Below, piece by piece: positions 1 through 64,000 of a stretch of DNA of 64,000 bases. Source of the stretch: a virus; IMG/VR virus record IMGVR_UViG_3300049734_000263, positions 1 to 64,000 of that record. The stretch is one strand, 5' to 3'. The position numbers and the translations under genes are program-made. The notes beneath the pieces are model-generated. The model was given only the letters and a program-made list of their open reading frames with translations. It had not been told where the DNA came from and ran no database searches. Each line of letters starts with the position of its first letter. Within the stretch, counting starts at the first letter, position 1.

Positions 1-843
1 CACGGCTTTCTCTACAAGGGGCGCCGAACGATCATCACGGACGTTGTTCGCGAAAACAATTCCACCTACTCGCTCGGCTGGTCGGAGATGTGCAAGGACG
101 CGTCGAAGATGGCCAGTGGCCTGCCTGAATACATTTTGCTCTTTCGCAAACCGCCCTCGTCAACCGCGCAGCAGTATGCCGACGAGCGCGTCACGAAGAG
201 CAAAGAGGATTATTCGCGAGCGCGCTGGCAGCTCGACGCCCACAATCTGTGGCGCAGCAACGGCGAGCGCCCAATCCCGCCTGAAGCTTACGCCGAACTG
301 GACCCGGCGCAGATTTACGCGCTGAACCGTGCCGAACAACTCAACACGCCATACGACCACGAGCGGCACGTCGCCGTCTGCCAGGCGCTGGAGGACGCCG
401 ACAGGCTGCCAGCCGTGTTTATGCAGGTCCCGACAGTTGTAACCCGGTCTGAAGAGAGTTGGGTTTGGGACGACATCACCTTTATGCGCAACCTGAACTC
501 CTCTCAGGTGCGCGCCGGCGCGGCTAATCACGTTTGTCCTCTACCTTTCGACATCGTGGAGAGGGTGATCCGGCTCTACAGCAACAAGGGCGACATCGTT
601 CTCGATCCGTTTGGCGGCCTCTTCACCGTCCCGTACTGCGCCATCAAGATGGGGCGGATCGGCTATGCGTGCGAGCTCGCGGCGGATTACTTCGACGCCG
701 GCGTCATGTATTGCCGAGAGATGGAGCGCGAAGTCGCGATGCCGACGCTCTTTGACATCGTGGAAGCTGAGGCCGAAGACGCGCTGCCGCTCGCTTTGGA
801 AGGCGATTTATCCAGAGGCGTCCAGACCCTTCAGAGAGGCTGA
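1..843 (+). CDS. DNA methyltransferase, C-terminal part (N4/N6 class)
   Basis: The frame is open from the first base, so only the last 280 codons are present and the start lies outside the window. The sequence DPFGG near base 604, followed by a hydrophobic strand and an acidic residue (YACEL), matches the AdoMet-binding FxGxG motif of N4-cytosine/N6-adenine DNA methylases. This motif near the C-terminus implies the catalytic (D/S)PP(Y/W) motif lies upstream, the beta-class order. It would methylate phage DNA, probably against host restriction, and sits a few genes before a cytosine methyltransferase. The target base and sequence cannot be told from this part. Confidence 0.75.
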   Translation, partial: HGFLYKGRRTIITDVVRENNSTYSLGWSEMCKDASKMASGLPEYILLFRKPPSSTAQQYADERVTKSKEDYSRARWQLDAHNLWRSNGERPIPPEAYAELDPAQIYALNRAEQLNTPYDHERHVAVCQALEDADRLPAVFMQVPTVVTRSEESWVWDDITFMRNLNSSQVRAGAANHVCPLPFDIVERVIRLYSNKGDIVLDPFGGLFTVPYCAIKMGRIGYACELAADYFDAGVMYCREMEREVAMPTLFDIVEAEAEDALPLALEGDLSRGVQTLQRG

Positions 844-891
844 CGATCTGGATTCTTAACAAACAATCCAAGAATAAAGAAAGGAAATTCA

Positions 892-1119
892 ATGAATCGC
901 AACCTAGAAAACTTACTCCAGCAGATATTCCTTGCTGTCATCAACAAGAACATGGAAAGAGCCGAGAGGCTCATTGGCCAGGCGCCGCAGGACGCCATTG
1001 AAAAATTGGCCTACAGCGGCGACGAACTCCTGCAACTCTCGCTGCGAATTCTGCCTGCGGGCGCGGGCGCAGCGATCAAGAAGAATATCGAAGAGAAAGC
1101 TGCAAGCACCGCCGCTTGA
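892..1119 (+). CDS. small hypothetical protein
   Basis: A 75-residue, mostly helical, charged protein with no motif I recognise. The start is supported by a purine-rich ribosome binding site (AAGAAAGGAAA) just upstream. It lies between the methyltransferase fragment and another small gene in the same direction, so probably in the same transcript. Function unknown. Confidence 0.55.
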   Translation: MNRNLENLLQQIFLAVINKNMERAERLIGQAPQDAIEKLAYSGDELLQLSLRILPAGAGAAIKKNIEEKAASTAA

Positions 1120-1155
1120 TTGTTTACGATCGTCTCTTTTGAAAAGAGAAGGGAA

Positions 1156-1455
1156 ATGACGGACGAAGAATTCGACAAGCAATATGAGGCAGCTCAACCC
1201 CGGGGCGAGTTCGCTCGGGCAGTTAAGAAATACGTTGTGGACGACAAAACAGCGCTCGGAGCGCTCCAAGAACTGCACGAGCGACTCCAAACGCTGAGCG
1301 CTGACCACGACTGCAAGAAGCACCTGTACTTCCTATCCGAAGACCTCTGCGACCTGCTGAACGAAGCAGATGGGTACTACAAAACGGCTGGGGTCGCGAC
1401 GGAGGATCTCGAGTTTAAGGACCCAGAGGATGAGATCGAGATCGCGACTCCCTAA
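1156..1455 (+). CDS. small acidic hypothetical protein
   Basis: A 99-residue acidic protein. I chose the ATG at 1156 because GAGAAGGGA sits directly before it; a TTG at 1120 would extend the frame but has no comparable site. The sequence is helical and charged, with an acidic C-terminal tail. No family recognised. It follows the previous small gene closely. Confidence 0.55.
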   Translation: MTDEEFDKQYEAAQPRGEFARAVKKYVVDDKTALGALQELHERLQTLSADHDCKKHLYFLSEDLCDLLNEADGYYKTAGVATEDLEFKDPEDEIEIATP

Positions 1456-1462
1456 TAGCAAC

Positions 1463-1497
1463 GGGCTTGGAAAGCGTCTCAACCGCTCGCCAAGCCC
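1463..1497 (+). other. hairpin in the gap before the signal-peptide gene
   Basis: GGGCTTGG (1463-1470) pairs with CCAAGCCC (1490-1497) around a 19-base loop. There is no T-run after it, so it is a weak terminator candidate or an RNA stability element between two gene groups. Confidence 0.3.
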
Positions 1498-1589
1498 ACT
1501 TCATCAACCAACCGCCGGAGGCGGCCAGCGATGAGTCTACAACGCCTATCGTACCGCTTTCTGCTTTTCCAAGAAAGGTAAAGCCGAAT

Positions 1590-1919
1590 ATGAAGAGCAA
1601 ATTCCCGTTAGTTGTCCTACTCGTCGCCCTGGCGACTATCGTCGCTATCACATGGGAACCGGTACGCGCCCGCGTCGGACTCTTATCGCCGTTCCCGTCA
1701 CCGTCGCCTGCCGCTTCCCCGACGCTGACGCCGTCACCTCAAGCGCCGGTAGTCGACGAGCCGGCGCCGGAAGCAACAGCCGAGCCGACGCCGGAACTTC
1801 CGCGCACCCGCTTCGACAAGTGTGTTGACGGTTCAGCGCTGTTGGTCACGAGCGCCGACAGTAACCAGGTCAACTACAAGTGCGAGAGCGGCGCATATGG
1901 GGCGTATCTGAACAGGTAA
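1590..1919 (+). CDS. membrane-anchored or secreted Pro-rich small protein
   Basis: A 109-residue protein from ATG 1590, preceded by AAGAAAGG. Residues 5-22 form a hydrophobic segment after a lysine-rich start (signal peptide or N-terminal anchor). A Pro/Ala/Ser-rich stretch (about 35-75) follows, then a short globular tail with two cysteines that could form a disulfide in the periplasm. No family recognised. The layout suggests a tethered periplasmic protein, but its role is unknown. Confidence 0.5.
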   Translation: MKSKFPLVVLLVALATIVAITWEPVRARVGLLSPFPSPSPAASPTLTPSPQAPVVDEPAPEATAEPTPELPRTRFDKCVDGSALLVTSADSNQVNYKCESGAYGAYLNR

Positions 1920-1929
1920 ACACGCAAAA

Positions 1930-2400
1930 ATGACTGACCACATCCCAATTCACGAAGGCCGCAGACTCCTCCAGGCGCAGGCGACGCATAAGCAGATCCA
2001 GTCTGCCGTCGAGGAATATCTGACCGTGCGGGGCATTCCGTGTTCAGCCACGGACGCCACGGAGGCATACAACCGCAAAGGCCAGCGCGTTCGTCGTGTG
2101 GAAGAGGGCTGGCCCGACGTGACCGGCTGCTGCAGCGTGCGGACAGTTTTTGGTTCCTTCTCTGGAATTTTTCTGGCCGTCGAAGTTAAGACGGCGAAGG
2201 ATAAGTTGAGGCTGGCTCAGGCCAAGGTCCTACACGCGCTCTATCAGGCCGGGGCGCTGGTCGTGGTTGCGCGGTCGCTCGACGCGGTCATCCTGGCGCT
2301 GGAAACAGGCAAGGCCCCTGCCGAGACGTTGGCGGAGATTACGGCGACGCTAGCGAAGGAAGGGAAGCCGAAGAAGCAACGGAGGGCGAGCAAGAGATGA
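1930..2400 (+). CDS. VRR-NUC-type nuclease
   Basis: A 156-residue protein. GWPDVTG followed by AVEVKTAKDKL gives the PD-x(n)-(E)xK active-site arrangement of small phage VRR-NUC (PD-(D/E)XK) nucleases, here near residues 55-85. The helix after it (QAKVLHALYQAGA) and the strand VVVARS also fit the family. Such phage proteins are usually thought to cut branched or damaged DNA; the substrate here is not known. Its stop overlaps the start of the cytosine methyltransferase (ATGA), so the two are translationally coupled. Confidence 0.75.
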   Translation: MTDHIPIHEGRRLLQAQATHKQIQSAVEEYLTVRGIPCSATDATEAYNRKGQRVRRVEEGWPDVTGCCSVRTVFGSFSGIFLAVEVKTAKDKLRLAQAKVLHALYQAGALVVVARSLDAVILALETGKAPAETLAEITATLAKEGKPKKQRRASKR

Positions 2401-4514
2401 AGAAAAAGACAATAACGGCAGCTGATCTCTTCTGCGGCGCCGGCGGGACCTCGACCGGTCTTCGGCTGGCGTGCGAGCAGAAAGGAATTAACCTGAAGCT
2501 GATCGCAGTCAATCACTGGGACATAGCGATCTCGACGCACACGGCCAATCATCCGGAGGCCGATCATTTGTGCGCGCCTCTTGAATCTGTGGACCCGCGC
2601 AAATTGATCCCGAGCGGCAGGCTCGACCTGTTGGTCGCCTCTCCTGAATGCATTTATCACTCTAATGCCCGGGGCGGAAAACCGATCAACGATCAGTCTC
2701 GCGCAAGCGCCTGGCGCATCGTGGAATGGCTTTCGTATATCAAGGTTGATCACGTGCTCATTGAGAATGTGCCTGAGTTTCGCGGTTGGGGTCCTTTGAT
2801 CGAAAAGAAAGTGGAAAAGGAATTGACCCTGCCGAATCCACTGATGAAGTTTGAGAAATTTGAAGAGTGGTACGCGAAGACGCGACGGTACGGCGGAACG
2901 CTTGAGGAGTGGAAGCGCATATACCGCGACCTCCAAGGCTCGAAGACTTCCGGCTGCAAGGTAAAAAGACTGGTCAAGATCACGGTGCAAGTTCCCGATC
3001 CGAAAAGGAAGGGCGAGATTTATATATCCTTCCTGAAGGCCATCGAGTCTCACGGATACACCGTAGACGCCCGCATCGTCAACGCCGCCGATTTCGGCGC
3101 CCCGACCTCGCGCGCGAGATTATTCATTTGGGCTCGGCTTGGCCGTAAGCGAATCCCCTGGCCGGGACCGACACACGCGCCGGCGGAAAAGCCGAAGGCG
3201 AATAGGAGCGAGAGCGGGCATCTCTTCGATATGTCGCCACGTTTGAAACCGTACAGGGTGGCGCGAGAGATCATTGATTGGTCCATCCCTAGCGAATCAA
3301 TCTTTACCCGCAAAAGGCCGCTCAGTCCGAATACCTTGGCCAGAATCTGGGCTGGGCTTCAGAAGTTTTGCGGTCTGCCGTTCATCGTACCGAACTTTGG
3401 CGAGCGCGAAGGGCAACAGCCACGCACGCACGCGCTTGATAAGCCTCTCCCTGCGGTTACTTCGCACGGGGCTGGCGCGCTGGTTCAGCCGTTCCTCGTG
3501 AAGTACTACGGCGGCCACGATGCGCAATCTATTGACGACCCATTGCCCGCGATCACCGCAAGCTATGAACATTACGGCCTCGCCCAGCCGTTCATCGTCG
3601 AACTGCGCAACGGCCAGGACGCCCGTTCGATTGATAAGCCGCTGTCCACGATCACCACGAAAGGGATGCATCACGCACTTTGTCGGCCGTTTCTGGTCGT
3701 ATTGCGCAACAACGCAGATGCGCAGCCGCTGGATGAGCCGCCAGCGTCCGCAGCGGCTAACGGTCAGCACTTCGGTCTGGCGCAGCCGTTTTTAGTCCGC
3801 TACAACGGCAACCACGAAGGGCGGCGAGACGGCGACAATCGTAACGCGAGTGTTGATGAGCCGATCCCGACGCTCGACACCTCAAACCGATTGGGATTGG
3901 TCCAACCCTTCATCGTCCCGGTCAACCACGGCAAAGACGATCTGCGCTCGCACAGTGTTGACGCGCCGATGCCTGCGATCACGACCGTTGACGCCTGGGG
4001 ATTGATCGAGCCGTTTATTATCAATTCGGGCGGCCGAGACATCGCGCCGCGCAGCACAGGCGATCCGCTCAACACTGTAGTGACCCGTGACCATCTCGGA
4101 TTGGTTCAGCCGTTCCTGATTGCGATGGAACACGGCGGCCACGAGAGATCCATCGATCGGCCGCTCAACACCATCACGACCGCGAGAGGCGGGGCGCACG
4201 GATTGGTTCAACCCTACCTCGTCAAATACAACGGCACGGCCGGCGCGCAGAGCGTTGACGACCCGCTCGACACGGTGACGGCGAAAGATCGCTTCGGGCT
4301 CGTCATTCCGGAGTTGAAGCCGGGCGAAGAGATCGCGCTGCTCGATGTGCATTTCAGGATGCTTCAACCGCACGAGCTCGCGGCCGCGATGGGCTTTCCA
4401 AAAACCTATGTCTTCGTGGGCAACCGAGAGCAGAAAGTAAAACAAATAGGCAACGCGGTCGCCGTGAACCTCGCGCAGGCGCTGTGCTCGGCCATTCTTT
4501 CGGAGGGAAAATGA
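2397..4514 (+). CDS. dcm: DNA (cytosine-5) methyltransferase with nine-repeat insert
   Basis: A 705-residue C5-cytosine DNA methyltransferase. Motif I is DLFCGAGGTSTG (residues 10-21). The catalytic loop is ASPEC (81-85), with Glu in place of the usual second Pro-Cys neighbour, and motif VI is ENV (123-125). The C-terminal motif GNAVAVNLAQAL re-forms the AdoMet pocket. Residues 328-638, where target recognition normally lies, consist of nine tandem repeats of 33-40 residues starting PF(I/L)V. At 705 residues the protein is much longer than a simple phage enzyme of 350-450. It would methylate phage DNA to evade restriction. The start overlaps the upstream nuclease and the stop overlaps the next gene. 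Confidence 0.88.
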   Translation: MKKKTITAADLFCGAGGTSTGLRLACEQKGINLKLIAVNHWDIAISTHTANHPEADHLCAPLESVDPRKLIPSGRLDLLVASPECIYHSNARGGKPINDQSRASAWRIVEWLSYIKVDHVLIENVPEFRGWGPLIEKKVEKELTLPNPLMKFEKFEEWYAKTRRYGGTLEEWKRIYRDLQGSKTSGCKVKRLVKITVQVPDPKRKGEIYISFLKAIESHGYTVDARIVNAADFGAPTSRARLFIWARLGRKRIPWPGPTHAPAEKPKANRSESGHLFDMSPRLKPYRVAREIIDWSIPSESIFTRKRPLSPNTLARIWAGLQKFCGLPFIVPNFGEREGQQPRTHALDKPLPAVTSHGAGALVQPFLVKYYGGHDAQSIDDPLPAITASYEHYGLAQPFIVELRNGQDARSIDKPLSTITTKGMHHALCRPFLVVLRNNADAQPLDEPPASAAANGQHFGLAQPFLVRYNGNHEGRRDGDNRNASVDEPIPTLDTSNRLGLVQPFIVPVNHGKDDLRSHSVDAPMPAITTVDAWGLIEPFIINSGGRDIAPRSTGDPLNTVVTRDHLGLVQPFLIAMEHGGHERSIDRPLNTITTARGGAHGLVQPYLVKYNGTAGAQSVDDPLDTVTAKDRFGLVIPELKPGEEIALLDVHFRMLQPHELAAAMGFPKTYVFVGNREQKVKQIGNAVAVNLAQALCSAILSEGK
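3378..4310 (+). repeat. nine degenerate tandem repeats inside the cytosine methyltransferase gene
   Basis: Each unit encodes roughly PF(I/L)V-x(6-14)-(S/T)(I/V)D(D/K/E)P(L/M)-x-(T/A)(I/V)T(T/A)-x(5-8)-GL(V/A)Q. Unit starts at the protein level fall near residues 328, 362, 395, 428, 461, 501, 536, 569 and 603. The units differ clearly at the DNA level, so this is an old protein repeat and not a recent slippage expansion. Confidence 0.85.
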
Positions 4515-5032
4515 AAACACTTATCGTTGCGCTCTTGTTACTCCTCGCTGCCGCGCCCGTGCTGGCGCAAGAAACCAGCCCGGCCCCGACGCCCGACAAG
4601 AAACTGGCGGAGGACTTCCGAACCTACAAGGCCGAGACGCTCAAAATGCTCACGCGTCACTTCGAGAAGCATCCCAAATGTGAGTTGCGACGCGTTGCGC
4701 CCACGATTGAAGGGATGGCCATTTTTGTCGGGACTCCTGAGCATAACAACCGCGCCTGGGCTTACCCGGAAAAGCAGACCCAGGACGCGCATTATCCCGC
4801 ACGGATGTTCGTCAGTTCCCGGCATAAGTGGGATCTGAAGAAAGCGTGCGAGACGATCATTCACGAGGCGTTTCACCTGACTGTGGGCGACGACGGCGAG
4901 TTTATTTGCGGCCCGGACAGGCTGGACAGATTTCGCCGTGTGTGCGTCGTGCAAGGCGTGAGCGTGTACAAGACCGCTGACCTTGACAGGGCGATAGAGG
5001 AACATCTGGAAAAGTACGGAGCTTGGAAATGA
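4511..5032 (+). CDS. secreted HExxH zincin-like protein
   Basis: A 173-residue protein with a clear Sec signal peptide (positive start, leucine-rich core, cleavage near VLAQE). The mature part contains HEAFH at about residue 124, a HExxH zinc motif in a helix, followed by VGDDGE and a conserved-looking CGPDRL segment. This resembles small zincin metallopeptidases acting in the periplasm. The start ATG overlaps the methyltransferase stop and is preceded by CGGAGGG. It could be a peptidoglycan- or protein-cleaving accessory factor; the substrate is unknown. Confidence 0.6.
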   Translation: MKTLIVALLLLLAAAPVLAQETSPAPTPDKKLAEDFRTYKAETLKMLTRHFEKHPKCELRRVAPTIEGMAIFVGTPEHNNRAWAYPEKQTQDAHYPARMFVSSRHKWDLKKACETIIHEAFHLTVGDDGEFICGPDRLDRFRRVCVVQGVSVYKTADLDRAIEEHLEKYGAWK

Positions 5033-5157
5033 ACGGCTTCACCAAAGACCAACTTGCCGTTGTCCGCGCATTCCTCGCGCAGGCGCTCGGGCTCGGCGAT
5101 TCTTTCATCGGAGTAACGCAATGGCTCAATCATCAATTGAGTGGACCGACGTTGTAG
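5029..5157 (+). CDS. small ORF coupled by ATGA overlap
   Basis: A 42-codon frame starting inside the stop of the HExxH gene (ATGA) and ending 37 bases into the DUF5131 gene in another frame. The predicted peptide begins MNGFTKDQLAVVRAFLAQAL, amphipathic and helical. The tight coupling is like that of its neighbours and supports translation, but no homology can be judged at this length. Confidence 0.35.
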   Translation: MNGFTKDQLAVVRAFLAQALGLGDSFIGVTQWLNHQLSGPTL

Positions 5158-6038
5158 ATAACATCATTGTCGCTTTGGGCGGCGGATGGTGGTGTCGCCG
5201 GATCTCGCCCGGCTGTGACCACTGCTACGCAGAGGGCATCAACCAAAACAGTTTCTTCGGCGGCAACGGGATGCCCTATCGCGGCGCGCCGCCAATACTC
5301 AGACTGAGACAAGAAGTCATTGACTCTTGGGCGCGCCAGCGAAAGCCGAAGAAGCATTTTGTCGAGTCAATGAGCGATGTGTTTGGTGAGTGGGTTCCGC
5401 GCTGGATGATCTTCCAGTTTCTCGACGGCATGGCCGCCGCGCCGAAACAGACATTTCAATTATTGACGAAACGGCCCGACGTGATGCTGCGCGAGGTCAG
5501 GGCATGGCTGGAGGCGCGCGGCCTGGATTCTTTGCCGCCGAACATCTGGCCGGGTGTCACGGTCGAAAATCAGGAGTGGGCGGATAAGAGGCGCGCTTCC
5601 TTTGAAGCAGTACCGGCGCAAACCAAGTTTGTTTCTTACGAGCCCGCGCTCGGCCCGGTCAATTGGGGCGGATGGGAATTCGTGAGCCAGATCATCGGCG
5701 GCGGCGAGAGCGGGAAGGGCGCGCGGCCGGCGCATCCTGGTTGGTTTCACTCGACGCGAGACTGGTGCATAGCAAACCTTAAGGCGTATTTCCATAAGCA
5801 ACATGGCGAGTTTGCCCACTGGCAAGACATCGCGCGCCATGACTTCCAGAGACTCACTTGGGTTGAGCCTGATTGGTTCTCCGACAAAATGCCTGGCGTT
5901 TGGATCGAGCCTGATGGTCGAACCTCTCAGCGAACCGATAACGATGATGCTGAGTTTGTCTATCGCGTTGGCAAGGCACGTGCCGGGCGTCTGCTCGACG
6001 GTCGCGAGTGGAACGAATTCCCGGAGGTGGTTAAGTGA
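5121..6038 (+). CDS. phage Gp37/Gp68 family protein (DUF5131)
   Basis: A 305-residue protein. The start contains IEWTD and then CRRISPGCDHCYAE (about residues 25-38), the cysteine-rich signature of the Gp37/Gp68 family, which resembles a radical-SAM-type iron-sulfur site. Further family features are FVESMSDVFGEWVP, LLTKRP, WPGVTVENQ, FVSYEPALGPV and the C-terminal LLDGREWNEFPE. The biochemical role of the family is not established. It commonly lies among phage DNA-modification and recombination genes, as it does here. Confidence 0.88.
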   Translation: MAQSSIEWTDVVDNIIVALGGGWWCRRISPGCDHCYAEGINQNSFFGGNGMPYRGAPPILRLRQEVIDSWARQRKPKKHFVESMSDVFGEWVPRWMIFQFLDGMAAAPKQTFQLLTKRPDVMLREVRAWLEARGLDSLPPNIWPGVTVENQEWADKRRASFEAVPAQTKFVSYEPALGPVNWGGWEFVSQIIGGGESGKGARPAHPGWFHSTRDWCIANLKAYFHKQHGEFAHWQDIARHDFQRLTWVEPDWFSDKMPGVWIEPDGRTSQRTDNDDAEFVYRVGKARAGRLLDGREWNEFPEVVK

Positions 6039-6748
6039 GCGTCAAAGAGCGGCCGATCTTATACAGGGGCGATATGGTCCGCGCGACCCTGAAAGACTGG
6101 AAGACCAACACGCGGCGCCTGAGAGACTTGGAGCAAATCAACCAAGATCGCGACACTTGGCGCTACGATGGCGTGAACGTGAACGGCTACCATCAGTTCT
6201 ACGACGTCCATAAGGCTATCTCCGGTCATGATCCGCGGTACTGCATACTTTTCGTAAAGTGTCCATACGGCAAACCTGGTGATCGCCTCTGGGTGCGCGA
6301 GACCTGGCGCACCGTTGAGCGCGAGAGCGATGGACTCGACGGAGTTCTGTATCGGGCGGACGGCCAATTTCGCGAGATCGAGAATACGAGAGAAGCCGCC
6401 GAAAAGTGGATGGCCGCCTACGCCAACGGCAAATGGGGCGACGCCTGGCGCCCCTCGATTTTGATGCCCCGATGGGCGTCGCGCATCACATTGAAGGTCA
6501 CAGGTATTCGCGCCGAGCGCCTGCAGAGCATTACCGAAGAGGATGCGATTGCTGAAGGGTTGGAGTGTACCGGCGGCGGGCGGTACTGGATGGGCGGTAA
6601 GCATCCGGTCAAGGGGACGCCGAAGGTCTTCGGGTTGGCGGCACAGGCTTTCGCTTCCATCTGGGACGAAATCAATGGCGAGAAAGCGGCCTGGGATTCG
6701 AATCCCTGGGTGTGGGTTATTCGGTTTGCTCGCGAGGTCTCTCAATGA
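6035..6748 (+). CDS. ASCH/PUA-like phage protein
   Basis: A 237-residue protein starting with GTG that overlaps the upstream stop (GTGA). The segments GDRLWVRETW, RPSILMPRWASRITLKVTG, RLQSITEEDAIAEG and NPWVWVIRF are typical of a phage family with an ASCH-like (PUA-fold) domain, probably binding RNA or a modified nucleotide. It is one of a run of genes joined by 4-base overlaps with the DUF5131 gene before it and the Cys-rich gene after it. Confidence 0.75.
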   Translation: MSVKERPILYRGDMVRATLKDWKTNTRRLRDLEQINQDRDTWRYDGVNVNGYHQFYDVHKAISGHDPRYCILFVKCPYGKPGDRLWVRETWRTVERESDGLDGVLYRADGQFREIENTREAAEKWMAAYANGKWGDAWRPSILMPRWASRITLKVTGIRAERLQSITEEDAIAEGLECTGGGRYWMGGKHPVKGTPKVFGLAAQAFASIWDEINGEKAAWDSNPWVWVIRFAREVSQ

Positions 6749-6996
6749 GCGTAATGGGTCCGAGGAGCTGCTTCTGCTGCGGCAGAGTAGAGAGCACGAC
6801 GGGTTGCGTGCGCGGGTTCCGGTGCGACTGCGATCAGGGCTTGGGCCGCGATTGCAGGGTTTGCCGGTACTGCCTGAATCATTGCGCCTGCACGGATGAG
6901 ATGAAGAAGGCGGCGCTCGACGCGAAGGTCGAATACTGCAAATCGCTTGGGCGGATTAGGGAGGCCAATCCCGACCGCATCAACAAGAGATGGTGA
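6745..6996 (+). CDS. small cysteine-rich protein
   Basis: An 83-residue protein starting at an ATGA overlap. It contains about twelve cysteines, including CFCC, CDCDQG, CRVCRYC and CAC, so it probably folds around two or more zinc ions or an iron-sulfur cluster. It lies immediately before the DndC-like gene, which itself is expected to hold an iron-sulfur cluster. No family recognised. Confidence 0.6.
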   Translation: MSVMGPRSCFCCGRVESTTGCVRGFRCDCDQGLGRDCRVCRYCLNHCACTDEMKKAALDAKVEYCKSLGRIREANPDRINKRW

Positions 6997-7000
6997 CCAT

Positions 7001-8221
7001 ATGAGAGCAGTAAGCCTATTCGAAGGCGCTCGAATGACGCTCGACCAGGCGACCGACGTGACGGCCGCGTCACTGAATGTCTATGGCGAACGCTACAAAC
7101 ATTGGGCGATCGCTTTCAGCGGCGGCAAGGATTCGACGGCGACCGTCACGGTTGTCGCCGAACTGATCCGGCAGGGAAGAGTCCCGCGTCCGAAATCCCT
7201 GACCGTTCTGTACGCCGATACCCGAATGGAGTTGCCACCGCTCCAGATCGCCGCGATGGAGATCATGAAGATCCTCGCACAGCGCGACATCGAAGCGCGC
7301 GTCGTGCTGCCCGAGATGGATGACCGCTTCTTTGTCTATATGTTCGGCCGTGGAGTCCCGGCTCCAAAAAATAAATTTCGCTGGTGCACTAGCCAGATCA
7401 AGGTCGAGCCAATGATCGCCGCAGTGAAATCACTGCGCGAGGTGGCGAGCGAGAAGCTCTTGATGATCACAGGCGTCAGACTGGGCGAATCGGCCGCGCG
7501 TGATCAGCGGATCGTGATGAGTTGCTCGCGGGACGGCGCCGAATGTGGCCAAGGTTGGTTTCAGCAATCAACGCCCGAATCCGTCGCTGATACGCTCGCG
7601 CCGCTTCTTCACTGGCGCGTCTGCCACATCTCCGATTGGCTGGAATTCTTCGCTCCGGATGCCGGATACCCGACGCTGGATGTCTTGAGCGTCTACCACG
7701 TCGGCGAGGAAGGCGACCCGATCGAGATCGCCGGGCGCACTGGTTGCGTCGGCTGCAACCTGGCCAGCAACGATCACACGCTCGACCGCGTATTGAAGCG
7801 GCCACAGTGGGCATATCTAGCGCCGTTCAAGCGATTACGCCCGCTGTATGCGGAGTTGACCAAGCCGTTCAACCGGCTGCGCAAGGGAATGGAGACCCGC
7901 GCCGACGGCGAGCTGGTGAAGAATCCCGGCCGGCTCGGCCCGCTCACGATGGAAGCCAGACGACGCGGCATGCTCGAGGTCTTCAGAATCCAATCCGAGA
8001 TCAACCGCGCCGCGCGCGAGGAGGGTAGGCCCGAGGTCAGCCTGATCAATCCCGACGAAGCAATCCGGATTAACGAGCTAATCTCGGCGAACACTTGGCC
8101 AAATCGATGGTCAGGTGAAGAGCAGATCGGCGACGCATTCACGGATCAAGTAATGAAGGATGGTATTGTGCAGCCGATCATAGCCGGTTTATCGGTCACC
8201 CGAGGCGGAAGAAGTTGGTAG
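7001..8221 (+). CDS. DndC-like PAPS reductase family protein
   Basis: A 406-residue protein with the PP-loop SGGKDST at residues 40-46, which binds ATP in the PAPS-reductase/ATP-sulfurylase-like family. RWCTSQIK and the later GCVGC supply cysteines placed as in DndC, which carries a 4Fe-4S cluster. The C-terminal RLGPLTMEARR...IQSEIN and INPDEAIRINELI also resemble DndC, the sulfur-transfer enzyme of DNA phosphorothioation. No DndA, DndD, DndE or DndB is visible in this window. The ATG at 7001 was chosen because an upstream GTG-type extension runs into the previous gene. Confidence 0.75.
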   Translation: MRAVSLFEGARMTLDQATDVTAASLNVYGERYKHWAIAFSGGKDSTATVTVVAELIRQGRVPRPKSLTVLYADTRMELPPLQIAAMEIMKILAQRDIEARVVLPEMDDRFFVYMFGRGVPAPKNKFRWCTSQIKVEPMIAAVKSLREVASEKLLMITGVRLGESAARDQRIVMSCSRDGAECGQGWFQQSTPESVADTLAPLLHWRVCHISDWLEFFAPDAGYPTLDVLSVYHVGEEGDPIEIAGRTGCVGCNLASNDHTLDRVLKRPQWAYLAPFKRLRPLYAELTKPFNRLRKGMETRADGELVKNPGRLGPLTMEARRRGMLEVFRIQSEINRAAREEGRPEVSLINPDEAIRINELISANTWPNRWSGEEQIGDAFTDQVMKDGIVQPIIAGLSVTRGGRSW

Positions 8222-8253
8222 AGTGGAATCAATTCCCAGAGGCGGCCAAATAA
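8221..8253 (+). pseudogene. possible C-terminal remnant of a second DUF5131 gene
   Basis: Directly after the DndC-like stop, one frame reads EWNQFPEAAK followed by a stop. This closely matches the C-terminus of the DUF5131 protein at 5121-6038 (EWNEFPEVVK). No preceding DUF5131 sequence is recognisable, so it looks like the tail left by a gene replacement. Confidence 0.35.
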
Positions 8254-8312
8254 GCGCGATGTGTCCATGTCAACAAAAAGTGAGGCGTTTGCAAAAGTAA
8301 TCATTATAAGAC

Positions 8313-8342
8313 TTGTTTCATTTGCGCAACATGATGTATATT
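8313..8342 (+). promoter_or_regulatory. sigma70-like promoter of the nuclease cassette
   Basis: TTGTTT (8313-8318), an 18-base spacer and TATATT (8337-8342) lie in an AT-rich 140-base gap between the early block and the gene at 8365. It would start a transcript about 15 bases before an AAGGAGG ribosome binding site. Confidence 0.5.
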
Positions 8343-8364
8343 TTACAATACAAGGAGGCAGATT

Positions 8365-8613
8365 ATGGTCGCAGCGATGAGTGTAATGAATCAAATCGCA
8401 TCACCTGAAACTTGTTATCTGTGCGGACAGACGGCGCCGCAAAACTTATCCGGAGTTCACGATGCTTGCGCCGACAGGGAGAATGCTGGTATTACCATTG
8501 ATCTCGCCCTCGCAACTGAAATTTGCCGATTATGTGGTCAGCCATCATTCCCATTTGAAAATCAGGTGCACTCGGAATGTGCCGCCTATGAGAATTTTCT
8601 TGCGTCGCGTTAA
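8365..8613 (+). CDS. small protein with two zinc-binding repeats
   Basis: An 82-residue protein with a strong AAGGAGG ribosome binding site. It contains two copies of a C-x2-C...H-x2-C module: CYLC...HDAC (residues 17-36) and CRLC...HSEC (residues 55-73), an internal duplication of a zinc finger. It is the first gene of a short cassette with its own promoter. The local sequence is more AT-rich than its surroundings, which suggests separate acquisition. Confidence 0.65.
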   Translation: MVAAMSVMNQIASPETCYLCGQTAPQNLSGVHDACADRENAGITIDLALATEICRLCGQPSFPFENQVHSECAAYENFLASR

Positions 8614-8667
8614 GTCTGTGATAAATTAGTGGGGTGCCATATTCAGCTGAAAGAAAGGGGTACCCCG

Positions 8668-9309
8668 ATGACAAATTTACAGCCAAAACTTCCTTATGTT
8701 TGGACAACATGGTTATCAAAATTGCTCGCTGGCGACAATTCTTGTGAGTGGGCAACTTGGTACAAGGTCAATCACGGCAAGGTTGCAACCAGAAACAATG
8801 CAGACTTTGACGCTTGGCGAATCAAGCACACGGCGTTATTGCAACGCACTCGCAAGGAGCTAGAGGCACAGGAGTGCCGGGTCCTCACTGAAGATCAAAA
8901 CTGGTTCAGACTGACAGGCGCTAGCGCTGTGTTAGGCGGCAAGCCTGATCTGATCAGTATCGGAGAGGAGTGCACGATCTGTGATGTGAAAGCTGGCCAG
9001 AAGAGATCGTCCGACCGCATACAAGTGATGATCTATATGTATGCTGTGCCGCGCGCAATGTCGCAATATAGAGGCGGGCAATTTGATGGCTTAGTCGTCT
9101 ATGAAGATAGTTGGGAAGTCATTCCTGCCGACGCGATAGACGCCACGTTTATCGCCAGTCTGGGCTCTCTGATCAAGCGCGTGAGTTCCGAAGCTCCAGC
9201 GCGCCGCGTTCCCAGCGTTCGGGAATGTAAGTTCTGCGATATGACGAAAGAGCTTTGCGACGCCAGAATTGATGGTCAGGAAGCGCAGGGCGAGACAACA
9301 GATTTCTAG
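8668..9309 (+). CDS. Cas4-like PD-(D/E)XK nuclease
   Basis: A 213-residue protein from ATG 8668 (AAAGGGG upstream). GGKPDLISIG followed by CDVKAGQ gives the D...(D)xK catalytic core of RecB/Cas4-type nucleases, and RIQVMIYMYA matches the QxxxY motif. A cysteine in NSCEW near the N-terminus and CKFCDMTKELC at the C-terminus are placed like the four cysteines that hold the Fe-S cluster in Cas4/AddB. There is no CRISPR array here, so a stand-alone role in recombination or DNA end processing is more likely. Confidence 0.7.
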   Translation: MTNLQPKLPYVWTTWLSKLLAGDNSCEWATWYKVNHGKVATRNNADFDAWRIKHTALLQRTRKELEAQECRVLTEDQNWFRLTGASAVLGGKPDLISIGEECTICDVKAGQKRSSDRIQVMIYMYAVPRAMSQYRGGQFDGLVVYEDSWEVIPADAIDATFIASLGSLIKRVSSEAPARRVPSVRECKFCDMTKELCDARIDGQEAQGETTDF

Positions 9310-9330
9310 CGCTAGACGAAGGATGGGCTT

Positions 9331-10473
9331 GTGCAGCGAGCAAACGTGGCTAAGAAGCAGCGGAAGAAGAAATCCACGAAGAAGCGAATGCGCCCGTTGC
9401 CTGGGATCGAGCTGGAACAGGTCGTCCTCCATCTCCAGCGGCTGATGGGACCGGACGCCAGCGCCGAGCATAATCAGAAGATCATAGACCGGCTCGGCAA
9501 TGAGCGGCAGATCGATGTTCTAATCCGGGGCAAGTTCGGTGGGTGGCTCATGATGGGCGTCATCGAGTGCAAGGACCAATCCCGGAAGAAGGGACTCGAT
9601 GACATGGAGGCGTTCGCAAAGAAAACCGAACACCTCGGAGCGGGGCTGCGCCTGATGGTCTCAAAGAAGGGCTTCACGAAGACCGCGCTCAAATTAGCTA
9701 AGCACGAGCACATCCACTGCCTGTCGTTGCTACAGCATGACTCTCATACGTTTGGCATTGAGATAGGAGAGTGGTGGTACGGTGTCATCAGCCGGTGGAC
9801 GGACTTCAGGCTGGATGTGACGTGGGCAGACCGCGCACAGAAGCCCGAACTGTTAGCTGCTGATGAGGTGCTTTGGCAAGGCAAACCTGTGGTCAATTGG
9901 TTCACGAGGGAATTCATCGTCACTTATCGCGACCGCACTCAGGACGGGCATCTAACCATCGATGTGCCCTTCGACCAGGTCACAAACCTCGAAATCCAGG
10001 GTCAGCATTACCCAGTGATTGCACTCTCGTGCTCAGCAAAAGGTCTCTTCATAAAGAAGCGCAGATGGGTCACGTACTCCGGTCAGGCGTTCTTCGATTG
10101 GCACACGGGCAAGGTGACTATTCCTCCCGAAGTGGAGGTTTACATGAGGCCGATGGTAGAAGATGTAGTTCTGTGGGATGACTACACCGGCGAGATTCCC
10201 GCCATCGAAGATGCGACCAACACGCGGCTCGTGAGAGGGGTGATGGTGCTGACCCAGTTTATGCCGGCTGACCGCCCAATCCCCGACCTGGAACAACTTA
10301 GCTCCGGCCTGCGGAAAGATGAGAGGACAGTAGTACCGCCTGCTCCAAAGGGTTTCGACCCGAACTCCTCATTCGTGAAGCGGGCAATCGAGGAGGCCGC
10401 CAAGTCCAAACCGTCACCGACAGAGTCCGGAAAAAACCCACCCGGAGTGTGGTCGATCACTGGAAAGAAATGA
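9331..10473 (+). CDS. Mrr-like restriction endonuclease with extra C-terminal domain
   Basis: A 380-residue protein starting at GTG 9331 (GAAGGA seven bases upstream); an ATG at 9388 is a possible alternative. After a very basic N-terminus, residues 25-135 form an Mrr-type catalytic domain: ERQIDVLI...GVIECKD (D-x(n)-ECK), then FAKK and VSKKGFT. Mrr enzymes cut modified DNA. The C-terminal 230 residues are beta-rich with no recognised family. Adjacent to attP and downstream of the Cas4-like gene, it may attack competing phages or host DNA carrying modified bases. Confidence 0.72.
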   Translation: MQRANVAKKQRKKKSTKKRMRPLPGIELEQVVLHLQRLMGPDASAEHNQKIIDRLGNERQIDVLIRGKFGGWLMMGVIECKDQSRKKGLDDMEAFAKKTEHLGAGLRLMVSKKGFTKTALKLAKHEHIHCLSLLQHDSHTFGIEIGEWWYGVISRWTDFRLDVTWADRAQKPELLAADEVLWQGKPVVNWFTREFIVTYRDRTQDGHLTIDVPFDQVTNLEIQGQHYPVIALSCSAKGLFIKKRRWVTYSGQAFFDWHTGKVTIPPEVEVYMRPMVEDVVLWDDYTGEIPAIEDATNTRLVRGVMVLTQFMPADRPIPDLEQLSSGLRKDERTVVPPAPKGFDPNSSFVKRAIEEAAKSKPSPTESGKNPPGVWSITGKK

Positions 10474-10672
10474 CCGGCTGCCCGTTCCATTTTATTCTGC
10501 CCGCAGGCGGCGGTATTCACATAAACTCGATACTCACATTTATAAGTCACATCAACGCCCGACAAATCACCCTGAAAATGCTTAGGTTTTCGCATTCACA
10601 TAAATGATCGCCTCCGCGCCGCTGTTGACTATTTTGTTTATCGGGAATGACGTTTTATTAAACTGTAAGGCT
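10474..10672. other. non-coding AT-rich stretch before the attachment site
   Basis: This gap after the Mrr-like gene has several ATTCACATAAA/CTCACATTTATAA-like elements and AT-rich runs but no convincing gene. It probably holds integrase arm-binding sites and the end of the cassette transcript, but this cannot be shown from sequence alone. Confidence 0.35.
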
Positions 10673-10690
10673 CTTATAGTAAAGTAAAAG
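10673..10690 (+). promoter_or_regulatory. putative operator, TTATAGTAAA family
   Basis: CTTATAGTAAAGTAAAAG matches the dispersed motif found at 15686, 27777 and 30513 and the arms of the palindrome at 13121. It lies just before the attachment site. Confidence 0.4.
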
Positions 10691-10710
10691 GCAAAAAACC
10701 CGAGGGTTTC

Positions 10711-10754
<44 letters not shown>

Positions 10755-10770
10755 TGATCAGGAAAAAGAT

Positions 10771-10799
10771 AAGCCCGATAGAATCATTCTATCGGGCTT
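10771..10799 (-). terminator. intrinsic terminator of the integrase transcript
   Basis: AAGCCCGATAGA and TCTATCGGGCTT pair in a 12-bp stem with a 5-base loop. On the minus strand the stem is followed by ATCTTTTTCC, so it terminates transcription arriving from the integrase gene before the att site. Confidence 0.8.
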
Positions 10800-10832
10800 A
10801 TTCACATCTACGGCTCACAATTACTGAAGCGC

Positions 10833-12002
10833 TCACTCTCCTTGCCGGCCGTTGTCTGAGATCGGCGCCGTGACGCCCTGTCCATACATTTCCGACATCG
10901 CCTTAGCCGCCTGAGCGAGCATCTCATCGTCAGGGTTGAAATAGCGCATAAACGTTTTGATCTGGGTGTGGCCGGATTCCTTCATCACGATGTGCCAGGG
11001 GAGTCCGGCCTTAACCACGGCTTTGAGGCGCCGTGTTATCCCGGTGTGTCTGAGGTCATGGATCCTGACATCCTCAAGCCCGGCCTTTTCGCAGACCGTC
11101 CCCCAACTGGTTTTCACGGACCCAACTTCGAAGACCTTCGCGTCGGCCGGCCGGTGCTCGGTCAGCCTTACGAGTTCGTCGTAGGCCCTCTGCGTCAGGC
11201 CGATCTCGCGACTGCGCTCGGTCTTCGTGGTCGTCCAGCGGACGCGCACGACACGGCTATCGAAGTCTATGTCGGATTTGACGAGGCTGAATAGCTCGCC
11301 GCTCCGCATAAAGGTATCAATGCCGATCACGATCACTGACCGCAGATGCGACCGCTTGGCCCCGACGCACTGCGCCAGGATCTTGGCTTCCTGCTCGGGG
11401 CTCAGGATCGTCATTCGCTCGGTTTCATCTGACTTGTTGATGAGTCCCTTCGCCAGGATGAAGGGGTTCTTGAGGACCCATCCGTGGCCGTGCGCGTAGC
11501 GGAAAATGGAGCGCAGGAGTTCAAGCTCCCGGTTCACCGAGGCGACCGCATAAGTCTTCTCAGGGTTCCGCAGGGTGGGAGTCTTGAGGCGGATGTTCTT
11601 GTACCGCCTGATCTCTTTCGCGCTGATCTTGCGAATCGGCTTTTTACCGAAATGCTCGATCAGCCTTTCGAGCCAGATCGCGGGGCTGTTAGTGTTTTTC
11701 AGGCCCGCGATTTTACGCCCGCCGACGATCTCGGCCGCCTGCATATGCTCTTTCTCGTATTCTCGCGCGGCGCGCTCGAAGGTCATCTTCGAGGCCTCGA
11801 TGGTCTCCTGGATCGCTTCTTTGCCGCCGGCGGAGAATTCGTTCTCAAGCTCGCGAATAACCTTGGGGAGGTCGGTCAGCTTGTTGGAGAGCACACGGCG
11901 TTCTTTGAATTTTTGCTCACCCGTCCGCTCGTCTTTGTAGCTGATGACGGCGAATAGATTTCCCTGGCGCCAGCGCCTTGACCCTGTTCTTGGCCGTCCC
12001 AC
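10833..12002 (-). CDS. int: tyrosine integrase
   Basis: A 389-residue tyrosine recombinase. Catalytic residues are visible: Arg233 in MRSGEL, Lys about 260, HDLRH with His315 and Arg318, His345 in SGHT and the nucleophile Tyr354 in FMRYF. Residues 70-180 form the SAM-like core-binding domain. The start is a GTG preceded by AAAGGAGG. It catalyses integration between the tRNA fragment at 10712 and a host tRNA-Arg gene. It is transcribed toward att with its own terminator. The N-terminal arm is basic (GRPRTGSRRWRQG), as in arm-binding domains. Confidence 0.93.
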   Translation of the reverse strand: MGRPRTGSRRWRQGNLFAVISYKDERTGEQKFKERRVLSNKLTDLPKVIRELENEFSAGGKEAIQETIEASKMTFERAAREYEKEHMQAAEIVGGRKIAGLKNTNSPAIWLERLIEHFGKKPIRKISAKEIRRYKNIRLKTPTLRNPEKTYAVASVNRELELLRSIFRYAHGHGWVLKNPFILAKGLINKSDETERMTILSPEQEAKILAQCVGAKRSHLRSVIVIGIDTFMRSGELFSLVKSDIDFDSRVVRVRWTTTKTERSREIGLTQRAYDELVRLTEHRPADAKVFEVGSVKTSWGTVCEKAGLEDVRIHDLRHTGITRRLKAVVKAGLPWHIVMKESGHTQIKTFMRYFNPDDEMLAQAAKAMSEMYGQGVTAPISDNGRQGE

Positions 12003-12014
12003 GTCGCCCTCCTT

Positions 12015-12305
12015 TCAGTAATCGCGCCAGGAGCGGATGATCTTGCCGAGCAACGTCTCAGCCGGTGGAGCCTTGGATGAGTATTCAATGATGGCCACTC
12101 CATCTTCGTTGGTGGCGACCACGATCAAATCACCGTCCTTGATCTTAGCGAATTGTTTTTTTAGGACTGCGGCGAAATCGCCTGGCAGGATGCCGCGTTT
12201 GATGAACCTGTCAGTCACGATCCGCAACCCGATGAGTTGATTCGCCGCGTACTGCGAGGGCCATGTCGCGGCGAAGAATCCCGTCAAGGGGATCAGCTTG
12301 GGCAT
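12015..12305 (-). CDS. S24/LexA-like domain protein lacking catalytic Ser
   Basis: A 96-residue protein with AAGGAG before its ATG. TDRFIKRGILPGDFAAV...IKDGDLIVVATNEDGVAII follows the layout of S24/LexA C-terminal domains (GDSM...GD...DGD.VVV). DRF stands where DSM should be, and no catalytic Lys is evident. It may be a non-cleavable oligomerisation domain or a regulator of the repressor or integrase. It lies 13 bases upstream of integrase on the same strand, so the two are probably co-transcribed. Confidence 0.5.
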   Translation of the reverse strand: MPKLIPLTGFFAATWPSQYAANQLIGLRIVTDRFIKRGILPGDFAAVLKKQFAKIKDGDLIVVATNEDGVAIIEYSSKAPPAETLLGKIIRSWRDY

Positions 12306-12564
12306 AGTTTCTCCTTGATCGGTGTGACCACGGACGACAACGGCGCATCATTGAACAATAGCGAGTGGGGTTCCTGTACGTGGTGGCAAGCGAATAAGCG
12401 CGCTGCTGCGAGGCCCTGCGGCGAGGCGACGAAACCTACTTCCAGCCAGTCAAAGAAATCGAACTATTGAATGATTAAAAAGAGCGATCCGGTCAGCCGA
12501 AGCCACACCTCGGTTGTGAGGTAACATGGTCGGGGCGTTAGGGGGTACAACGAAATCAACAGTG
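12306..12564. other. non-coding gap between repressor and S24-like gene
   Basis: No convincing gene is visible. It contains a small hairpin (ACCTC/GAGGT around 12507-12522) and a T8 run near 12573-12580 next to the repressor stop. It may hold a minus-strand promoter for the S24-like/integrase pair, but I cannot define one. Confidence 0.3.
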
Positions 12565-13119
12565 CTAAATACTTTTTTTTCTGGGTAGCTGTCTGACTGA
12601 ACGTTTCTTCGCGTGCTGGTCTGCGTTGTCTCTTGTGAAAGGGATCTCCCCTCTCCCTTCCTCCTCCAACGGTATAATAACCGCGTCGGTCTTGCGAATC
12701 TCCTTCAACCTCTCAATGTTTATGTTGACGTCGGCGGACCCGAAGTACGCAATGAGCAACGCCTCCAGGAATTGTGGCCACGCTCGTTTGACGCGCTTGG
12801 ATTCATCGTCGACCATCCGCCAAAGAGAAGAAGGCAGCGCGACTTCTCGCTTTTCCATGCTGGCTTTCTCGATCTCCACGACGCCGTTGACGACATCCCA
12901 CAGTTCCTGTTCGGAGACTTCGAATGCCTTCGCCAGTCCCTGTACGGTTCTAGCGTCCACGGTATCGTATCGCTTATTGGCGACATTCGCCGCAGTGCCC
13001 TGAGACACGAGGGCGCCTGAGCGCCGGGCGATCTCCGGATAACTCCAACCTGAAGCGCGCTTCTTCAGGTTTAACCACTCTGCCAACCGATCAATTTGTC
13101 GAAGGTTTTTCGCTGACAC
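12565..13119 (-). CDS. phage repressor, XRE-type HTH (CI-like)
   Basis: The N-terminal part has a helix-turn-helix of XRE type: SYPEIARRSGALVSQGTAANV. A second helical segment (ARTVQGLAKAFEVSEQELW) and a charged C-terminal half with no S24 peptidase motif follow. I prefer GTG 13119, which has AAGGG just upstream inside the operator palindrome. An ATG at 13212 extends the frame by 31 residues but has no ribosome binding site and overlaps the divergent promoter. It faces the Cro-like gene across that palindrome, the usual lysis-lysogeny switch. Confidence 0.72.
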   Translation of the reverse strand: MSAKNLRQIDRLAEWLNLKKRASGWSYPEIARRSGALVSQGTAANVANKRYDTVDARTVQGLAKAFEVSEQELWDVVNGVVEIEKASMEKREVALPSSLWRMVDDESKRVKRAWPQFLEALLIAYFGSADVNINIERLKEIRKTDAVIIPLEEEGRGEIPFTRDNADQHAKKRSVRQLPRKKSI

Positions 13120-13120
13120 G

Positions 13121-13157
13121 TCAGCCCTTATAGCAAACTGTTTGCTATAAGGGCTGA
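13121..13157. promoter_or_regulatory. 37-bp near-perfect operator palindrome
   Basis: Arms TCAGCCCTTATAGCAAA (13121-13137) and its exact reverse complement (13141-13157) flank the centre CTG. It sits directly upstream of the preferred repressor start and contains two inverted TTATAGCAAA half-sites, the core shared with the dispersed motif family. It is the best candidate for the main repressor operator. Confidence 0.75.
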
Positions 13158-13178
13158 AAGTTTCTAGTATTTTGCTCG

Positions 13179-13208
13179 TTGACTTTATAGCAACCTTTTT
13201 TGTAATAT
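13179..13208 (+). promoter_or_regulatory. early rightward promoter with an operator half-site in the spacer
   Basis: TTGACT (13179-13184), an 18-base spacer and TAATAT (13203-13208) form a good sigma70 promoter for the Cro-like gene at 13236. The spacer begins TTATAGCAA, the operator half-site, so a bound repressor would cover the promoter. Confidence 0.7.
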
Positions 13209-13235
13209 TCATTTTGCTAAAAGGAGAGCAATTCT

Positions 13236-13520
13236 ATGGAACAAACGACGACCGATCAACCAACGATATATCCAGGAAAGCAACTTCAACTCCTCAAAGA
13301 CTTCTACCGGCTTAGAGTTAAAGACATCGCACAGCGGTCGCAGACAGGATCGAACACCGTCAACGACGCGCTGCAAGGGCGAGGGTCAGTAGACTTGCGA
13401 AAATTTGCCGCCATCGCGGACGTGCTCAATGCGGACGTAATCGTCATCCTGAAGCCGCGTGACCCGCACTTCATAAGGCATGTCGAGGCGATGCTCCCGA
13501 CTGTTCCGGCTATCCAGTGA
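13236..13520 (+). CDS. Cro-like HTH regulator
   Basis: A 94-residue protein with AAGGAGAG before the ATG. The helix-turn-helix covers about residues 27-60: RVKDIAQRSQTGSNTVNDAL. The following segment DLRKFAAIADVLNADVIVIL is typical of small XRE-family regulators. It is divergent from the repressor and first in the rightward operon, matching the Cro position in lambdoid phages. Confidence 0.75.
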   Translation: MEQTTTDQPTIYPGKQLQLLKDFYRLRVKDIAQRSQTGSNTVNDALQGRGSVDLRKFAAIADVLNADVIVILKPRDPHFIRHVEAMLPTVPAIQ

Positions 13521-13603
13521 ACCCAATGAGGCGCGAGGAATTGCGCCGATAGGAATCTACCGCGTCGAAGCGTCGCCGTGGAATGATTTTTTTCAAGAAA
13601 AAT

Positions 13604-13633
13604 TGTCATCGCTTTGACAGCGACTGTCATCGC
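13604..13633 (+). repeat. direct repeats TGTCATCGC spaced 21 bp
   Basis: TGTCATCGC occurs at 13604-13612 and 13625-13633, two helical turns apart, with TTGACA at 13614-13619 between them. A -35 box between direct repeats is the geometry of CII-activated promoters in lambda. No good -10 box follows, which would fit an activator-dependent promoter. Confidence 0.4.
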
Positions 13634-13635
13634 GC

Positions 13636-14112
13636 ATGACACCTTGGATCAATCGCAGCTCTCCCCTGGGCCAGCCGATGACAAGTTACGAAGTGCTCGA
13701 AATAATTTTTAGGGGCAAGGTGAAACGCTTGGCGGCGGCGTTCGGAATCAAGGAAACGTCGGCGGCCAAGTTTTTGCGCGATCCGCACAACAGCGGGGCG
13801 TTCAATCCGCTCGACCGGCTCCAAAAGGTGATTGACGAAGCTGTCCTGGCCAACCGCGCGCAGTCATACCTGATCCCCGAATACCTTCGCCAGTATCACC
13901 AACGACTCATCAATGACCAGCAACGCGGCGTCAAATGGGACCCGAAGCAGGTCGCCGCCGAGATCTTGCAGACCGCGGCGCGCGCGGTGCAGGCGCTCGC
14001 GCTCGAAACTCACCCGCCCTCCGAGCAGCTTCAGGCGTTGCTTGAAGCGAGAAACATCCTTGATGAGGCGATCTCGCAACTGGAGATCCTGAACGGCGAC
14101 GAGGGGCGTTAA
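13636..14112 (+). CDS. CII-like/HTH regulatory protein
   Basis: A 158-residue protein; a start at ATG 13678 is equally possible because neither has a good ribosome binding site. Residues 17-60 (YEVLEIIFRGKVKRLAAAFG followed by KETSAAKFL) look like a DNA-binding helix-turn-helix. The helical C-terminal half resembles phage CII-type regulators in size and layout. It is second in the rightward operon. The family assignment is tentative. Confidence 0.5.
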   Translation: MTPWINRSSPLGQPMTSYEVLEIIFRGKVKRLAAAFGIKETSAAKFLRDPHNSGAFNPLDRLQKVIDEAVLANRAQSYLIPEYLRQYHQRLINDQQRGVKWDPKQVAAEILQTAARAVQALALETHPPSEQLQALLEARNILDEAISQLEILNGDEGR

Positions 14113-14126
14113 AGAAAGGAAACCCG

Positions 14127-14531
14127 ATGGTCATCAAAGCCAATAAGGAAAGAGTATTCATCAACCTCGACGAATTGGACGCGATCTGGTCGGACGACTA
14201 CCGACGCGACCACTACAACGTCGGGGTCGGGGCCCAAAGCTTTGAGGTGTCCCGCGAGGTCGCCGACGCGATCTTCGCCGACCTGGAGAAGCGCGAGAGC
14301 GAACTCGACCACATCCGCGAAATGAGCGAAACGGTCGGCCAGTGGGTCGGCCGGGCCACGAAGGCGGAGTACGACGTCATCGAGTTGCACAAGGCGCTCG
14401 GCGATGTCCTCGCGCGTTGGTCGTCAGACACTAGTGGTAAGGCCAACGCTACACAACTTTATCAACAGGCAAAGGATCTTCTTAAGGCCGAAGAATCGCC
14501 TGCTGATCCGCCCAAGCAAGTTACTTCTTAA
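14127..14531 (+). CDS. early hypothetical protein
   Basis: A 134-residue acidic protein with AAAGAAAGGAAA before the ATG. It begins with a short beta segment (ERVFINLDELDAIW) followed by helices with coiled-coil potential (FADLEKRESELDHIREM). Located between regulators and the conserved early genes. Function unknown. Confidence 0.65.
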   Translation: MVIKANKERVFINLDELDAIWSDDYRRDHYNVGVGAQSFEVSREVADAIFADLEKRESELDHIREMSETVGQWVGRATKAEYDVIELHKALGDVLARWSSDTSGKANATQLYQQAKDLLKAEESPADPPKQVTS

Positions 14532-14555
14532 TCCAACCGAAAGGAGTCACGCTCT

Positions 14556-14897
14556 ATGGAGCAACTACGACTCAGCCTCGCAACCATTGGTGACGGCGGC
14601 GCTCTCGAACTCTTCGATGTGGCGTTGCAAGAGGTCCTGGCCAACATCCAGGACCCGAACACGCCCGCCGACGCGGAGCGCAGCATCACTCTGACCGTAA
14701 AAATCAAACCCGACAAGTCGCACGACCTCGGGCGTCTCAAATACAAAGTCGTTCCCAAACTCGCGCCGATCGCGGAGCAGGAAGGCCGCGTCTTTCTGCC
14801 GCAACAGCCTGACGCCGCTGGCAACTACTACGCGACGGAGCACAACCCGAAACAGCCAAACCTGGCGTTTCACGAAACGGAGGTAACTCGTGCCTGA
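14556..14897 (+). CDS. conserved early phage protein
   Basis: A 113-residue protein with GAAAGGAG upstream. It contains ITLTVKIKPDKS, a beta strand motif, and a C-terminal region rich in Asn/Pro. It overlaps the following gene by 8 bases. The same pairing of a small protein of this kind with the larger downstream protein is familiar from tailed-phage early regions. No function known. Confidence 0.65.
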   Translation: MEQLRLSLATIGDGGALELFDVALQEVLANIQDPNTPADAERSITLTVKIKPDKSHDLGRLKYKVVPKLAPIAEQEGRVFLPQQPDAAGNYYATEHNPKQPNLAFHETEVTRA

Positions 14898-15654
14898 GAA
14901 CAACATCAGCGTCTCGATGATCGGCGACAGCGTGGTCGCCGCGATCAAGGATAGCGTGAAGACCGAGACTATTGAGGTGGACGGTCGGCTCTTCACGACT
15001 CGGTCGGTCTTCCAGCCGCCAACGGAACTCGCTCCGGACGTTCTTATCGTCCACACCCTCACCGGCCTTGTGGATTATGTGAACAACATCGCGAGGATCG
15101 ATCCTGAAGCCGCCGACAAGATCAAGTGCGTGCACGTATTCGGCCCGGACAGGATAGATGTCTGCGGCGCCCTGCGTGGACGCCACAATCAGCGCTACGT
15201 CTATTTAAGCGCCCGCTACAATGCCCCAAGTAACGGGATCGGATTCCACTTCGGCCAGTTCTGCGATCCGGAGACCTTCACGATCGCGCTGCAATCGCTC
15301 TTCGACGATTCGGGCGACGTCGCGAAGGTGCTCAGACTGGTCGGCAATATGCGGTCGGAGCAGATCAGGACGTCGGAAGATGACGGCGTCACGCAGGTCG
15401 TAGGCACGAAAGCGGGCATCGTGATGAAGGCTCAGAGCGATGTCCCGAACCCGGTGATACTGGCGCCGTACAGGACCTTCAACGAGGTCGAGCAACCGCA
15501 CAGCGCATACATCTTCAGGGTGAGAGAGAACGGCGACAAACCGCCCCTGTGCGCCCTGTTTTGCGCTGACGGCGACGCGTGGAAGCTGGCGGCGATCGAG
15601 CGAATCAAACAATACCTGGCCGAGAAGATCACCGGGATTCCGATCATCGCGTGA
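14890..15654 (+). CDS. conserved phage protein of unknown function
   Basis: A 254-residue protein with a GTG start preceded by CGGAGG. The segments DDSGDVAKVLRLVGNMRSEQ, DDGVTQVVGTKAGI, PNPVILAPYRTFNEVEQP and FCADGDAWKLAAIERIKQYL are those of a widespread tailed-phage early protein that I recognise without a known function. It may bind DNA or assist recombination, but this is a guess from position between regulators and replication genes. Confidence 0.7.
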   Translation: MPENNISVSMIGDSVVAAIKDSVKTETIEVDGRLFTTRSVFQPPTELAPDVLIVHTLTGLVDYVNNIARIDPEAADKIKCVHVFGPDRIDVCGALRGRHNQRYVYLSARYNAPSNGIGFHFGQFCDPETFTIALQSLFDDSGDVAKVLRLVGNMRSEQIRTSEDDGVTQVVGTKAGIVMKAQSDVPNPVILAPYRTFNEVEQPHSAYIFRVRENGDKPPLCALFCADGDAWKLAAIERIKQYLAEKITGIPIIA

Positions 15655-15685
15655 TCAATCGGCGCTCCTTTTTTTTGGCCCTTGG

Positions 15686-15718
15686 CTTATAGCAAAGTGT
15701 AAAGAACTTATAGCGATA
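15686..15718 (+). promoter_or_regulatory. two direct operator half-sites before the replication operon
   Basis: CTTATAGCAAAG (15686-15697) and CTTATAGCGATA (15707-15718) are direct repeats 21 bp apart, matching the core of the palindrome at 13121. They lie in the only sizeable gap before the replication initiator gene. Confidence 0.5.
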
Positions 15719-15768
15719 GGCCGGGGGCGGCTATTCAGCGACCACGGACTTAGAGGCACGGTGGCTTA

Positions 15769-16839
15769 ATGATCGTCCGCGCGGCGCACGATAAAGACAA
15801 TCCGTTTTTTCAGATGCTGAGAGCTACGGCCCAAGATACGAAATTGCCAGCGCGCGCCCTCGGCGTGCTGGCCTATCTATTGTCCAAACCGGACAGTTGG
15901 GAGCCGACGATTGATGACATCTGCCGTCGCTTCTCGGACGTGGGCCGAGATCAGGCCTACAAGATCATCACTGAGGTTTTCATTCCCCTTCGGTACGCTC
16001 GCCGGACGCAGGAACGAACAGACGGGAAGTTTGCGCGCTGGCTGACAGAGGTTCACGAATCGCCATTTCCTGAAAATCAGGGAGTGACAACGCCAGATAC
16101 TGACCAACCGGATACGGAAAATCAGGAAATGGCTTCACAATCCAAGGGTCGTAAACCAAAGAAAAGCAAGAACGTAACACCATTTCCTGAAAATCAGGAA
16201 GCGGCTTCACCATTTCCTGATTTGCCGGATACGGAAAAACCGGATACGGAAAATCAGGAGCTATATAAAAAGAGAAAGTACAAATTACAGAGAAAAGATA
16301 TTACAGAGGGAAACACATTTGGCGCGCCAATGGGAGTGGTTGAGCCGGTCGAAGAGAGAACCGCTGAACTGAAGCCGAAGAAGTCTTCAGGTAAGAAATC
16401 GCCGCTCAAAAGCCAGTTCCACAATCACCCTTCAGTAGTCGCCTATCGAGAGACCCTTGGTTTTTACACCCTGAATGCGGCGCAGGCGGACTTGATCGCC
16501 GAGGCGACCGGAACGCAGGTTGAGTCCGCGCCGCCTGAATGGCTGAAGTTCTTGCGCGAACTGGCGGAAAGCGGAAACAAGTACGCGCATAACGTGCGGG
16601 TGATGGTTTGGGCTTTCGAGCGCTACGGCGCCGGTTCCTGTTTGTCCGAGGCCCTCGACGCGGCCTGGGCTCGCGAGAAAGGGCGATCCGCAGCAAGCAA
16701 CGGGAACGGGACCTATCGCAACCGCGGGCGGCCTACTCTGGCCGAACGCAATCAGGCGGCGGCGGATGAAGCCGCCCGATTGCTGGGGATTTCTTCGGAG
16801 CAGGGCGACGTAATTGACATTGAGGCAACGCGATTATGA
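15769..16839 (+). CDS. replication initiator (winged-helix, lambda O-like)
   Basis: A 356-residue protein. Residues 20-85 (LPARALGVLAYLLSKPDSW followed by TIDDICRRF and GRDQAYKIITE) form a winged-helix domain like those of phage replication initiators. Residues about 98-165 are low-complexity repeats of PFPENQ and PDTENQE, encoded by DNA iterons. The C-terminal part is helical (LREL, VMVWAFERYG). It starts a set of overlapping genes with the helicase-loader-like gene. Like lambda O, it appears to contain the origin within its own gene. Confidence 0.68.
   Translation: MIVRAAHDKDNPFFQMLRATAQDTKLPARALGVLAYLLSKPDSWEPTIDDICRRFSDVGRDQAYKIITEVFIPLRYARRTQERTDGKFARWLTEVHESPFPENQGVTTPDTDQPDTENQEMASQSKGRKPKKSKNVTPFPENQEAASPFPDLPDTEKPDTENQELYKKRKYKLQRKDITEGNTFGAPMGVVEPVEERTAELKPKKSSGKKSPLKSQFHNHPSVVAYRETLGFYTLNAAQADLIAEATGTQVESAPPEWLKFLRELAESGNKYAHNVRVMVWAFERYGAGSCLSEALDAAWAREKGRSAASNGNGTYRNRGRPTLAERNQAAADEAARLLGISSEQGDVIDIEATRL
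16063..16320 (+). repeat. ori: iterons and AT-rich segment: candidate replication origin
   Basis: CCATTTCCTGAAAATCAGG occurs at 16063 and 16180 with a variant at 16210. CCGGATACGGAAAATCAGGA occurs at 16108 and 16240 with a partial copy at 16225. GAAAATCAGG is present four times, and CCTGAAAATCAGG is itself an inverted repeat. From 16260 to 16320 the sequence turns strongly AT-rich, a likely unwinding element. Iterons plus an AT-rich tract inside the initiator gene match lambda ori. Confidence 0.6.
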
Positions 16840-17678
16840 ATACCACGGACTTCTCAAAATTTAGCGCGGAAATGAATAAAACCGCCGAAGCTTTCGGCGC
16901 GGAGATGACACCCGGCCGCGTCGCCACGTACTTTGAGGAACTCTCCGACCTGTCACTTGAGGCCGTAACCGGCGCGCTTGCCTATGCGCGCCGGACACTC
17001 ACTTTCTTTCCGAAGATCGCTGAGCTTCGCCGCTACGCCGAAGGCTCGGTGGACGACCGCGCCGAACTGGCGTGGCGCACCTTCGTTGACCTGGTGAAAT
17101 TCGAGGGCGAATACCCGTCGCTTCAGATCTATGACGGCCCTATTGGATACGCGATCGAGTGTCTAGGCGGCTGGCTCGTGGCCTGCGCAAAACTGAACGA
17201 CGCCTCACCGGAAATGATCGCCAACTACGAGAAGCACTTCAAGAACTCATACAAGCTCGGCGCAATCAGGGACGAAGGCCCGCGTTATCTGGTCGGTCAG
17301 GTCGAGTCCACCAATCGCGGGCTCGGCGCTTGGAAATCGCCGACCGTTGATCAGCCGGTTTGCCTGGTAAGGTCAGGCAAGGTCATGAAGGTTGTGATGC
17401 CCTTCAGCGTGACCGAGGGGCGTCTGACTGACGAAGCGCGCGCCGCGCTCCAGATTGGCGGCAACGAGTTGCGCCGCTACTTGCCGCTCCCAGCCAGTCT
17501 CCCTGTTCCAACGCCCGCGCCGCCAGACGAAGAAATGGCGACGCCCGAAGAGGTCGCGGAACTGATGTCGAAAATTGCGGCTCGGGCAGCAGGGAAGGGG
17601 CTGCGCCGGATCGCTGGCGCGGTTCAGGCGTCGCCTAACGCGCAGGAATCGCCGGTTAATGAAGGGGCAGGGGACTGA
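16836..17678 (+). CDS. putative helicase loader
   Basis: A 280-residue protein whose ATG overlaps the initiator stop (ATGA). The segments VATYFEELSDLSLEAVTGAL and FFPKIAELRRYAEG resemble phage replication proteins of the P/helicase-loader type, which share a helical domain with RTxxFPxxxEL. The C-terminal 70 residues are Pro/Ala-rich. Position directly after the initiator supports a role in loading the host replicative helicase. No helicase gene is visible in the window. Confidence 0.55.
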   Translation: MNTTDFSKFSAEMNKTAEAFGAEMTPGRVATYFEELSDLSLEAVTGALAYARRTLTFFPKIAELRRYAEGSVDDRAELAWRTFVDLVKFEGEYPSLQIYDGPIGYAIECLGGWLVACAKLNDASPEMIANYEKHFKNSYKLGAIRDEGPRYLVGQVESTNRGLGAWKSPTVDQPVCLVRSGKVMKVVMPFSVTEGRLTDEARAALQIGGNELRRYLPLPASLPVPTPAPPDEEMATPEEVAELMSKIAARAAGKGLRRIAGAVQASPNAQESPVNEGAGD

Positions 17679-17971
17679 TGCGCGAACCGACTTACAAATG
17701 CTGGCGCTGCTTCGACCTCGGCTACCAGTCCGTCTGGTCATTCCGCCGTGGCCGCTGGCGTCAGGTCGCGCGGCCCTGTTCTTGTGAGACATCGCCCGCG
17801 GCGTCCCGGTCGGCGGACGCTATCGAGCCGTCGGACGTTTGGATTCGCGGTGAATTCGGCGACTTCGCGCTGGCCAACGACCTGCTGAGGTTCGGCGGCC
17901 CGAACGTCGGATTCGCCAAATGGGTGAAAGCGAACAAGGTCGCCCGGGCTGATGAGGCGGAGGCGGCATGA
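17678..17971 (+). CDS. small zinc-ribbon protein
   Basis: A 97-residue protein starting at a TGATG overlap. The N-terminal half has CWRC (residues 9-12) and CSC (about 34-36), a zinc ribbon. The C-terminal half is helical. It lies in the early operon between the helicase-loader-like gene and a small membrane protein. Confidence 0.6.
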   Translation: MREPTYKCWRCFDLGYQSVWSFRRGRWRQVARPCSCETSPAASRSADAIEPSDVWIRGEFGDFALANDLLRFGGPNVGFAKWVKANKVARADEAEAA

Positions 17972-18165
17972 AAGGGGATCTTCTGATGAACCTGACTCTC
18001 AAGCACTGGATACGCTTCGTCGGTATAGCCACGACGGTGACGTTCGTTCTGGCGACGGCGCTCAACACTGCGGACAAGCTTGAAATGGTCGGCATGTTTG
18101 CGATCTGCCTGGTCGGCTCCGTCGTCGGCCACTGTCTGGCCACAATCGAAGAGGAAGGGGACTGA
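17968..18165 (+). CDS. small membrane protein
   Basis: A 65-residue protein, or 59 residues if it starts at ATG 17986, which has AAGGGGAT upstream. It has two membrane segments (about 16-32 and 39-58) and an acidic tail. Starts and stops overlap both neighbours by four bases. Role unknown. Confidence 0.6.
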   Translation: MKGDLLMNLTLKHWIRFVGIATTVTFVLATALNTADKLEMVGMFAICLVGSVVGHCLATIEEEGD

Positions 18166-18455
18166 TGAAAGCCCAGGACCTGACATTCCACGACATCGAA
18201 GGCGCCCCGCCTAACGTGCGCTGTAATCGCTGTGGCGCTCTGGGAGTGAGACGGGCGGCGGAAGTCCCGTTGCCGGATCAGAGCGGCGATGTGGCTATGG
18301 TTGGGATGTGTTCGCCCGCCTGCGAGAGCGTGTTCAAGCGGAATCCGGATTCGGATCAGGCCGTCTCCCGAATACTGAGCATGGCTGGGGCCGTGAAAAA
18401 GCTGCTGGTGGCTGAGAGCGCGGGGCAGGACGAGGAGTGGCCGGAGGAACTATGA
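18165..18455 (+). CDS. zinc-finger protein
   Basis: A 96-residue protein with CNRCG (residues 20-23) and a second pair CSPAC (49-53), a zinc-binding domain. It starts directly at the stop of the membrane protein and overlaps the next gene by four bases. Function unknown. Confidence 0.6.
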   Translation: MKAQDLTFHDIEGAPPNVRCNRCGALGVRRAAEVPLPDQSGDVAMVGMCSPACESVFKRNPDSDQAVSRILSMAGAVKKLLVAESAGQDEEWPEEL

Positions 18456-18820
18456 CAAACAAAGAGCGACCAACCGGCATCATCCGTACCCTGCCGAGCC
18501 TTGAGCCTGGCCACGTCGGCAGGAAGCGCTACGAGGACTCGATCAAGATGCTCGAGAAGGGCCAGATCGAAGCGATCTACATCGCCCTGGAGGCCGTCCC
18601 GAAGATCGAGGTCTTGCATATGTACCTGGTCATCGAGGGCAAGATCGAAGTCCGATTGAACATCGCCGGCTACGTGGACGGCGACGAGCGCGAGTGCTGG
18701 GACAAAGAGATCCGGAAGCCGAAGTACTGGGCGGTCTGCACTGGACCGGTCAGCAAGCCGCCCGAGCCTCAAACCAGGCGTGGTTTCCAAGGCTTTCGCT
18801 ACACCACTGATCTGTGGTGA
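18452..18820 (+). CDS. early hypothetical protein
   Basis: A 122-residue protein from ATG 18452, which overlaps the upstream stop and has CCGGAGGA before it. The middle has a beta-rich segment (EVLHMYLVIEGKIEVRLNIAGY). No family recognised. It closes a block of six tightly overlapping genes. Confidence 0.6.
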   Translation: MTNKERPTGIIRTLPSLEPGHVGRKRYEDSIKMLEKGQIEAIYIALEAVPKIEVLHMYLVIEGKIEVRLNIAGYVDGDERECWDKEIRKPKYWAVCTGPVSKPPEPQTRRGFQGFRYTTDLW

Positions 18821-18862
18821 CCACGCTGAAACATAGCCAACTACAAGAAAGGAATCGCACGT

Positions 18863-19699
18863 ATGAACAACGCCAATGGGCACAAGAAAGTCACTCTGAT
18901 CTGGGAGATGATTGACGTCGACACTGCCTATGAATACCTCGAAACGATGGAAGGCCAGAACCGCCCGGTCAAGAAGACAGTCGTCGAGAAATACACGCGG
19001 GACATGAAAGCGGGCCGGTGGCTAAAGACAACCACGCCGCTAAAGTTCGACACGGGGGGCAAACTCTTTGACGGTCAGCACCGGCTATGGGCGCTGATCG
19101 AGGCGGGTATTAGTTTCGAATTCCTGGTCGCCAGGGGCTGTAATCCCGATGAGCGGCACGTTCAAGACATCGGCGCCGGGCGCAACGTCCGCGACATCCT
19201 AAGTTTTGAGGGCGACAAGGTTCGCATGCTTGCCGTGGCCGTCGCCAATGCGATGGCCCGATCCTTCCAGACAACATTCACGCCAACCATTCAGGAACAG
19301 CGCGAATACTACTTGAGAAACCGCGAGCCGATCGAATGGGTCATTTCCTATGTGCCGAAACTGACACGAGGGCTAACTCAGGCTTCGATGCTCGCGCCGG
19401 TGGCGCGTGCCTGGTATAGCGAAGACCGGGAGAAATTGGCCCGGTGGCTGGAGGTTTGGAAAGAAGGAATGCCAGCGGACGAGTCTGAATACGTGATTAT
19501 TTTGCTGCGGAATTTCGCGCTTGAGAAAGCTGGCCAGAAGCGGGACGGCTTCGAGAATTACGGCAAGGCCGAGCGGGCGTTACGCGCCTATCTCGACGGC
19601 GAACGCCTGAAGACTCTCAAGGCGCTCTCTCAAGAAGTCTTCCTTATCCCCGGCGAGAACGGCGCGAAGAAGCTGGCGCCGCGAAAGAAGGTGAAGTGA
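18863..19699 (+). CDS. ParB/Srx-fold protein
   Basis: A 278-residue protein with AAGAAAGGA upstream. Residues 20-95 contain RPVKKTVVEKYTRDMKAGRW and LFDGQHRLWALIEAG, the DGQHRL signature of the ParB N-terminal fold used by ParB-like nucleases, NTPases and related phage proteins. The rest is helical with no HTH that I can define. In phages such proteins occur in replication or modification regions; it could bind nucleotide and DNA. This is not a standard ParA/ParB partition pair. Confidence 0.65.
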   Translation: MNNANGHKKVTLIWEMIDVDTAYEYLETMEGQNRPVKKTVVEKYTRDMKAGRWLKTTTPLKFDTGGKLFDGQHRLWALIEAGISFEFLVARGCNPDERHVQDIGAGRNVRDILSFEGDKVRMLAVAVANAMARSFQTTFTPTIQEQREYYLRNREPIEWVISYVPKLTRGLTQASMLAPVARAWYSEDREKLARWLEVWKEGMPADESEYVIILLRNFALEKAGQKRDGFENYGKAERALRAYLDGERLKTLKALSQEVFLIPGENGAKKLAPRKKVK

Positions 19700-19702
19700 G
19701 AA

Positions 19703-19984
19703 ATGGACGCAACGAACGCGAAAGGCTTCACGATCCCGTTGAGCGCCAGGCGCGAACCACAGAATCGCCGGCCTGTCCTGCTAATCGGCGACTGCGAACG
19801 CACGCCCTACACGGAGGCCGAGGCGATGGAAGAGTTACGCAAGGCTCCGGGTGTCGGGACGTGGTGCGCGGCGCGCTGTTTGATTTGTTTCTCGGAGGAC
19901 GGCGCTGCCTGCCGCCCGGCGAGCAATGTCAAGCTTGCGGACGGATCAACCAAGACAGAAAGGATTCATAGATGCCAGAGATAA
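19703..19984 (+). CDS. early hypothetical protein
   Basis: A 93-residue protein with GAAGGTGAAG upstream of its ATG. It contains RPVLLIGDCERTPYTEAEAM and four cysteines (CAARCLIC and C in ACRP), which may bind a metal. A competing frame at 19696-19971 is less plausible because of its composition. It overlaps the next gene by 13 bases. Confidence 0.5.
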   Translation: MDATNAKGFTIPLSARREPQNRRPVLLIGDCERTPYTEAEAMEELRKAPGVGTWCAARCLICFSEDGAACRPASNVKLADGSTKTERIHRCQR

Positions 19985-20454
19985 AAGAAAAGACCACGTT
20001 TAAGGCCGGCGACGGGCGCGAGTTCAAAGCGCGCGAAGAGGCCGAGCGTTACGAAGAGATGCGCGAGGCCAATGAGCAATTCAACGAAGCGGTGAGGCTC
20101 TACAACATTGCGCTCGCGAAGACCCTGAAGACCGCCGACGGCTGCCCGTTCCGACTCGGCGACGGCTATTACATCGTGTGGGAGCATGCCTACAACGACG
20201 GAATCAGCCACGAATACCTGTACGCCAGGGACACGCGAGTTGCTCTCGACGAATACGGCCGGGCGAAGGTCCGCTTTGTCGGCAGCTGCGCCAACCGCGA
20301 TAACGTTGTGGAATTCGAACTCGCGAACATTTACGCCAAGGAGTTAAACGCTCGGCTCCGGCTGCTTGAGATTCGCAAGAAGCGACTTGGGTGGCTGATG
20401 GAAGACATCGCCAAGCTGGAGCGCGAGCTTGGAATAGCAGAGGAGAAGAAGTGA
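19972..20454 (+). CDS. early hypothetical protein with coiled coil
   Basis: A 160-residue protein with AGAAAGGA upstream. The sequence FKAGDGREFKAREEAERYEEM at the start resembles the short DGKEF segments of many phage early proteins. The C-terminal 40 residues form a coiled coil (LRLLEIRKKRLGWLMEDIAK). Function unknown. Confidence 0.62.
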   Translation: MPEIKEKTTFKAGDGREFKAREEAERYEEMREANEQFNEAVRLYNIALAKTLKTADGCPFRLGDGYYIVWEHAYNDGISHEYLYARDTRVALDEYGRAKVRFVGSCANRDNVVEFELANIYAKELNARLRLLEIRKKRLGWLMEDIAKLERELGIAEEKK

Positions 20455-20912
20455 AAACACCCAAAATCGTAATCGCAGATCTCGACGGCACGATCGCGCT
20501 TATCGATCACCGTCGCCACTGGCTCGACAAAGACCATCATCCCGACCTGACGTCAGATGAGCGCTGGCGCCGATTCTTCGCCGCGTGTCCCGATGATCTG
20601 CCGAATTGGTCGGTGATCTATACGATTCGCGCGCTCTACGCCTGTGGCCACGATGTGCATATTTTCTCGGGTCGGTCAGATGAAGTTCAGCGAGAGACGC
20701 GGATTTGGCTTCAAACGCATAACGTCTTCTTCGGTTCGATTCGGATGCGCGCCGCCGGCGACCTCACGCCCGACGAAGTTCTCAAGCGCCAATGGATCAG
20801 CGAATACGACCTGAGCGAGATCCTGTGTGTCTTCGACGATCGGTCGAAAGTGGTCGCAATGTGGCGTGAGCTGGGGCTGAGCTGCTTCCAGGTCGCGCCG
20901 GGAGATTTTTAG
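20451..20912 (+). CDS. HAD-family polynucleotide 3'-phosphatase-like protein
   Basis: A 153-residue protein starting at GTG 20451, overlapping the upstream stop and preceded by GAGGAGAAG. DLDGTIA (residues 10-16) carries the two catalytic aspartates, FSGRSDE is motif II, and VFDDRSKVVAMWRELGLSC is the acidic motif. This pattern matches the phosphatase domain of phage polynucleotide kinase (PseT). The kinase domain is absent. It would remove 3' phosphates from nicked DNA or RNA, perhaps in repair. Confidence 0.75.
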   Translation: MKTPKIVIADLDGTIALIDHRRHWLDKDHHPDLTSDERWRRFFAACPDDLPNWSVIYTIRALYACGHDVHIFSGRSDEVQRETRIWLQTHNVFFGSIRMRAAGDLTPDEVLKRQWISEYDLSEILCVFDDRSKVVAMWRELGLSCFQVAPGDF

Positions 20913-20913
20913 A

Positions 20914-21237
20914 ATGGCTGCAAAATCACGCGGTAACAGCAGCGCGATCATCGTCGCGCGCCTCCTGGCCACCGAGGGCTTCACGGACCACACGGCTAAC
21001 CAGGTCGAGAGATATTGGAAACGGCGCTCAGGCCTGAGTCCGCGCCAACATCGGCAACTCAAGCAGTTAGAAACCGAGTTGTCCGAGATCATGAAAGGCC
21101 TGAGCGCCGCCGAGCGCCTTGTCGTCGGCCGGTTCATTGGGCTGCGGATGAAGATGGCCTTCGACACGGGGCTGAAGATTGGATTGCAGGCCTTCGCGCA
21201 GCAGACGGACAAGCCGGTAGAGAAGGGAGTCGAATGA
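20914..21237 (+). CDS. early hypothetical protein
   Basis: A 107-residue basic, helical protein two bases after the HAD gene. No motif recognised. It overlaps the next gene by four bases. Confidence 0.6.
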   Translation: MAAKSRGNSSAIIVARLLATEGFTDHTANQVERYWKRRSGLSPRQHRQLKQLETELSEIMKGLSAAERLVVGRFIGLRMKMAFDTGLKIGLQAFAQQTDKPVEKGVE

Positions 21238-21539
21238 GCGATTCAAAAACCCAGCCAAAAGAGATCCTTTGGCAGCTGCACATTGAGACGAAACTGGGCG
21301 GGAACGATTGGAGCATTTCGCTTGTCGCGAGCGAGCAATCAATCCTGACCGCGCTCCGCTCGATGTACAGCGCCTTTGAGGGGATGCTCTTGCAAACGCT
21401 CAAAGCGCCCGCCGGCGAACGGCCCGCTGGTCTGCTCGATGACGCGTTGCTTTTAAATCGCTGTCTGGTCTTCAACAAGCTCCAGGAGATTCACGGAAAG
21501 CAGATCATCCTTGTGCCTTTGAGCGGAGGGCGCAAGTGA
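21234..21539 (+). CDS. early hypothetical protein
   Basis: A 101-residue protein from ATG 21234 (ATGA overlap, GAAGGGAG upstream); the frame is open upstream but that part is the shadow of the preceding gene. Mixed alpha/beta, no motif recognised. Confidence 0.58.
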   Translation: MSDSKTQPKEILWQLHIETKLGGNDWSISLVASEQSILTALRSMYSAFEGMLLQTLKAPAGERPAGLLDDALLLNRCLVFNKLQEIHGKQIILVPLSGGRK

Positions 21540-21572
21540 TCCGCTGCCTCAGCATTGAACAGGGAGGAACCA

Positions 21573-22241
21573 ATGGAAAAAGAGATGATCGTGTACGACT
21601 TCAGCGAAATCACGGACGTCCTCAACGCCCCGGAAATCAGAATGGCCAAGGTTGAGACGAGAGAAGAAGCCTCGGCCGACGCCAAGCCGACGCTTGCTGA
21701 GCTTGTGGCGACTCTGCAGGAGCAGCACAAGGACATCCCCATCAAAATACTCCCAAACGGCGAGGTTGTGATTGACGCCGAATGGGCGAATACCGAAATC
21801 GACCAACTCGAAGCAGCGGTTTCCAGGTTGAAGGAAGAGCGCGACGATCTGACCCGCATCTTCGAGCTTCAGCGCAAGCGCGAGCGGCCGTGGATCGAGC
21901 GATGGCGCAAGGAGACAGGGAAGCACGACTCCGTTCCAGGCTACGGCGCGACGCTGCAATGGATCTGCGATAAGGCGGACGCGGCCGAGGCGGCGCTCGT
22001 GCGGGCCGAGAGGATCGCCAAAGAAGCCAGTTTGATCATCGGCGACGATCGCCACGACGATGAAGGCTGCCGCTTCGTCGGCGCGGGCGGTGAGGATGGC
22101 GGCCAGGATGGAGTGACATGCTTCGCCTGCTTGGCCCAGGACGAACTGGCAAAGATCCGCGTCGAGAAGCTCACGACGTCCGCCGGCAAGGATGAGAGAA
22201 GGGAAGTCGCGGGAGGACCTGATGGCGTACTCAATGCGTAA
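21573..22241 (+). CDS. early hypothetical protein with coiled coil
   Basis: A 222-residue acidic protein from ATG 21573, preceded by AGGGAGGA. Residues 63-105 form a likely coiled coil (EIDQLEAAVSRLKEERDDL). Two cysteines in CFAC near the C-terminus may bind metal. Function unknown. Confidence 0.6.
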   Translation: MEKEMIVYDFSEITDVLNAPEIRMAKVETREEASADAKPTLAELVATLQEQHKDIPIKILPNGEVVIDAEWANTEIDQLEAAVSRLKEERDDLTRIFELQRKRERPWIERWRKETGKHDSVPGYGATLQWICDKADAAEAALVRAERIAKEASLIIGDDRHDDEGCRFVGAGGEDGGQDGVTCFACLAQDELAKIRVEKLTTSAGKDERREVAGGPDGVLNA

Positions 22242-22506
22242 AAAGCGACTGATTGCACTCGGCATTTGCGTGAAGTGCGGCCTGCGGTCGGCTGGTCGCT
22301 ATCTCCACTGCCTGCGCTGCCGTCGCATACGAGCTAAGTTGGCGCCGAAGGTCAAGGTGAAGCGGAAGCCGGGGCCTAAACCTATGCCCATACCACAGGG
22401 AACGCCGAAGACTAAGGCTGAGTACGAGCGAGTCCGAAGGGCAAGGAATGCGGCGGAACGGGCGGCGGGGAGAGGGTATTGGCCGGATATTCATGGGGAA
22501 GTATGA
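22222..22506 (+). CDS. small basic zinc-finger protein
   Basis: A 94-residue, very basic protein from ATG 22222 (GGGAGGA upstream; an ATG at 22192 is possible but has a poorer site). CVKC (residues 15-18) and CLRC (30-33) form a zinc finger of the kind seen at the N-terminus of phage HNH-related and DNA-binding proteins. The C-terminal half is lysine/arginine-rich, suggesting nucleic acid binding. Confidence 0.6.
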   Translation: MAYSMRKKRLIALGICVKCGLRSAGRYLHCLRCRRIRAKLAPKVKVKRKPGPKPMPIPQGTPKTKAEYERVRRARNAAERAAGRGYWPDIHGEV

Positions 22507-22537
22507 GGGCGGCGACGCGACCGATTTCGAGCAAATT

Positions 22538-23497
22538 ATGAATGCCCTAGTCATCAACTGTTCAAAACCTCATTACAACCTCGGCGCCCATAAGCTAGCC
22601 GATTGGCTTAGGTCGCAGGGGTGCGCGGTTGAGATCAACGGTGGTGATCCGGGGCTTTTCACGCTCGGGTACGATCAGGTCTACCTCTCGGTGATCTTCA
22701 GTTGGCACGCGCCAATTGCGCGCGCGATCGCGCTGAGGGTCAAAGGTGATTCCGACGTCTGGTGCGGTGGCCCGGGAATGGCGGCATTGGGCAACTGGTG
22801 GAAGAGAGAGACAGGACTTGATGCGGTGATCGGACTCGATCAGAGATTTGAGCGCCAGCGCGGCGATTACAAGATGTGTTTTGCCTCGCGCGGTTGCCCG
22901 GTCAATTGCTGGTTTTGCGTCGTGCCAAAGATTGAGGGACGGGCGTTTACTCTGGATTACGACTTCCAACCGGCGCCGATCCTCTGTGACAACAACCTGA
23001 GCGCGCTGCCCGTCGAGTTTCAGATGTACATAATCAATCGGTATCGAGAAAGCGGCATCAAACTCTGTGACGCGAACAGCGGATTCGAGCCGCGCAGTTT
23101 CGACGAGGATTGCTTCGAGCGATGGCGCTCAATCGTTCCCGTCTGGCGATTCGCCTTTGACGAGATGTCGGAAGCCGACGAAGTCAACCGGATGATGAAA
23201 ATTCTCGGCGACGTGCGATCGCGCCGCAAGCAGGTTTATGTCCTGGCTGGCAACGAACCTATTGAGGCTTGCTACGAGCGTGCGTTGAAGGTCATTGAGT
23301 GGGGCGGTGAGCCTTACTGTCAGCCGGTGACCGCGCTCAACGCGCTGACCAAGACGCCAATGGTCCGCCACGATTGGACGCTCGACAAGCTACGCGACTT
23401 TTGCCGTTACTTCAACCGCCGCCTATGGCGGTCAATTAAGTTGAGCGAATACCAGAGCAGGCAATACGAACCTGCGCCATTCAAGGAGATGAGATGA
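22538..23497 (+). CDS. radical SAM family protein
   Basis: A 319-residue protein; I prefer ATG 22538, after which the sequence MNALVINCSKPHYNLGAHKL looks like a natural domain start. ATG 22493 is possible. SRGCPVNCWFC holds CX3CX2C, the cluster motif of radical SAM enzymes, with an N-terminal Rossmann-like domain resembling B12-binding proteins. Later elements such as FAFDEM and VYVLAGN fit a TIM barrel. The substrate is unknown. It is the second possible Fe-S/SAM protein of this phage besides DUF5131. Confidence 0.72.
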   Translation: MNALVINCSKPHYNLGAHKLADWLRSQGCAVEINGGDPGLFTLGYDQVYLSVIFSWHAPIARAIALRVKGDSDVWCGGPGMAALGNWWKRETGLDAVIGLDQRFERQRGDYKMCFASRGCPVNCWFCVVPKIEGRAFTLDYDFQPAPILCDNNLSALPVEFQMYIINRYRESGIKLCDANSGFEPRSFDEDCFERWRSIVPVWRFAFDEMSEADEVNRMMKILGDVRSRRKQVYVLAGNEPIEACYERALKVIEWGGEPYCQPVTALNALTKTPMVRHDWTLDKLRDFCRYFNRRLWRSIKLSEYQSRQYEPAPFKEMR

Positions 23498-23805
23498 TTG
23501 TTTTATTTCTAAAACTTGCGGTCGGCCACTTCCTGGCCGACTATCCTCTTCAGGGTGATTTCCTGGCCGCGGCGAAGAATCACCGCAAGCCGATCCCCGG
23601 CGTTCCCTGGTATCAGCCGCTCGCGGCGCACTCGGCGATTCAGGCGGGCATGGTTTGGCTAGTGACGGGTAAACTGTGGCTCGCTGGCGTCGAGTTCGTC
23701 TTACACGCCGGGATTGACTGGGCGAAGTGCAACGGCAGCATTTCGTTTAATCAGGATCAGGGTTGCCATTTGCTCTGCAAATTGGCCTACGTTTACGTGG
23801 GATAG
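23494..23805 (+). CDS. DUF3307-like membrane protein
   Basis: A 103-residue protein with AAGGAGATG before its ATG, which overlaps the stop of the radical SAM gene. HFLADYPLQGDFLAAAKNH, AAHSAIQAG and HAGIDWAKC match the DUF3307 family of small integral membrane proteins, with conserved His/Asp residues in membrane segments. The role of the family is unknown. Confidence 0.7.
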   Translation: MIVLFLKLAVGHFLADYPLQGDFLAAAKNHRKPIPGVPWYQPLAAHSAIQAGMVWLVTGKLWLAGVEFVLHAGIDWAKCNGSISFNQDQGCHLLCKLAYVYVG

Positions 23806-23830
23806 CCGCGCGCGACAGGAGAGAAAGGAA

Positions 23831-24019
23831 ATGTCCACCACAGATACAACGAAGCGGACGACCCACCAACCCACAGGCCAGCCGGGCATTGGGAATGGAT
23901 TCCATCGGCTCAAGAAATCTTCCTTCAAAAAACGATGTCGCCCATCGCTAATCTGTTCACTCAAAAACCAGAGCGATACAGCTCATCAAAGGGCGTTCGC
24001 ATTCCGCGAGCCTTCTTGA
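23831..24019 (+). CDS. small hypothetical protein, possibly frameshifted
   Basis: A 62-codon frame with a good ribosome binding site (GAAAGGA). The first half (Thr-rich) looks natural. The second half is rich in Ser/Arg/Lys and looks like an out-of-frame translation, while another frame of the same DNA gives a more protein-like sequence (see 23935-24042). Confidence 0.4.
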   Translation: MSTTDTTKRTTHQPTGQPGIGNGFHRLKKSSFKKRCRPSLICSLKNQSDTAHQRAFAFREPS

Positions 24020-24042
24020 AACCCGTGGACGATTCCGAATAG
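23935..24042 (+). CDS. 35-codon frame, possible continuation of the preceding gene
   Basis: The peptide MSPIANLFTQKPERYSSSKG continuing to IPRAFLKPVDDSE looks like a genuine protein end. Its frame is open back to 23806 (with HWEWIPSAQEIFLQK before the Met) but has no good start there. Either a short gene or the true C-terminus of the gene starting at 23831 after a frameshift near A6 at 23927-23932. Confidence 0.4.
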   Translation: MSPIANLFTQKPERYSSSKGVRIPRAFLKPVDDSE

Positions 24043-24055
24043 CCGCCGCTTATAC

Positions 24056-24811
24056 TTATTGAATCTTTAGCCTTGTCGCCGTGGCCTTCTCGCCGCTCAC
24101 GTGAGCATAAAGGGAAGTGGTAGAAATATTCGCGTGTCCTGCCCGATCTCGCAATTCGGCGACCGTCGGGCCGTCCTTCAACAATTGCGCCGCTTCAATG
24201 ATCGCCCGAAACCGCTCTTGTAGTTGGATGGCCATATCTGGCACCGTCGGCGCGCCAGGTGATAACTGTAGAGGTTTGCGCCATTTCGGGGACGGCCAGA
24301 AGTAGGCGTCGCGTGCCACGTCGTATGCCCGGATAGGCAGGTCGTTCCAGTAGGCGAGCGATTTAACGTAAGCAATGTCGAAATCGTCAAGGCGGAAAAA
24401 CTCGCCTGATATTCGTCGGTCACAAAATTTGTGATGGAGATGACATTCCACGCCTGAACAGCAAGGTGTTTCGAGAGCAAAGAAGGGAAGTGCGGGCATC
24501 TTTAGTTGGTTGGTGATCGCAGTCGCTCTTTGCTCTAGACTGGTGCGGGTTTTTCCAATCTTGACCAGATCACCACATTGCATCAAGTACACCATACCGG
24601 GCTTGCAGGTGTGCACAAGGCCTCTCCAGCACTCCCCTGCGTTGTAGGGTAGAAGGTTGGGAGACTCTTTAGGGCGCTGATCGGACTTCTGCGCGCGTGT
24701 AGCTCTGAAGAGAATATTGGTTACGCTTTCATAGTCGTCCACGTGAACATATGGCGCGATGCTTGAAATCAGTGCAAGAATGTCGGCTCGCTCGAAAAAT
24801 ATACTGCTCAA
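24056..24811 (-). CDS. GIY-YIG (T5orf172/MUG113) protein with a tyrosine-recombinase tail
   Basis: A 251-residue protein starting with TTG, overlapping the upstream stop (TTGA). Residues 70-150 contain GMVYLMQCGDLVKIGKTR, an R in EQRATA, and H/E residues in ECHLHHKF...GEFF: a GIY-YIG nuclease domain of the T5orf172/MUG113 type. The last 40 residues read LRDRAGHANISTTSLYAHVS, which is the His-x-x...Tyr end of a tyrosine recombinase. The protein therefore looks chimeric. It lies on the minus strand within a plus-strand early region. Confidence 0.65.
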   Translation of the reverse strand: MSSIFFERADILALISSIAPYVHVDDYESVTNILFRATRAQKSDQRPKESPNLLPYNAGECWRGLVHTCKPGMVYLMQCGDLVKIGKTRTSLEQRATAITNQLKMPALPFFALETPCCSGVECHLHHKFCDRRISGEFFRLDDFDIAYVKSLAYWNDLPIRAYDVARDAYFWPSPKWRKPLQLSPGAPTVPDMAIQLQERFRAIIEAAQLLKDGPTVAELRDRAGHANISTTSLYAHVSGEKATATRLKIQ

Positions 24812-25074
24812 TTTTTGCCGCCTTTCCGTGATTTTTTCACGAATTTCCCCTTCTTGTTGGTTTCGCGTGGCAAGGTCGGCCTTCTCCCGCTTTGCGCGCC
24901 TCTCAGTCGCGCCTCGCCGTAGAATCCGACTTTGCGGTATTCGTCAATTGTGAGAGTTCCGCCAACCTCGATTATCAGCGTCCACCCGCCATCGGGGCGC
25001 CGCACCAATTCAGCCGAAGTGAGGGCGCGCCTGACTTCTTCAATATCTGGTGTGATTTGTTCTTTATCTACCAT
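24808..25074 (-). CDS. small hypothetical protein, first gene of the minus-strand pair
   Basis: An 88-residue protein from ATG 25074, chosen because a promoter places the transcript start at about this base. The middle has a beta hairpin (GGWTLIIEVGGTLTIDEYRK) and the C-terminus is very basic. It is coupled to the GIY-YIG gene by a 4-base overlap. Confidence 0.55.
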   Translation of the reverse strand: MVDKEQITPDIEEVRRALTSAELVRRPDGGWTLIIEVGGTLTIDEYRKVGFYGEARLRGAQSGRRPTLPRETNKKGKFVKKSRKGGKN

Positions 25075-25081
25075 AGGGAAG

Positions 25082-25110
25082 AGGTTACCCCGCTCGACTC
25101 TCACTGTCAA
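25082..25110 (-). promoter_or_regulatory. strong minus-strand promoter, probably leaderless transcript
   Basis: On the minus strand TTGACA (25110-25105), a 17-base spacer and TAACCT (25087-25082) lie just 7 bases from ATG 25074. The transcript would start at or next to the initiation codon. Confidence 0.65.
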
Positions 25111-25191
25111 GACGTGAGTTCACATATATCAGGTGCGTCTGATAATGGTCGTTATGTAAACCGGCAAAAGGGAATTTGCTGGTTACAAAAG

Positions 25192-25246
25192 GCTTTATAG
25201 TCAACTGAAGGCATTCATTGATTTTGCTATCAGCGCGTGGTACGTT
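25192..25246 (+). promoter_or_regulatory. promoter with operator-like half-sites before the endolysin fragment
   Basis: CTTTATAGTCAACTG (25193-25207) resembles the dispersed operator motif, and TTTTGCTATCAG (25222-25233) resembles its inverted arm. TTGATT (25218-25223), a 17-base spacer and TACGTT (25241-25246) form a possible promoter reading toward the terminator at 25284. Confidence 0.45.
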
Positions 25247-25283
25247 ACGCCACGTCGAAAGTAGATTATTCGTATGGGTGCCT

Positions 25284-25317
25284 GGGCCGGATCGAAAGCG
25301 GTTCGGCCCTGCTTTTT
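25284..25317 (+). terminator. intrinsic terminator just upstream of the endolysin fragment
   Basis: GGGCCG (25284-25289) pairs with CGGCCC (25304-25309), with further pairs inside the loop, followed by T5. It ends 16 bases before the start codon at 25333. Confidence 0.65.
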
Positions 25318-25332
25318 ACTGCGATCACCGCT

Positions 25333-25692
25333 ATGACCCCAACCGAACACGCAATCACGAAGACCTTCAAACTCGACGACCCCGAGGCGTCCGGCGCCCA
25401 CTTTCAACACCTGGTTGATCTGTTGGCCGAGACCCTCGAACTCAACGCACCTTCAAAGGCCAACCTCGCGAAACTTCTCGAATTCTTCGCCAAGGACGCC
25501 GAGGCCTGGACCGACGGCCGTCACGCCGCCTACGCGCTCGCCACGGCTTACCACGAGACCGGCTTGCCGAAGGACGGCCAGCTCGTCCGCTTCGCCCCGG
25601 TGACCGAGTACGGCACGAAGCCCTACTTCAACAAGTACGAGCCAGTTCAATCCGTCCGACGTGTGCGGCAACGTGTAAAACTCAGATCGTGA
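25333..25692 (+). pseudogene. truncated endolysin (GH19/lysozyme-like N-terminal part)
   Basis: A 119-codon frame. AYALATAYHETGLPKDGQLV followed by PVTEYGTKPYFNKYEP is the N-terminal catalytic region of a phage chitinase/lysozyme-like endolysin, with the conserved HET Glu. A homologue would continue with a G..Y.GRG..QLT region for 80-100 more residues. Here homology stops after NKYEP, near base 25645, and the frame ends in an unrelated Arg-rich tail that is the antisense of an HNH gene fragment. It is probably inactive. Confidence 0.65.
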
Positions 25693-25752
25693 TTTCTCGA
25701 TCTGGCAACTTTTACAAAATTTGGTTGATGAGCTAGATTGCGGCTCGGCCAT
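25646..25752 (-). pseudogene. HNH endonuclease N-terminal remnant
   Basis: On the minus strand, ATG 25752 is preceded by GGAGG. The first 36 residues include KFCKSCQIEKSRSEFY and TSDGLN, the zinc-finger start typical of phage HNH endonucleases (C-x2-C...S-EFY...DGL). The expected second CxxC and HNH domain are missing; the frame runs on to 25453 as antisense of the endolysin. The gene was cut at the junction near 25645. Confidence 0.55.
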
Positions 25753-25788
25753 TGCGGTTCATCCTCCAACGATGAATGGTGATGGTTA

Positions 25789-25835
25789 GAGCCGTTGAGA
25801 CGCGCCAACGTCCCAACGGCTCGCACATTATACCA
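25789..25835 (-). promoter_or_regulatory. extended -10 promoter and leader hairpin of the HNH remnant
   Basis: On the minus strand TGGTATAAT (25835-25827) is an extended -10 element. The transcript leader then folds into a 9-bp stem, GAGCCGTTG (25789-25797) with CAACGGCTC (25814-25822), before the GGAGG and start codon at 25752. Confidence 0.5.
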
Positions 25836-26106
25836 CAACTGCAACGGCAGCTCCCCGCCCTGTCACTTCCTGTCACGGAAAAACTGTTGATCGATCGGCC
25901 GGCAGGTCCATGCTCGCTACGCAAAATATGTGGTAGGATGTCGCCACGGCGGATGGCTGAAACCCAACCGCCGTGACTTCCCATCAACCTCGCGAGCGTG
26001 CGCGAAGGCCGACAGGCGGCGATAGAAATACTTGACCATTTCACTATCGTCAAGCCTGCCACATATTTACCTTCCACCCGCTCGCCTTTTCCACGGAGGA
26101 AAGGCG
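25836..26106. other. non-coding stretch with hairpins
   Basis: No gene is evident. It contains CACGGCGG/CCGCCGTG (about 25943-25973), a possible terminator or RNA structure, and CTTGAC/GTCAAG (about 26030-26053). It probably holds the promoter or leader of the gene at 26107, which has GGAGGAAAGG before its ATG. Confidence 0.35.
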
Positions 26107-26868
26107 ATGTACTGGCGTAAATCGATCATCTACAGTTTCACCGTCCTTTTGCCTGCCCTGATGGTGGGCATCTCGAATTTCCATGTCTTCCCCGACGCGT
26201 CGCTGCTCGCGACACTGATGCTGGTCGTGACCGCGGGCGTCGCCGGCGTCTTCACCTACTTCTCAAGCGATGCGACCGCGAAGATCCGCCGCTACTGCAT
26301 CCTGGCCGACGTCGCCATTTGCGCGATCCTCTGCGTCAACCTCGGCGGCCACTGGATACTCGCGCGCGAGGTCTCGGCGGCCCGCCAAGGCGTCGTCGAG
26401 CGCCACGCCGAGGAGGACCGCGATCTTGAGCGCGAGAAGACAAAGACGGAGCTTGAAATCGCCCGCAAGAAGGCCGACGCCGAGCTTGCCGCCGAGAACG
26501 CGAAACTTCAGAACGCCGAGGCTCGACGTCTGGCCCGGTTACCGCGTAGCGAGCGGCGGAGCGTTATCGCGGTCGCCACGCCCGAACCGACGCAGGCGCA
26601 TGCGTCGGTCGTCGCGCCTATGGCCCTTGTTTCGCCCGGTGCCGCCGTCTCGACCCCGGTGGACTTAAAGCTCCGGCTTACGCCGGAAGATGTCCGGCAA
26701 AGTTGGTGGTGGTTTCTGACCGCGCTTGCTATAGCCGAGTGCGCCGCCTCTGTCCTTGCCGGCGTCATCCTTGCCGGCGTCTGGGAGTGGGATCGAAACA
26801 AGGACGGCATTCCTGACCATTTGCAGAAAGACCGGAAAGTTGTTTGGCCCAATGAAGTGGGAAAATAG
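26107..26868 (+). CDS. membrane protein with central coiled coil
   Basis: A 253-residue protein from ATG 26107 with a strong GGAGGAAAGG site. Three membrane segments lie at about 7-25, 31-50 and 65-85. Then comes a charged coiled coil (EEDRDLEREKTKTELEIARK, about 100-145), a Pro/Val linker, and a fourth membrane segment near 205-225. It resembles phage inner-membrane proteins of unknown role and might take part in lysis or exclusion. Confidence 0.6.
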   Translation: MYWRKSIIYSFTVLLPALMVGISNFHVFPDASLLATLMLVVTAGVAGVFTYFSSDATAKIRRYCILADVAICAILCVNLGGHWILAREVSAARQGVVERHAEEDRDLEREKTKTELEIARKKADAELAAENAKLQNAEARRLARLPRSERRSVIAVATPEPTQAHASVVAPMALVSPGAAVSTPVDLKLRLTPEDVRQSWWWFLTALAIAECAASVLAGVILAGVWEWDRNKDGIPDHLQKDRKVVWPNEVGK

Positions 26869-26894
26869 GCGCGCCGCCCGCGAGCGCCGAGCCG

Positions 26895-27566
26895 GTGGCG
26901 GAAGATTTGGAGGCGCAACTGCAGGAGGTTGACGATGAAACAAAAAGAGAAACCGAGACCGTTCCCGACCCGGTTCGCGCTCGTGGCGCTGACGCTGGTG
27001 ATAGCGTTGAGACCGTGACCCCTAAAAGACCTCGAGCCGTTAGTACTAAAACCGCGCCCTCTGAGGAGCCTAAAAAAGCCGAGGTCTTTAGTACTAAACC
27101 TGCGGAGGATTTTAGTACTAAAGAGCGGCCGACTTTTAGGGTGATTCGACCGGAGGGTTTTAGTACTAAAAATTCGCCCGAAATCATTTCGCAGCTATCA
27201 CTTATCAATAGCGACATCCGGACGTGGAAACGCCTGCAAACCGACAAGGTTCCGGCCCCCGAATTGCACGCTGTAAACCCATCTGGAAAGCGCAAAATCG
27301 GGCGCAAACTTAGGACCGGATACGAGATCCTCAGGCGGGCTTTTTGTGTGGACTGTGGCGGCGAGCGGCGCCTGACGGCGGGCTACCTCAGCGCCACTCA
27401 GATAATCGAATTGGAGCGAGAAACTTATGAAACGAAAGTTGGGATCATCAAGAACATCCTCCGCAAAAAACAACGAGACATTGACAGCAGGCTTCAGCAT
27501 CTACGATGTGCCGAGTGCGAATCTGGAGGCCAGGCACGAGGCATACACGCTCTTGAAGCATCCTGA
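26895..27566 (+). CDS. octapeptide-repeat protein with zinc-binding C-terminus
   Basis: A 223-residue protein with a GTG start; the first 40 residues are acidic. Residues about 41-95 are seven octapeptide units ending in (V/F)STK or variants. At the DNA level four of them contain the palindrome TTAGTACTAA. The C-terminal part has CVDCGG (about 151-155) and CAEC (about 207-210), a likely zinc-binding pair separated by a helix (IELERETYETKVGIIKNILR). No family recognised. Confidence 0.55.
   Translation: MAEDLEAQLQEVDDETKRETETVPDPVRARGADAGDSVETVTPKRPRAVSTKTAPSEEPKKAEVFSTKPAEDFSTKERPTFRVIRPEGFSTKNSPEIISQLSLINSDIRTWKRLQTDKVPAPELHAVNPSGKRKIGRKLRTGYEILRRAFCVDCGGERRLTAGYLSATQIIELERETYETKVGIIKNILRKKQRDIDSRLQHLRCAECESGGQARGIHALEAS
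27015..27170 (+). repeat. 24-bp periodic repeats with the palindrome TTTAGTACTAAA
   Basis: TTTAGTACTAAA occurs at 27087, 27111 and 27159, and GTTAGTACTAAA at 27039. Half-sites in the same register lie at 27015 (CCCTAAA), 27063 (CCTAAA) and 27135 (TTTAGG). All starts are multiples of 24 bp apart. The codons used (AGT ACT AAA) are unusual for this GC-rich sequence. Confidence 0.75.
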
Positions 27567-27708
27567 CGAGGCGGTTCGCGCCAGCGCGCAGCGGATCATT
27601 GATCAGTTGACGCTAGCGATCCGGGCCATGGGATGCGACGATGTCGGCGTCCTGCAGGTCGTGGATGGCGACGCGGATGTTCAACTCGACGCCAAACCGG
27701 CAGCCTAA
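27427..27708 (+). CDS. small hypothetical protein
   Basis: A 93-residue frame that overlaps the previous gene by 140 bases and extends beyond it. The second half (NLEARHEAYTLLKHPDEAVR to DQLTLAIRAMG) is helical and protein-like. The first 30 residues may not be real; a later start is possible. Confidence 0.45.
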   Translation: MKRKLGSSRTSSAKNNETLTAGFSIYDVPSANLEARHEAYTLLKHPDEAVRASAQRIIDQLTLAIRAMGCDDVGVLQVVDGDADVQLDAKPAA

Positions 27709-27776
27709 GCTCTTCCCTTCCCTAATGTAACGACCGCTGAGGGAGCAATCTTGGTTGCCCCCTCGTGTAGCTTTGG

Positions 27777-27794
27777 CTTATAGTAAAATATAAG
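27777..27794 (+). promoter_or_regulatory. putative operator, TTATAGTAAAATATAAG
   Basis: CTTATAGTAAAATATAAG is part of the dispersed motif family and is itself nearly symmetric (CTTATA...TATAAG). It lies 38 bases before the start at 27832, and a weak promoter (TTGGCT, 17 bases, TATTCA) overlaps it. Confidence 0.5.
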
Positions 27795-27831
27795 ATATTC
27801 ACACTTTTCTGAAAGGGGCAAATAGGAATTT

Positions 27832-28479
27832 ATGCACGACCCGATGAGCCAGGCGTTTGAAATCTACGGTCCTCGCGGATTGATTTCCAAGTGGCGGCGC
27901 AATCGCGCGATGGATCGCAAGGACGGCAGCTATGGCAAGATCAAATGGGTTGACCCGCTCGTTGTCATTTGGCACGTAGACCCGGAGACCGACGGCACGG
28001 ATGATTCCTGCGGCTTCACGCGGCCGAAACTCAGCGCGCGCGACAAGCTGATAATCGAAGACGCCATCAAGTGGGATCTGCAATTCCCCTATTTCACCTC
28101 GCCCACGGTGTCGGTCGGCTCCGTGATCGTGAACCCGAAGTACAAATTCTGGCAGTTGCCCCCAGGGGAAACGCTGGCGCTTGTCGCAGCTGCGTGGCAG
28201 CACATCGCATGGCATCGGGATGAGCGTCGCGGTACCCGAAATCTGACCGCGGCCGAGATCTCCGAGATCATCTCGCTCGCTACCTGTCCGACCGACAACC
28301 TGCGCTCGATTCTGGCCGACAACGAAATGAAGGCCGAGGGGCGAATGCGGCAATTCTTCCGCTGCGTGATGAGGGCTTATCTCTGGCATCACAGGCGCTG
28401 GTATCAGCATCCGCCACTGGGACATCCAGATCCCATTCCTACAAAAGCTGAAACGCAAACTCTTCTCGCGCTGCGCTGA
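27832..28479 (+). CDS. hypothetical phage protein, C-terminus in another frame
   Basis: A 215-residue protein with GAAAGGGG upstream. It is conserved-looking up to RCVMRAYLWHHRRWYQHP (about residue 195), after which the reading frame yields a short Pro-rich tail. The overlapping +1 frame continues with a zinc-ribbon sequence of the type I would expect at the end of this protein. Function unknown. Confidence 0.6.
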   Translation: MHDPMSQAFEIYGPRGLISKWRRNRAMDRKDGSYGKIKWVDPLVVIWHVDPETDGTDDSCGFTRPKLSARDKLIIEDAIKWDLQFPYFTSPTVSVGSVIVNPKYKFWQLPPGETLALVAAAWQHIAWHRDERRGTRNLTAAEISEIISLATCPTDNLRSILADNEMKAEGRMRQFFRCVMRAYLWHHRRWYQHPPLGHPDPIPTKAETQTLLALR

Positions 28480-28618
28480 ATGCGGCAAGGGATTTCCCTG
28501 GGGTTACGCGCCAGTTTCAGGTAATTGGAATGGTGAGGGGCCGCAGTGGTTTCGGAGCGAGCGGAGAGTGATGCATCACGAATGCTGGCCGCATTCGCCG
28601 GCCAAAGGCCAGCTTTGA
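28373..28618 (+). pseudogene. out-of-frame zinc-ribbon extension of the preceding gene
   Basis: An open frame without a start codon reads SIRHWDIQIPFLQKLKRKLF, then CAECGKGFPWGYAPV, WFRSER and HHEC before a stop at 28616. CxxC...HxxC would bind zinc. It appears to be the C-terminus of the 27832 protein, separated by a frameshift between about 28385 and 28420. Confidence 0.5.
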
Positions 28619-28670
28619 TTGACGGCGATGCTTACGAAATCGATCAGGTTACAGCGGGAGGGAGTGAAGA

Positions 28671-29066
28671 ATGAAGACATTATGGCTGTTATTGCTTCGC
28701 TGGCTTCAAAGGCAATGTTCTCACCCTGGCTACGCGGTGAAGGCCGACATTCTCGAAGGTGACTTTAAGGATGCTGGCGTTCAGTGGTGCGCTATCTGCG
28801 GGGCGTTTCGGCGCACTTGGTCGGATTTCAAATACGAGTGGCGCGAGCCTCGCCCTGATTGGCATACGCCCGGAGAGCGAAAACAAGCCATGACAGATTT
28901 CCGGGACGCACTGAAGAGAGAAGAGCGAATTAGTAGAGACGAGCGGATTGACAAGGTAGCCAACCGGTTCGCCTGGGCCGTCGCTTGGGGCGTCTTCGGG
29001 CCGCGCATCGTCGCCCTCGCTCTGATGGCCATAGGTTTCCTTGCCCTCGCAATTCTGGGTGATTGA
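28671..29066 (+). CDS. zinc-binding protein with C-terminal membrane anchor
   Basis: A 131-residue protein with GGGAGGGAG upstream. CSHPG (residues 16-20) and CAICG (40-44) form a zinc-binding pair common in phage accessory proteins. The last 25 residues are hydrophobic (IVALALMAIGFLALAILG), a membrane anchor. Overlaps the next gene. Confidence 0.6.
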   Translation: MKTLWLLLLRWLQRQCSHPGYAVKADILEGDFKDAGVQWCAICGAFRRTWSDFKYEWREPRPDWHTPGERKQAMTDFRDALKREERISRDERIDKVANRFAWAVAWGVFGPRIVALALMAIGFLALAILGD

Positions 29067-29530
29067 TGAGCGCTCAACTCATATTCCCAACAATAACCAC
29101 CGGCCATTGGTGGGAAGTCAAAGACGGCGATGATCGCGCGCGGCAGATCTTCGACCGCCATTACTCGCGCCGGCGCTACAAGGACGGGCGCAACCCTCTG
29201 CTCTTCGTCGGCCCGGGCGAGAAGATGGTTTTGCTCACGCCGGCATGTGACGCGGTCTTCATCTGGCGCAAGTTCATCAGCAATGACGGGCAGGCGGGAG
29301 TCAACTGCGCCGTGTTCCGCAATGAATCTCTGACCCTGTCGAGCGAGCTCATCGCAGAGGCCGCGGCGCTCGCCTGGCGACGCTGGCCAGGCGAGCGCCT
29401 GTACACATACGTGGACCCTCGCCGGATCAAGTCGTCGAATCCTGGCGCCTGTTTCAAGGCTGCGGGCTGGCGATGGTGCGGAGTGACGAAGGCGAAGAAG
29501 CTGGTCATCTTGGAAAAACATCCGGAGTAG
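29066..29530 (+). CDS. GNAT-like phage protein
   Basis: A 154-residue protein starting at a TGATG overlap. FDRHYSRRRY, FVGPGEKMVLL, FIWRKF, AVFRNE, YTYVDPRRIKSSNPGACFKA and GWRWCG are segments of a recurrent phage protein with an acetyltransferase-like (GNAT) layout. The acetyl-CoA binding loop is not clear, so enzyme activity is uncertain. Confidence 0.62.
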   Translation: MSAQLIFPTITTGHWWEVKDGDDRARQIFDRHYSRRRYKDGRNPLLFVGPGEKMVLLTPACDAVFIWRKFISNDGQAGVNCAVFRNESLTLSSELIAEAAALAWRRWPGERLYTYVDPRRIKSSNPGACFKAAGWRWCGVTKAKKLVILEKHPE

Positions 29531-29534
29531 AAAA

Positions 29535-30302
29535 ATGCGCTGGCGAACCCTCAACAAACGCCGAAATCGTAAACGCCATGGCCCCGCCCTGCCGAACCCC
29601 GCATTGAAGCGGATCGCGCTCTGTAACCGATTCGCGGCCACCTTGAGCGCAAGGGGGCTGGAGGTGAAAGTTGACGGCCATGCCTCGTGGTTCCGAACCG
29701 TCTTCTATCGCCTCAAAGACCGGCTGATGGATCGCTATGGCAAGCCGAAGGGGTACGCGCTTCAGGAATGGACCTCGCGCGCCTATGACGGATGGGACGA
29801 TGAGTATGGAACCAAGGACGGCGCGACTCACCGCCACATCCTCGAACGCGTGAAACTCGGGCCTCTGAGGCTTCACCGGCCGACCGGCCATTTCTCTTAC
29901 ACGAACGAAGTCAGCGAATACTACAAACACAGCGTCGGCTTTGACGCGCTTGCGGCCATCTGTGTCGAGAAGTTCAACGGCAAGAAACACATCACGCGCA
30001 ACATCCCGGCCGAACGTGAGGCGCTCGCCGCCCTCGCCTGGCTGATGCGGCGATATAAGGCTCTCTATGACTTGCCCGAGAAGCCGCAGTCGCGATTGCG
30101 CGTCGTCACCGGCAATCATTACGGCGATTACCTGAGCGCGCAGCATTGGCGAGAGAGGGAGGAGAGGGCAACGGCCGAGATCGAATGCAAGTGGTGTACG
30201 AAGAAGAAACTCGGCTCGGAGATGACCTGGTACGGCGGCCACGACATCTGCGTTGAGTGCTGCAAGAAGATCGCCCCGTCTGAATTGTCCGCGCCTTTTT
30301 AA
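29535..30302 (+). CDS. hypothetical protein with C-terminal zinc finger
   Basis: A 255-residue protein with a basic N-terminus (RWRTLNKRRNRKRHG) and a C-terminal zinc finger CKWC...CVECC (about residues 217-242). The middle part shows no family I recognise. It follows the GNAT-like gene by four bases and ends before a small zinc-ribbon gene. Confidence 0.58.
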   Translation: MRWRTLNKRRNRKRHGPALPNPALKRIALCNRFAATLSARGLEVKVDGHASWFRTVFYRLKDRLMDRYGKPKGYALQEWTSRAYDGWDDEYGTKDGATHRHILERVKLGPLRLHRPTGHFSYTNEVSEYYKHSVGFDALAAICVEKFNGKKHITRNIPAEREALAALAWLMRRYKALYDLPEKPQSRLRVVTGNHYGDYLSAQHWREREERATAEIECKWCTKKKLGSEMTWYGGHDICVECCKKIAPSELSAPF

Positions 30303-30320
30303 TTCACGAAGGAGGACTGA

Positions 30321-30503
30321 TTGCGTATTCGCAAGCAAACCTGCAAGCGAAAGACCAAGCACTCGACCGAGCGGGAAGCCTACGCCGCCCTGCACAAGCT
30401 GCGCCGTGATCCGGATTGCAATGATCCCCGTGCGCTGAATGTTTATCGCTGTGTCTGTGGTTATTTCCACGTGGGACATCGCCCTGCCCAAATGGTGAAA
30501 TAG
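30321..30503 (+). CDS. small zinc-ribbon protein
   Basis: A 60-residue protein with TTG start and a strong GAAGGAGGA site. CKRKTKH at the start and YRCVCGYFHVGH at the end are typical of a small phage zinc-ribbon protein that ends in a C-x-CG-x2-H-x2-H motif. Last gene before the lysis promoter. Confidence 0.65.
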   Translation: MRIRKQTCKRKTKHSTEREAYAALHKLRRDPDCNDPRALNVYRCVCGYFHVGHRPAQMVK

Positions 30504-30512
30504 TGTTCTTGC

Positions 30513-30530
30513 CTTATAGTAAAATATCAG
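30513..30530 (+). promoter_or_regulatory. putative operator, TTATAGTAAAATATCAG
   Basis: CTTATAGTAAAATATCAG is almost identical to the site at 27777. It lies about 16 bases before the -35 box of the lysis promoter, so a bound repressor could silence it. Confidence 0.5.
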
Positions 30531-30545
30531 ATTCTTACAGTTTGC

Positions 30546-30575
30546 TTGACACTTAAACCTTTTTACCCGTACTGT
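30546..30575 (+). promoter_or_regulatory. late/lysis promoter
   Basis: TTGACA (30546-30551), an 18-base spacer and TACTGT (30570-30575). It is followed 70 bases later by a terminator hairpin directly upstream of the holin-like gene, the arrangement of lambda pR'-tR'. Confidence 0.6.
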
Positions 30576-30644
30576 ATGGCCGACCGACTTCCGGTTTTTA
30601 TGCTCAGCGCGTTGAATCGAACTCCAGCGCGCAACAGGAGGCCG

Positions 30645-30684
30645 AAGCAGCCTGCCGGTTTTCGGACTGGCAGGCTGCTTTCAT
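30645..30684 (+). terminator. terminator-like hairpin before the holin-like gene
   Basis: AAGCAGCCTGCC (30645-30656) pairs perfectly with GGCAGGCTGCTT (30669-30680), followed by a short T-rich tail. The ribosome binding site CGGAGGG and ATG 30696 follow immediately. Confidence 0.6.
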
Positions 30685-30695
30685 TCGGAGGGCTT

Positions 30696-30938
30696 ATGAA
30701 CTTCCCGTCCTGGCTCAAGCGCCTAATCGCCGCATTCGTCGGCGGCGCCTTCAATTCGATGGCCGCGATCATAATTGACCCGGTCGCTTTCAATCTTAGT
30801 GGGCAATGGCGCAAGACGTTGGGCGTCGCGATCGCAGGCGGCGTGCTTGCCGTGTCTGGGTTTCTTCAGCGATTCCCCTCTCCACAGGATGGCGCAACTC
30901 CCTCCAATCCCAACCAATCCAACACGGAGATAAAATGA
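30696..30938 (+). CDS. holin-like membrane protein
   Basis: An 80-residue protein from ATG 30696 with CGGAGGG upstream. Two hydrophobic segments (about 8-27 and 41-58) separated by a short loop, and a polar C-terminal tail, match small class II-type holins in size and layout. The frame is open upstream to 30576, but that part covers the terminator. It is first in the cassette after the late promoter and overlaps the next gene by four bases. Similarity alone does not prove a holin. Confidence 0.5.
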   Translation: MNFPSWLKRLIAAFVGGAFNSMAAIIIDPVAFNLSGQWRKTLGVAIAGGVLAVSGFLQRFPSPQDGATPSNPNQSNTEIK

Positions 30939-31444
30939 GATCACTGATCAGAATTGCAAGTCTCGTAACCCTTTCCCTTCTACTCATTGCCATCGCGCCA
31001 GCGCAGGACAGGCCGAAGGACGCCGTCAAGCTCGGCGTCAGCGTTGTCAATTCCGAGTACGCTCTGAACCCGATCGATGCCGTCGAGTATCTTCAGGGCC
31101 TTTCGGTGGACCTTGATGTCAAGGTTTTCAGGAAGAATCGCTTCCGCCTCGGCGGCGTGTTCAATTACACGCGAAATTCGTTCGAGAGCCCTGTTGACAA
31201 TTACGCGTTCGGGCCGCAACTGAGCGTTGACTTCGGACCTGTTTCGCCTTTTGCCGGAGTTCTGCTCGGTTTCAATACCACCTACAACAACGATAAGCGC
31301 TTTAACCGTCGCTATCGCGCCGGCGTTGATGTCAATCTTGGACATCTCTACGTGCGGCCTTTCTTTGCGGAGTGGGAGAGGACGGAAGGCTTTTTGTCGC
31401 CCGCGACGCAGCGCTTCGGCGCAGGGATCGGCGTGCGCTTCTAA
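30935..31444 (+). CDS. outer-membrane beta-barrel protein
   Basis: A 169-residue protein from ATG 30935, overlapping the upstream stop. A signal peptide (residues 1-23, cleavage near APAQD) is followed by alternating hydrophobic/polar strands (VKLGVSVV, LSVDLDVKVF, FRLGGVFNYT, FAGVLLGFNT, YRAGVDVNLG, FGAGIGVRF) ending in Phe, as in small OmpA/OmpX-type barrels. It would be inserted in the host outer membrane. In a lysis-side position it may act in lysis or in blocking superinfection. Confidence 0.7.
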   Translation: MRSLIRIASLVTLSLLLIAIAPAQDRPKDAVKLGVSVVNSEYALNPIDAVEYLQGLSVDLDVKVFRKNRFRLGGVFNYTRNSFESPVDNYAFGPQLSVDFGPVSPFAGVLLGFNTTYNNDKRFNRRYRAGVDVNLGHLYVRPFFAEWERTEGFLSPATQRFGAGIGVRF

Positions 31445-31462
31445 TTTGGAGGACTCCCCCTG

Positions 31463-31813
31463 ATGTGGCTGCGACGAATGCGACGGATTTGGCAATTAAG
31501 AGTTCTCCTGGCTGGCTGCGCGATGGCCGCGCTCATCGCCGTCGGCGGGCGTACCCTTGCCCAAATGCGCAACGTCTCCGAGCAGTTCGACCGCGACGAG
31601 AGGCGTGTTGAGCGCAAGGTCGACGCTCTGGAGAAAGACTTTTACGCGCTACAGTTGAATAATGACCGGCGGCTCGTGAAGATCGAAACCCAGATCGACA
31701 ACTTTAGCTGGCTTATGTACACGGTTGTCGGCATCCTGCTGCTGGGGGTGGGGGACCGGTTGCTTGGTCTGATCTTAAAACGGCGACCGGCGGACAAGGG
31801 AGAGGGGGCCTGA
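31463..31813 (+). CDS. membrane protein with periplasmic or cytoplasmic coiled coil
   Basis: A 116-residue protein with TTGGAGGA upstream. One membrane segment at about 13-32, a coiled coil at 38-75 (DRDERRVERKVDALEKDFYA) and a second membrane segment at about 82-102. The layout is seen in small phage lysis-cassette proteins (holin or spanin-like), but no family is certain. Confidence 0.55.
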   Translation: MWLRRMRRIWQLRVLLAGCAMAALIAVGGRTLAQMRNVSEQFDRDERRVERKVDALEKDFYALQLNNDRRLVKIETQIDNFSWLMYTVVGILLLGVGDRLLGLILKRRPADKGEGA

Positions 31814-31873
31814 CTCCCCGCTTACGCGCATCTCACAATTTGTTTAGGAGCCTCGCCGCATTTTGCGGAGTTG

Positions 31874-31925
31874 AAGCCCGATATACAGCACACTCGTCCG
31901 TAGTGTGTTTTATGTCGGGCTTTTT
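31874..31925 (+). terminator. intrinsic terminator with nested hairpin
   Basis: AAGCCCGA (31874-31881) pairs with TCGGGCTT (31915-31922), with an inner CACACT/AGTGTG stem, followed by T5. It ends the lysis transcript or serves as an antitermination checkpoint. Confidence 0.7.
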
Positions 31926-31927
31926 CA

Positions 31928-31953
31928 CATATGGCATATGGCATATGGCATAT
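31928..31953 (+). repeat. CATATGG tandem repeat
   Basis: Three full copies of CATATGG and a partial CATAT follow directly after the terminator. Function unknown; possibly a slippage product. Confidence 0.6.
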
Positions 31954-31992
31954 CGAGCAAAACCTTATTTTGTCGCTTTGGACAATCAACAA

Positions 31993-32244
31993 ATGTTTCG
32001 CATCCCGGCCGCCCGCTGGCATCAATGGGTCGCCGCTGGGTTGCTGATTCTGGTTTCCACTCGTGTCGCCCAACCGGCAACACTTGGCGTTGTCTGGCTC
32101 GAACGTGGCGAACTTCATTTTAAGGCTGACCCGATCGCGCCATATATAGCTCTCAGTTGTCAGATTATTGAGCGCCGTTGCGTTCCAAGTCTTAGCCCTG
32201 AACAACTCCAACGAGCAATCCAGGCCGATTACGGCAGGGAATAG
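31993..32244 (+). CDS. small secreted or membrane protein
   Basis: An 83-residue protein if started at ATG 31993; upstream starts in the same frame run through the CATATGG repeats. A hydrophobic segment (WVAAGLLILVSTRVAQ, about residues 12-28) looks like a signal peptide. Two cysteines follow in the mature part. No good ribosome binding site, so the start is uncertain. Confidence 0.45.
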   Translation: MFRIPAARWHQWVAAGLLILVSTRVAQPATLGVVWLERGELHFKADPIAPYIALSCQIIERRCVPSLSPEQLQRAIQADYGRE

Positions 32245-32256
32245 AAAGGGAAATCA

Positions 32257-32481
32257 ATGAACAAATCATTCACTCTCAAAGGCATTGTCAGTTCACAGCA
32301 CTACGACACGAATGGTGAGATTCTTGTCAATGTTACCGCGCCCTTCATCGGGTCGCCGTTTCCCCAATTGCCACCTGAGCCTTACAAATTCGAGCCTTAC
32401 GCCAATATTTCGCTGCGCGCGTCCGACCTCGGCAATCCGCCGCTTGGCGCCACGGTCGAAATCGAAGTCAGGCTTTCTTGA
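32257..32481 (+). CDS. small hypothetical protein before terminase
   Basis: A 74-residue beta-rich protein with GAAAGGGAAA upstream. It ends at a TTGA overlap with the small terminase gene. No family recognised. Confidence 0.58.
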   Translation: MNKSFTLKGIVSSQHYDTNGEILVNVTAPFIGSPFPQLPPEPYKFEPYANISLRASDLGNPPLGATVEIEVRLS

Positions 32482-32483
32482 GT

Positions 32484-33116
32484 ATGGCCACCGCCAAGAA
32501 ACCTGGAGCAAAGAAGTCTGCGAAGAAGGCCGCCAAGAAGCTCACGCCGAAGCAAGAGCGGTTTGCGGCGGAGCTGATTAAGAACGGCGGCAACGCCACA
32601 AGGGCCGCAATTGACGCAGGTTACGGTGAGTCTGGCGCCCGTGTGAGAGGGCATGAATTAGTAACAAACCGTAACATCCAAGAGCGTATTCAGCGGGCAA
32701 AAGAGCGCGCTGGCGTCACGCCTGAAATCGTCACCGGAGTCCTCGCTCGGCATTTGCTTGGCGATATAGCCGATGTGCTTAACGACAAGGGGCGTTTCGA
32801 TTACAAATTGGCCAAGAAGCGTGGCGAGACGGACCAGATTCGCAAGCTCAAAATCAAAGAGCGGAACCTTTTCGACTCCGAAGGCGATCAGATTGGCGTT
32901 GAGACAACTTACGAGTTGGAGCTTTACAGCGCGCAGGAAGCCGCGAAGATTCTGACCGGCACGCTCGGCATGAATAAACAGGCCGCCGTAAATCCTGAAG
33001 ACGTGGCCCGCGCGAAGGCTGAGATTGACCGACTTGTCGCCGAAGGCTGGTCGCAGGCCGAAGCCAAAGAGATCGTGGTCGAAGCTGAGCCGAAGGCGGC
33101 CCAATGGCTGCAATAG
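32484..33116 (+). CDS. terS: terminase small subunit
   Basis: A 210-residue protein (TTG 32478 would add two residues). After a Lys/Ala-rich start, KLTPKQERFAAELIKNGGNA and TRAAIDAGYGESGARVRGHE are the helix-turn-helix signature of Terminase_2 small subunits. It recognises the packaging site on phage DNA and forms a complex with the large subunit, whose gene overlaps the end of this one by 13 bases. Confidence 0.88.
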   Translation: MATAKKPGAKKSAKKAAKKLTPKQERFAAELIKNGGNATRAAIDAGYGESGARVRGHELVTNRNIQERIQRAKERAGVTPEIVTGVLARHLLGDIADVLNDKGRFDYKLAKKRGETDQIRKLKIKERNLFDSEGDQIGVETTYELELYSAQEAAKILTGTLGMNKQAAVNPEDVARAKAEIDRLVAEGWSQAEAKEIVVEAEPKAAQWLQ

Positions 33117-34792
33117 ATCGCGCGCGCGCCGTCGCTATCACGCAGACTCGCTTGCGCCTTGGCGCTAGGTCTCGAGTCTCGTTCTCTCCGCAGAAGCCGA
33201 CGGATCGGCAAGAGTTGTTTCTTGGCCTGCCACACAAAGAAGCGTTTTATGGCGGCGCGGCAGGCGGCGGAAAGAGCTCGGCGCTATTGATGGCTGCGCT
33301 CCAGCACGTTGACGTTTCGCGATATTCGGCACTAATTCTTCGCCGAACGTTTGCTGATCTTTCGAAGCCTGGCGCTCTGCTCGACCGCGCGCGTGAATGG
33401 CTGTCTCAGTCAAGCGCGCGATATAACGATCAGAGGCATCAATGGCGCTTCCCGAGCGGCGCGGTCTTGGCGTTCGGTTATCTGGAGAACGACGCCGACG
33501 TTTACCAGTATCAGTCGAGCGAATTTCAGTTCATCGCCTTCGATGAACTGACGCAATTCAGCAAGTTTCAGTACACGTATTTATTCTCTCGTCTGCGCCG
33601 GCTTGCTGACTCAACCGTACCCTTGCGAATGCGCTCGGCGTCGAATCCTGGTGGCATTGGCGCTGAGTGGGTTTACGAACGGTTTATTCCCCACGACTGG
33701 CAGCCTGATGACGCTGCGGATTTGCAGGTCCATGAAAAGGATGGCCGCGCCTTTGTGCCAGCGCGCCTTGAAGATAATCCACACCTTGACCAAGAAAGCT
33801 ACGACGAGTCGCTCGAAGAACTCGACGAGGTTACGCGCGCGCAGTTGCGGAGCGGCGATTGGCGCATCCGGAAGAAGGGCAATATCTACAAGTCCTGGAC
33901 TGACGGCCCTGACTCGCATTACGTCATCACCTGGTCGCAATTCGCAGAGGTCTTCAAAGAGCGTGCAATCCCCTCGGACTGGCTCGGCGCCTGCGGTCAG
34001 GATTGGGGCTTCGACCCTGACCCTGCGGCGACTGTTTGGAATTTTGTGGCGGCCGAGAACTCGCCGAAAGTTGATGGAATTCCACTGGCTGGCTCGATCT
34101 TCGCGCCGCAGATCCTGACCTGTAAGGGCGAAATTCCTGATCACGTCGGCGAGAAAATCAAACTGATCGAAGCCGAGCACGGCTGGGCGAGTCGGATTCA
34201 GTACAGAGTTATGTCGCACGAAGCTAGTTCGCAACAGGCCACATACCGAGTGAAATGCGGGCTGATGTTTTCGAAGTGGGAACCCGATGCGCACGGCGGC
34301 ATCGCTCAAATGCAGCACGCGCTCAAACTGCGCCATACCGACAGGCCGCACCCGTTCAAATCGTGGCTAATGGGAAGGCCGAATTATTACGTGGTCGTGC
34401 CCGATGATCAGGTGATAAACCCCAAGGGCGACGAAGGCTTAGCGCTACTGCGCGCCGAGTTTCGCGAATATAAATACATTGAGCAGGTCGTTACGGAGCG
34501 TAAGGGCTCGAACCGCATTGTTCCATTCGGCCATTTCAACCACTACATGGACGCGCAGCGCGGCATTGCGGCGCGCTGGTTCCCGGCGGCGAAGGCCATG
34601 AGCTATCACGAGAAGGTCGAGGACGCCATCCCCGAAGGCCGCAAGTACGAAGACCTGCGCGAGCAAGCGCCGCTCGGCGACGGCCTGACGCCGGAGGCTG
34701 AACTTTTATACGTGATTGAGCGACAGCGGGCGATGAAGAAGGTCAAGCCGGCGATTCAACGATTTGATGAGTTCGGAAGGCTTATAAGCTAG
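33104..34792 (+). CDS. terL: terminase large subunit
   Basis: A 562-residue packaging motor. Walker A is GGAAGGGKS (residues 50-58), Walker B is FIAFDE (143-148), followed by the SNPGG coupling motif. The C-terminal nuclease domain contains GQDWGFDPDPA and YMDAQRG with acidic metal ligands. ATP hydrolysis drives DNA into the prohead through the portal. It overlaps the small subunit and starts at an ATG within the end of that gene. Confidence 0.93.
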   Translation: MAAIDRARAVAITQTRLRLGARSRVSFSPQKPTDRQELFLGLPHKEAFYGGAAGGGKSSALLMAALQHVDVSRYSALILRRTFADLSKPGALLDRAREWLSQSSARYNDQRHQWRFPSGAVLAFGYLENDADVYQYQSSEFQFIAFDELTQFSKFQYTYLFSRLRRLADSTVPLRMRSASNPGGIGAEWVYERFIPHDWQPDDAADLQVHEKDGRAFVPARLEDNPHLDQESYDESLEELDEVTRAQLRSGDWRIRKKGNIYKSWTDGPDSHYVITWSQFAEVFKERAIPSDWLGACGQDWGFDPDPAATVWNFVAAENSPKVDGIPLAGSIFAPQILTCKGEIPDHVGEKIKLIEAEHGWASRIQYRVMSHEASSQQATYRVKCGLMFSKWEPDAHGGIAQMQHALKLRHTDRPHPFKSWLMGRPNYYVVVPDDQVINPKGDEGLALLRAEFREYKYIEQVVTERKGSNRIVPFGHFNHYMDAQRGIAARWFPAAKAMSYHEKVEDAIPEGRKYEDLREQAPLGDGLTPEAELLYVIERQRAMKKVKPAIQRFDEFGRLIS

Positions 34793-34804
34793 AACGAGGT
34801 CGTT

Positions 34805-35107
34805 ATGCGAAGTCAGTTAGGAACATTTACTCAGCGAACAGTGACAAGAACCAAGGATTTTGATGCAGCCATCGGTGACGATGTGATCTTAGTGGATGCC
34901 AAGTCCGCGCCGGTGACTGTTACGCTGCCATTCCCAAGCGCTACTGCCCAGGCAGGATGGCGCTTTCGCATGATGAAAGTTGACGCTTCAGAGCACGCTG
35001 TCAAGCTGGTAACGCCAAGTGGAGAGGTTATCGGCAGGCAGGAACTGGCAAAGCAATTTGATTCGGTCGAGGTATGGGCGGACGGCCCAAGCTATTACTC
35101 CTTTTAG
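34805..35107 (+). CDS. small beta-rich protein, paralogous to the 35515 gene
   Basis: A 100-residue protein. GTFTQRTVTRTKDFDAAIGD, ILVDAKSAPVTVTLPFP and GWRFRMMKVD align with the first 100 residues of the protein at 35515-36225 (same order of strands). This fold type, with VTLP and a Asp-rich start, is common in phage head-fibre or decoration proteins. It lies between terminase and portal. Confidence 0.6.
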   Translation: MRSQLGTFTQRTVTRTKDFDAAIGDDVILVDAKSAPVTVTLPFPSATAQAGWRFRMMKVDASEHAVKLVTPSGEVIGRQELAKQFDSVEVWADGPSYYSF

Positions 35108-35122
35108 TCTGGAAAGGATCTT

Positions 35123-35455
35123 ATGACGCCACAAGACGCAATGAACATCGCGGCGAAAGCCTGGGAGCGAGTCAAACCCGAAGACGATCCGCCATTCGAC
35201 CAGTGCGCGCCGGATCACAAGTTTCGCCTGGCTTACAAGGTTGAGAGCGTGGCGAAGACGGGGCGCATCGAAGATGACTTCGACAGTGAGGTCTACGCAA
35301 TTTTGAACCCGCCGCAGGGTGTTTCGCCGATGACGCCTATACCTGATGCGCCATCTGAGCCCGCGAGCGAGGCGACGACTGCGGGCGTCGCGGCTGATGT
35401 TACGCCTGCGCCTGTGATGCCCAAGCAACCGAAGGCGCCGAAGGCAAAGAAATAA
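35123..35455 (+). CDS. small hypothetical protein with Pro/Ala tail
   Basis: A 110-residue protein with GAAAGGAT upstream. The first 65 residues are globular; the rest is a Pro/Ala/Lys-rich tail. It separates the two paralogous beta-rich proteins. Function unknown. Confidence 0.58.
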   Translation: MTPQDAMNIAAKAWERVKPEDDPPFDQCAPDHKFRLAYKVESVAKTGRIEDDFDSEVYAILNPPQGVSPMTPIPDAPSEPASEATTAGVAADVTPAPVMPKQPKAPKAKK

Positions 35456-35514
35456 CCACGGGCCTTTCAGATTGATCCGGCCTGCAAACACTGATTCACG
35501 ATTGAGGAGTATTT

Positions 35515-36225
35515 ATGGGGAACAAGTTCGGTACTGTTTATCAACAGTTGGTCACCAAAACAGCCAACTACACTGTACAGGATGCTGATGACTTGGTGCT
35601 CGTTGACGCTACCGCCGGCGCGGTAACGATTACCTTACCAACACCGATCGGCCGTTATCCAGGCATAGACGGGCGTGGTTTGATTCGCATTATGAAGATC
35701 GACCAGACGGCAAATCCTGTAATTGTGACGCCTGCCGCCGGGACGCTTCTTGGACAGTCCGAGCTGCGCGACCAACAGCAGAGCGCCCTGTATCAGTCTG
35801 ACGGGGTTGCTAGTTGGTATAACCTCGATCCATTCAAGCGGACTTTCACGGCCCGGATACCGCTCTCGGCCGCGCAGATCATAGGCATGAACGCCACGCC
35901 GGTTACGCTGATCCCGGCGCCCGGTGCCGGCAGGGTGATCGTTGTAGACAATCTGTCCTTTAAGATGATTCGCACCGCGACCGCATTTGTAAACGGCGGG
36001 GCTTTGTCGTTTCAATATCCCACAGGCCCGGTTGCGGCAACCGCCACAATCGCCGCAACGGTAGTTACAGGCGGAGCGGGCACCGTGGTGCAGAACGTAA
36101 AAGGCGTTGAGGCGTCACTTGCTGCGGTTCCTAACGATCCAATCCAGATTACCAACGCGACTGCCGCATTCGCAACTGGCACAGGCACGGCGCTTGTGAT
36201 TATTGATTACCATGTTACCGAGTAG
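35515..36225 (+). CDS. beta-rich head-fibre/decoration-like protein
   Basis: A 236-residue protein with TGAGGAG upstream. Residues 1-105 share strand pattern with the 34805 protein (LVLVDATAGAVTITLP, IRIMKIDQTANPVIVTP). The second half is Ala/Val/Thr-rich with more strands (VIVVDNLSFKMI). Such modular beta proteins often decorate the capsid surface. No family is certain. Confidence 0.55.
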   Translation: MGNKFGTVYQQLVTKTANYTVQDADDLVLVDATAGAVTITLPTPIGRYPGIDGRGLIRIMKIDQTANPVIVTPAAGTLLGQSELRDQQQSALYQSDGVASWYNLDPFKRTFTARIPLSAAQIIGMNATPVTLIPAPGAGRVIVVDNLSFKMIRTATAFVNGGALSFQYPTGPVAATATIAATVVTGGAGTVVQNVKGVEASLAAVPNDPIQITNATAAFATGTGTALVIIDYHVTE

Positions 36226-36279
36226 AGATTCCGGCAACTAACTAATATCTATTCCATTTACTAACAAGGAGCAACTGCC

Positions 36280-36594
36280 ATGCCGTTTCTTCATACTGAC
36301 CAGATACCCCTCTCCCGCGAAATTGGCGGCAACCTTCGCGCCGCTGGCGAGGAGGGCTACCTTGACAACACCAAGGTCGCCGCCGCTGATACTGTCGTGG
36401 GCATCGAGGCCAACATCACGGGCGGACACGCCGACCAGAAGCCAAATCAACATCGCATTCTGCGTGCTATTGATTTGGGCGAAGGTTCGGCCGAGTTGAC
36501 CGATGCGCTGATCAATCCGCTGACCACGCTCGAGGGTTTGGTTGACCTTACCGCGGCGGCCGACACTGTAGACCGCCATCAGATGATTCAGTGA
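36280..36594 (+). CDS. small structural protein candidate
   Basis: A 104-residue protein with AAGGAG upstream. Gly/Ala/Asp-rich, no motif recognised. It overlaps the next gene by four bases, within the head gene block. Confidence 0.58.
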   Translation: MPFLHTDQIPLSREIGGNLRAAGEEGYLDNTKVAAADTVVGIEANITGGHADQKPNQHRILRAIDLGEGSAELTDALINPLTTLEGLVDLTAAADTVDRHQMIQ

Positions 36595-36977
36595 CGCTCT
36601 TCGCCACCTACGCCGAAATCCGGCGCATTCTTCGCGAAAAAAAGGACGACAAAGCGCGTATCGCAGCGCTTGAGGCCGAATTGCGCGAAGAGCGGGCGAA
36701 AACGGAGCGGATAATGCTTGCGATGGCTGACCGCGTTCTCACCGCCGCCGGCTGCTATGGCCTCCCAACAGAGGTCACGCAGCCGAAAGTGGCACCAGCC
36801 AAACCGCCGACGTCTGAGCCTTCGCCCGTGATGGAATCTTATCTCAACGCTGTGCGTGAGGAAGGGATCAGGCTCGGCAAGTCGCCGGGTGAGATCGACA
36901 TCATGATCAACCGGCTGAAGCGGGGCGAGAGCGTGATACCTCAGTTCGATCAGGAAGAGTTTACGCTACCGAATTAA
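36591..36977 (+). CDS. small coiled-coil protein before the portal
   Basis: A 128-residue protein with GTG start overlapping the upstream stop. Residues 9-45 form a coiled coil (REKKDDKARIAALEAELREE). The C-terminus is acidic. Three bases separate it from the portal. Possibly an assembly factor. Confidence 0.58.
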   Translation: MTLFATYAEIRRILREKKDDKARIAALEAELREERAKTERIMLAMADRVLTAAGCYGLPTEVTQPKVAPAKPPTSEPSPVMESYLNAVREEGIRLGKSPGEIDIMINRLKRGESVIPQFDQEEFTLPN

Positions 36978-36980
36978 ACA

Positions 36981-39362
36981 GTGGCTTACGACTCGAACGC
37001 CGCAATAATTCCAGTCCGACCAGGCGTCAACTTCGCGCCGCTCGATCCCTTGCTTCGGCTGAAAGAGCAGCAAGGGCAGTCGCACTATCTCTGCGATGCT
37101 CTCAAGGAGCGCTTTCGCCACTTCTGGAATCTTGAAAAGGCCGTTTGGCGGGAGATGATCAACGCCGGCGAGCTGGTCGGGCGATTCCTGCAGGGCGATC
37201 AACTGGTCGAGCGTAGCCCGTGGACGGGCGGATGGTTGGTGATCAAGCCGCCGCGCGAGGACCAGAGCGCCAAGCGCGCTCTGAACCTGATGCAATTCTA
37301 CGTGACGAATTGCATCGTTAAATACGTTCAGAGCAATCCGGACATCGTCGTCAAACCTGGCCGCGACACGGATCAGAGTGAAGCGGCATCGAAGGCCGGT
37401 GGGATTGTCGTCGATCACTACGAAGCCGAATTCTTTAAACCCTGGCCACATCTGCAGGAAGGCTTGCAGATTCTGACCTTCGGCACGGCGATCAATCGCT
37501 TGCGATATGACCCGGGGATTCAGGGCGTCATTGGCCTGCGCGAGGTCGTCGAGGATAGGGAGATCACGCTTGGCGAGGGCGCTGGATATTGCGGCGATTG
37601 TGGATACGCGGGCACGGCTGCCGAGTTCACGGCCACGATGGACACCGAGGTCGGCCCCCAGCAGGTGACTGCGTGTCCGCATTGTGGCAGTGAATACTCT
37701 CTCGTCGAACCCCCGGCGACGGAGACAATGCCCACGGTCGTCGGGCAAGAGCAAGTACAACTCGGCGATCTATGCCTCGACCAGTTACTATTCCCGGCCT
37801 GCCGGTGGGATCTGAATTCGCGAGCCGAGAAGTCGCCGTGGTTTCTCTATCAGCAAAGAATCAGCCTCGGCGCCGTTCGAAGACTGCTCGGGCGCGTAAA
37901 GGTTCCTGACAGCGCCAGCGATTACGATCTCGGGCTCGACGTCGCGCAGAACTTGGCTTACGCCGGGCAGGCGACAGACGGGCGCGCCAGCGGTCAACGT
38001 CGCGGCTTTCTCGGTCAGGATAAGGTCAACCTCTGCGAGATGTGGCTGAGTCCTGACGATTACGCCGACATTGACCTGAAGGGCGATGAGCAGACCGTGG
38101 CGTCGGCGCAAGGGCAGGCTGATGCTCTGCCGGCGGGCGGAAAGTTGATTGAATTGTTCCCGGATGGCCTTGTCGCGGTCGGGCTCAACGGGATGTCGGT
38201 CGTCCTGGGCGTCTACGCCGAGAAGCACTGCGACCACATTACATCCTCGGTCTGGCATATGCGGCCAATGTCGGGCGCGGGCCGCGGCGGTCAGGATATG
38301 GTCGAAGTCCAGAAGCGAGTCAATAAGTTGGACTCGCAGCAGCTCGAATATATGGACGCGCTGGGGACGCCGGCGGTATTCCACGAGAAGAACGCTATTG
38401 ACTCTGACGATGCGGGTTATCTCAACCATCCACGCGCCAACATCCCGGTTGATTTGTCGAAGTTGCCCGAACTGAGACGGCTGCAAGATGTTGTGTACTC
38501 GATGCCGCCGGGTAGTGTGCCGGCCGGCTTCACTCAATACGTTCAACAATTCTTGACGCAGGCCTTCGCCACGACCTCGCACGCCACGGACTTCACGAAC
38601 GGCGGCCTGATGGCCCAGCGCAACGACACGGCGCGTGGGGCGATGATCGCCGACGCCAACGCGAACTCCCTGATTCTGCCGACCGCGATGATCAAAGGCG
38701 ACGCCCGGATGTCGGTGGCCGACAAGACGGTCACTCAATATCGCGTTTACTTTCCGATCAAGCGGTATTTTCCTCTCGGCGGTGAGCATTCGCAGCAACC
38801 AGGGATTTGGCTTTCCGGCGCTGATCTCAACGCTGATCTGCGCTATGAGGTCTCGAAGGAATCGGAACTGCCCGAGAACTCGATCACGAAGCGGGACAAC
38901 GCCAATGCGTTCTTTATCGGGTTATTCGGCGGCGTCGCCAATTACCTGGCAGCGAAACGGGAGGTGCCGGATCTGGTCGCCGGCCTCGAACGGTTATACA
39001 GGGTTCACACCTTCAGCAGCGTCACATTTGATGTGAGCGCGCAGATTTGCCGCAAGCGGTTGGAGATGGTGAAGCAGGCGATTGCGATGGGCATGGATCC
39101 GCTTATGGCCATTCAGCCGCCGATTTCCTTGATGGAGCGCGACCATAAGGGCAAGGCGCTGTGGTTCCAAGCCTGGCTCGACACAGACGAAGGTCAAAAC
39201 GCGCCAATAGAGCAACGTCAGGTGGTCGAGTTTCTGATCCAGTCGCATTTCGAACTACAAGGGACACAGGACGGGGCAATAGCAATGCAACAGGCTCAGA
39301 CGCAGATGGCGGGACAGCCTCCGATGGCGCCGCCTGAAGAAGGGATGAAGGAGGCGGCGTGA
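36981..39362 (+). CDS. portal protein with zinc-ribbon insert
   Basis: A 793-residue protein with GTG start. Early segments FWNLEKAVWREMINAGELVG and RALNLMQFYVTNCIVKYVQS and the later MRPMSGAGRGGQDMVEVQKR and NDTARGAM fit long podovirus (P22-like) portal proteins. A zinc ribbon is inserted at residues 204-235 (C204, C207, C232, C235). The portal forms the dodecameric ring at the capsid vertex through which terminase packages DNA and the tail attaches. At 793 residues it is longer than most portals, in line with P22 gp1. Confidence 0.82.
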   Translation: MAYDSNAAIIPVRPGVNFAPLDPLLRLKEQQGQSHYLCDALKERFRHFWNLEKAVWREMINAGELVGRFLQGDQLVERSPWTGGWLVIKPPREDQSAKRALNLMQFYVTNCIVKYVQSNPDIVVKPGRDTDQSEAASKAGGIVVDHYEAEFFKPWPHLQEGLQILTFGTAINRLRYDPGIQGVIGLREVVEDREITLGEGAGYCGDCGYAGTAAEFTATMDTEVGPQQVTACPHCGSEYSLVEPPATETMPTVVGQEQVQLGDLCLDQLLFPACRWDLNSRAEKSPWFLYQQRISLGAVRRLLGRVKVPDSASDYDLGLDVAQNLAYAGQATDGRASGQRRGFLGQDKVNLCEMWLSPDDYADIDLKGDEQTVASAQGQADALPAGGKLIELFPDGLVAVGLNGMSVVLGVYAEKHCDHITSSVWHMRPMSGAGRGGQDMVEVQKRVNKLDSQQLEYMDALGTPAVFHEKNAIDSDDAGYLNHPRANIPVDLSKLPELRRLQDVVYSMPPGSVPAGFTQYVQQFLTQAFATTSHATDFTNGGLMAQRNDTARGAMIADANANSLILPTAMIKGDARMSVADKTVTQYRVYFPIKRYFPLGGEHSQQPGIWLSGADLNADLRYEVSKESELPENSITKRDNANAFFIGLFGGVANYLAAKREVPDLVAGLERLYRVHTFSSVTFDVSAQICRKRLEMVKQAIAMGMDPLMAIQPPISLMERDHKGKALWFQAWLDTDEGQNAPIEQRQVVEFLIQSHFELQGTQDGAIAMQQAQTQMAGQPPMAPPEEGMKEAA

Positions 39363-39883
39363 TGCACAATTCAATGTACGGCACGGTTGCAATTGAGACT
39401 AAGGGTGTGGATGCGCGCAATACTGACGCGCTTGAATGCCTTCTCGCCTTGTGCCGCGTGATTGGCTTACGTTACGAAATCACGCAGAACGACAAGGAGT
39501 TCCCGAACTATCCCTATTTCGTGCGACTTACTTGGTCAGGCTGGCCGGTTGACTTCTTCGAGCCTCGCAAGCGCGAAGGCGGTTACACCACTTACTGCAA
39601 ACACCCTGTTGACGGGTTGAGTAGCGCGATACGGTCTGCCGTCAATGATCTCTGTCGCAACGGAGAGAGTTTTCGATCCGGGTTTATAGACTTCTATCAG
39701 CAAATAACAGGTCGGGATTGGCTTGCTGGAAGAGAGAATGCGGACAAGCCCCTCCCTTCCAGGGTAACTCCTGACAAAGTTCGCATGGTGCGCGAACAGG
39801 CGCAATGTGGACTGATGCAAGCCCGCGAGGCTCTGGAGAGGGCGGGCGGCAACGTTGAGCGGGCTATTTACAATCTCCGGTAA
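39362..39883 (+). CDS. hypothetical protein with UBA/EF-Ts-like C-terminus
   Basis: A 173-residue protein starting at a TGATG overlap with the portal. The last 35 residues (KVRMVREQAQCGLMQAREAL then GGNVERAIYNL) match the UBA-like three-helix fold of EF-Ts and L7/L12-type proteins. The rest is alpha/beta with no recognised family. An assembly or host-interaction role is possible. Confidence 0.58.
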   Translation: MHNSMYGTVAIETKGVDARNTDALECLLALCRVIGLRYEITQNDKEFPNYPYFVRLTWSGWPVDFFEPRKREGGYTTYCKHPVDGLSSAIRSAVNDLCRNGESFRSGFIDFYQQITGRDWLAGRENADKPLPSRVTPDKVRMVREQAQCGLMQAREALERAGGNVERAIYNLR

Positions 39884-40035
39884 TGATCGTTCGAACAAGC
39901 AAAGGTTATCAGGTCAAGAGCGAGAGCGGCGACAAGAACCTGAGCAAGCCGAACATCTCGAAGAAGAAGGCGAAGAAGAGAGTTCGCCAGGTCGAGTATT
40001 ACAAGGCCAAGGCGGAAGGGGCGCTGAAGGGATGA
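39883..40035 (+). CDS. very small basic protein
   Basis: A 50-codon frame starting within the upstream stop (TAATG) and ending in an ATGA overlap with the next gene. The product is extremely Lys-rich (KPNISKKKAKKRVRQVEYYK). The coupling on both sides supports it as a real gene. It might bind DNA or act in head assembly. Confidence 0.55.
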   Translation: MIVRTSKGYQVKSESGDKNLSKPNISKKKAKKRVRQVEYYKAKAEGALKG

Positions 40036-40304
40036 GCGACGAAGTACAGCAGAAAGGCTACCGCATTCCCACATATGTGCGGGGACCCATTGCACCGCTA
40101 AGCGAGCAACAGAAGGCGACCGTGACATTGCCGCCGCTAGCTGATGGCCAATCGCAGTGGACCGTCGAACATGGGCCAGTACCAGAGCCAGCGCTGAGGG
40201 CCTTCACCTGGAATGACGCCCGCAAGGTCGCCGCATTCGTGCGCGACGGGCTGTTGATGATAGTGAAGGGGCTCGAACGCACATTTGATTTAGGGAAGAA
40301 GTAG
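40032..40304 (+). CDS. small hypothetical protein
   Basis: A 90-residue protein from ATG 40032 (ATGA overlap; GCTGAAGG upstream). Neutral, with a helical C-terminal half. It is the last gene before the terminator at 40380. Confidence 0.58.
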   Translation: MSDEVQQKGYRIPTYVRGPIAPLSEQQKATVTLPPLADGQSQWTVEHGPVPEPALRAFTWNDARKVAAFVRDGLLMIVKGLERTFDLGKK

Positions 40305-40379
40305 AACAGCAATCATAAGGTTTTTGTTTAGTCATTAGCCGCGTTCAGCATTCGTTGGGCGCGGAAATTACCTGAACAC

Positions 40380-40436
40380 AGGCCGCCAATTCGGTGATTG
40401 GTCCATTGGGATCGGTCGCCGGTTGGCGGCCTTTTT
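40380..40436 (+). terminator. intrinsic terminator before the scaffold gene
   Basis: AGGCCGCCAA (40380-40389) pairs with TTGGCGGCCT (40423-40432), followed by T5 and, 16 bases on, ATG 40453. The 33-base loop can form further pairs. Confidence 0.72.
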
Positions 40437-40452
40437 CATTTTAGGACCAAAA

Positions 40453-41931
40453 ATGGACGAACCAACCAATTCAGGTGTACCAGCAGGCGCCCCGCCTGCG
40501 GCGGAATCAAGTCCGGCTTCCGCTCCCGCTGACACCGGCGGACAAGGGGCGACGAGCGGCGGCGAGCCTTCGACCGGACCGGTTCCGGCGCAAGGTGCCC
40601 CGGCCGTCGCGGCAGTAGCAGGGGACGAGAGCGGCGCTGACGCCGGCGCCGAGGAGTTTCAACTGCCTGTAACCGAAGAAGAGTTGCAGCAGGCTCCCGA
40701 ACAGTGGCGTGAAAAGTTCACATCGTTACTCAACGGCTACAAATCACTGGATGCGGACCATAAGGCGCTCAAGGGCCAGTATCAACCGCTCGCCGACTAC
40801 GGCGAGGCGGCCGAGATCAAGAGCCAGCTTGAATTGCTCGACGGTCTGTATGGGTATGCGCAGGACACCGAAGGGAACACGCTCTATGACGAGTATACCG
40901 GCTTGCCTATGTCCTCGACGATGGGTTTCGTGTCGAGGATTCAGGAGGGGAGCCCGGCGCTCGCGCAGCAGTTGTTCCTCGACCTGTGGACCGCGAAAGG
41001 CGTGGACGGGCTCACTGGCGCCCAACGGATGTTTCAAGCCGTGGGGCTGGACCCGAGACGGCTCGCCGAATATCAGGCGCTTACCCAGAATCCTACCAAA
41101 TCTGTGCCGACATCAAGCGGAGTCGCCACTCCTGAAGAACTGTCGGTTATTCCCGAACATCACCACGCGACCTACAAGCTTCTCAGCGCCAGCGATCGCT
41201 ATAAGGCCCAGCAAATAGAAGATCCGCAGGAACTGGAAAGCTTTCTGGCCGAAAAACAGGAATTCTTCGAAAACCGCAGATTCCGCGAGGCTTACGAAAA
41301 GGCCCAATCGGAACGTGCGGTGCGCGAAGGGCAAGAGTTTCAGGCCAGCGTGGAGAGATCGTTCACGGAATACTCGACCAAGCTTCGTCAGGACGGACTG
41401 AACTCCATCATCAAGAATTTAAGCTCCAAGGTTCAATTCTCGGCTGATCCCACAACCAACGCCGTACAGACCGGAGCGGTGATGTCCATTATGGCCAATC
41501 TGCTCAATCCGGATCTGCGCTTTGCGACCGAAGGCGCTTTGCAGGCGCTCGGCGTGACGATTGATCAGAGTTTTAACGACTCTCTGGTCGCCCTCGGCGA
41601 GCAGGCGAGAGCGGTCAAGTTGTACGAAGCATATGCGGCCAACCCTGCATATGCCCAGTACCGCAATGACGCAGCGCTCGGCAAAGCTCGGGGCGAGGTC
41701 AAGCGTCTCTACGATGGCGTGATCGCCAAATTCAATGGCATCGCGCTCAAAGTCGCGAAGGTCATCGCGGGCGGAAATCAGGAACTGCGGGAAGTCGAGA
41801 AATCGAAGCTGGAGCATGGCGCTCGCCCCACTGTCGGCGGCGGCGGCCTCCCCGCCAACGGCGCGGTCAAACCGACCGCGAAACCGTTCACGGTGGAGTA
41901 CCTGCAGCAGCTACGGCAGGCGGGCCAATAG
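40453..41931 (+). CDS. scaffolding protein
   Basis: A 492-residue protein from ATG 40453. The N-terminal 75 residues are low-complexity Ala/Pro/Gly/Ser. The remainder is helical and acidic (EELQQAPEQWREKFTSLLNG), with a Gly/Pro/Lys-rich tail, as in phage scaffolding proteins. It lies immediately upstream of the capsid gene, its usual place. It would guide prohead assembly and then leave. Confidence 0.72.
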   Translation: MDEPTNSGVPAGAPPAAESSPASAPADTGGQGATSGGEPSTGPVPAQGAPAVAAVAGDESGADAGAEEFQLPVTEEELQQAPEQWREKFTSLLNGYKSLDADHKALKGQYQPLADYGEAAEIKSQLELLDGLYGYAQDTEGNTLYDEYTGLPMSSTMGFVSRIQEGSPALAQQLFLDLWTAKGVDGLTGAQRMFQAVGLDPRRLAEYQALTQNPTKSVPTSSGVATPEELSVIPEHHHATYKLLSASDRYKAQQIEDPQELESFLAEKQEFFENRRFREAYEKAQSERAVREGQEFQASVERSFTEYSTKLRQDGLNSIIKNLSSKVQFSADPTTNAVQTGAVMSIMANLLNPDLRFATEGALQALGVTIDQSFNDSLVALGEQARAVKLYEAYAANPAYAQYRNDAALGKARGEVKRLYDGVIAKFNGIALKVAKVIAGGNQELREVEKSKLEHGARPTVGGGGLPANGAVKPTAKPFTVEYLQQLRQAGQ

Positions 41932-41943
41932 GAGTAACGATCC

Positions 41944-43218
41944 ATGGCCAACGTAGATTTCTCGAACCTGCCTGACCTCAAGCGTCAGGACGTCGAAATG
42001 ATGGTGCGTTCGTTCTTTGAGAACAACGCGCCGGGCTATAACGCTTTCGAGAAGGACGTCGAACACAAGGAACTAACCGAAAAGGGCTACCGCATACCAT
42101 ACTACTCGCGGCGCCCCGGCGGCCACACCGGGTTCGTTCCGTCGTCCTCCAGCTTTAATGCAGCGGTCCCAATGCAGACCCAATCGATGTTCGTTTACCC
42201 GGTCGGGTACGCCCTTCCAATAGTCTGGCAGGGCGCGAGCATTCGCGCCTTCAAGAAGGACCAAAAGAACAACATCGTGGGTTTGATGGGTATCCTGCAA
42301 CTCTATACCGAGACCGGAACCAAGAGAACGAATCAGATGTTCTATGGTGACGGGTCCGGCGCCCTGGCTTTCAGCGCGTCGGCGATCGGCGGCACGGGCG
42401 TTACCTCATGCAACTTCACGACTGCCGCGGCGGCAACGCCTGGGCAGACGAAGGGCGCCGTGCGCTTGGAAGAGGGTCACACCTACCAGGCGATCAACCC
42501 TTCGACCGGCGCGGTGCGCGGGGCGTTCACCGTCGTCACACCGGGCAAGACCTCGGCGACGATCAATGTCACGTCGGGCACGATCAGCTCGGCCGATCCG
42601 ATCGTAGATGTCGGCTCGTTCCAGCGCTATATGCGTGGTCTGGGTCATCTCATCTCGGACCAGACCCGCGTCCTGCAGGGGCTGAACACCGGCAATTTCC
42701 CCGATTTGAACGCGCCCGTGCTTGATCTTAATGGCGTGGTGATGTCGCCGGCCGCTCAGGAAACCCTGAAGTCGATGATCAACACCCGCAACAACACCGA
42801 AGACGCCGAGGCGAAGCTGACCGGCTTCATCACTTTCGGCCAGCATTCGGTGTTGAGAAAGCAGGGGTATAACCTCGGCTTCTACATCCGGTCGGCCGAG
42901 GGTGGCGACACCGTTAAGGGCGTGGCCAAGCGCTACGAGGACGGTGACACCGTTTACGTGCGTGATGCGGATATGGACGAAGACCGTAACTATCTCGCCC
43001 AGGCCGATCAGCACAAGATGTTCGAGGAAATGCCCTTCGGGGAATACGACCTCGACAATCAGGAGTGGCGAATGTTGTTGGGTCTGAACAACACCGGTTC
43101 AGACGACTACCAGCGCGCCATTGGCTACCGGGCCAACCCTGGCACGCTCCTGCCACGCTCGAGCGGGTTCATCAAGCGAGCGTCGCTCACCGGCGTCGTC
43201 ACGCAGGCGACTAGCTAG
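41944..43218 (+). CDS. major capsid protein
   Basis: A 424-residue protein with AGGAGTAACG upstream. It follows the scaffold gene and has the size and composition of a HK97-fold capsid protein: an N-terminal helical region, RIPYYSRRPGGHTGF, a central beta-rich part (VTPGKTSATINVTSGTISSA) and a C-terminal domain (GYRANPGTLLPRSSGF). It forms the icosahedral shell. A terminator follows at once, as is common after highly expressed capsid genes. Confidence 0.8.
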   Translation: MANVDFSNLPDLKRQDVEMMVRSFFENNAPGYNAFEKDVEHKELTEKGYRIPYYSRRPGGHTGFVPSSSSFNAAVPMQTQSMFVYPVGYALPIVWQGASIRAFKKDQKNNIVGLMGILQLYTETGTKRTNQMFYGDGSGALAFSASAIGGTGVTSCNFTTAAAATPGQTKGAVRLEEGHTYQAINPSTGAVRGAFTVVTPGKTSATINVTSGTISSADPIVDVGSFQRYMRGLGHLISDQTRVLQGLNTGNFPDLNAPVLDLNGVVMSPAAQETLKSMINTRNNTEDAEAKLTGFITFGQHSVLRKQGYNLGFYIRSAEGGDTVKGVAKRYEDGDTVYVRDADMDEDRNYLAQADQHKMFEEMPFGEYDLDNQEWRMLLGLNNTGSDDYQRAIGYRANPGTLLPRSSGFIKRASLTGVVTQATS

Positions 43219-43244
43219 TTTTCACAACCAAGGCTGAACAACTT

Positions 43245-43277
43245 CGGGAGAGGCTGGAAGCCTCTCCCGCTTCTTTT
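43245..43277 (+). terminator. intrinsic terminator after the capsid gene
   Basis: CGGGAGAGGCT (43245-43255) pairs with AGCCTCTCCCG (43259-43269) around a 3-base loop and is followed by a T-rich stretch. Confidence 0.75.
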
Positions 43278-43292
43278 CATTGAGGTGTTTTT

Positions 43293-43571
43293 ATGGCTAT
43301 TTCAGCGGCCTTCGCAGGCAAGGATTTAGGGCCGGAGAGCAGGCGCAGCGATGAGGCGTCGGAGATCGTTGCCATCACCGGATCAACCGGCGCGGTCGGC
43401 GATCAGACTACTTACACCTGCAAGCATGTTCATCGCAACGCAAAGATCATCGGCGGCGCGTTTGCGATTGCGAGCGCGGCCGAAACTCTGGCCGGGACTA
43501 CGCTAACCATTGAGGCGCGTGTCGCCCTGGCGAACACTACCGTCCATGTTGAAGTCAAGGGTGACATTTGA
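43293..43571 (+). CDS. small head protein candidate
   Basis: A 92-residue protein rich in Ala/Thr with beta strands, directly after the capsid terminator. It has the look of a decoration or stabilising protein. No family recognised. Confidence 0.55.
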   Translation: MAISAAFAGKDLGPESRRSDEASEIVAITGSTGAVGDQTTYTCKHVHRNAKIIGGAFAIASAAETLAGTTLTIEARVALANTTVHVEVKGDI

Positions 43572-44431
43572 TGATCGCTGCAGCCGATTACCTTTCAACT
43601 AAAGACCGCCATCCCGTCTACGACAATCCGCGCAAGTGGGGCGAGCCCGGCATATGGAACCCGCCGACGTTCGACGTCGCCAAGTTTCAGAAGCGGCTCG
43701 ATAAGATCGTCGGCACGTCCGATGGCAAGCCCATTGTCAGGCTCGTCTGGGCCTGGCAGTCGCGCGAATTCTTCCACACCGAGTTCGACGGCCTCGGTAC
43801 GCCGACGAAGGGCGAGTTTCGCGCGAAGTACCGCTTTATGACTATCACCTTGCCCGATGGTGATGAGGTGGACATCTCGGTTCCGCGGTGGATCCTGGAA
43901 CAACGGTACGAGCCGGGCCAGTACTGGCAGACCTGGCAGCAGTCGCGATATGTCCAGGATCCGGCGCTCGGCCGAACGGTTGATAAGCGCGGAGATCCGC
44001 CGCCCGATGGTTGGTACGGCTATTTGCGGACCGTCGCGGAGCACGACCCGGAGGAGGCGTGCTGCGATCGGGCGTGGCGGGATCACAGGCGCCGCTGCTG
44101 GGGATATTACCGTGAGCCGTCTGAAAAGGATCTCTGGATTCTTCAGAAGGCGGTCAATATGCGCGATAAAGACCCGCAGAAGGTCTCGCCGCACGAGCCG
44201 TTGCCGGAGTGGGCGCTCGACGACGCTCAGCGTTTGGCCTACGCCGAAGAGAAGGCGGTTGAAAAGGAAGGAAGCCGGCTTAATCACGACTTCTGGCATT
44301 CGTGGGTTAATTCCCACGGCTGGCGCGCCTTTGAGAGCAACCACAAGACCTTGACGCACGGCAAGTATAAGTTTGCCTGGCCAACCAAGTTCAAAACCGA
44401 CGAAAAGTCGGGCCTGTCAATTCCCGAATAA
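43571..44431 (+). CDS. hypothetical late protein
   Basis: A 286-residue protein starting at a TGATG overlap (TTG 43568 would add one residue). It has aromatic-rich segments (YEPGQYWQTWQQ, WRDHRRRCWGYYREP, DFWHSWVNSHGWRAFES). The C-terminus carries His/Trp motifs. No family recognised; it lies between head and connector genes. Confidence 0.6.
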   Translation: MIAAADYLSTKDRHPVYDNPRKWGEPGIWNPPTFDVAKFQKRLDKIVGTSDGKPIVRLVWAWQSREFFHTEFDGLGTPTKGEFRAKYRFMTITLPDGDEVDISVPRWILEQRYEPGQYWQTWQQSRYVQDPALGRTVDKRGDPPPDGWYGYLRTVAEHDPEEACCDRAWRDHRRRCWGYYREPSEKDLWILQKAVNMRDKDPQKVSPHEPLPEWALDDAQRLAYAEEKAVEKEGSRLNHDFWHSWVNSHGWRAFESNHKTLTHGKYKFAWPTKFKTDEKSGLSIPE

Positions 44432-44442
44432 CAAGGAGAACT

Positions 44443-45480
44443 ATGTCAACAGCAGTTTTGGCAATGCCCATCGTGGATGAGCAAATGCCGCAGTTTATAG
44501 ACAGTGACGCCGTACCGCTGGACGCGGTGCGGTGGCTGTTCTTTCCAGGCGACGCGCTCGCGCCACGGCGGAAGCGCGAGTTGAAAGACCTGACCGGCTT
44601 CGGCGTTCACGCGCGAGGTGGGGAGCCGTTCAGGCTTTATTCCAATGGTGGCGATGAGATCAACAGCCCGTGCCTTCTTCGAACCAAGGGCGTGTTGCCG
44701 CGCGCGCTGATCACGCCGCTTGAGGTCGCTGCGGTGTGGACACCACCGGATCTGATTCCAGAGGGAATGCCGACGTTTCGAGGCGTTTCAACTCCCGGCG
44801 CGAAGTGGACCGATACCCTGCCAGGAATTAAAACATTTCCTGGCCAGGTGATCGGCGCCATTTTGACGGCCGCGCGCAACGACCAGGGCAATAGCAAGGG
44901 CGTAGTCGAGATCGAATCGCTCAGGACGGTGACCTGGGAAGATGTCACCGCCGAGAGGTTGCAATATTTGTTCTTTCCGACCTGGCCTCAGTTGCCACCG
45001 ACCTTGCGCGAACTGGCTGAATCTGTCGAAGCGGGCCGAAGGAAAACAGGACAGCGCGACTTGCAGCTCATCGGCGACGAGATGCTCTCGGCGTGCGAGC
45101 AGTTCCGCCTGTGGGCGACGGACCGGATCAAGTTCGAGGAAACATTGGTAGCCGTCGGCACGACGAAAGATGGCTGGACGCATCGGCTGAGTGATGTTGG
45201 CGAACAGTTGATGGCGCAACTGGAGATCACGGCGCAGTCCAAGGCGCTCCTCGAGGCGACGCAATTGCAGGGGCAGTTAAACAAATCCATCAGCGATATG
45301 ATCGCCACTCAGGCCAGCAAGTCAGACGTTCCAGTTGTGGATGTTCTCCAGAAATTGCAGGAAAACCAGAATCTGCTTGCCGATGCGCTGACATCTCTTG
45401 TTGATCGTTTGACCACGCCGAGCGCGCCAACCGCCACGGCGGAACCCTCGAAGGTTCCGAACAAAAACAAACAGGGCTGA
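44443..45480 (+). CDS. hypothetical late protein with C-terminal coiled coil
   Basis: A 345-residue protein with AAGGAGAA upstream. The first half is beta-rich with two FF(P/F)x(D/T) segments (RWLFFPGDALAP, YLFFPTWPQLPP) suggesting an internal duplication. The last 100 residues form a coiled coil and a Pro/Thr tail. No family recognised. Confidence 0.6.
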   Translation: MSTAVLAMPIVDEQMPQFIDSDAVPLDAVRWLFFPGDALAPRRKRELKDLTGFGVHARGGEPFRLYSNGGDEINSPCLLRTKGVLPRALITPLEVAAVWTPPDLIPEGMPTFRGVSTPGAKWTDTLPGIKTFPGQVIGAILTAARNDQGNSKGVVEIESLRTVTWEDVTAERLQYLFFPTWPQLPPTLRELAESVEAGRRKTGQRDLQLIGDEMLSACEQFRLWATDRIKFEETLVAVGTTKDGWTHRLSDVGEQLMAQLEITAQSKALLEATQLQGQLNKSISDMIATQASKSDVPVVDVLQKLQENQNLLADALTSLVDRLTTPSAPTATAEPSKVPNKNKQG

Positions 45481-45773
45481 TGGCCAAATTCCTGAAACTC
45501 AAGACCGATGATCCTGGCGTCGTGGAATACGGGTTTCAATGCCCGGGCTGCGGAGGTCTTCACATGATCCGGACGAAGGGCGAGCGCCCACGCTGGGAGT
45601 GGAACGGCGACGTTGACAGGCCGACCTGCTCGCCATCGCTCCTCGTCGGCCCGGGCACGAGCTACCAGTGCCACAGCTTCATCAGAGACGGCCAGATTTA
45701 TTTTCTCAACGATTGTTCGCACGAGTTGCGCGGGCAGACGGTCGAGATACCGGAATGGGAGACGAGTAAATAA
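45480..45773 (+). CDS. DUF6527-like zinc protein
   Basis: A 97-residue protein starting within the upstream stop. FQCPGCGGLHMI, RWEWNGD, RPTCSPSLLV, YQCHSFIRDGQIYFL and SHELRGQTVEIPE are the segments of a small phage family with one zinc-binding site (CxxC with later Cys/His). Often found among head-tail genes. Role unknown. Confidence 0.72.
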   Translation: MAKFLKLKTDDPGVVEYGFQCPGCGGLHMIRTKGERPRWEWNGDVDRPTCSPSLLVGPGTSYQCHSFIRDGQIYFLNDCSHELRGQTVEIPEWETSK

Positions 45774-45775
45774 CG

Positions 45776-46552
45776 ATGCCAACCCTCGACGAAATAACTT
45801 CTAACGTTCGGACAGTTCTCGGCGATCCGCAGGCGCAGCATCCGGGACTGCGCCAGGTATTCAAGCATGTCTTGAATCACACGCAGTCCCTTTACAACCA
45901 TCTCAACAACACAAATAAGGCGTGGGCGACGGTCGAAATCCCGCTCCAGGCGCAGGCGAACAAGTCCGACTACACCATCAACGCCCAGAACTGGGGCCGG
46001 GCCTTGCTCGTCTACACCGAAGACCAAAGCACGCCCGGTCATTGGGAGCGGACAGTCCCGTTTTTCAACGCCCAGAATCTCAATCTTGCCTATGACGGGC
46101 CGCGGGACGGCGCGAATTGGTTCGGCGGCTTTCTCGACGGAAGTAATCACACGGCCTTGGGGATTGCTTTCCTACGAGAACCGAGCGGCCAGGTCGTCAA
46201 AGCTCGCATTCGCCCGGTCCCGCAGGCGCCCGCGACTTATCGAATCATTTACGCTGTCGGCCCATGGGCGGAGTCCGCGGCGCTCGATTCGTCGCCTGTC
46301 CTCGCTGAACACCATCATCTGATCGAAACACGCGCGGCGATCGCGTGTTTGCCTGACGCGAGATGGTGGCTTACCGACGCCGCAATCGGGTCTGATGAAT
46401 GGAAGGCCGTCGAGGCCGCCAACGCGGATCAGCGAAAGACGCGGATGCTTACGCTCGGCAAGGATGAAGTCCGATACACGCGGGATTTTGAACTGTACGT
46501 CAGCAGTTTGAACGGCGCACGGATCAGTTTTCGACATTACTCTTCTATTTGA
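45776..46552 (+). CDS. head-tail connector/adaptor candidate
   Basis: A 258-residue protein. The position after the head genes and the N-terminal helical segment (DEITSNVRTVLG) followed by beta strands fit a connector that binds below the portal, but no family is recognised from the sequence. Confidence 0.5.
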   Translation: MPTLDEITSNVRTVLGDPQAQHPGLRQVFKHVLNHTQSLYNHLNNTNKAWATVEIPLQAQANKSDYTINAQNWGRALLVYTEDQSTPGHWERTVPFFNAQNLNLAYDGPRDGANWFGGFLDGSNHTALGIAFLREPSGQVVKARIRPVPQAPATYRIIYAVGPWAESAALDSSPVLAEHHHLIETRAAIACLPDARWWLTDAAIGSDEWKAVEAANADQRKTRMLTLGKDEVRYTRDFELYVSSLNGARISFRHYSSI

Positions 46553-46558
46553 GGTTTT

Positions 46559-46891
46559 ATGCTTTTCGACGCTAAACCTGTAAAAGTCCTAGCAGATGCC
46601 GCAGCGCTGAACACGCTGTCCGAGGCGTTTGGCCTCACTGACGACATCGTCATCATGGTTGAGTTCAAAACCGGTGTCACGGCGGGCGTGGTGCGACTGG
46701 AAAGCGCTCCGAGAGCTGATTACACGGGCACCTGGAAGACCGAAGTGGATATTACCTTTGCTGGGACGCCGCCCCTTACCCTGTCTGACCGGATAATTCC
46801 GGAAGGCGCCGTTGGCCGGCTGAGAATCAGCACTGCCATTGCGGATGGCGTGATCGACGCCTACATTGAGCGACATCTTACCAGAAGGTAG
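46559..46891 (+). CDS. small beta-rich structural protein
   Basis: A 110-residue protein with beta strands (IVIMVEFKTGVTAGVVRLES, GRLRISTAI) and a length typical of minor tail or head-completion proteins. Seven bases after the adaptor-like gene. No family recognised. Confidence 0.55.
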   Translation: MLFDAKPVKVLADAAALNTLSEAFGLTDDIVIMVEFKTGVTAGVVRLESAPRADYTGTWKTEVDITFAGTPPLTLSDRIIPEGAVGRLRISTAIADGVIDAYIERHLTRR

Positions 46892-46898
46892 AGTAGAT

Positions 46899-47621
46899 AT
46901 GAGCACACCTTGGCCTTGGATCGAAGCCGAAGTAGATCAGCGCCTCAACAACCTCAAGACGGACTCGCCGTCGGACGCTGTCGCGTCTTATGAACTGGTC
47001 CCGAAGACGACCAGCGTAGTTGACGATTCCGCGTTCGCGTTGACATCTGTGCGCGTAGCCATCGTTGATACCGTGATGGAAATCATTGGTCTTATCTGTA
47101 AAACGGAAGGCGACCCGCGCAGGCTGCTGTACAAACTGACCGCAACCGTCGCGCACGGCGGGGATATGCCAACCTCAATGGGGCCATACGGGGCGATTTT
47201 CGACGCAGTAACCGGGCGCCCGCTCGAACCGCGTTCAGCGACTGAGATCGGAGAGATCCGCGCGAACGTGAATAACGCATTCGGCAGTCCGGCGCCGGAC
47301 TTCTTCTATTACGCAATAGACGGTCAGAAGCTCTATCACACACTAGCGGGAAACGCATCGGTCGAGCGGTTCAACTTTGACCGACCAGCGACCACCTACG
47401 GCGCGTTGGCGACGCTCTTCAGCAGTATGGCCAACTTCGCCCCGATTGATGACGAATTCGGCGTTGTCGCGGCGGACGGCGCCGCCGGCCGTGTGGCAGG
47501 CAAGGCTGGGAGCCTGATCAGCGAGGCCGCGAACTTTATGCAACTCTATTATCAAGGGTTGAAAGACCGTGGACTAAACGTCCAGATGATCCCTGACTAT
47601 TCCGCACGTCCTAACGCTTAA
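46899..47621 (+). CDS. late structural protein
   Basis: A 240-residue protein from ATG 46899 with AGAAGGTAGAG upstream. It contains a C-terminal helix with FMQLYYQGLKDRG. Composition is that of a virion protein. It overlaps the next start by one base. Function not known. Confidence 0.58.
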   Translation: MSTPWPWIEAEVDQRLNNLKTDSPSDAVASYELVPKTTSVVDDSAFALTSVRVAIVDTVMEIIGLICKTEGDPRRLLYKLTATVAHGGDMPTSMGPYGAIFDAVTGRPLEPRSATEIGEIRANVNNAFGSPAPDFFYYAIDGQKLYHTLAGNASVERFNFDRPATTYGALATLFSSMANFAPIDDEFGVVAADGAAGRVAGKAGSLISEAANFMQLYYQGLKDRGLNVQMIPDYSARPNA

Positions 47622-48202
47622 TGCCACTCAACGTAGCCGAACTAGTTCTCAGAGCAACCCGAAAAGCCCGCGCCGGCTTCGCGCCGTCTGAATCGCGGAT
47701 CTACGACGATAACGCCTATCTGCTCGTTCGTGATGCGATGAATGAACTGGCGGGACGCGCGGCTATGGATTCCGAGAAGCGCCCGCTTCTGATGCGATTA
47801 TTTGAGCTCACTTTTGCCGACGGCGTGGTTGATATATCAGCCGCTTCGTTCGACGGGTTATTGAAAAGCCACCTGCGCTATGGGTTTCTGTACGATCCCG
47901 GTGACTCCACTCAGTCCGCTCCATACCAATTCATCGACAACCTGCAGGACCTACGACGCTGGCAGCATCCAGCGTTCGGATATTGGGGGCTCAGCGAGCA
48001 GTCAGAGATTGTGACCCGGGCGCGCAATGTCACCGGCGAGTCAGCATTGACCACGCTCAATGGCACGGGCGCCTTGCGCGGGATCTACATTCCCGATTTT
48101 TCTGGCGACAATCCACTCCCCACTGAGTTCGACGACTGGGCGGTTATGATCCTGGCCAAGATGCTTGTGGCCGGTCGCACTCCCGCTCTTGTCCAGAAGT
48201 AA
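47621..48202 (+). CDS. late structural protein, possible connector
   Basis: A 193-residue protein, starting on the last base of the previous gene. The N-terminal helices (VAELVLRATRKARAGF, NAYLLVRDAMNELAG) followed by beta strands resemble head-completion proteins of podoviruses. Assignment is from position and layout only. Confidence 0.52.
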   Translation: MPLNVAELVLRATRKARAGFAPSESRIYDDNAYLLVRDAMNELAGRAAMDSEKRPLLMRLFELTFADGVVDISAASFDGLLKSHLRYGFLYDPGDSTQSAPYQFIDNLQDLRRWQHPAFGYWGLSEQSEIVTRARNVTGESALTTLNGTGALRGIYIPDFSGDNPLPTEFDDWAVMILAKMLVAGRTPALVQK

Positions 48203-50187
48203 TGTCGACGCAACCCGACCTCCGCGCTTTTATCTTTCCCGAAGGCCACTACCCAGACCAGCCGTTATTTGCAGGCGGCATTCCTGGCACTGTCTATGCC
48301 GGCCTCAACGCGGTTTTCGAGGCGGGCGGCGTCGTGCGGACGTTCGGCGGAAAACTGGACATTAGCGAGACCTACAATTCAGGAAATCTGGCTTACACCG
48401 CAGATCTGACGGCGGGTAACGACATCATCACGGCATCAGGTGGGACATTGCTCGCCGACATCGTGGCCTACCAGATTATCCTGCTCGGTGGCGTGATATA
48501 TGTGGTCGAGGAAGTTTTGAGCAACACGCAGGCCCGTGTGTCGCCGACTCCCGCCATGTCGCTCTCCAGCCAGGCGATCCGCCGCGTGCCAGCGCTCCAG
48601 GCCGTAGATCGCCAGCGCGCCGCGCTCTTCGCCGGCGGCGTGACAAAATACCGCGACGAAGCCTTTTTTACCGCGGGACTTGGTGAGGTCAAATTCAACG
48701 GAGCGGCGCTCTCCGCAACTCTCAATTCCTCGACAACGCCACAGGTCGCATATCCCATTCCCGGCGGCACATATGATTCCAGGCCGGTAGGGTTCACAAA
48801 GCCGAGCGCGCCGACGCTCGCCGCCACGTCGGGCGGCACGAAGAACATGCCGCCGATGACCTACTCGATCAAGATCACAAAAAAGAGATTAGGTTTTCCC
48901 GGCTACGGACTCGCAAGCGAGGCGGTCGAGCAGGTGATCACCGCAGGTCAGCGCTTCCAGGCGACACTGCCCGCGTTCGATGCGACGCAAGGTCAAACGA
49001 GCTGGTTGATCTGGGCGACGAAAGCGTCAACAGGCGCGGCGCAGCGCGGCCCGTGGTTCTTGCTCGGAGAGTTTACGACTGTCACGCCATCCACGGTCAA
49101 TATCGAATGGCGTGACGATGAACTAACTGACCGGCTTGTGGATAACAATTTCCCGCCACCGAAGGCGCTTTTCGTCGCCAGCATGGACGACGCGCTGATC
49201 TTCGGTTCTTGTTACGGCGCTCCTGATGGTTCGGGCGCCGCGACTGCGCCCGGTCCCGGTTTCGCGGTTGCCAAGCCGAATAACCCCGAAGCCTTCGCGC
49301 CGGCGGCAGCCGCTTTTACATCCCCCGCTGAAAACGTGCGGGGGATGATGACGAGCGGCGCGCGCCTTTTCGCGATGACCCAAAACCATCTCCACATTGG
49401 CACGCTCACTGGATCGGCGATCTCGCCCCTTGTTATTCGGCCGTTCTGGCAGACTGGTTTCTGGCATCAGTACAACGGCTGTATCGTCTCCGACACGTTC
49501 TATGGCTTCACGGGCAGTTTACTGACGCGCACGCGGGGCGACAACGAGGCCGATTCTGAGTTTTCCATGCGCGTCAAATCAGAACTTGAAACCTATGTCC
49601 CTCAGCGCGTGTTCGTCGGCCATGATGCGAGGAATGGCTGGGTCACAGTGTTTCACAGCAACCACAGGCAAGATGGTGGATTCTGGATTACGCGAGCAAG
49701 TTCATACAACTACAAGAGTGGCAAATGGAATTGCGAGGTCGAACTTTCTGCGGCGGGCGCCGATTTCACTGTTTGTGGCGTGGCGACTGTTGGCAGTGAG
49801 CTCTACATCGTGGCGCAGGATGGCAAGGCTTACCGATGGGATGCGGGCAGCGGGACGGTCACTGGTTTCATTGCGCCGATCTTTCAAGATAGTGGTTCGG
49901 CGCTCTGGCTCAAGACTGTGCGCCGCGTGCAAGTAACCGGACGATTCAACGGTTCCATCAGCCTCTACAAAGATTACAACAAGGCGGCGTTGATCGCAGG
50001 CTCAGGCAGTCCGCCAACCTTCACCATCTCAAATGGATCTTTCAACCCGCAGCACGCCCCACTTTGGAAACCGAATTTTAAAGGCAAATCCATTGCGCTC
50101 CGAATCGCGTTCTCAATGCCGGTGAGAACGAACATCATCGATGCGATCGAATACAAAGGCGATGTGCGCGCTGATGCGAACTTCTGA
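48202..50187 (+). CDS. tail nozzle/hub-type structural protein
   Basis: A 661-residue, beta-rich protein. It has repeated WxxP/strand segments and conserved-looking elements (GQTSWLIWATKA, NFPPPKALFVASMDDALIFG, PVIRPFWQTGFWHQY), as in large tail-nozzle proteins (P22 gp10, T7 gp12-like). It would form the tube end below the connector. It is followed by appendage-like proteins. Confidence 0.6.
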   Translation: MSTQPDLRAFIFPEGHYPDQPLFAGGIPGTVYAGLNAVFEAGGVVRTFGGKLDISETYNSGNLAYTADLTAGNDIITASGGTLLADIVAYQIILLGGVIYVVEEVLSNTQARVSPTPAMSLSSQAIRRVPALQAVDRQRAALFAGGVTKYRDEAFFTAGLGEVKFNGAALSATLNSSTTPQVAYPIPGGTYDSRPVGFTKPSAPTLAATSGGTKNMPPMTYSIKITKKRLGFPGYGLASEAVEQVITAGQRFQATLPAFDATQGQTSWLIWATKASTGAAQRGPWFLLGEFTTVTPSTVNIEWRDDELTDRLVDNNFPPPKALFVASMDDALIFGSCYGAPDGSGAATAPGPGFAVAKPNNPEAFAPAAAAFTSPAENVRGMMTSGARLFAMTQNHLHIGTLTGSAISPLVIRPFWQTGFWHQYNGCIVSDTFYGFTGSLLTRTRGDNEADSEFSMRVKSELETYVPQRVFVGHDARNGWVTVFHSNHRQDGGFWITRASSYNYKSGKWNCEVELSAAGADFTVCGVATVGSELYIVAQDGKAYRWDAGSGTVTGFIAPIFQDSGSALWLKTVRRVQVTGRFNGSISLYKDYNKAALIAGSGSPPTFTISNGSFNPQHAPLWKPNFKGKSIALRIAFSMPVRTNIIDAIEYKGDVRADANF

Positions 50188-50726
50188 TGTACAGCGTTGT
50201 TCTTGACGAGCAAGTCCTTTCTCTCCAGTACGCCGAGCCTGAAGTGACGCCTGAGGTACAAGCGGTAGCGCAAGCAGGCGGCGCCGCCATCACCGAGATA
50301 ACGTCTGGGACGATCACGGTAAACAACCCTGGCGATGGGACGCGCGGTATCGAATTGCCGCAGGTTCTGGGAACCGGAGCCAGTCCTACGTTCGCCAACA
50401 TCACGACGCCTGGGTTAGCAGATGTTAGCCAATTAAAAGTTGGCGGAAACGAGACGATCAAGGAAATTGACTTTGGCACGGTCGCCGCCAATCCCGGTTC
50501 GATCGCGGCGCAGACGCGTGGCTCTGTTGATGTGACGATCACGGGTGTTCGTGTCGGCGACATTGTACTGATGAATCCGCCTGACGGCCTTAATGCGGGA
50601 TTGGTCTATGGTGGTTGCCGAGTGACCGCTGACGACACTGTGCGGATTTACCTCGCTAACATCACCGCAGGCGCGATAGATGACGGCTCGTTTACTTACG
50701 ATTGGATTTGGTTTGACATTACCTGA
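50187..50726 (+). CDS. tail appendage-like protein
   Basis: A 179-residue protein, beta-rich with Gly/Thr repeats (ITSGTITVNNPGDGTRG, GASPTFANITTPGL), typical of the shaft of a short tail fibre. The C-terminal half is a beta domain (VRVGDIVLMNPPDG). It shares a one-base overlap with both neighbours. Confidence 0.55.
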   Translation: MYSVVLDEQVLSLQYAEPEVTPEVQAVAQAGGAAITEITSGTITVNNPGDGTRGIELPQVLGTGASPTFANITTPGLADVSQLKVGGNETIKEIDFGTVAANPGSIAAQTRGSVDVTITGVRVGDIVLMNPPDGLNAGLVYGGCRVTADDTVRIYLANITAGAIDDGSFTYDWIWFDIT

Positions 50727-51208
50727 TGCTTCGTTTCCACCGCATTACATACCCAACTGATTACATAGATTACGAGAGAGCTCACGGCTGGATGCGCGAG
50801 CAGTCTGAACTCTACCATCAGGATGTTGGCTATGACGATTTTGACGAATTTACCAATCCGCCGCTCGACCGCATTGAATTCGCGCTCAGGCAGGACAATA
50901 AGCTGATAGGTTTTGCCTATTTAGTCCGTAAGGCGCTGAAAGTCTGCGAGTTTGGCTTGATTGCCCCGCCGCGCTCGCGCGTTCGTTCTCTCTTCACACT
51001 GCTCAAAGAATTGCAGCGCGCCTACTTCAACGATTTAGGGTTTCTCTCGCTTTATGCCGAATGCGCGGACGATCCCGGATACAACCGTCCCCGCCGGATG
51101 TGCAAGATGTTTGGATGGCAAGAGCGAAAACCGAACTATTTCGAGTACAACGTATATGACCACTTGAGAGCCAGCAATGGGAAGCAAGAAAGCACAAGTC
51201 AGTCCTAA
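50726..51208 (+). CDS. GNAT-like protein in the tail block
   Basis: A 160-residue protein. KLIGFAYLVRKALKVCEFGLI, RSRVRSLFTLLKELQRAYF and LGFLSLYAECADDPGYNRPR follow the GNAT order (beta-alpha-beta with a basic loop), though the acetyl-CoA loop is degenerate. It may modify a virion or host protein or have only the fold. Confidence 0.5.
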   Translation: MLRFHRITYPTDYIDYERAHGWMREQSELYHQDVGYDDFDEFTNPPLDRIEFALRQDNKLIGFAYLVRKALKVCEFGLIAPPRSRVRSLFTLLKELQRAYFNDLGFLSLYAECADDPGYNRPRRMCKMFGWQERKPNYFEYNVYDHLRASNGKQESTSQS

Positions 51209-51623
51209 AGCGCCCTTTGAGCAGGTGCAAGAAACCGTTGATACGCCGGACATTCAAGCCTTCCGAGACTTTGCGCCGGATACCTCAATGCTGAGTTCGA
51301 CGCTTTCCAAGCGTTTCGGAGATCGGCGCCGCGAGGTTAGGGACTCTTATGGCGCGTATTCCGGTATTCCTTCACAAGTCGCCCGAAACGCGTTGCGTGA
51401 TCAGGCGTTGGCTGGGGTTGACGAGGCTGAAGGGCTCGCCCTCGCCGAAGGCGATCAGCGTGCGCAGGCGTTGAAGATGGCCAAGTTGGGAACGATTGCC
51501 GACCTGACGAAGAAGTCAAAATCTTCCGGTTTCAACACGCAGATTGTACAGCCGCAGCCGAGCATCTGGAATTCGATCATCGGAGGCGCGGCGCAGGTCG
51601 GGGCCGCCGCTCCATTCATATGA
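51177..51623 (+). CDS. hypothetical virion or ejection protein
   Basis: A 148-residue protein overlapping the previous gene by 32 bases. Helical, Ala/Gln-rich with a hydrophobic C-terminus (SIIGGAAQVGAAAPF), features of podovirus internal or ejection proteins. Its stop overlaps the next gene by four bases. Confidence 0.55.
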   Translation: MGSKKAQVSPKAPFEQVQETVDTPDIQAFRDFAPDTSMLSSTLSKRFGDRRREVRDSYGAYSGIPSQVARNALRDQALAGVDEAEGLALAEGDQRAQALKMAKLGTIADLTKKSKSSGFNTQIVQPQPSIWNSIIGGAAQVGAAAPFI

Positions 51624-52117
51624 TCTGGTTTATTGTTCTCTTCATCCTGATTGGAATCTCAACGGTTTGCACCCTGTGCTTTGTTCCGGCCGAGCATCTT
51701 CGCCAATACGCCCAATGCCCAAAGGATCGGGTGTATTGGCTGGCCGCGGCCTTGTGGCATTTGATATGGATAGCCGCCGCGATTCAGAACACTGTCGCCG
51801 CCTCCGGTTCGCAATCATTTATCCTGCGAATGGCCGGAGCCGCGATGGTGGTCTCCGGTTTTGCGCTTGTAATTTGGGCGCGCCGCCACAATCCGTTTTT
51901 TATTCCTACTGTCGTTGTTCCTGATTACGTCGTAAGGACTGGCCCATATAGGTACATGGATCATCCTGGTTATTACGGGATGGCGCTCGGGGCTTGCGGC
52001 GAGTTTTTCTTGCTCGGGCAATCGTGGGCCTTCTTTCCAACCGTCGCTTATCTCTGCTTGCTCATTCGCCGGATCAAGGTCGAAGAGCGGCTACTTTCCC
52101 TGAATTTCAAACAATGA
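51620..52117 (+). CDS. isoprenylcysteine carboxyl methyltransferase (ICMT)-like membrane enzyme
   Basis: A 165-residue protein with four to five membrane segments (about 2-19, 41-60, 71-86, 120-150). VRTGPYRYMDHPGYYGMALG and RRIKVEERLL match the C-terminal motif of the ICMT/PEMT family (GPY.Y.RHP.Y.G and R...EE), which binds AdoMet at the membrane. It lies between an ejection-type gene and the signal-peptide fibre gene, both coupled by overlaps. The substrate is unknown; membrane lipids or a terminal cysteine are possible. Confidence 0.72.
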   Translation: MIWFIVLFILIGISTVCTLCFVPAEHLRQYAQCPKDRVYWLAAALWHLIWIAAAIQNTVAASGSQSFILRMAGAAMVVSGFALVIWARRHNPFFIPTVVVPDYVVRTGPYRYMDHPGYYGMALGACGEFFLLGQSWAFFPTVAYLCLLIRRIKVEERLLSLNFKQ

Positions 52118-54417
52118 AAAAAATACTTCTTCTTCTCGTCGCCCTCATGGCTCTCACCGCGCGCGCCGTAGCCACTAACATCGACGTCGGCGCGTCTTCG
52201 ATAACTGGGTTCAACTCGGCCAACGCCGGCTCCGACACTGCGCTGAGCGGTGTTTCTGTCACTCTCAATAGTCCGAACGTCACTTGCTCGAGCTGCTTGC
52301 CGCAAAGTGTTGTTGGCTTGTCCGGCGCCAAGGTTACGCTCGCGGGCGTCACTTACGAGATTCTGTCCGTCGCCTCCCGATCCGCGTTTGCGCTGACCTC
52401 GAATTACCTGGCCTCAACCGGCACGGTAACTGGTACGCTTCATAAGTTCGTCCACCTGCGAATCTATGTGACCTCGCCTTTCGTTCCGTTCGGTGAGAGT
52501 TTCGTTGTCCAGTCCGGTTCGATTGGCTCGACTGCGTGGTATCGGCGGTATGCCGTCTCGGTAATTAACGACGGCGCCCAGAATGTGGCGTTTGTCCCCG
52601 CGATTAATGACCTTCCAGCGACGACTGACAGTAGCAATGCCACCGCAACCTACGTTGCAGGGCTCTGGACCCAGGGCGGTGGGTTCATGCAGTCGTATCC
52701 CGGTTGCGTGGATGAATTCAGGCTGGATTCAACGACCACGCCGACTAGTTGGGCGCAAATCTGCCAATTCAATTTGCCGCCAACCACACCGCCCCCGAAT
52801 CCGACGACTTTCCTTAGCGAACAGCAGATCAATGCTCGGTTCCCGTCATGCTTGATGAATAATCTTGACTTCTTCGCCGCGACGGGGAACGTCAAGAGTT
52901 GTCTTACGCTGAGCGCCGATTTCTCAATTACGGGTGGCGTACTGTCGGTCGTTGGCGCTGTGTCAAGGATTCAAGAGGAGGGTTCAAATCTTCCATTGCG
53001 GCCTGCGTTGAATTTCGTTGGAGGCTCGGCAACTGCGGCGGACGATGCCGGGAATAATCGAATCAACGTCACATTCGATGGTGATCTAAACGCAATCGCG
53101 GTGTTAAGTGGTACGGGCGCGGCGGTGAAAACAGCGCCTGACACCTGGACCTTGCAACCTGATTTTGTGGTTGGTCCCGCTTCGGCGACAGACAACGCGA
53201 TTGCGAGATTTGATTTAACGACTGGTAAATTGATTCAGAACAGCGCCGTAACCGTGGCGGATACGTCCGGCAATTTTTCCGTTCCGAATGATTGGATTGT
53301 ATCCAGCGCTGGAGGCTCATCTGTTCAACTCACCTCGGTCGCACAGGAGTTTGTCACTCCGACGAGAAGTACCACCGGAAGGAATTTCGGCTTTACCGCA
53401 GGGACGCAGACGCAATCCTCCGGCACGATCGTCGGCAAGAGGCTGCAGACTACTTACAACCAAACCTCGACCGCTGCAAGCAGCGATTACGAGGTGGTTA
53501 GAGTGGAAACTGCGCTAGGTGCTGGCGAGCATAATTTTATCAAAGGCTTCGGCGGCGCGGCGGGATCTACATATCGCTTCCGAATCAACAACCTCGGGAA
53601 TTATTTCTTCGGCGCGACAGGCGGATTTATAGGCGACGAGAATGGTAACGAGTACCTGAAATTCAATACCGTTTCTTCGGCTGTCAACGAATTGCAGGTG
53701 TCAAACGCTGCGGCGGCCGGGCGCCCGAGCCTGACCGCAACGGGCTCCGACACTGATATTGATTTCGACCTCTCGGCGAAGGGCGCTGGTTTTCTGAGGT
53801 TTCTCAGCAACGCCGCAATCGTCAAAGCCAATCCGAATTTCGATCTGAACGATAGCGGCACTGTAGCGAGATACGCCGTGTCCAGCGGCAGTGTCTTTAT
53901 AACCAGGGTCGGTCAATCTGATATTGCGCTAAACCTGTCTACGGGTGTAGCCACGTTCGGGCAGATCCCGGTTCTTCCCGCATCCAGCCCGACGACCGCG
54001 AATCAGGCGACGCGCAAGCAGTATGTGGATGATCGGCGGGTATCTTTTACTGCGTCGTTCGCGATTGTGGATCCTGCTACCGCGAACCTAACTTTGAATG
54101 ACTTTGGCTCGATCGTCATCCCCGCGGGCGGCACATACACGATCACCAAGTTTAAAGTACTTTTTCGTGAAGGGTCGCATACCTCGGGCGGCAGTCTTAC
54201 CTTTCAGATAATACAGGTCGGAGTCGGCGCCGTATCAACTTCCGCTCTAAAGCTCGATAACACGAATAGCGCCGTCAACACTATTTATACAGATGATGTC
54301 GGCGATTTTACCGTTGCTGAAAATACCATTCTGTCTATGGGGATCTCCGCTCGAAGCGGCACGATTACGGAAAAAGACGTTGTGGTGGTCATAGAAGGCT
54401 TCAGGACGGTGTTCTAA
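52114..54417 (+). CDS. fibre-like protein with N-terminal signal peptide
   Basis: A 767-residue protein from ATG 52114, overlapping the ICMT-like stop (ATGA). Residues 1-20 (MKKILLLLVALMALTARAVA) form a signal peptide. The rest is Ser/Thr/Gly-rich beta sequence with fibre-like shaft (TATGSDTDIDFDLSAKGAGF) and a C-terminal domain after QATRKQYVDD. This looks like a tail-fibre or host-recognition protein but would be exported, unlike a normal virion protein. Confidence 0.6.
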   Translation: MKKILLLLVALMALTARAVATNIDVGASSITGFNSANAGSDTALSGVSVTLNSPNVTCSSCLPQSVVGLSGAKVTLAGVTYEILSVASRSAFALTSNYLASTGTVTGTLHKFVHLRIYVTSPFVPFGESFVVQSGSIGSTAWYRRYAVSVINDGAQNVAFVPAINDLPATTDSSNATATYVAGLWTQGGGFMQSYPGCVDEFRLDSTTTPTSWAQICQFNLPPTTPPPNPTTFLSEQQINARFPSCLMNNLDFFAATGNVKSCLTLSADFSITGGVLSVVGAVSRIQEEGSNLPLRPALNFVGGSATAADDAGNNRINVTFDGDLNAIAVLSGTGAAVKTAPDTWTLQPDFVVGPASATDNAIARFDLTTGKLIQNSAVTVADTSGNFSVPNDWIVSSAGGSSVQLTSVAQEFVTPTRSTTGRNFGFTAGTQTQSSGTIVGKRLQTTYNQTSTAASSDYEVVRVETALGAGEHNFIKGFGGAAGSTYRFRINNLGNYFFGATGGFIGDENGNEYLKFNTVSSAVNELQVSNAAAAGRPSLTATGSDTDIDFDLSAKGAGFLRFLSNAAIVKANPNFDLNDSGTVARYAVSSGSVFITRVGQSDIALNLSTGVATFGQIPVLPASSPTTANQATRKQYVDDRRVSFTASFAIVDPATANLTLNDFGSIVIPAGGTYTITKFKVLFREGSHTSGGSLTFQIIQVGVGAVSTSALKLDNTNSAVNTIYTDDVGDFTVAENTILSMGISARSGTITEKDVVVVIEGFRTVF

Positions 54418-54426
54418 AAGGGGATC

Positions 54427-54996
54427 ATGTTCAAACGATACATCTCAATAATCCTTCTCGTCGCGCTGCTCTTCACCTACGCGCTCGCGTCGGTTGTTAC
54501 CGTCAACCCGACTTCCAATCAGTCGCCCGACGCTACGCTCGGTGGGTCAGCTGTAACAACGCCGACAAACACTGGACACGCATCGACCACCACTACAGCC
54601 TCAGGCGCAGGCGGCTCAGCGGAGAAATCCTGCCGGTGGTTCGCGTTTCAAGCGGTCGGCGGGACTATAACCGCGATCACGCTGAAGATAGACCACACCA
54701 GCAGTGGTACGCTTTCGGGTTCTGCTTCTAACTCTTTTATCCTGGACTATAGTCTCAACGGTGGAAGTAACTGGACGAACGCTGTTACACGGTCCAATTT
54801 TACGTCGTCTCAGGGGCCAACGACGTTCTCTGTGGGACTGTCCGCCGGGCAGGATATTTCACAAGTCCAGGTGAGGGTGGACTACCTGTGCGACAGTACT
54901 GAGGCGGGCGACTCCGCTAGCATTACTGCGACTATTGCTAATATTAAACTGGAAGTGACAGTGCAAGACCAGCCGCCAGTGATTGTCATAATGTAG
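54427..54996 (+). CDS. secreted beta-sandwich protein
   Basis: A 189-residue protein with a signal peptide (FKRYISIILLVALLFTYALA) and AAAAGGGGAT upstream. The mature part is Ser/Thr-rich and beta-rich with one disulfide-capable pair (CRWF...YLCD). It resembles secreted carbohydrate- or surface-binding modules. It follows the signal-peptide fibre gene. Confidence 0.6.
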   Translation: MFKRYISIILLVALLFTYALASVVTVNPTSNQSPDATLGGSAVTTPTNTGHASTTTTASGAGGSAEKSCRWFAFQAVGGTITAITLKIDHTSSGTLSGSASNSFILDYSLNGGSNWTNAVTRSNFTSSQGPTTFSVGLSAGQDISQVQVRVDYLCDSTEAGDSASITATIANIKLEVTVQDQPPVIVIM

Positions 54997-54998
54997 TC

Positions 54999-55372
54999 AT
55001 GAAAATCCTTCTTGCCTTACTACTCTTACCCTTATTCGTTTCCGGCCAAGCGCTTCTTGATCCAGTCAGAGTGTCGGTCAAAGTGTCACAGAGAGATCAA
55101 CACAACCGTGATCTCGACGCCGCCTTCCGCGCCGACTGAACAAGCTGCGGTACGTGGCCGTGAAGAATGCGCGCCCGCAGTATGATGTTTACGTCGTCAC
55201 GGCTCCGATCGCCGAAGACATCGGCTGCAACGGCTTTTCCGCCGCGATGATGGTAACTACGTCCCGCGGAAGTGAAATATCCCTTCACACAGGCAGAGGT
55301 CCCGAAATGCTGGCGCGCCACTTAGTCGAGAAACTCGAGCGGGAATATTTCACGAATCGCTGCAGGAATTGA
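54999..55372 (+). pseudogene. secreted protein gene with a -1 frameshift
   Basis: Two frames join naturally. 54999-55139 encodes a signal peptide (MKILLALLLLPLFVSGQA) and 28 more residues ending DLDAAFRAD. A -1 shift at about 55136 gives LNKLRYVAVKNARPQYDVYV and continues to the stop at 55370. Together they make a protein of about 124 residues with a plausible globular fold (GFSAAMMVTTSRG, EMLARHLVEKLE). A GTG start at 55154 is otherwise needed for the second half. Confidence 0.6.
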
Positions 55373-55375
55373 GTT

Positions 55376-56518
55376 ATGGCCTTCTTTCAACCTTTTGCGC
55401 TCGATCCGCGCCGCAGGCTTTTGGCCGAGGAAGCGCTTGGGGCAGGAGGCGCAATGACGCCTCCGCTCAACCCCGACGCGCCCGCGCCTGTCAGGCTGCC
55501 CGACCTTCCGGTTGGCCCTGCGCCCACACCCAGGCCACGCATCCTTGGAATACCGGGGGGAATGCCCGGCGCTGAAGCGTCGCCATTGCCTGAAACCGCA
55601 ACGCCGAGCGCGCTCCCACTGCCTGCGCGTGGCGCTCCGGGCGCTCTGTCCGCGCCGCCGTCCCCGCCTCCGTCATTCGAGCCGCCGAGTCGAAGCACGC
55701 GACTGGCGGCAGAGAAAGAAGGGTTTATGCGTGGCACGCCAGGACGCTTCAAATCCGCCATTCTGAGCGGGCTGCAAGGTTTTGCCGGGGGAATGGCTTC
55801 AGGTGGCGGCCTCGCCGCGGGCCTCGGCGGCCTTGCCGCGGGCGCAGGCTTTGGCGCGATCGACCCGCGTGGAGCGAGGGAGAGGGAGTTCGAACAGCGC
55901 GCCAAGCCGAAAATCCTCGAAGGATTTGCAATGGAGGACGCGGAGACGGCCGCGCGAATGGCCGCCGCGAAGACTGCGGCTGAGCGGGCGTTGCAGCAAG
56001 TGCAGATTACGAACATGCAGGATCAGATCCGATCAAGAAACGAGGCGGACGCGTTGAACCGAGAGAAATTTGGTGCGGAGCAAAACAGACTGATCCCCGC
56101 GCCGCCGGGCACGACGTTTTTAGACCCGAAAACCAAACAGCCGGTGTTTACCGCGACGGACCCGAGACAGGGAAACATGACGCCTGATCAAGCGGAGGCC
56201 GCGCTCACGACAGAAGAAGGCACGGTCGAGGAAATCTCTCAGGGCAGTTTGCAGGGACGGATGGAAAGCCTGAAACAGCGATTGACACCGGAGGAACAGA
56301 GATTGAACTTCGGCGGCGCAACATCCAATGACAGCTCGCAAGCCATCGCCCGCGCCCAAGCAAAGTGGCAGAAGATTCAGGATGACGAATTGTATGCGAT
56401 CCGCCGCGACACCGGCGAGAGACGGAAGGCGAAGATCACTCAGAAGAGGTTTGGCAGGAAGGGAACTCCGGGGCGCACGGCGATCTCGGTACGTGAGGCT
56501 GCCGACTTGCTGAGGTAA
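55376..56518 (+). CDS. internal virion/ejection protein candidate
   Basis: A 380-residue protein. The first 110 residues are Pro-rich and disordered; then comes a Gly/Ala-rich amphipathic stretch (GMASGGGLAAGLGGLAAGAG), followed by a helical charged half (EREFEQRAKPKILEG). This layout is typical of podovirus ejection proteins that must unfold and cross membranes. It precedes the giant transglycosylase protein. Confidence 0.6.
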   Translation: MAFFQPFALDPRRRLLAEEALGAGGAMTPPLNPDAPAPVRLPDLPVGPAPTPRPRILGIPGGMPGAEASPLPETATPSALPLPARGAPGALSAPPSPPPSFEPPSRSTRLAAEKEGFMRGTPGRFKSAILSGLQGFAGGMASGGGLAAGLGGLAAGAGFGAIDPRGAREREFEQRAKPKILEGFAMEDAETAARMAAAKTAAERALQQVQITNMQDQIRSRNEADALNREKFGAEQNRLIPAPPGTTFLDPKTKQPVFTATDPRQGNMTPDQAEAALTTEEGTVEEISQGSLQGRMESLKQRLTPEEQRLNFGGATSNDSSQAIARAQAKWQKIQDDELYAIRRDTGERRKAKITQKRFGRKGTPGRTAISVREAADLLR

Positions 56519-56704
56519 CTATCGGTTTCGTCCCGCCAAATACCAGCGACCGACGAAAAACACGGCCAGTCCTATAAGGGCCATGGTCACCACATAACCA
56601 TAGGTCGCGAGAAAGAAGAGCAGCCCACAGAAGACCACCGCGCCGACCACCAGCAGAACGATCTGACTCCAGGTCAAATCCTTGATGTCCATATTCAAGT
56701 TCAT
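56519..56704 (-). CDS. small minus-strand membrane protein
   Basis: A 61-residue protein from ATG 56704 (ATG 56728 is possible). It has two membrane segments (VLLVVGAVVFCGLLFFLATY and VTMALIGLAVFFVG) and a basic end. It lies between two ejection-type genes on the opposite strand. Such an isolated reversed gene is typical of a moron; no promoter or strong ribosome binding site is clear. Confidence 0.48.
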   Translation of the reverse strand: MNLNMDIKDLTWSQIVLLVVGAVVFCGLLFFLATYGYVVTMALIGLAVFFVGRWYLAGRNR

Positions 56705-56730
56705 GGCGCGGATTCTAACATCGATCACTT

Positions 56731-59700
56731 ATGCCGCAAGATCAGCGACCGAAAACTGAACTGACCCTCGAAGAGTTCGAGGAGCAGGCGCGAGAGCATT
56801 ACAAAATCCCCAAACCATTATGGGAAGCCATGAAGGGCCAGGAGTCGGGCGGAAATCCGAACGCCGTCAGTCCTACGGGCGTTCGCGGCCGTCTTCAGGT
56901 TACAAAGAAGACGGCCGCCGGTTACGGGCTTGACCGGGATGATCCTTTCCATGAAGTGGCGGTTGCAACCAGAAATTTGCGCGAAGGATACGAAAAATAC
57001 AAGAATCAATTCTCTGACGAGAATGAGCGATGGCTTGCAGCGACGAGCTATTACTATTACGGCCCCGGAGGTGTAAAACCAGATGGCACGCTCAGTACGG
57101 ATTCGAAGGACGGCTTGTCGAATCCGGCCGAGCATGTCTCCAGGGTCGCGCGGCGCTGGAAGGCGTACAACGACTCCCAGGCGGCGCCTGCTCAGACGCA
57201 AGCCCCGGCGACGAAACCGCAACCAAAACTAGCGCAGAGACAAACAGCCCCGATTTCGGACACCGAACAGCGACGCCGGCGTGTTCTAACCGGGCAGATC
57301 ACCGCGTTCGAAGACCTGAAGCGGCAAGGGAAACTCGACCAGGCCAACCTTATCGCCGCGGACATCAAGAAGCGCTTCGGCGACATTATGGAAGTCGGGA
57401 GCGGCGAAGGTGGCTGGCCTTACGTGAAGCCGAAGTCGAAGAGCGAATTCACCGCCCCGCCATTGCCGTCCGCTCCGCCCGTTACTACGCAGACCGCCGA
57501 CGACTACAACAAACAATCCTGGATTGAGCGCCGGCGCAGAAACATTGCGACTGGCTACGAGATGGGCGCACAGGCGCTCACTGATGCGCTGGCGCGCGGC
57601 GTCGACGTTGTCGGCAGCGCCTTTGAGGGGGACTTCCGTCCACTGAAGGAGCAGGCCGAGGGCGCGGGCCGAGGACTACTCAAACTCGCCTCTGCATTCG
57701 ATCCGGTCAACGCTGAGCAGACCTACAAGGCTGTCGCCGCCGAGCAAGATCCGGCATTGGCCGCGCTCGAACGTCGTCGGGCGGAACGGTTGAAGAACGA
57801 TCCTTACACAATCGCCGCGAACGCCGAGCGCCAGCGACTCGCGGCCGAAGAGGCGGCTCAGCCAGGTTTCGGCGCCGCCGTGACTCGCGGCGTCGTCTCC
57901 GGCGGAATGCAGGCATTGCCCTATATCGCGACCGGCGTGGCTGGCGGAGGCGTCCCGGCGCTGGCGGGCGTCGCCGCGGCTCAATCAGATTTCGTAAGGC
58001 CCGAAGAGGCCGCGCTCAACATCGCGGGCGCGACGTTGCCGGTTCCCTTGACCCGAGCTCTGACGCCTGTGATCAACCGCGCAGCCGCCGTGTTGCCGGG
58101 CAGAGTCGCTCCGGCTGTTACCCGCGCGGCCGGCCAGGTCGCGATCGGCGGCGGAACGAACGTCGCGACGATGGCGGCCGCGGGCGAACGTGACCCGCGC
58201 AAGCTGGCCGAAGGCGCTGTCGTCGGCGGTGTGCTGTCAGGGGCCGATGCGGCGAGAGCCTCCCGAGGCTCCGCGCCTGAGTTGCCTCCCGTCAGTGGCG
58301 TGGCCCCTGATGTCGTTCAAGCTGCCGCCGACACTCTCCCGCGCGCGCCGCGCCTGCCGCGCCCCGTGGACGCGGGCGCGCAGGCCGTTGCGGATTTTGG
58401 CGCCCGACTCGCGGAGATCGATCAAATGGTCCCGGCGGCGGAGCGCCCGGCTGCAATTGAGGCGGCGCGGCAAGAGTTCATAGCGCGCCGTCGTGAAGCC
58501 ATCGAGGCGGCGCGCCAGACCGCGCAATCGCAGGCTGCGCCCCCAGCGGCGACGCCCGAAACGGCGCCACAACCCGACGCTCAGCAACCCGTGTTGCCGC
58601 CAGGTGTGCAGATCATCCGTCAAGGTGAACCGCCGCCTTCACGACAACGTGGCCAGCGACAGATCCCGCTCGATATTGAGAATCCCGACGGAACTGTTGA
58701 GACCGTTCTCGTTCTCGCTCCGGATCGGATTGACGGCCGGCGCGTGAATGAAACGATGCTGCGCCCGATGGTCGAGCAGGCGTTGCGCCCACAATCTCAA
58801 CCAGCCGCTCAGCCCGATGTGACCCAAACGGAGGCGGTAAGCTCGCAACCGCCTCCGGTCCAACCGTCTGCGCCGGGGCGCAGACAGCCGCCTGCGGCTC
58901 AATTTATTCCGCTGCCACGTTCCGGTTTTAAAACACCGCGCACGCCAGGAGGCGCGATCCCTGTGCCGGAGTCGTCGGTCGCTGGTCGCAAATTGTTACC
59001 GCCGGCGACCGGCGAGGAAATCATCCCAACTAAGCCTTTGTCGCGTGCGGTCAGAGAGGTCATCTCGCGACCCGATCCACGTTTCACGCCTGATGCAGCG
59101 CGCACGCGCGCGATCGAGGCGCTCCAACCCTCGCCCCGGCAAGAATCCGCGCCACAGACCCAGCCTATGCCGAAACTTTCGAAGGCTGCACAGGCGGCCG
59201 AGCAGCGCCGCATCAACGTGGAGGCCGGGCAGAGGATTGCGAACAGGAATCGCCAGGAAGCGCGGTCGGCGCGGGCGGTCGGCGATCTGATGGGGGCGCA
59301 GAAGGCGTACCGCACCGAATTGCAGGCGTTGCAGGACGCCATGGGCCTAACGTCCAAGGCAGACGTCGGGCGCCGCTCGCAGTTGCGCAAGGCGATCATT
59401 GACGTCGAGCGCAATCTGACCGGGATCAATCGCGCGATCAAGCAGCGACCGGCGGCGCAACCCCCGCGGGCCGCGAAGGTCGTCGACGAGGACGCGCCAA
59501 CGGCCGAGCTTCCTGGTGCTTCACGGCCACTACTTAACCAAGTCAACAACCCCGAGGGTGGTATCCCGCCGAGGACCGAATCGTTATCGGGCAGGTTCGG
59601 AGCGCTGGTCAGACGACAGGCGGCCGAGAGTGAGGCCGCGCCGCAACCCCGCCGGAAGGCGACGGAAACTCTGTCGCCGGTCGAATACCTGAAGCGTCAG

Positions 59701-62700
59701 ACGAAGGGCGAAGGCATTCGCGTCTCTGATCGCGGAGAGGCCGCTCTGCTTGGAGCGAAAGAGGCCGGCATCGTCGGCCTGACGAATCGCAACTCGAAAT
59801 GGAGGCTCTCCGACGCGCAGACGATGCTCGACGAAGGCGGGTTCATGCTGGAGGACGGTCGGCGCTTTACCGATCCGTCCGTGACGGAAAGCGACGTGCT
59901 CGAATTCCTGGGGGCGACCGGCAAGCAGGGCAGGCTCGGCACGAAGGGAATTGATGAGCGCCTGGCCGACGAAGAGGCGGAGTATTACGCGAGGCTGGAA
60001 GCCAACGAGGGCGCAGGTTCGCCGGCGCCGGAACCCGGATCCAGGCCGGACACCGCGACACTTCCGCGGCTCTCTCCGAGACGAACGCCTCCGGCGCCGT
60101 CCGCGCCGCGCCGCCCGGGTCAGCGCGTAGGCACGCCGCAACCGCGCAGGATCTCGGAGACCGGAGCGCTCGAAGACGTCGGTGACTTCTTCAGCCAGAT
60201 GAAGGCTGAAGAGGCGCTGACGCCGGGTCGCCCGCGCACAGAACGACTACCGGTCCCGAAGGCGACCGAAGACAACATTGCCGTGCTTCGGGCGAGGCGG
60301 GAAGCGCTCTCGCGGTTGCAGTTCGACCGGCGCGGAGAGTTGCCTCCGGACCTGGGCGACGAGTTGCGAGAACTCGGCGGGCGGATCATTGAGTTTGAAG
60401 CCGAACAGGCGAAGATCGCGCGCGGGGGGCGTCCAGACCTCGCGCCGCCGGGCGGGAGCCCGGAGAGAATGACTCCACCGTCGCCAGAGGATCGAGCGGC
60501 GCGCCGCGCGGCCCTTAATCCGAAGCCGGACCCTCAAGCCGGCCGCAAGATTCAGCACGCCACATTCGGCTTGATTACTGAAGCGGTTGATCAGTCCGGT
60601 GTGCCGACGGGCAAACTGCGAGTGGTCGGCGAGGACGGCAAAGAGCACATCATCCAGAATCCGCGCACTCGTGGGAACCGCGAAGCCTCTTTCGTCAGGA
60701 GTGAGCCCAAGTTCGAAATTCCGGCCGACGCGCTGATAGAGAACCGTGATCGACCGGGCCCGCGATTCGCCCGGCGATCAGCAGCGAATCGGCCAGAGGC
60801 AGCAGCCGACACGATAGCCATTCCCGAAGGGGCAGTGCTCGAACTTCGTGACCGGCCGAAGCCGAAGTTTGTCCGCAATGCCGAGCAGCGTCTCAAAGAC
60901 GCATCGAGTGGCAAGCTCGCAGGCTCTGGCGGTCAGCAGTTGGTTGATACCGCGATCGTGACCGGCTGGAAGGTGTACGAGAAGGGCATGGATTTCGCCC
61001 GGTGGTCGGCCGAGGTGATCAAACAGGCGGGCGAGAAGGTTCGCCCGCACCTGCGCGCGGCCTGGGACCAGATTCAGACCGACTACAATAAGATGGCGCA
61101 GGAAGTCGCGACGCGTAAGGCCACGGTGAAAGCAGGTACGCAGATCGCTGGCCGAATGGCGCGAATCGCCCGTACGCCGACCTCTCCTGTCGAAATCTCG
61201 AAACTGCGCGCCGAATTCCCAAATCTCAGCAAAGAGGCTTTCGACTCGGCGATGCAAAGGCTGAACGCCGAGGGCCGGATCGCCCTGCAGCGCCACGATC
61301 ACCCGGCGTCTATGTCTCCAGCGGAGCGCGCCAGCGCTGTGAAGATTGGCAATGATTATTTCACCGCTGCAACGTTCCGCGAGCGCCCTAGCGAGGTGAT
61401 GGGCTCCGGACCTGGCGCGCTGCAGGGGATGTTTGAAGGCCGTAGCGGGACGAAGGCTAAGCCAGCGCCAGCGGGTGACGATCTGACCTTCCGCGAGCGG
61501 GTCGGCCGCAAGGTCGCCACGACGCAGACGATGGCCCAACTGCTCAACCCGAAGACGATCGGCGCGAACGCCATCGGAAATGCGGCGTTCGCCGGGGCGA
61601 AGAATCTGGCGAATGTCGTCGCGGTCCCTGTGGACAAGTTCTTGTCGCTCGTTACCAAGCAGCGCCAGGTGGCGGCGCCGAAAGTCTCGCAGCAAATCAG
61701 CGACTTCAAGGACGGCTTCATAGACGCCTATCACGCCGTTCGCTCGAAGGATTATGCGAGCCTCGCTGATAACCGGTACGAGCTGAATAACGGACCAGTG
61801 TTCAAAGGCAAAGTCGGCGGCTTCTTCGAGGATGTCTTAAACATCGCGTTGCGCGCGCCGGACAAAGGGGCGTACCTGGCGGCCTACAATGACTCCGTCC
61901 AGCAAATCCTCGCGGCGCACGGCGTAAGCAAGACGAAATTCTCACTCGACAAGATCCATGAACAGGCCAAGATGGAAGCGCAGCAGGCGACTTTCCAGGA
62001 TTCCAATCTCGTCAGTGATTTCACCGTGGGCCTGCGCAACTTGCTCAACAAGGTGACGCCCTTCGGCGAAAAGGCGAATTTCGGCCTGGGCGACATGGTC
62101 GGCCTGAAGTACGCGCGCACTCCCGCTAACCTGGTCGCGCGCGGGATCGAGTATTCGCCCCTTGGCTTCGCGAAGGCTTTTTATAAAGCGGCGAAGGTGA
62201 TGGCTGGCAAAGGCAAAGGCTTTGACCAGCGAGAGGCGGCGTTGGCCTTTGGCCGCGCCTTCGTCGGCACGGCTTTTGGCTCCGGACTCGGCGCAGCGCT
62301 CTACTCGATGGGCGTCATCACGCAGCCCGAGCAGGAGAATCGCGGCGTGCAGGCGGCGGAGCGTGCGGAAGGGTTGATGGGCTATCAACTCAATCTCTCG
62401 GCGTTGAAGCGTTATGCGACGGGCGGATTGCTCGGAATTTTCACCGGCGACCTCAGCGCGGGAAAGAAACAGGCCGGCGACGTGCTGATGTCTTACGACT
62501 GGTTCCAGCCAGCGGCCTTCAGTTTGGGGATGGGCGCGGCTGCGGCGAAGGCGTTCAAGAACAGGAAGGCAGACGCCAATGCGTTCGATGATGTGTTGAC
62601 CCAGATTGACGCCGTGACGAGTACGCTCACCGATCAATCAATCCTTCGCAACATCCGCGACGTCTTCAGGTTCGGCGCGAAGTCCGCGGGACGCAAGGTC

Positions 62701-63312
62701 GCTACGGACCTGCCCGCGTCATTCGTGCCGAGTGTGCTCAATCAGGCGAGACAGATCATTGACGACCGGGCGCGGGAGACTTCGAAAGAGAAAGGCGGGC
62801 GCGGTGTAGCTCGCGAAACTCTGGAAAAAGTACTGAACAAGTTGCCCGGCGCGTCGCAGAGGCTGCCTGAACGCAAAGACATCGTCGGCCGATCGATCCC
62901 GTCGAGGCTCGAAGGCGCGGGAGGCGCGGCGTTGGTTCCGATTCCTGGACGATTCAGCCAGTACAATCCGCATCCTGTGTTGAGTGAGATGCATAACGTT
63001 GGCGCCGGGACGACCGGAGTCTCGCGCAGACCTGACGAAACAGTGGGACAGTTCCGCGCGCGCCGCACTCTGGCCGCCGAGTGGCTGAACAGGTACGGCC
63101 TGGAACTCACGACCTCGAAGGTTTATAAATCGGCCACGAAGGAAGAGCGCAAGGCCGCCGTAGACTACCTCAACAAGCAAATCTCGAAACAGAGCGGCAA
63201 GAAAAGCCCGAGCCTGTGGTTGTTTGCCCCTGGTCATGTGATCGAGACGGTGCGAGAGTCTGAGCGGGAGAAGCGGCGGAAAGCACAAGCGGCAGCCTCG
63301 GCGTTGCAGTAA
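56731..63312 (+). CDS. giant ejection protein with N-terminal lytic transglycosylase
   Basis: A 2193-residue protein. Residues 15-150 contain PLWEAMKGQESGGNPNAVSP, then GVRGRLQV and ATSYYYYGPGGV: an SLT-type lytic transglycosylase with catalytic Glu in QESGG, like T7 gp16. Residues about 380-460 are hydrophobic and Ala/Gly-rich. Long Pro/Gln/Arg-rich regions (560-800) and a polyvalent-protein-like region around 960-1080 follow. The C-terminal 600 residues resemble large polyvalent phage proteins. It would be packed in the capsid, injected, open the peptidoglycan and form a channel. Confidence 0.82.
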   Translation: MPQDQRPKTELTLEEFEEQAREHYKIPKPLWEAMKGQESGGNPNAVSPTGVRGRLQVTKKTAAGYGLDRDDPFHEVAVATRNLREGYEKYKNQFSDENERWLAATSYYYYGPGGVKPDGTLSTDSKDGLSNPAEHVSRVARRWKAYNDSQAAPAQTQAPATKPQPKLAQRQTAPISDTEQRRRRVLTGQITAFEDLKRQGKLDQANLIAADIKKRFGDIMEVGSGEGGWPYVKPKSKSEFTAPPLPSAPPVTTQTADDYNKQSWIERRRRNIATGYEMGAQALTDALARGVDVVGSAFEGDFRPLKEQAEGAGRGLLKLASAFDPVNAEQTYKAVAAEQDPALAALERRRAERLKNDPYTIAANAERQRLAAEEAAQPGFGAAVTRGVVSGGMQALPYIATGVAGGGVPALAGVAAAQSDFVRPEEAALNIAGATLPVPLTRALTPVINRAAAVLPGRVAPAVTRAAGQVAIGGGTNVATMAAAGERDPRKLAEGAVVGGVLSGADAARASRGSAPELPPVSGVAPDVVQAAADTLPRAPRLPRPVDAGAQAVADFGARLAEIDQMVPAAERPAAIEAARQEFIARRREAIEAARQTAQSQAAPPAATPETAPQPDAQQPVLPPGVQIIRQGEPPPSRQRGQRQIPLDIENPDGTVETVLVLAPDRIDGRRVNETMLRPMVEQALRPQSQPAAQPDVTQTEAVSSQPPPVQPSAPGRRQPPAAQFIPLPRSGFKTPRTPGGAIPVPESSVAGRKLLPPATGEEIIPTKPLSRAVREVISRPDPRFTPDAARTRAIEALQPSPRQESAPQTQPMPKLSKAAQAAEQRRINVEAGQRIANRNRQEARSARAVGDLMGAQKAYRTELQALQDAMGLTSKADVGRRSQLRKAIIDVERNLTGINRAIKQRPAAQPPRAAKVVDEDAPTAELPGASRPLLNQVNNPEGGIPPRTESLSGRFGALVRRQAAESEAAPQPRRKATETLSPVEYLKRQTKGEGIRVSDRGEAALLGAKEAGIVGLTNRNSKWRLSDAQTMLDEGGFMLEDGRRFTDPSVTESDVLEFLGATGKQGRLGTKGIDERLADEEAEYYARLEANEGAGSPAPEPGSRPDTATLPRLSPRRTPPAPSAPRRPGQRVGTPQPRRISETGALEDVGDFFSQMKAEEALTPGRPRTERLPVPKATEDNIAVLRARREALSRLQFDRRGELPPDLGDELRELGGRIIEFEAEQAKIARGGRPDLAPPGGSPERMTPPSPEDRAARRAALNPKPDPQAGRKIQHATFGLITEAVDQSGVPTGKLRVVGEDGKEHIIQNPRTRGNREASFVRSEPKFEIPADALIENRDRPGPRFARRSAANRPEAAADTIAIPEGAVLELRDRPKPKFVRNAEQRLKDASSGKLAGSGGQQLVDTAIVTGWKVYEKGMDFARWSAEVIKQAGEKVRPHLRAAWDQIQTDYNKMAQEVATRKATVKAGTQIAGRMARIARTPTSPVEISKLRAEFPNLSKEAFDSAMQRLNAEGRIALQRHDHPASMSPAERASAVKIGNDYFTAATFRERPSEVMGSGPGALQGMFEGRSGTKAKPAPAGDDLTFRERVGRKVATTQTMAQLLNPKTIGANAIGNAAFAGAKNLANVVAVPVDKFLSLVTKQRQVAAPKVSQQISDFKDGFIDAYHAVRSKDYASLADNRYELNNGPVFKGKVGGFFEDVLNIALRAPDKGAYLAAYNDSVQQILAAHGVSKTKFSLDKIHEQAKMEAQQATFQDSNLVSDFTVGLRNLLNKVTPFGEKANFGLGDMVGLKYARTPANLVARGIEYSPLGFAKAFYKAAKVMAGKGKGFDQREAALAFGRAFVGTAFGSGLGAALYSMGVITQPEQENRGVQAAERAEGLMGYQLNLSALKRYATGGLLGIFTGDLSAGKKQAGDVLMSYDWFQPAAFSLGMGAAAAKAFKNRKADANAFDDVLTQIDAVTSTLTDQSILRNIRDVFRFGAKSAGRKVATDLPASFVPSVLNQARQIIDDRARETSKEKGGRGVARETLEKVLNKLPGASQRLPERKDIVGRSIPSRLEGAGGAALVPIPGRFSQYNPHPVLSEMHNVGAGTTGVSRRPDETVGQFRARRTLAAEWLNRYGLELTTSKVYKSATKEERKAAVDYLNKQISKQSGKKSPSLWLFAPGHVIETVRESEREKRRKAQAAASALQ

Positions 63313-63401
63313 GCGACAATCTTGCACGCGCGGAAACGGCGGGCGTACAATCCCCGCGCCCTCGTGTTCTCAACCAAATAGCCCAAACAGGAGAGTTGCC
63401 A

Positions 63402-63845
63402 ATGAAAAGTCTCAAGCCTATTACATTCTGCCTCACCTTCTTATTCGCCATATCAGTCGTCGCGCAGGAAGAGAAACCAAAGCCGCGCGTCTTTGTTACA
63501 GATAGCCAGTCGTGGGAATTGGCGGGTGGTTTCAGTGCGACCAAGGACGCCGCGAGCGGTACTATCAGGGGCGGCGCGCGTCCACAGACCGCCGAAGTGA
63601 TCAAGACCTTCGGCGAGAAATGCCCGGATGTGACTGTGACAATGAAGTCCGAAGCCGCCGACTACGTCGTGATGGTCGACAAGGAGGGCGGAAAGGCGCT
63701 GTATATGAAGGACAGCAAATTCGCTGTATTCAAGGCGAACGGCGACGCCATCAAGAGCGGTTCGACACGGACGATCGGCGGCGCGGTCAAAGACGTGTGC
63801 ACGGCGGTCGTGAAGGATTGGCAGGGCGAAGGGAAGAGCAAGTAG
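63402..63845 (+). CDS. secreted Acidobacteria-type accessory protein
   Basis: A 147-residue protein from ATG 63402 with CAGGAGAG upstream. A signal peptide (to VVAQE) is followed by SQSWELAGGF, RGGARPQTAEVIKTFGEKCP and ADYVVMVDKEGGK. These segments resemble a small secreted protein family I associate with Acidobacteriota genomes. It has two cysteines. It is separated from the ejection gene by 90 bases and ends at a strong terminator, like a moron cargo gene. Confidence 0.58.
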   Translation: MKSLKPITFCLTFLFAISVVAQEEKPKPRVFVTDSQSWELAGGFSATKDAASGTIRGGARPQTAEVIKTFGEKCPDVTVTMKSEAADYVVMVDKEGGKALYMKDSKFAVFKANGDAIKSGSTRTIGGAVKDVCTAVVKDWQGEGKSK

Positions 63846-63863
63846 GGCGGTCGCAGAATTTGC

Positions 63864-63912
63864 AAAACAAAAGGCCGGTCGAGAATCCACTTCTCGACCG
63901 GCCTTTTGTTTT
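63864..63912. terminator. strong bidirectional terminator
   Basis: AAAACAAAAGGCCGGTCGAG with the next two bases AA (63864-63885) is the exact reverse complement of 63891-63912, giving a 22-bp stem with a 5-base loop. T-runs are present on both strands, so it stops the convergent genes on each side. Confidence 0.85.
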
Positions 63913-63925
63913 TAGATCGCAAGGG

Positions 63926-64000
63926 TTACAGCTTCTTCAGTTCTCCGTCGAACCACTTTCGGCAAAGCGCGCAGAACCAAAGCAGCGGATCGCGTTGCTG
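63926..64000 (-). CDS. C-terminal end of a convergent gene (partial)
   Basis: On the minus strand the last 24 codons read RDPLLWFCALCRKWFDGELK followed by KL and a TAA stop at 63926. CALC suggests half of a zinc finger. The start is beyond the window. Too short to assign a family. Confidence 0.5.
   Translation of the reverse strand, partial: QQRDPLLWFCALCRKWFDGELKKL

Follow-up and report, generated by a model that had tools for sequence, protein, structure and literature searches.

A phage cytosine methyltransferase whose nine tandem units are probably exchangeable target recognition modules

Our analysis of a 64,000-nucleotide stretch (hereafter the window), which makes up most of the 64,849-base IMG/VR virus record IMGVR_UViG_3300049734_000263, centres on a cytosine C5 methyltransferase gene (2397..4514, + strand; an ORF of 705 amino acids). 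We consider it probable, at roughly three chances in four, that its product, P0001, is a multispecific anti-restriction C5 methyltransferase with exchangeable target recognition domain (TRD) cassettes. As judged from its sequence, P0001 carries tandem TRD-like modules between the catalytic core and motif IX, as in multispecific C5 methyltransferases. We propose that a single catalytic domain serves the nine exchangeable minimal TRDs placed after it, that each unit would provide a pair of loops equivalent to those with which single-TRD enzymes read DNA, and that the units would dock on the catalytic domain one at a time, each directing methylation to its own short site. We infer that every unit would be active with a site of its own and that, jointly, the units would shield the phage genome from several restriction enzymes, with phages retuning this protection by the gain, loss, or swap of whole units. 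The sequences of P0001 and its relatives show that the units exist, fall into types, turn over as modules, have coupled loops, and match known TRDs in register.

The ATG start of the methyltransferase gene overlaps the stop of an upstream gene for a VRR-NUC domain protein (1930-2400). P0001 matched phrog_116, DNA methyltransferase, in PHROG (E 4.8e-79) and PF00145 in Pfam, the latter in separate stretches with the best at residues 653-700 (E 3.6e-30), and its 105.9 bits compared to a curated cut-off of 22 place it in PF00145. Against TIGR00675 dcm, it scored 91.3 bits, which is under the curated cut-off of 100.65, and it is not filed as a member. The members of phrog_116, to which P0001 belongs, are annotated only as cytosine methylases, and F116, ZF40, and phiH are among the P0001 relatives found by tblastn. 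The catalytic N-terminal part (residues 1-327; 2397..3377, + strand), delimited by AF2 and conserved motifs, holds motifs I to VIII as well as a helical linker that precedes the array, and in the alignment of relatives the core keeps DLFCGAGG, SPEC, ENV, and R-x-R. C85 (motif IV), E123-N124-V125 (motif VI), and R239/R241 (the R-x-R of motif VIII) are invariant in alignment A1, and the E-N-V motif (residues 123-125; 2763..2771, + strand) is present in 94 of 95 relatives. Motifs IX and X at the C-terminus (FRMLQPHEL..GNAV) and the end helices occupy 4311..4511 (+ strand) according to Pfam, the alignment, and AF2.

An earlier note on this DNA, made from the sequence alone, had remarked that the catalytic loop reads PEC rather than PPC. 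S-P-E-C is indeed present, and the usual (not universal) P-P-C tripeptide is replaced by P-E-C (residues 83-85; 2643..2651, + strand), which retains the invariant proline two residues before the cysteine; P83 and C85 are invariant in 17 aligned relatives. Since nearly all of the 95 relatives have P(D/E/T)C at this position (PDC in 62, PEC in 21, PTC in 9, and others in 3), PEC is a normal family trait and not a defect. A catalytic site damaged by PEC was ruled out, as this is an ordinary variant among the relatives.

The segment that separates the catalytic half from the C-terminal motifs, residues 328-638, consists of nine units of 32-40 residues, which we recovered with an iterated unit profile. 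The nine repeats that the earlier note had described ahead of the C-terminal motif are real: a held-out profile, trained without P0001 and its three nearest relatives (L002, L003, and L004), scored 255.8 bits on the P0001 array, compared to 10.5 bits for the best of 1000 residue shuffles. Each unit is built of a variable loop, a D-x-P scaffold, T-(I/V/L)-T, and a second variable loop, and the consensus of 673 units from 95 related proteins is PFLVKYYGGGRGRSVDEPLPTVTAGGHFALV, in which P18 and T21 are nearly invariant. All nine units are encoded on the + strand. Unit 1 (residues 328-364; 3378..3488) is of type FGEREGQ-PR..VTSHGAG, the same type as position 5 of L004, and is followed by unit 2 (residues 365-397; 3489..3587; type YYGGHDAQ..ITASYEHYG), unit 3 (residues 398-430; 3588..3686; type LRNGQDAR..ITTKGMHHA), and unit 4 (residues 431-463; 3687..3785; type LRNNADAQ..AANGQHFG). 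The T-(I/V/L) motif is altered in unit 4, which lacks the near-invariant T (DEPPASAAANG compared to DEPLRTLAANG in L002) and keeps its loops; this unit is possibly an inactive module. Unit 5 (residues 464-503; 3786..3905) has a long loop I and is of type YNGNHEGRRDGD..LDTSNRLG. The remaining units are unit 6 (residues 504-538; 3906..4010; type VNHGKDD..ITTVDAWG), unit 7 (residues 539-571; 4011..4109; type SGGRDIAPRS..VVTRDHLG), unit 8 (residues 572-605; 4110..4211; type MEHGGHERS..ITTARGGAHG), and unit 9 (residues 606-638; 4212..4310), whose type, YNGTAGA..VTAKDRFGLV, is nearly always last. Tandem Repeats Finder detected no DNA-level tandem repeat in the array (0 rows), and since the repeats are visible in the protein only, the units are old; their recent tandem duplication was ruled out on this ground.

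The methyltransferase of SPbeta and phi3T is multispecific. Our reference set of seven proteins comprised the SPbeta enzyme MtbP, which is identical to the phi3T enzyme, and six phage relatives. With HMMER, the all-unit profile matched the variable region before motif IX in this set, in register with the T-L motif, with empirical p values from shuffles of 0.0003-0.02 for the better matches; in this register, NGRRLKEQDEPMFTLTSQDRHGV of the SPbeta-type TRD region stands against DPLDTVTAKDRFGLV. When a profile of the last unit was used, NGRRLKEQDEPMFTLTSQDRHGV and its equivalents beat all 3000 shuffles in three of the seven proteins, with a p value of 0.003 for SPbeta itself. HMMER also aligned the first SPbeta TRD to residues 229-257 of M.HhaI, which is the recognition-loop region. 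Since single matches of the unit profile to known TRDs are weak (5-10 bits), the argument lies in their common register. A search of the PDB with the unit profile matched no TRD, which we attribute to the shortness of the unit, and when the family C-terminus was compared to the SPbeta set by hhalign, motifs IX-X aligned and the TRDs for the most part did not. For the core, hhalign of the P0001 family against MtbP gave a probability of 97.7 with only ~22% identity over the aligned N-terminal half, consistent with general C5 homology. The earlier suspicion that the units may bind DNA holds up as a prediction from the in-register match to SPbeta/phi3T-type TRDs. On the other hand, the view that they stand in place of a TRD gives way to one in which each unit itself appears to be a minimal TRD.

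The same evidence bears on the idea that the units form a protein-facing array, which would, for example, bind defence or restriction proteins or act as a decoy for them and be kept diverse by an arms race. Diversity and turnover alone would fit such an arms race, as would structure models in which units 1-8 do not pack against the core, but the units match known TRDs in register and lie at the TRD position, between the catalytic and C-terminal motifs, and we regard this idea as very improbable. Among other phage enzymes, three methyltransferases from Streptococcus and Lachnospiraceae phages (L110, L113, and L114) have a TRD closely like the second TRD of SPbeta (VLTPxRxxKRQNGRRxKxxxEPMFTLTxQDRHG), apparently a sign of TRD reuse in the SPbeta lineage too.

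Within the unit, the information that distinguishes types peaks at positions 5-13 and 25-28, which flank P18 and T21. This analysis is circular in part, as the types had been defined from overall similarity, and its informative part is the contrast of loop and scaffold within a type, where several loop positions are among the most conserved, above scaffold positions 14-17. The fraction of glycine and polar residues is 0.59 and 0.64 in the two loops compared to 0.41 in the catalytic core. In M.HhaI, the DNA-reading loops (233-240 and 250-257) flank a scaffold and T-L motif that we take to be of the same kind. The types of loop I and loop II within a unit share an adjusted mutual information of 0.54, compared to 0.20 across unit junctions, where loop II is paired with the following unit's loop I (0.00 in shuffles); it is the whole unit and not the half unit that is inherited and exchanged.

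Copy number among the 95 relatives ranges from 3 to 11 units per protein, with 8 the commonest, and clustering of the 673 units gave about 80-130 types, depending on the threshold. The units of one protein are dissimilar (median best normalised score of 0.26), and for 99% of units, some unit in a protein with core identity <60% is more similar than every other unit in the same array. We counted same-type pairs within a protein, last units excluded, in 57 proteins with <80% core identity and found none at the strict threshold, where 12.4 +- 3.4 were expected, and 1 and 2 at looser thresholds, where 17.3 and 21.4 were expected; with only 9 very divergent proteins, the test had no power. Since in-order inheritance would also lower the number of duplicates, this statistic alone is no proof of separate function. 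Among type pairs that co-occur in at least 3 proteins, 17 of 112 were found in both orders, and among protein pairs with 80-98% core identity, 155 of 170 show a difference of one unit or more, and in 14 the shared units stand in another order. The nearest relative, L002, has the P0001 array minus unit 6, with an in-frame DNA gap of exactly 105 bases (35 codons) and well-conserved flanks. In L003, units 3 and 4 have traded places and unit 6 comes after unit 8. The last unit is nearly always one of a few related types. Together, such whole-unit gain, loss, and reordering between relatives indicate that the modules are separable and exchangeable. Among E. coli genomes, 12 full-length copies of the gene of phage Flotzy (98-99% identity, in one piece) showed no unit variation at this close distance.

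These comparisons support one part of the earlier note's proposal that the array may change specificity by unit number, in that unit sets do differ between related phages by gain, loss, and reordering of whole units, but not a slippage within one genome, for which the array offers no DNA repeats. Since each unit appears to be a minimal TRD, specificity is more likely set by the unit types present than by their count. A related explanation is that the array is expanded and contracted within one phage by recombination of its own repeats, which would vary specificity and would fit both the range of 3 to 11 copies between relatives and the difference of exactly one unit between P0001 and L002. We give this little credence, since an array with no DNA-level repeat and with units so dissimilar within a protein would leave little substrate for self-recombination, and exchange between phages fits better.

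In the AF2 model of P0001, residues 1-260 have pLDDT values of mostly 75-97 with a dip near 81-100, unit 9 is of moderate confidence, and units 1-8 are mostly at pLDDT <50. Similarly, only the last unit is ordered (block pLDDT 53-80) in the AF2 model of L035, a natural three-unit relative (pTM 0.76), and its first two units are at pLDDT <50. Foldseek matched the L035 model to M.HhaI and M.HaeIII with a target-normalised TM of 0.65-0.72; these enzymes resemble L035 in overall fold and have motifs I, IV, VI, VIII, IX, and X in common, and they differ from P0001 in having one TRD and a PPC catalytic motif. Modelling was thus informative for the core and the last unit, which are ordered, and much less so for units 1-8, which are of low confidence; the models fit one-unit-at-a-time docking and do not speak for units 1-8 individually.

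The low pLDDT of units 1-8, the weakness of single TRD matches, and the missing T of unit 4 count against the multispecific reading. It could be that only the last unit is a working TRD and that units 1-8 form an accessory DNA-binding or tethering array, giving more affinity or processivity and no added specificities, as would suit a last unit that almost always comes from a few related types and that alone is ordered by AF2. We consider this unlikely, since a general DNA-binding array needs neither ~100 types nor avoidance of repeats within a protein, the type information is concentrated in two coupled loops, and tandem TRDs of the SPbeta type are established as separate specificities (PMC12707154).

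As in P0001, the multispecific enzymes of temperate Bacillus phages (M.SPRI, SPbeta/M.phi3TI, M.H2I, M.rho11sI, and M.phiBssHII) have one core and several contiguous TRDs before motif IX, and each TRD has a T-(L/V/I) motif like that of the P0001 units. On the other hand, P0001 has nine units (3-11 in its family) of ~34 residues that are mostly abutting, and its family has P-(D/E/T)-C where the Bacillus enzymes have P-P-C. Trautner et al. in 1996 reportedly put the TRDs of the Bacillus enzymes at about 38-54 residues. Bacillus phages are known to string several TRDs together in a single enzyme as a defence against many RM systems (PMC12707154), and precedent for the same role is cited from PMC3459991 and PMC11347163; on our analysis, anti-restriction would be the most likely role of P0001. 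Counting against this role, older work found no modified bases in phiH DNA by HPLC, although its genome has the family member Dcm5 (PMC6210493).

Relatives of P0001 were found by tblastn in 339 phage records, including phages of Gordonia, Mycobacterium, Pseudomonas, and Vibrio as well as archaeal phiH, and in 344 plasmid records, some of them haloarchaeal; not all of these matches span the whole query. A genome scan with P0001 found one relative, in a Verrucomicrobiaceae MAG. The gene dcm5 of Halobacterium phage phiH (L010) is an archaeal-phage member of the methyltransferase family. We lean towards the view that this phage- and plasmid-wide family shares a pool of ~100 or more miniature (~34-residue) TRD cassettes, with up to 11 per enzyme, each of which would read a different site and be swapped whole between mobile elements, giving combinatorial and retunable protection from restriction. 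Our search of the openly licensed literature found no description of these units, and an older or subscription account may exist. The multispecific methyltransferases described previously come from a handful of Bacillus phages and have a few TRDs each. If the family-wide view is true, bacterial and archaeal phages and plasmids would commonly use the same strategy, with modules that are shorter and more numerous. Their pool of TRD types, in which the loop positions are clear, would serve as a natural library from which to learn which C5 TRD residues read which bases, and unit sets would predict the restriction enzymes that a phage can evade.

Since the window contains a terminase large subunit and a weak match to a major head protein, it is a tailed phage or prophage fragment. 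An N6_N4_Mtase (PF01555) DNA methylase is encoded at 88-843, ~1.5 kb upstream of the C5 gene, and in the F116 and phiH loci the C5 gene is also paired with adenine or N4/N6 methylases. A PAPS reductase domain protein (PF01507) is encoded near the methyltransferase at 6947-8221, and E. coli phage Flotzy has an annotated PAPS reductase gene directly upstream of its family member, L013. The window also encodes a PD-(D/E)XK nuclease (8629-9309), which adjoins the gene for a phage-borne protein with an Mrr-type restriction endonuclease catalytic domain (PF04471; 9331-10473), and a Radical SAM protein (phrog_9298; 22448-23497).
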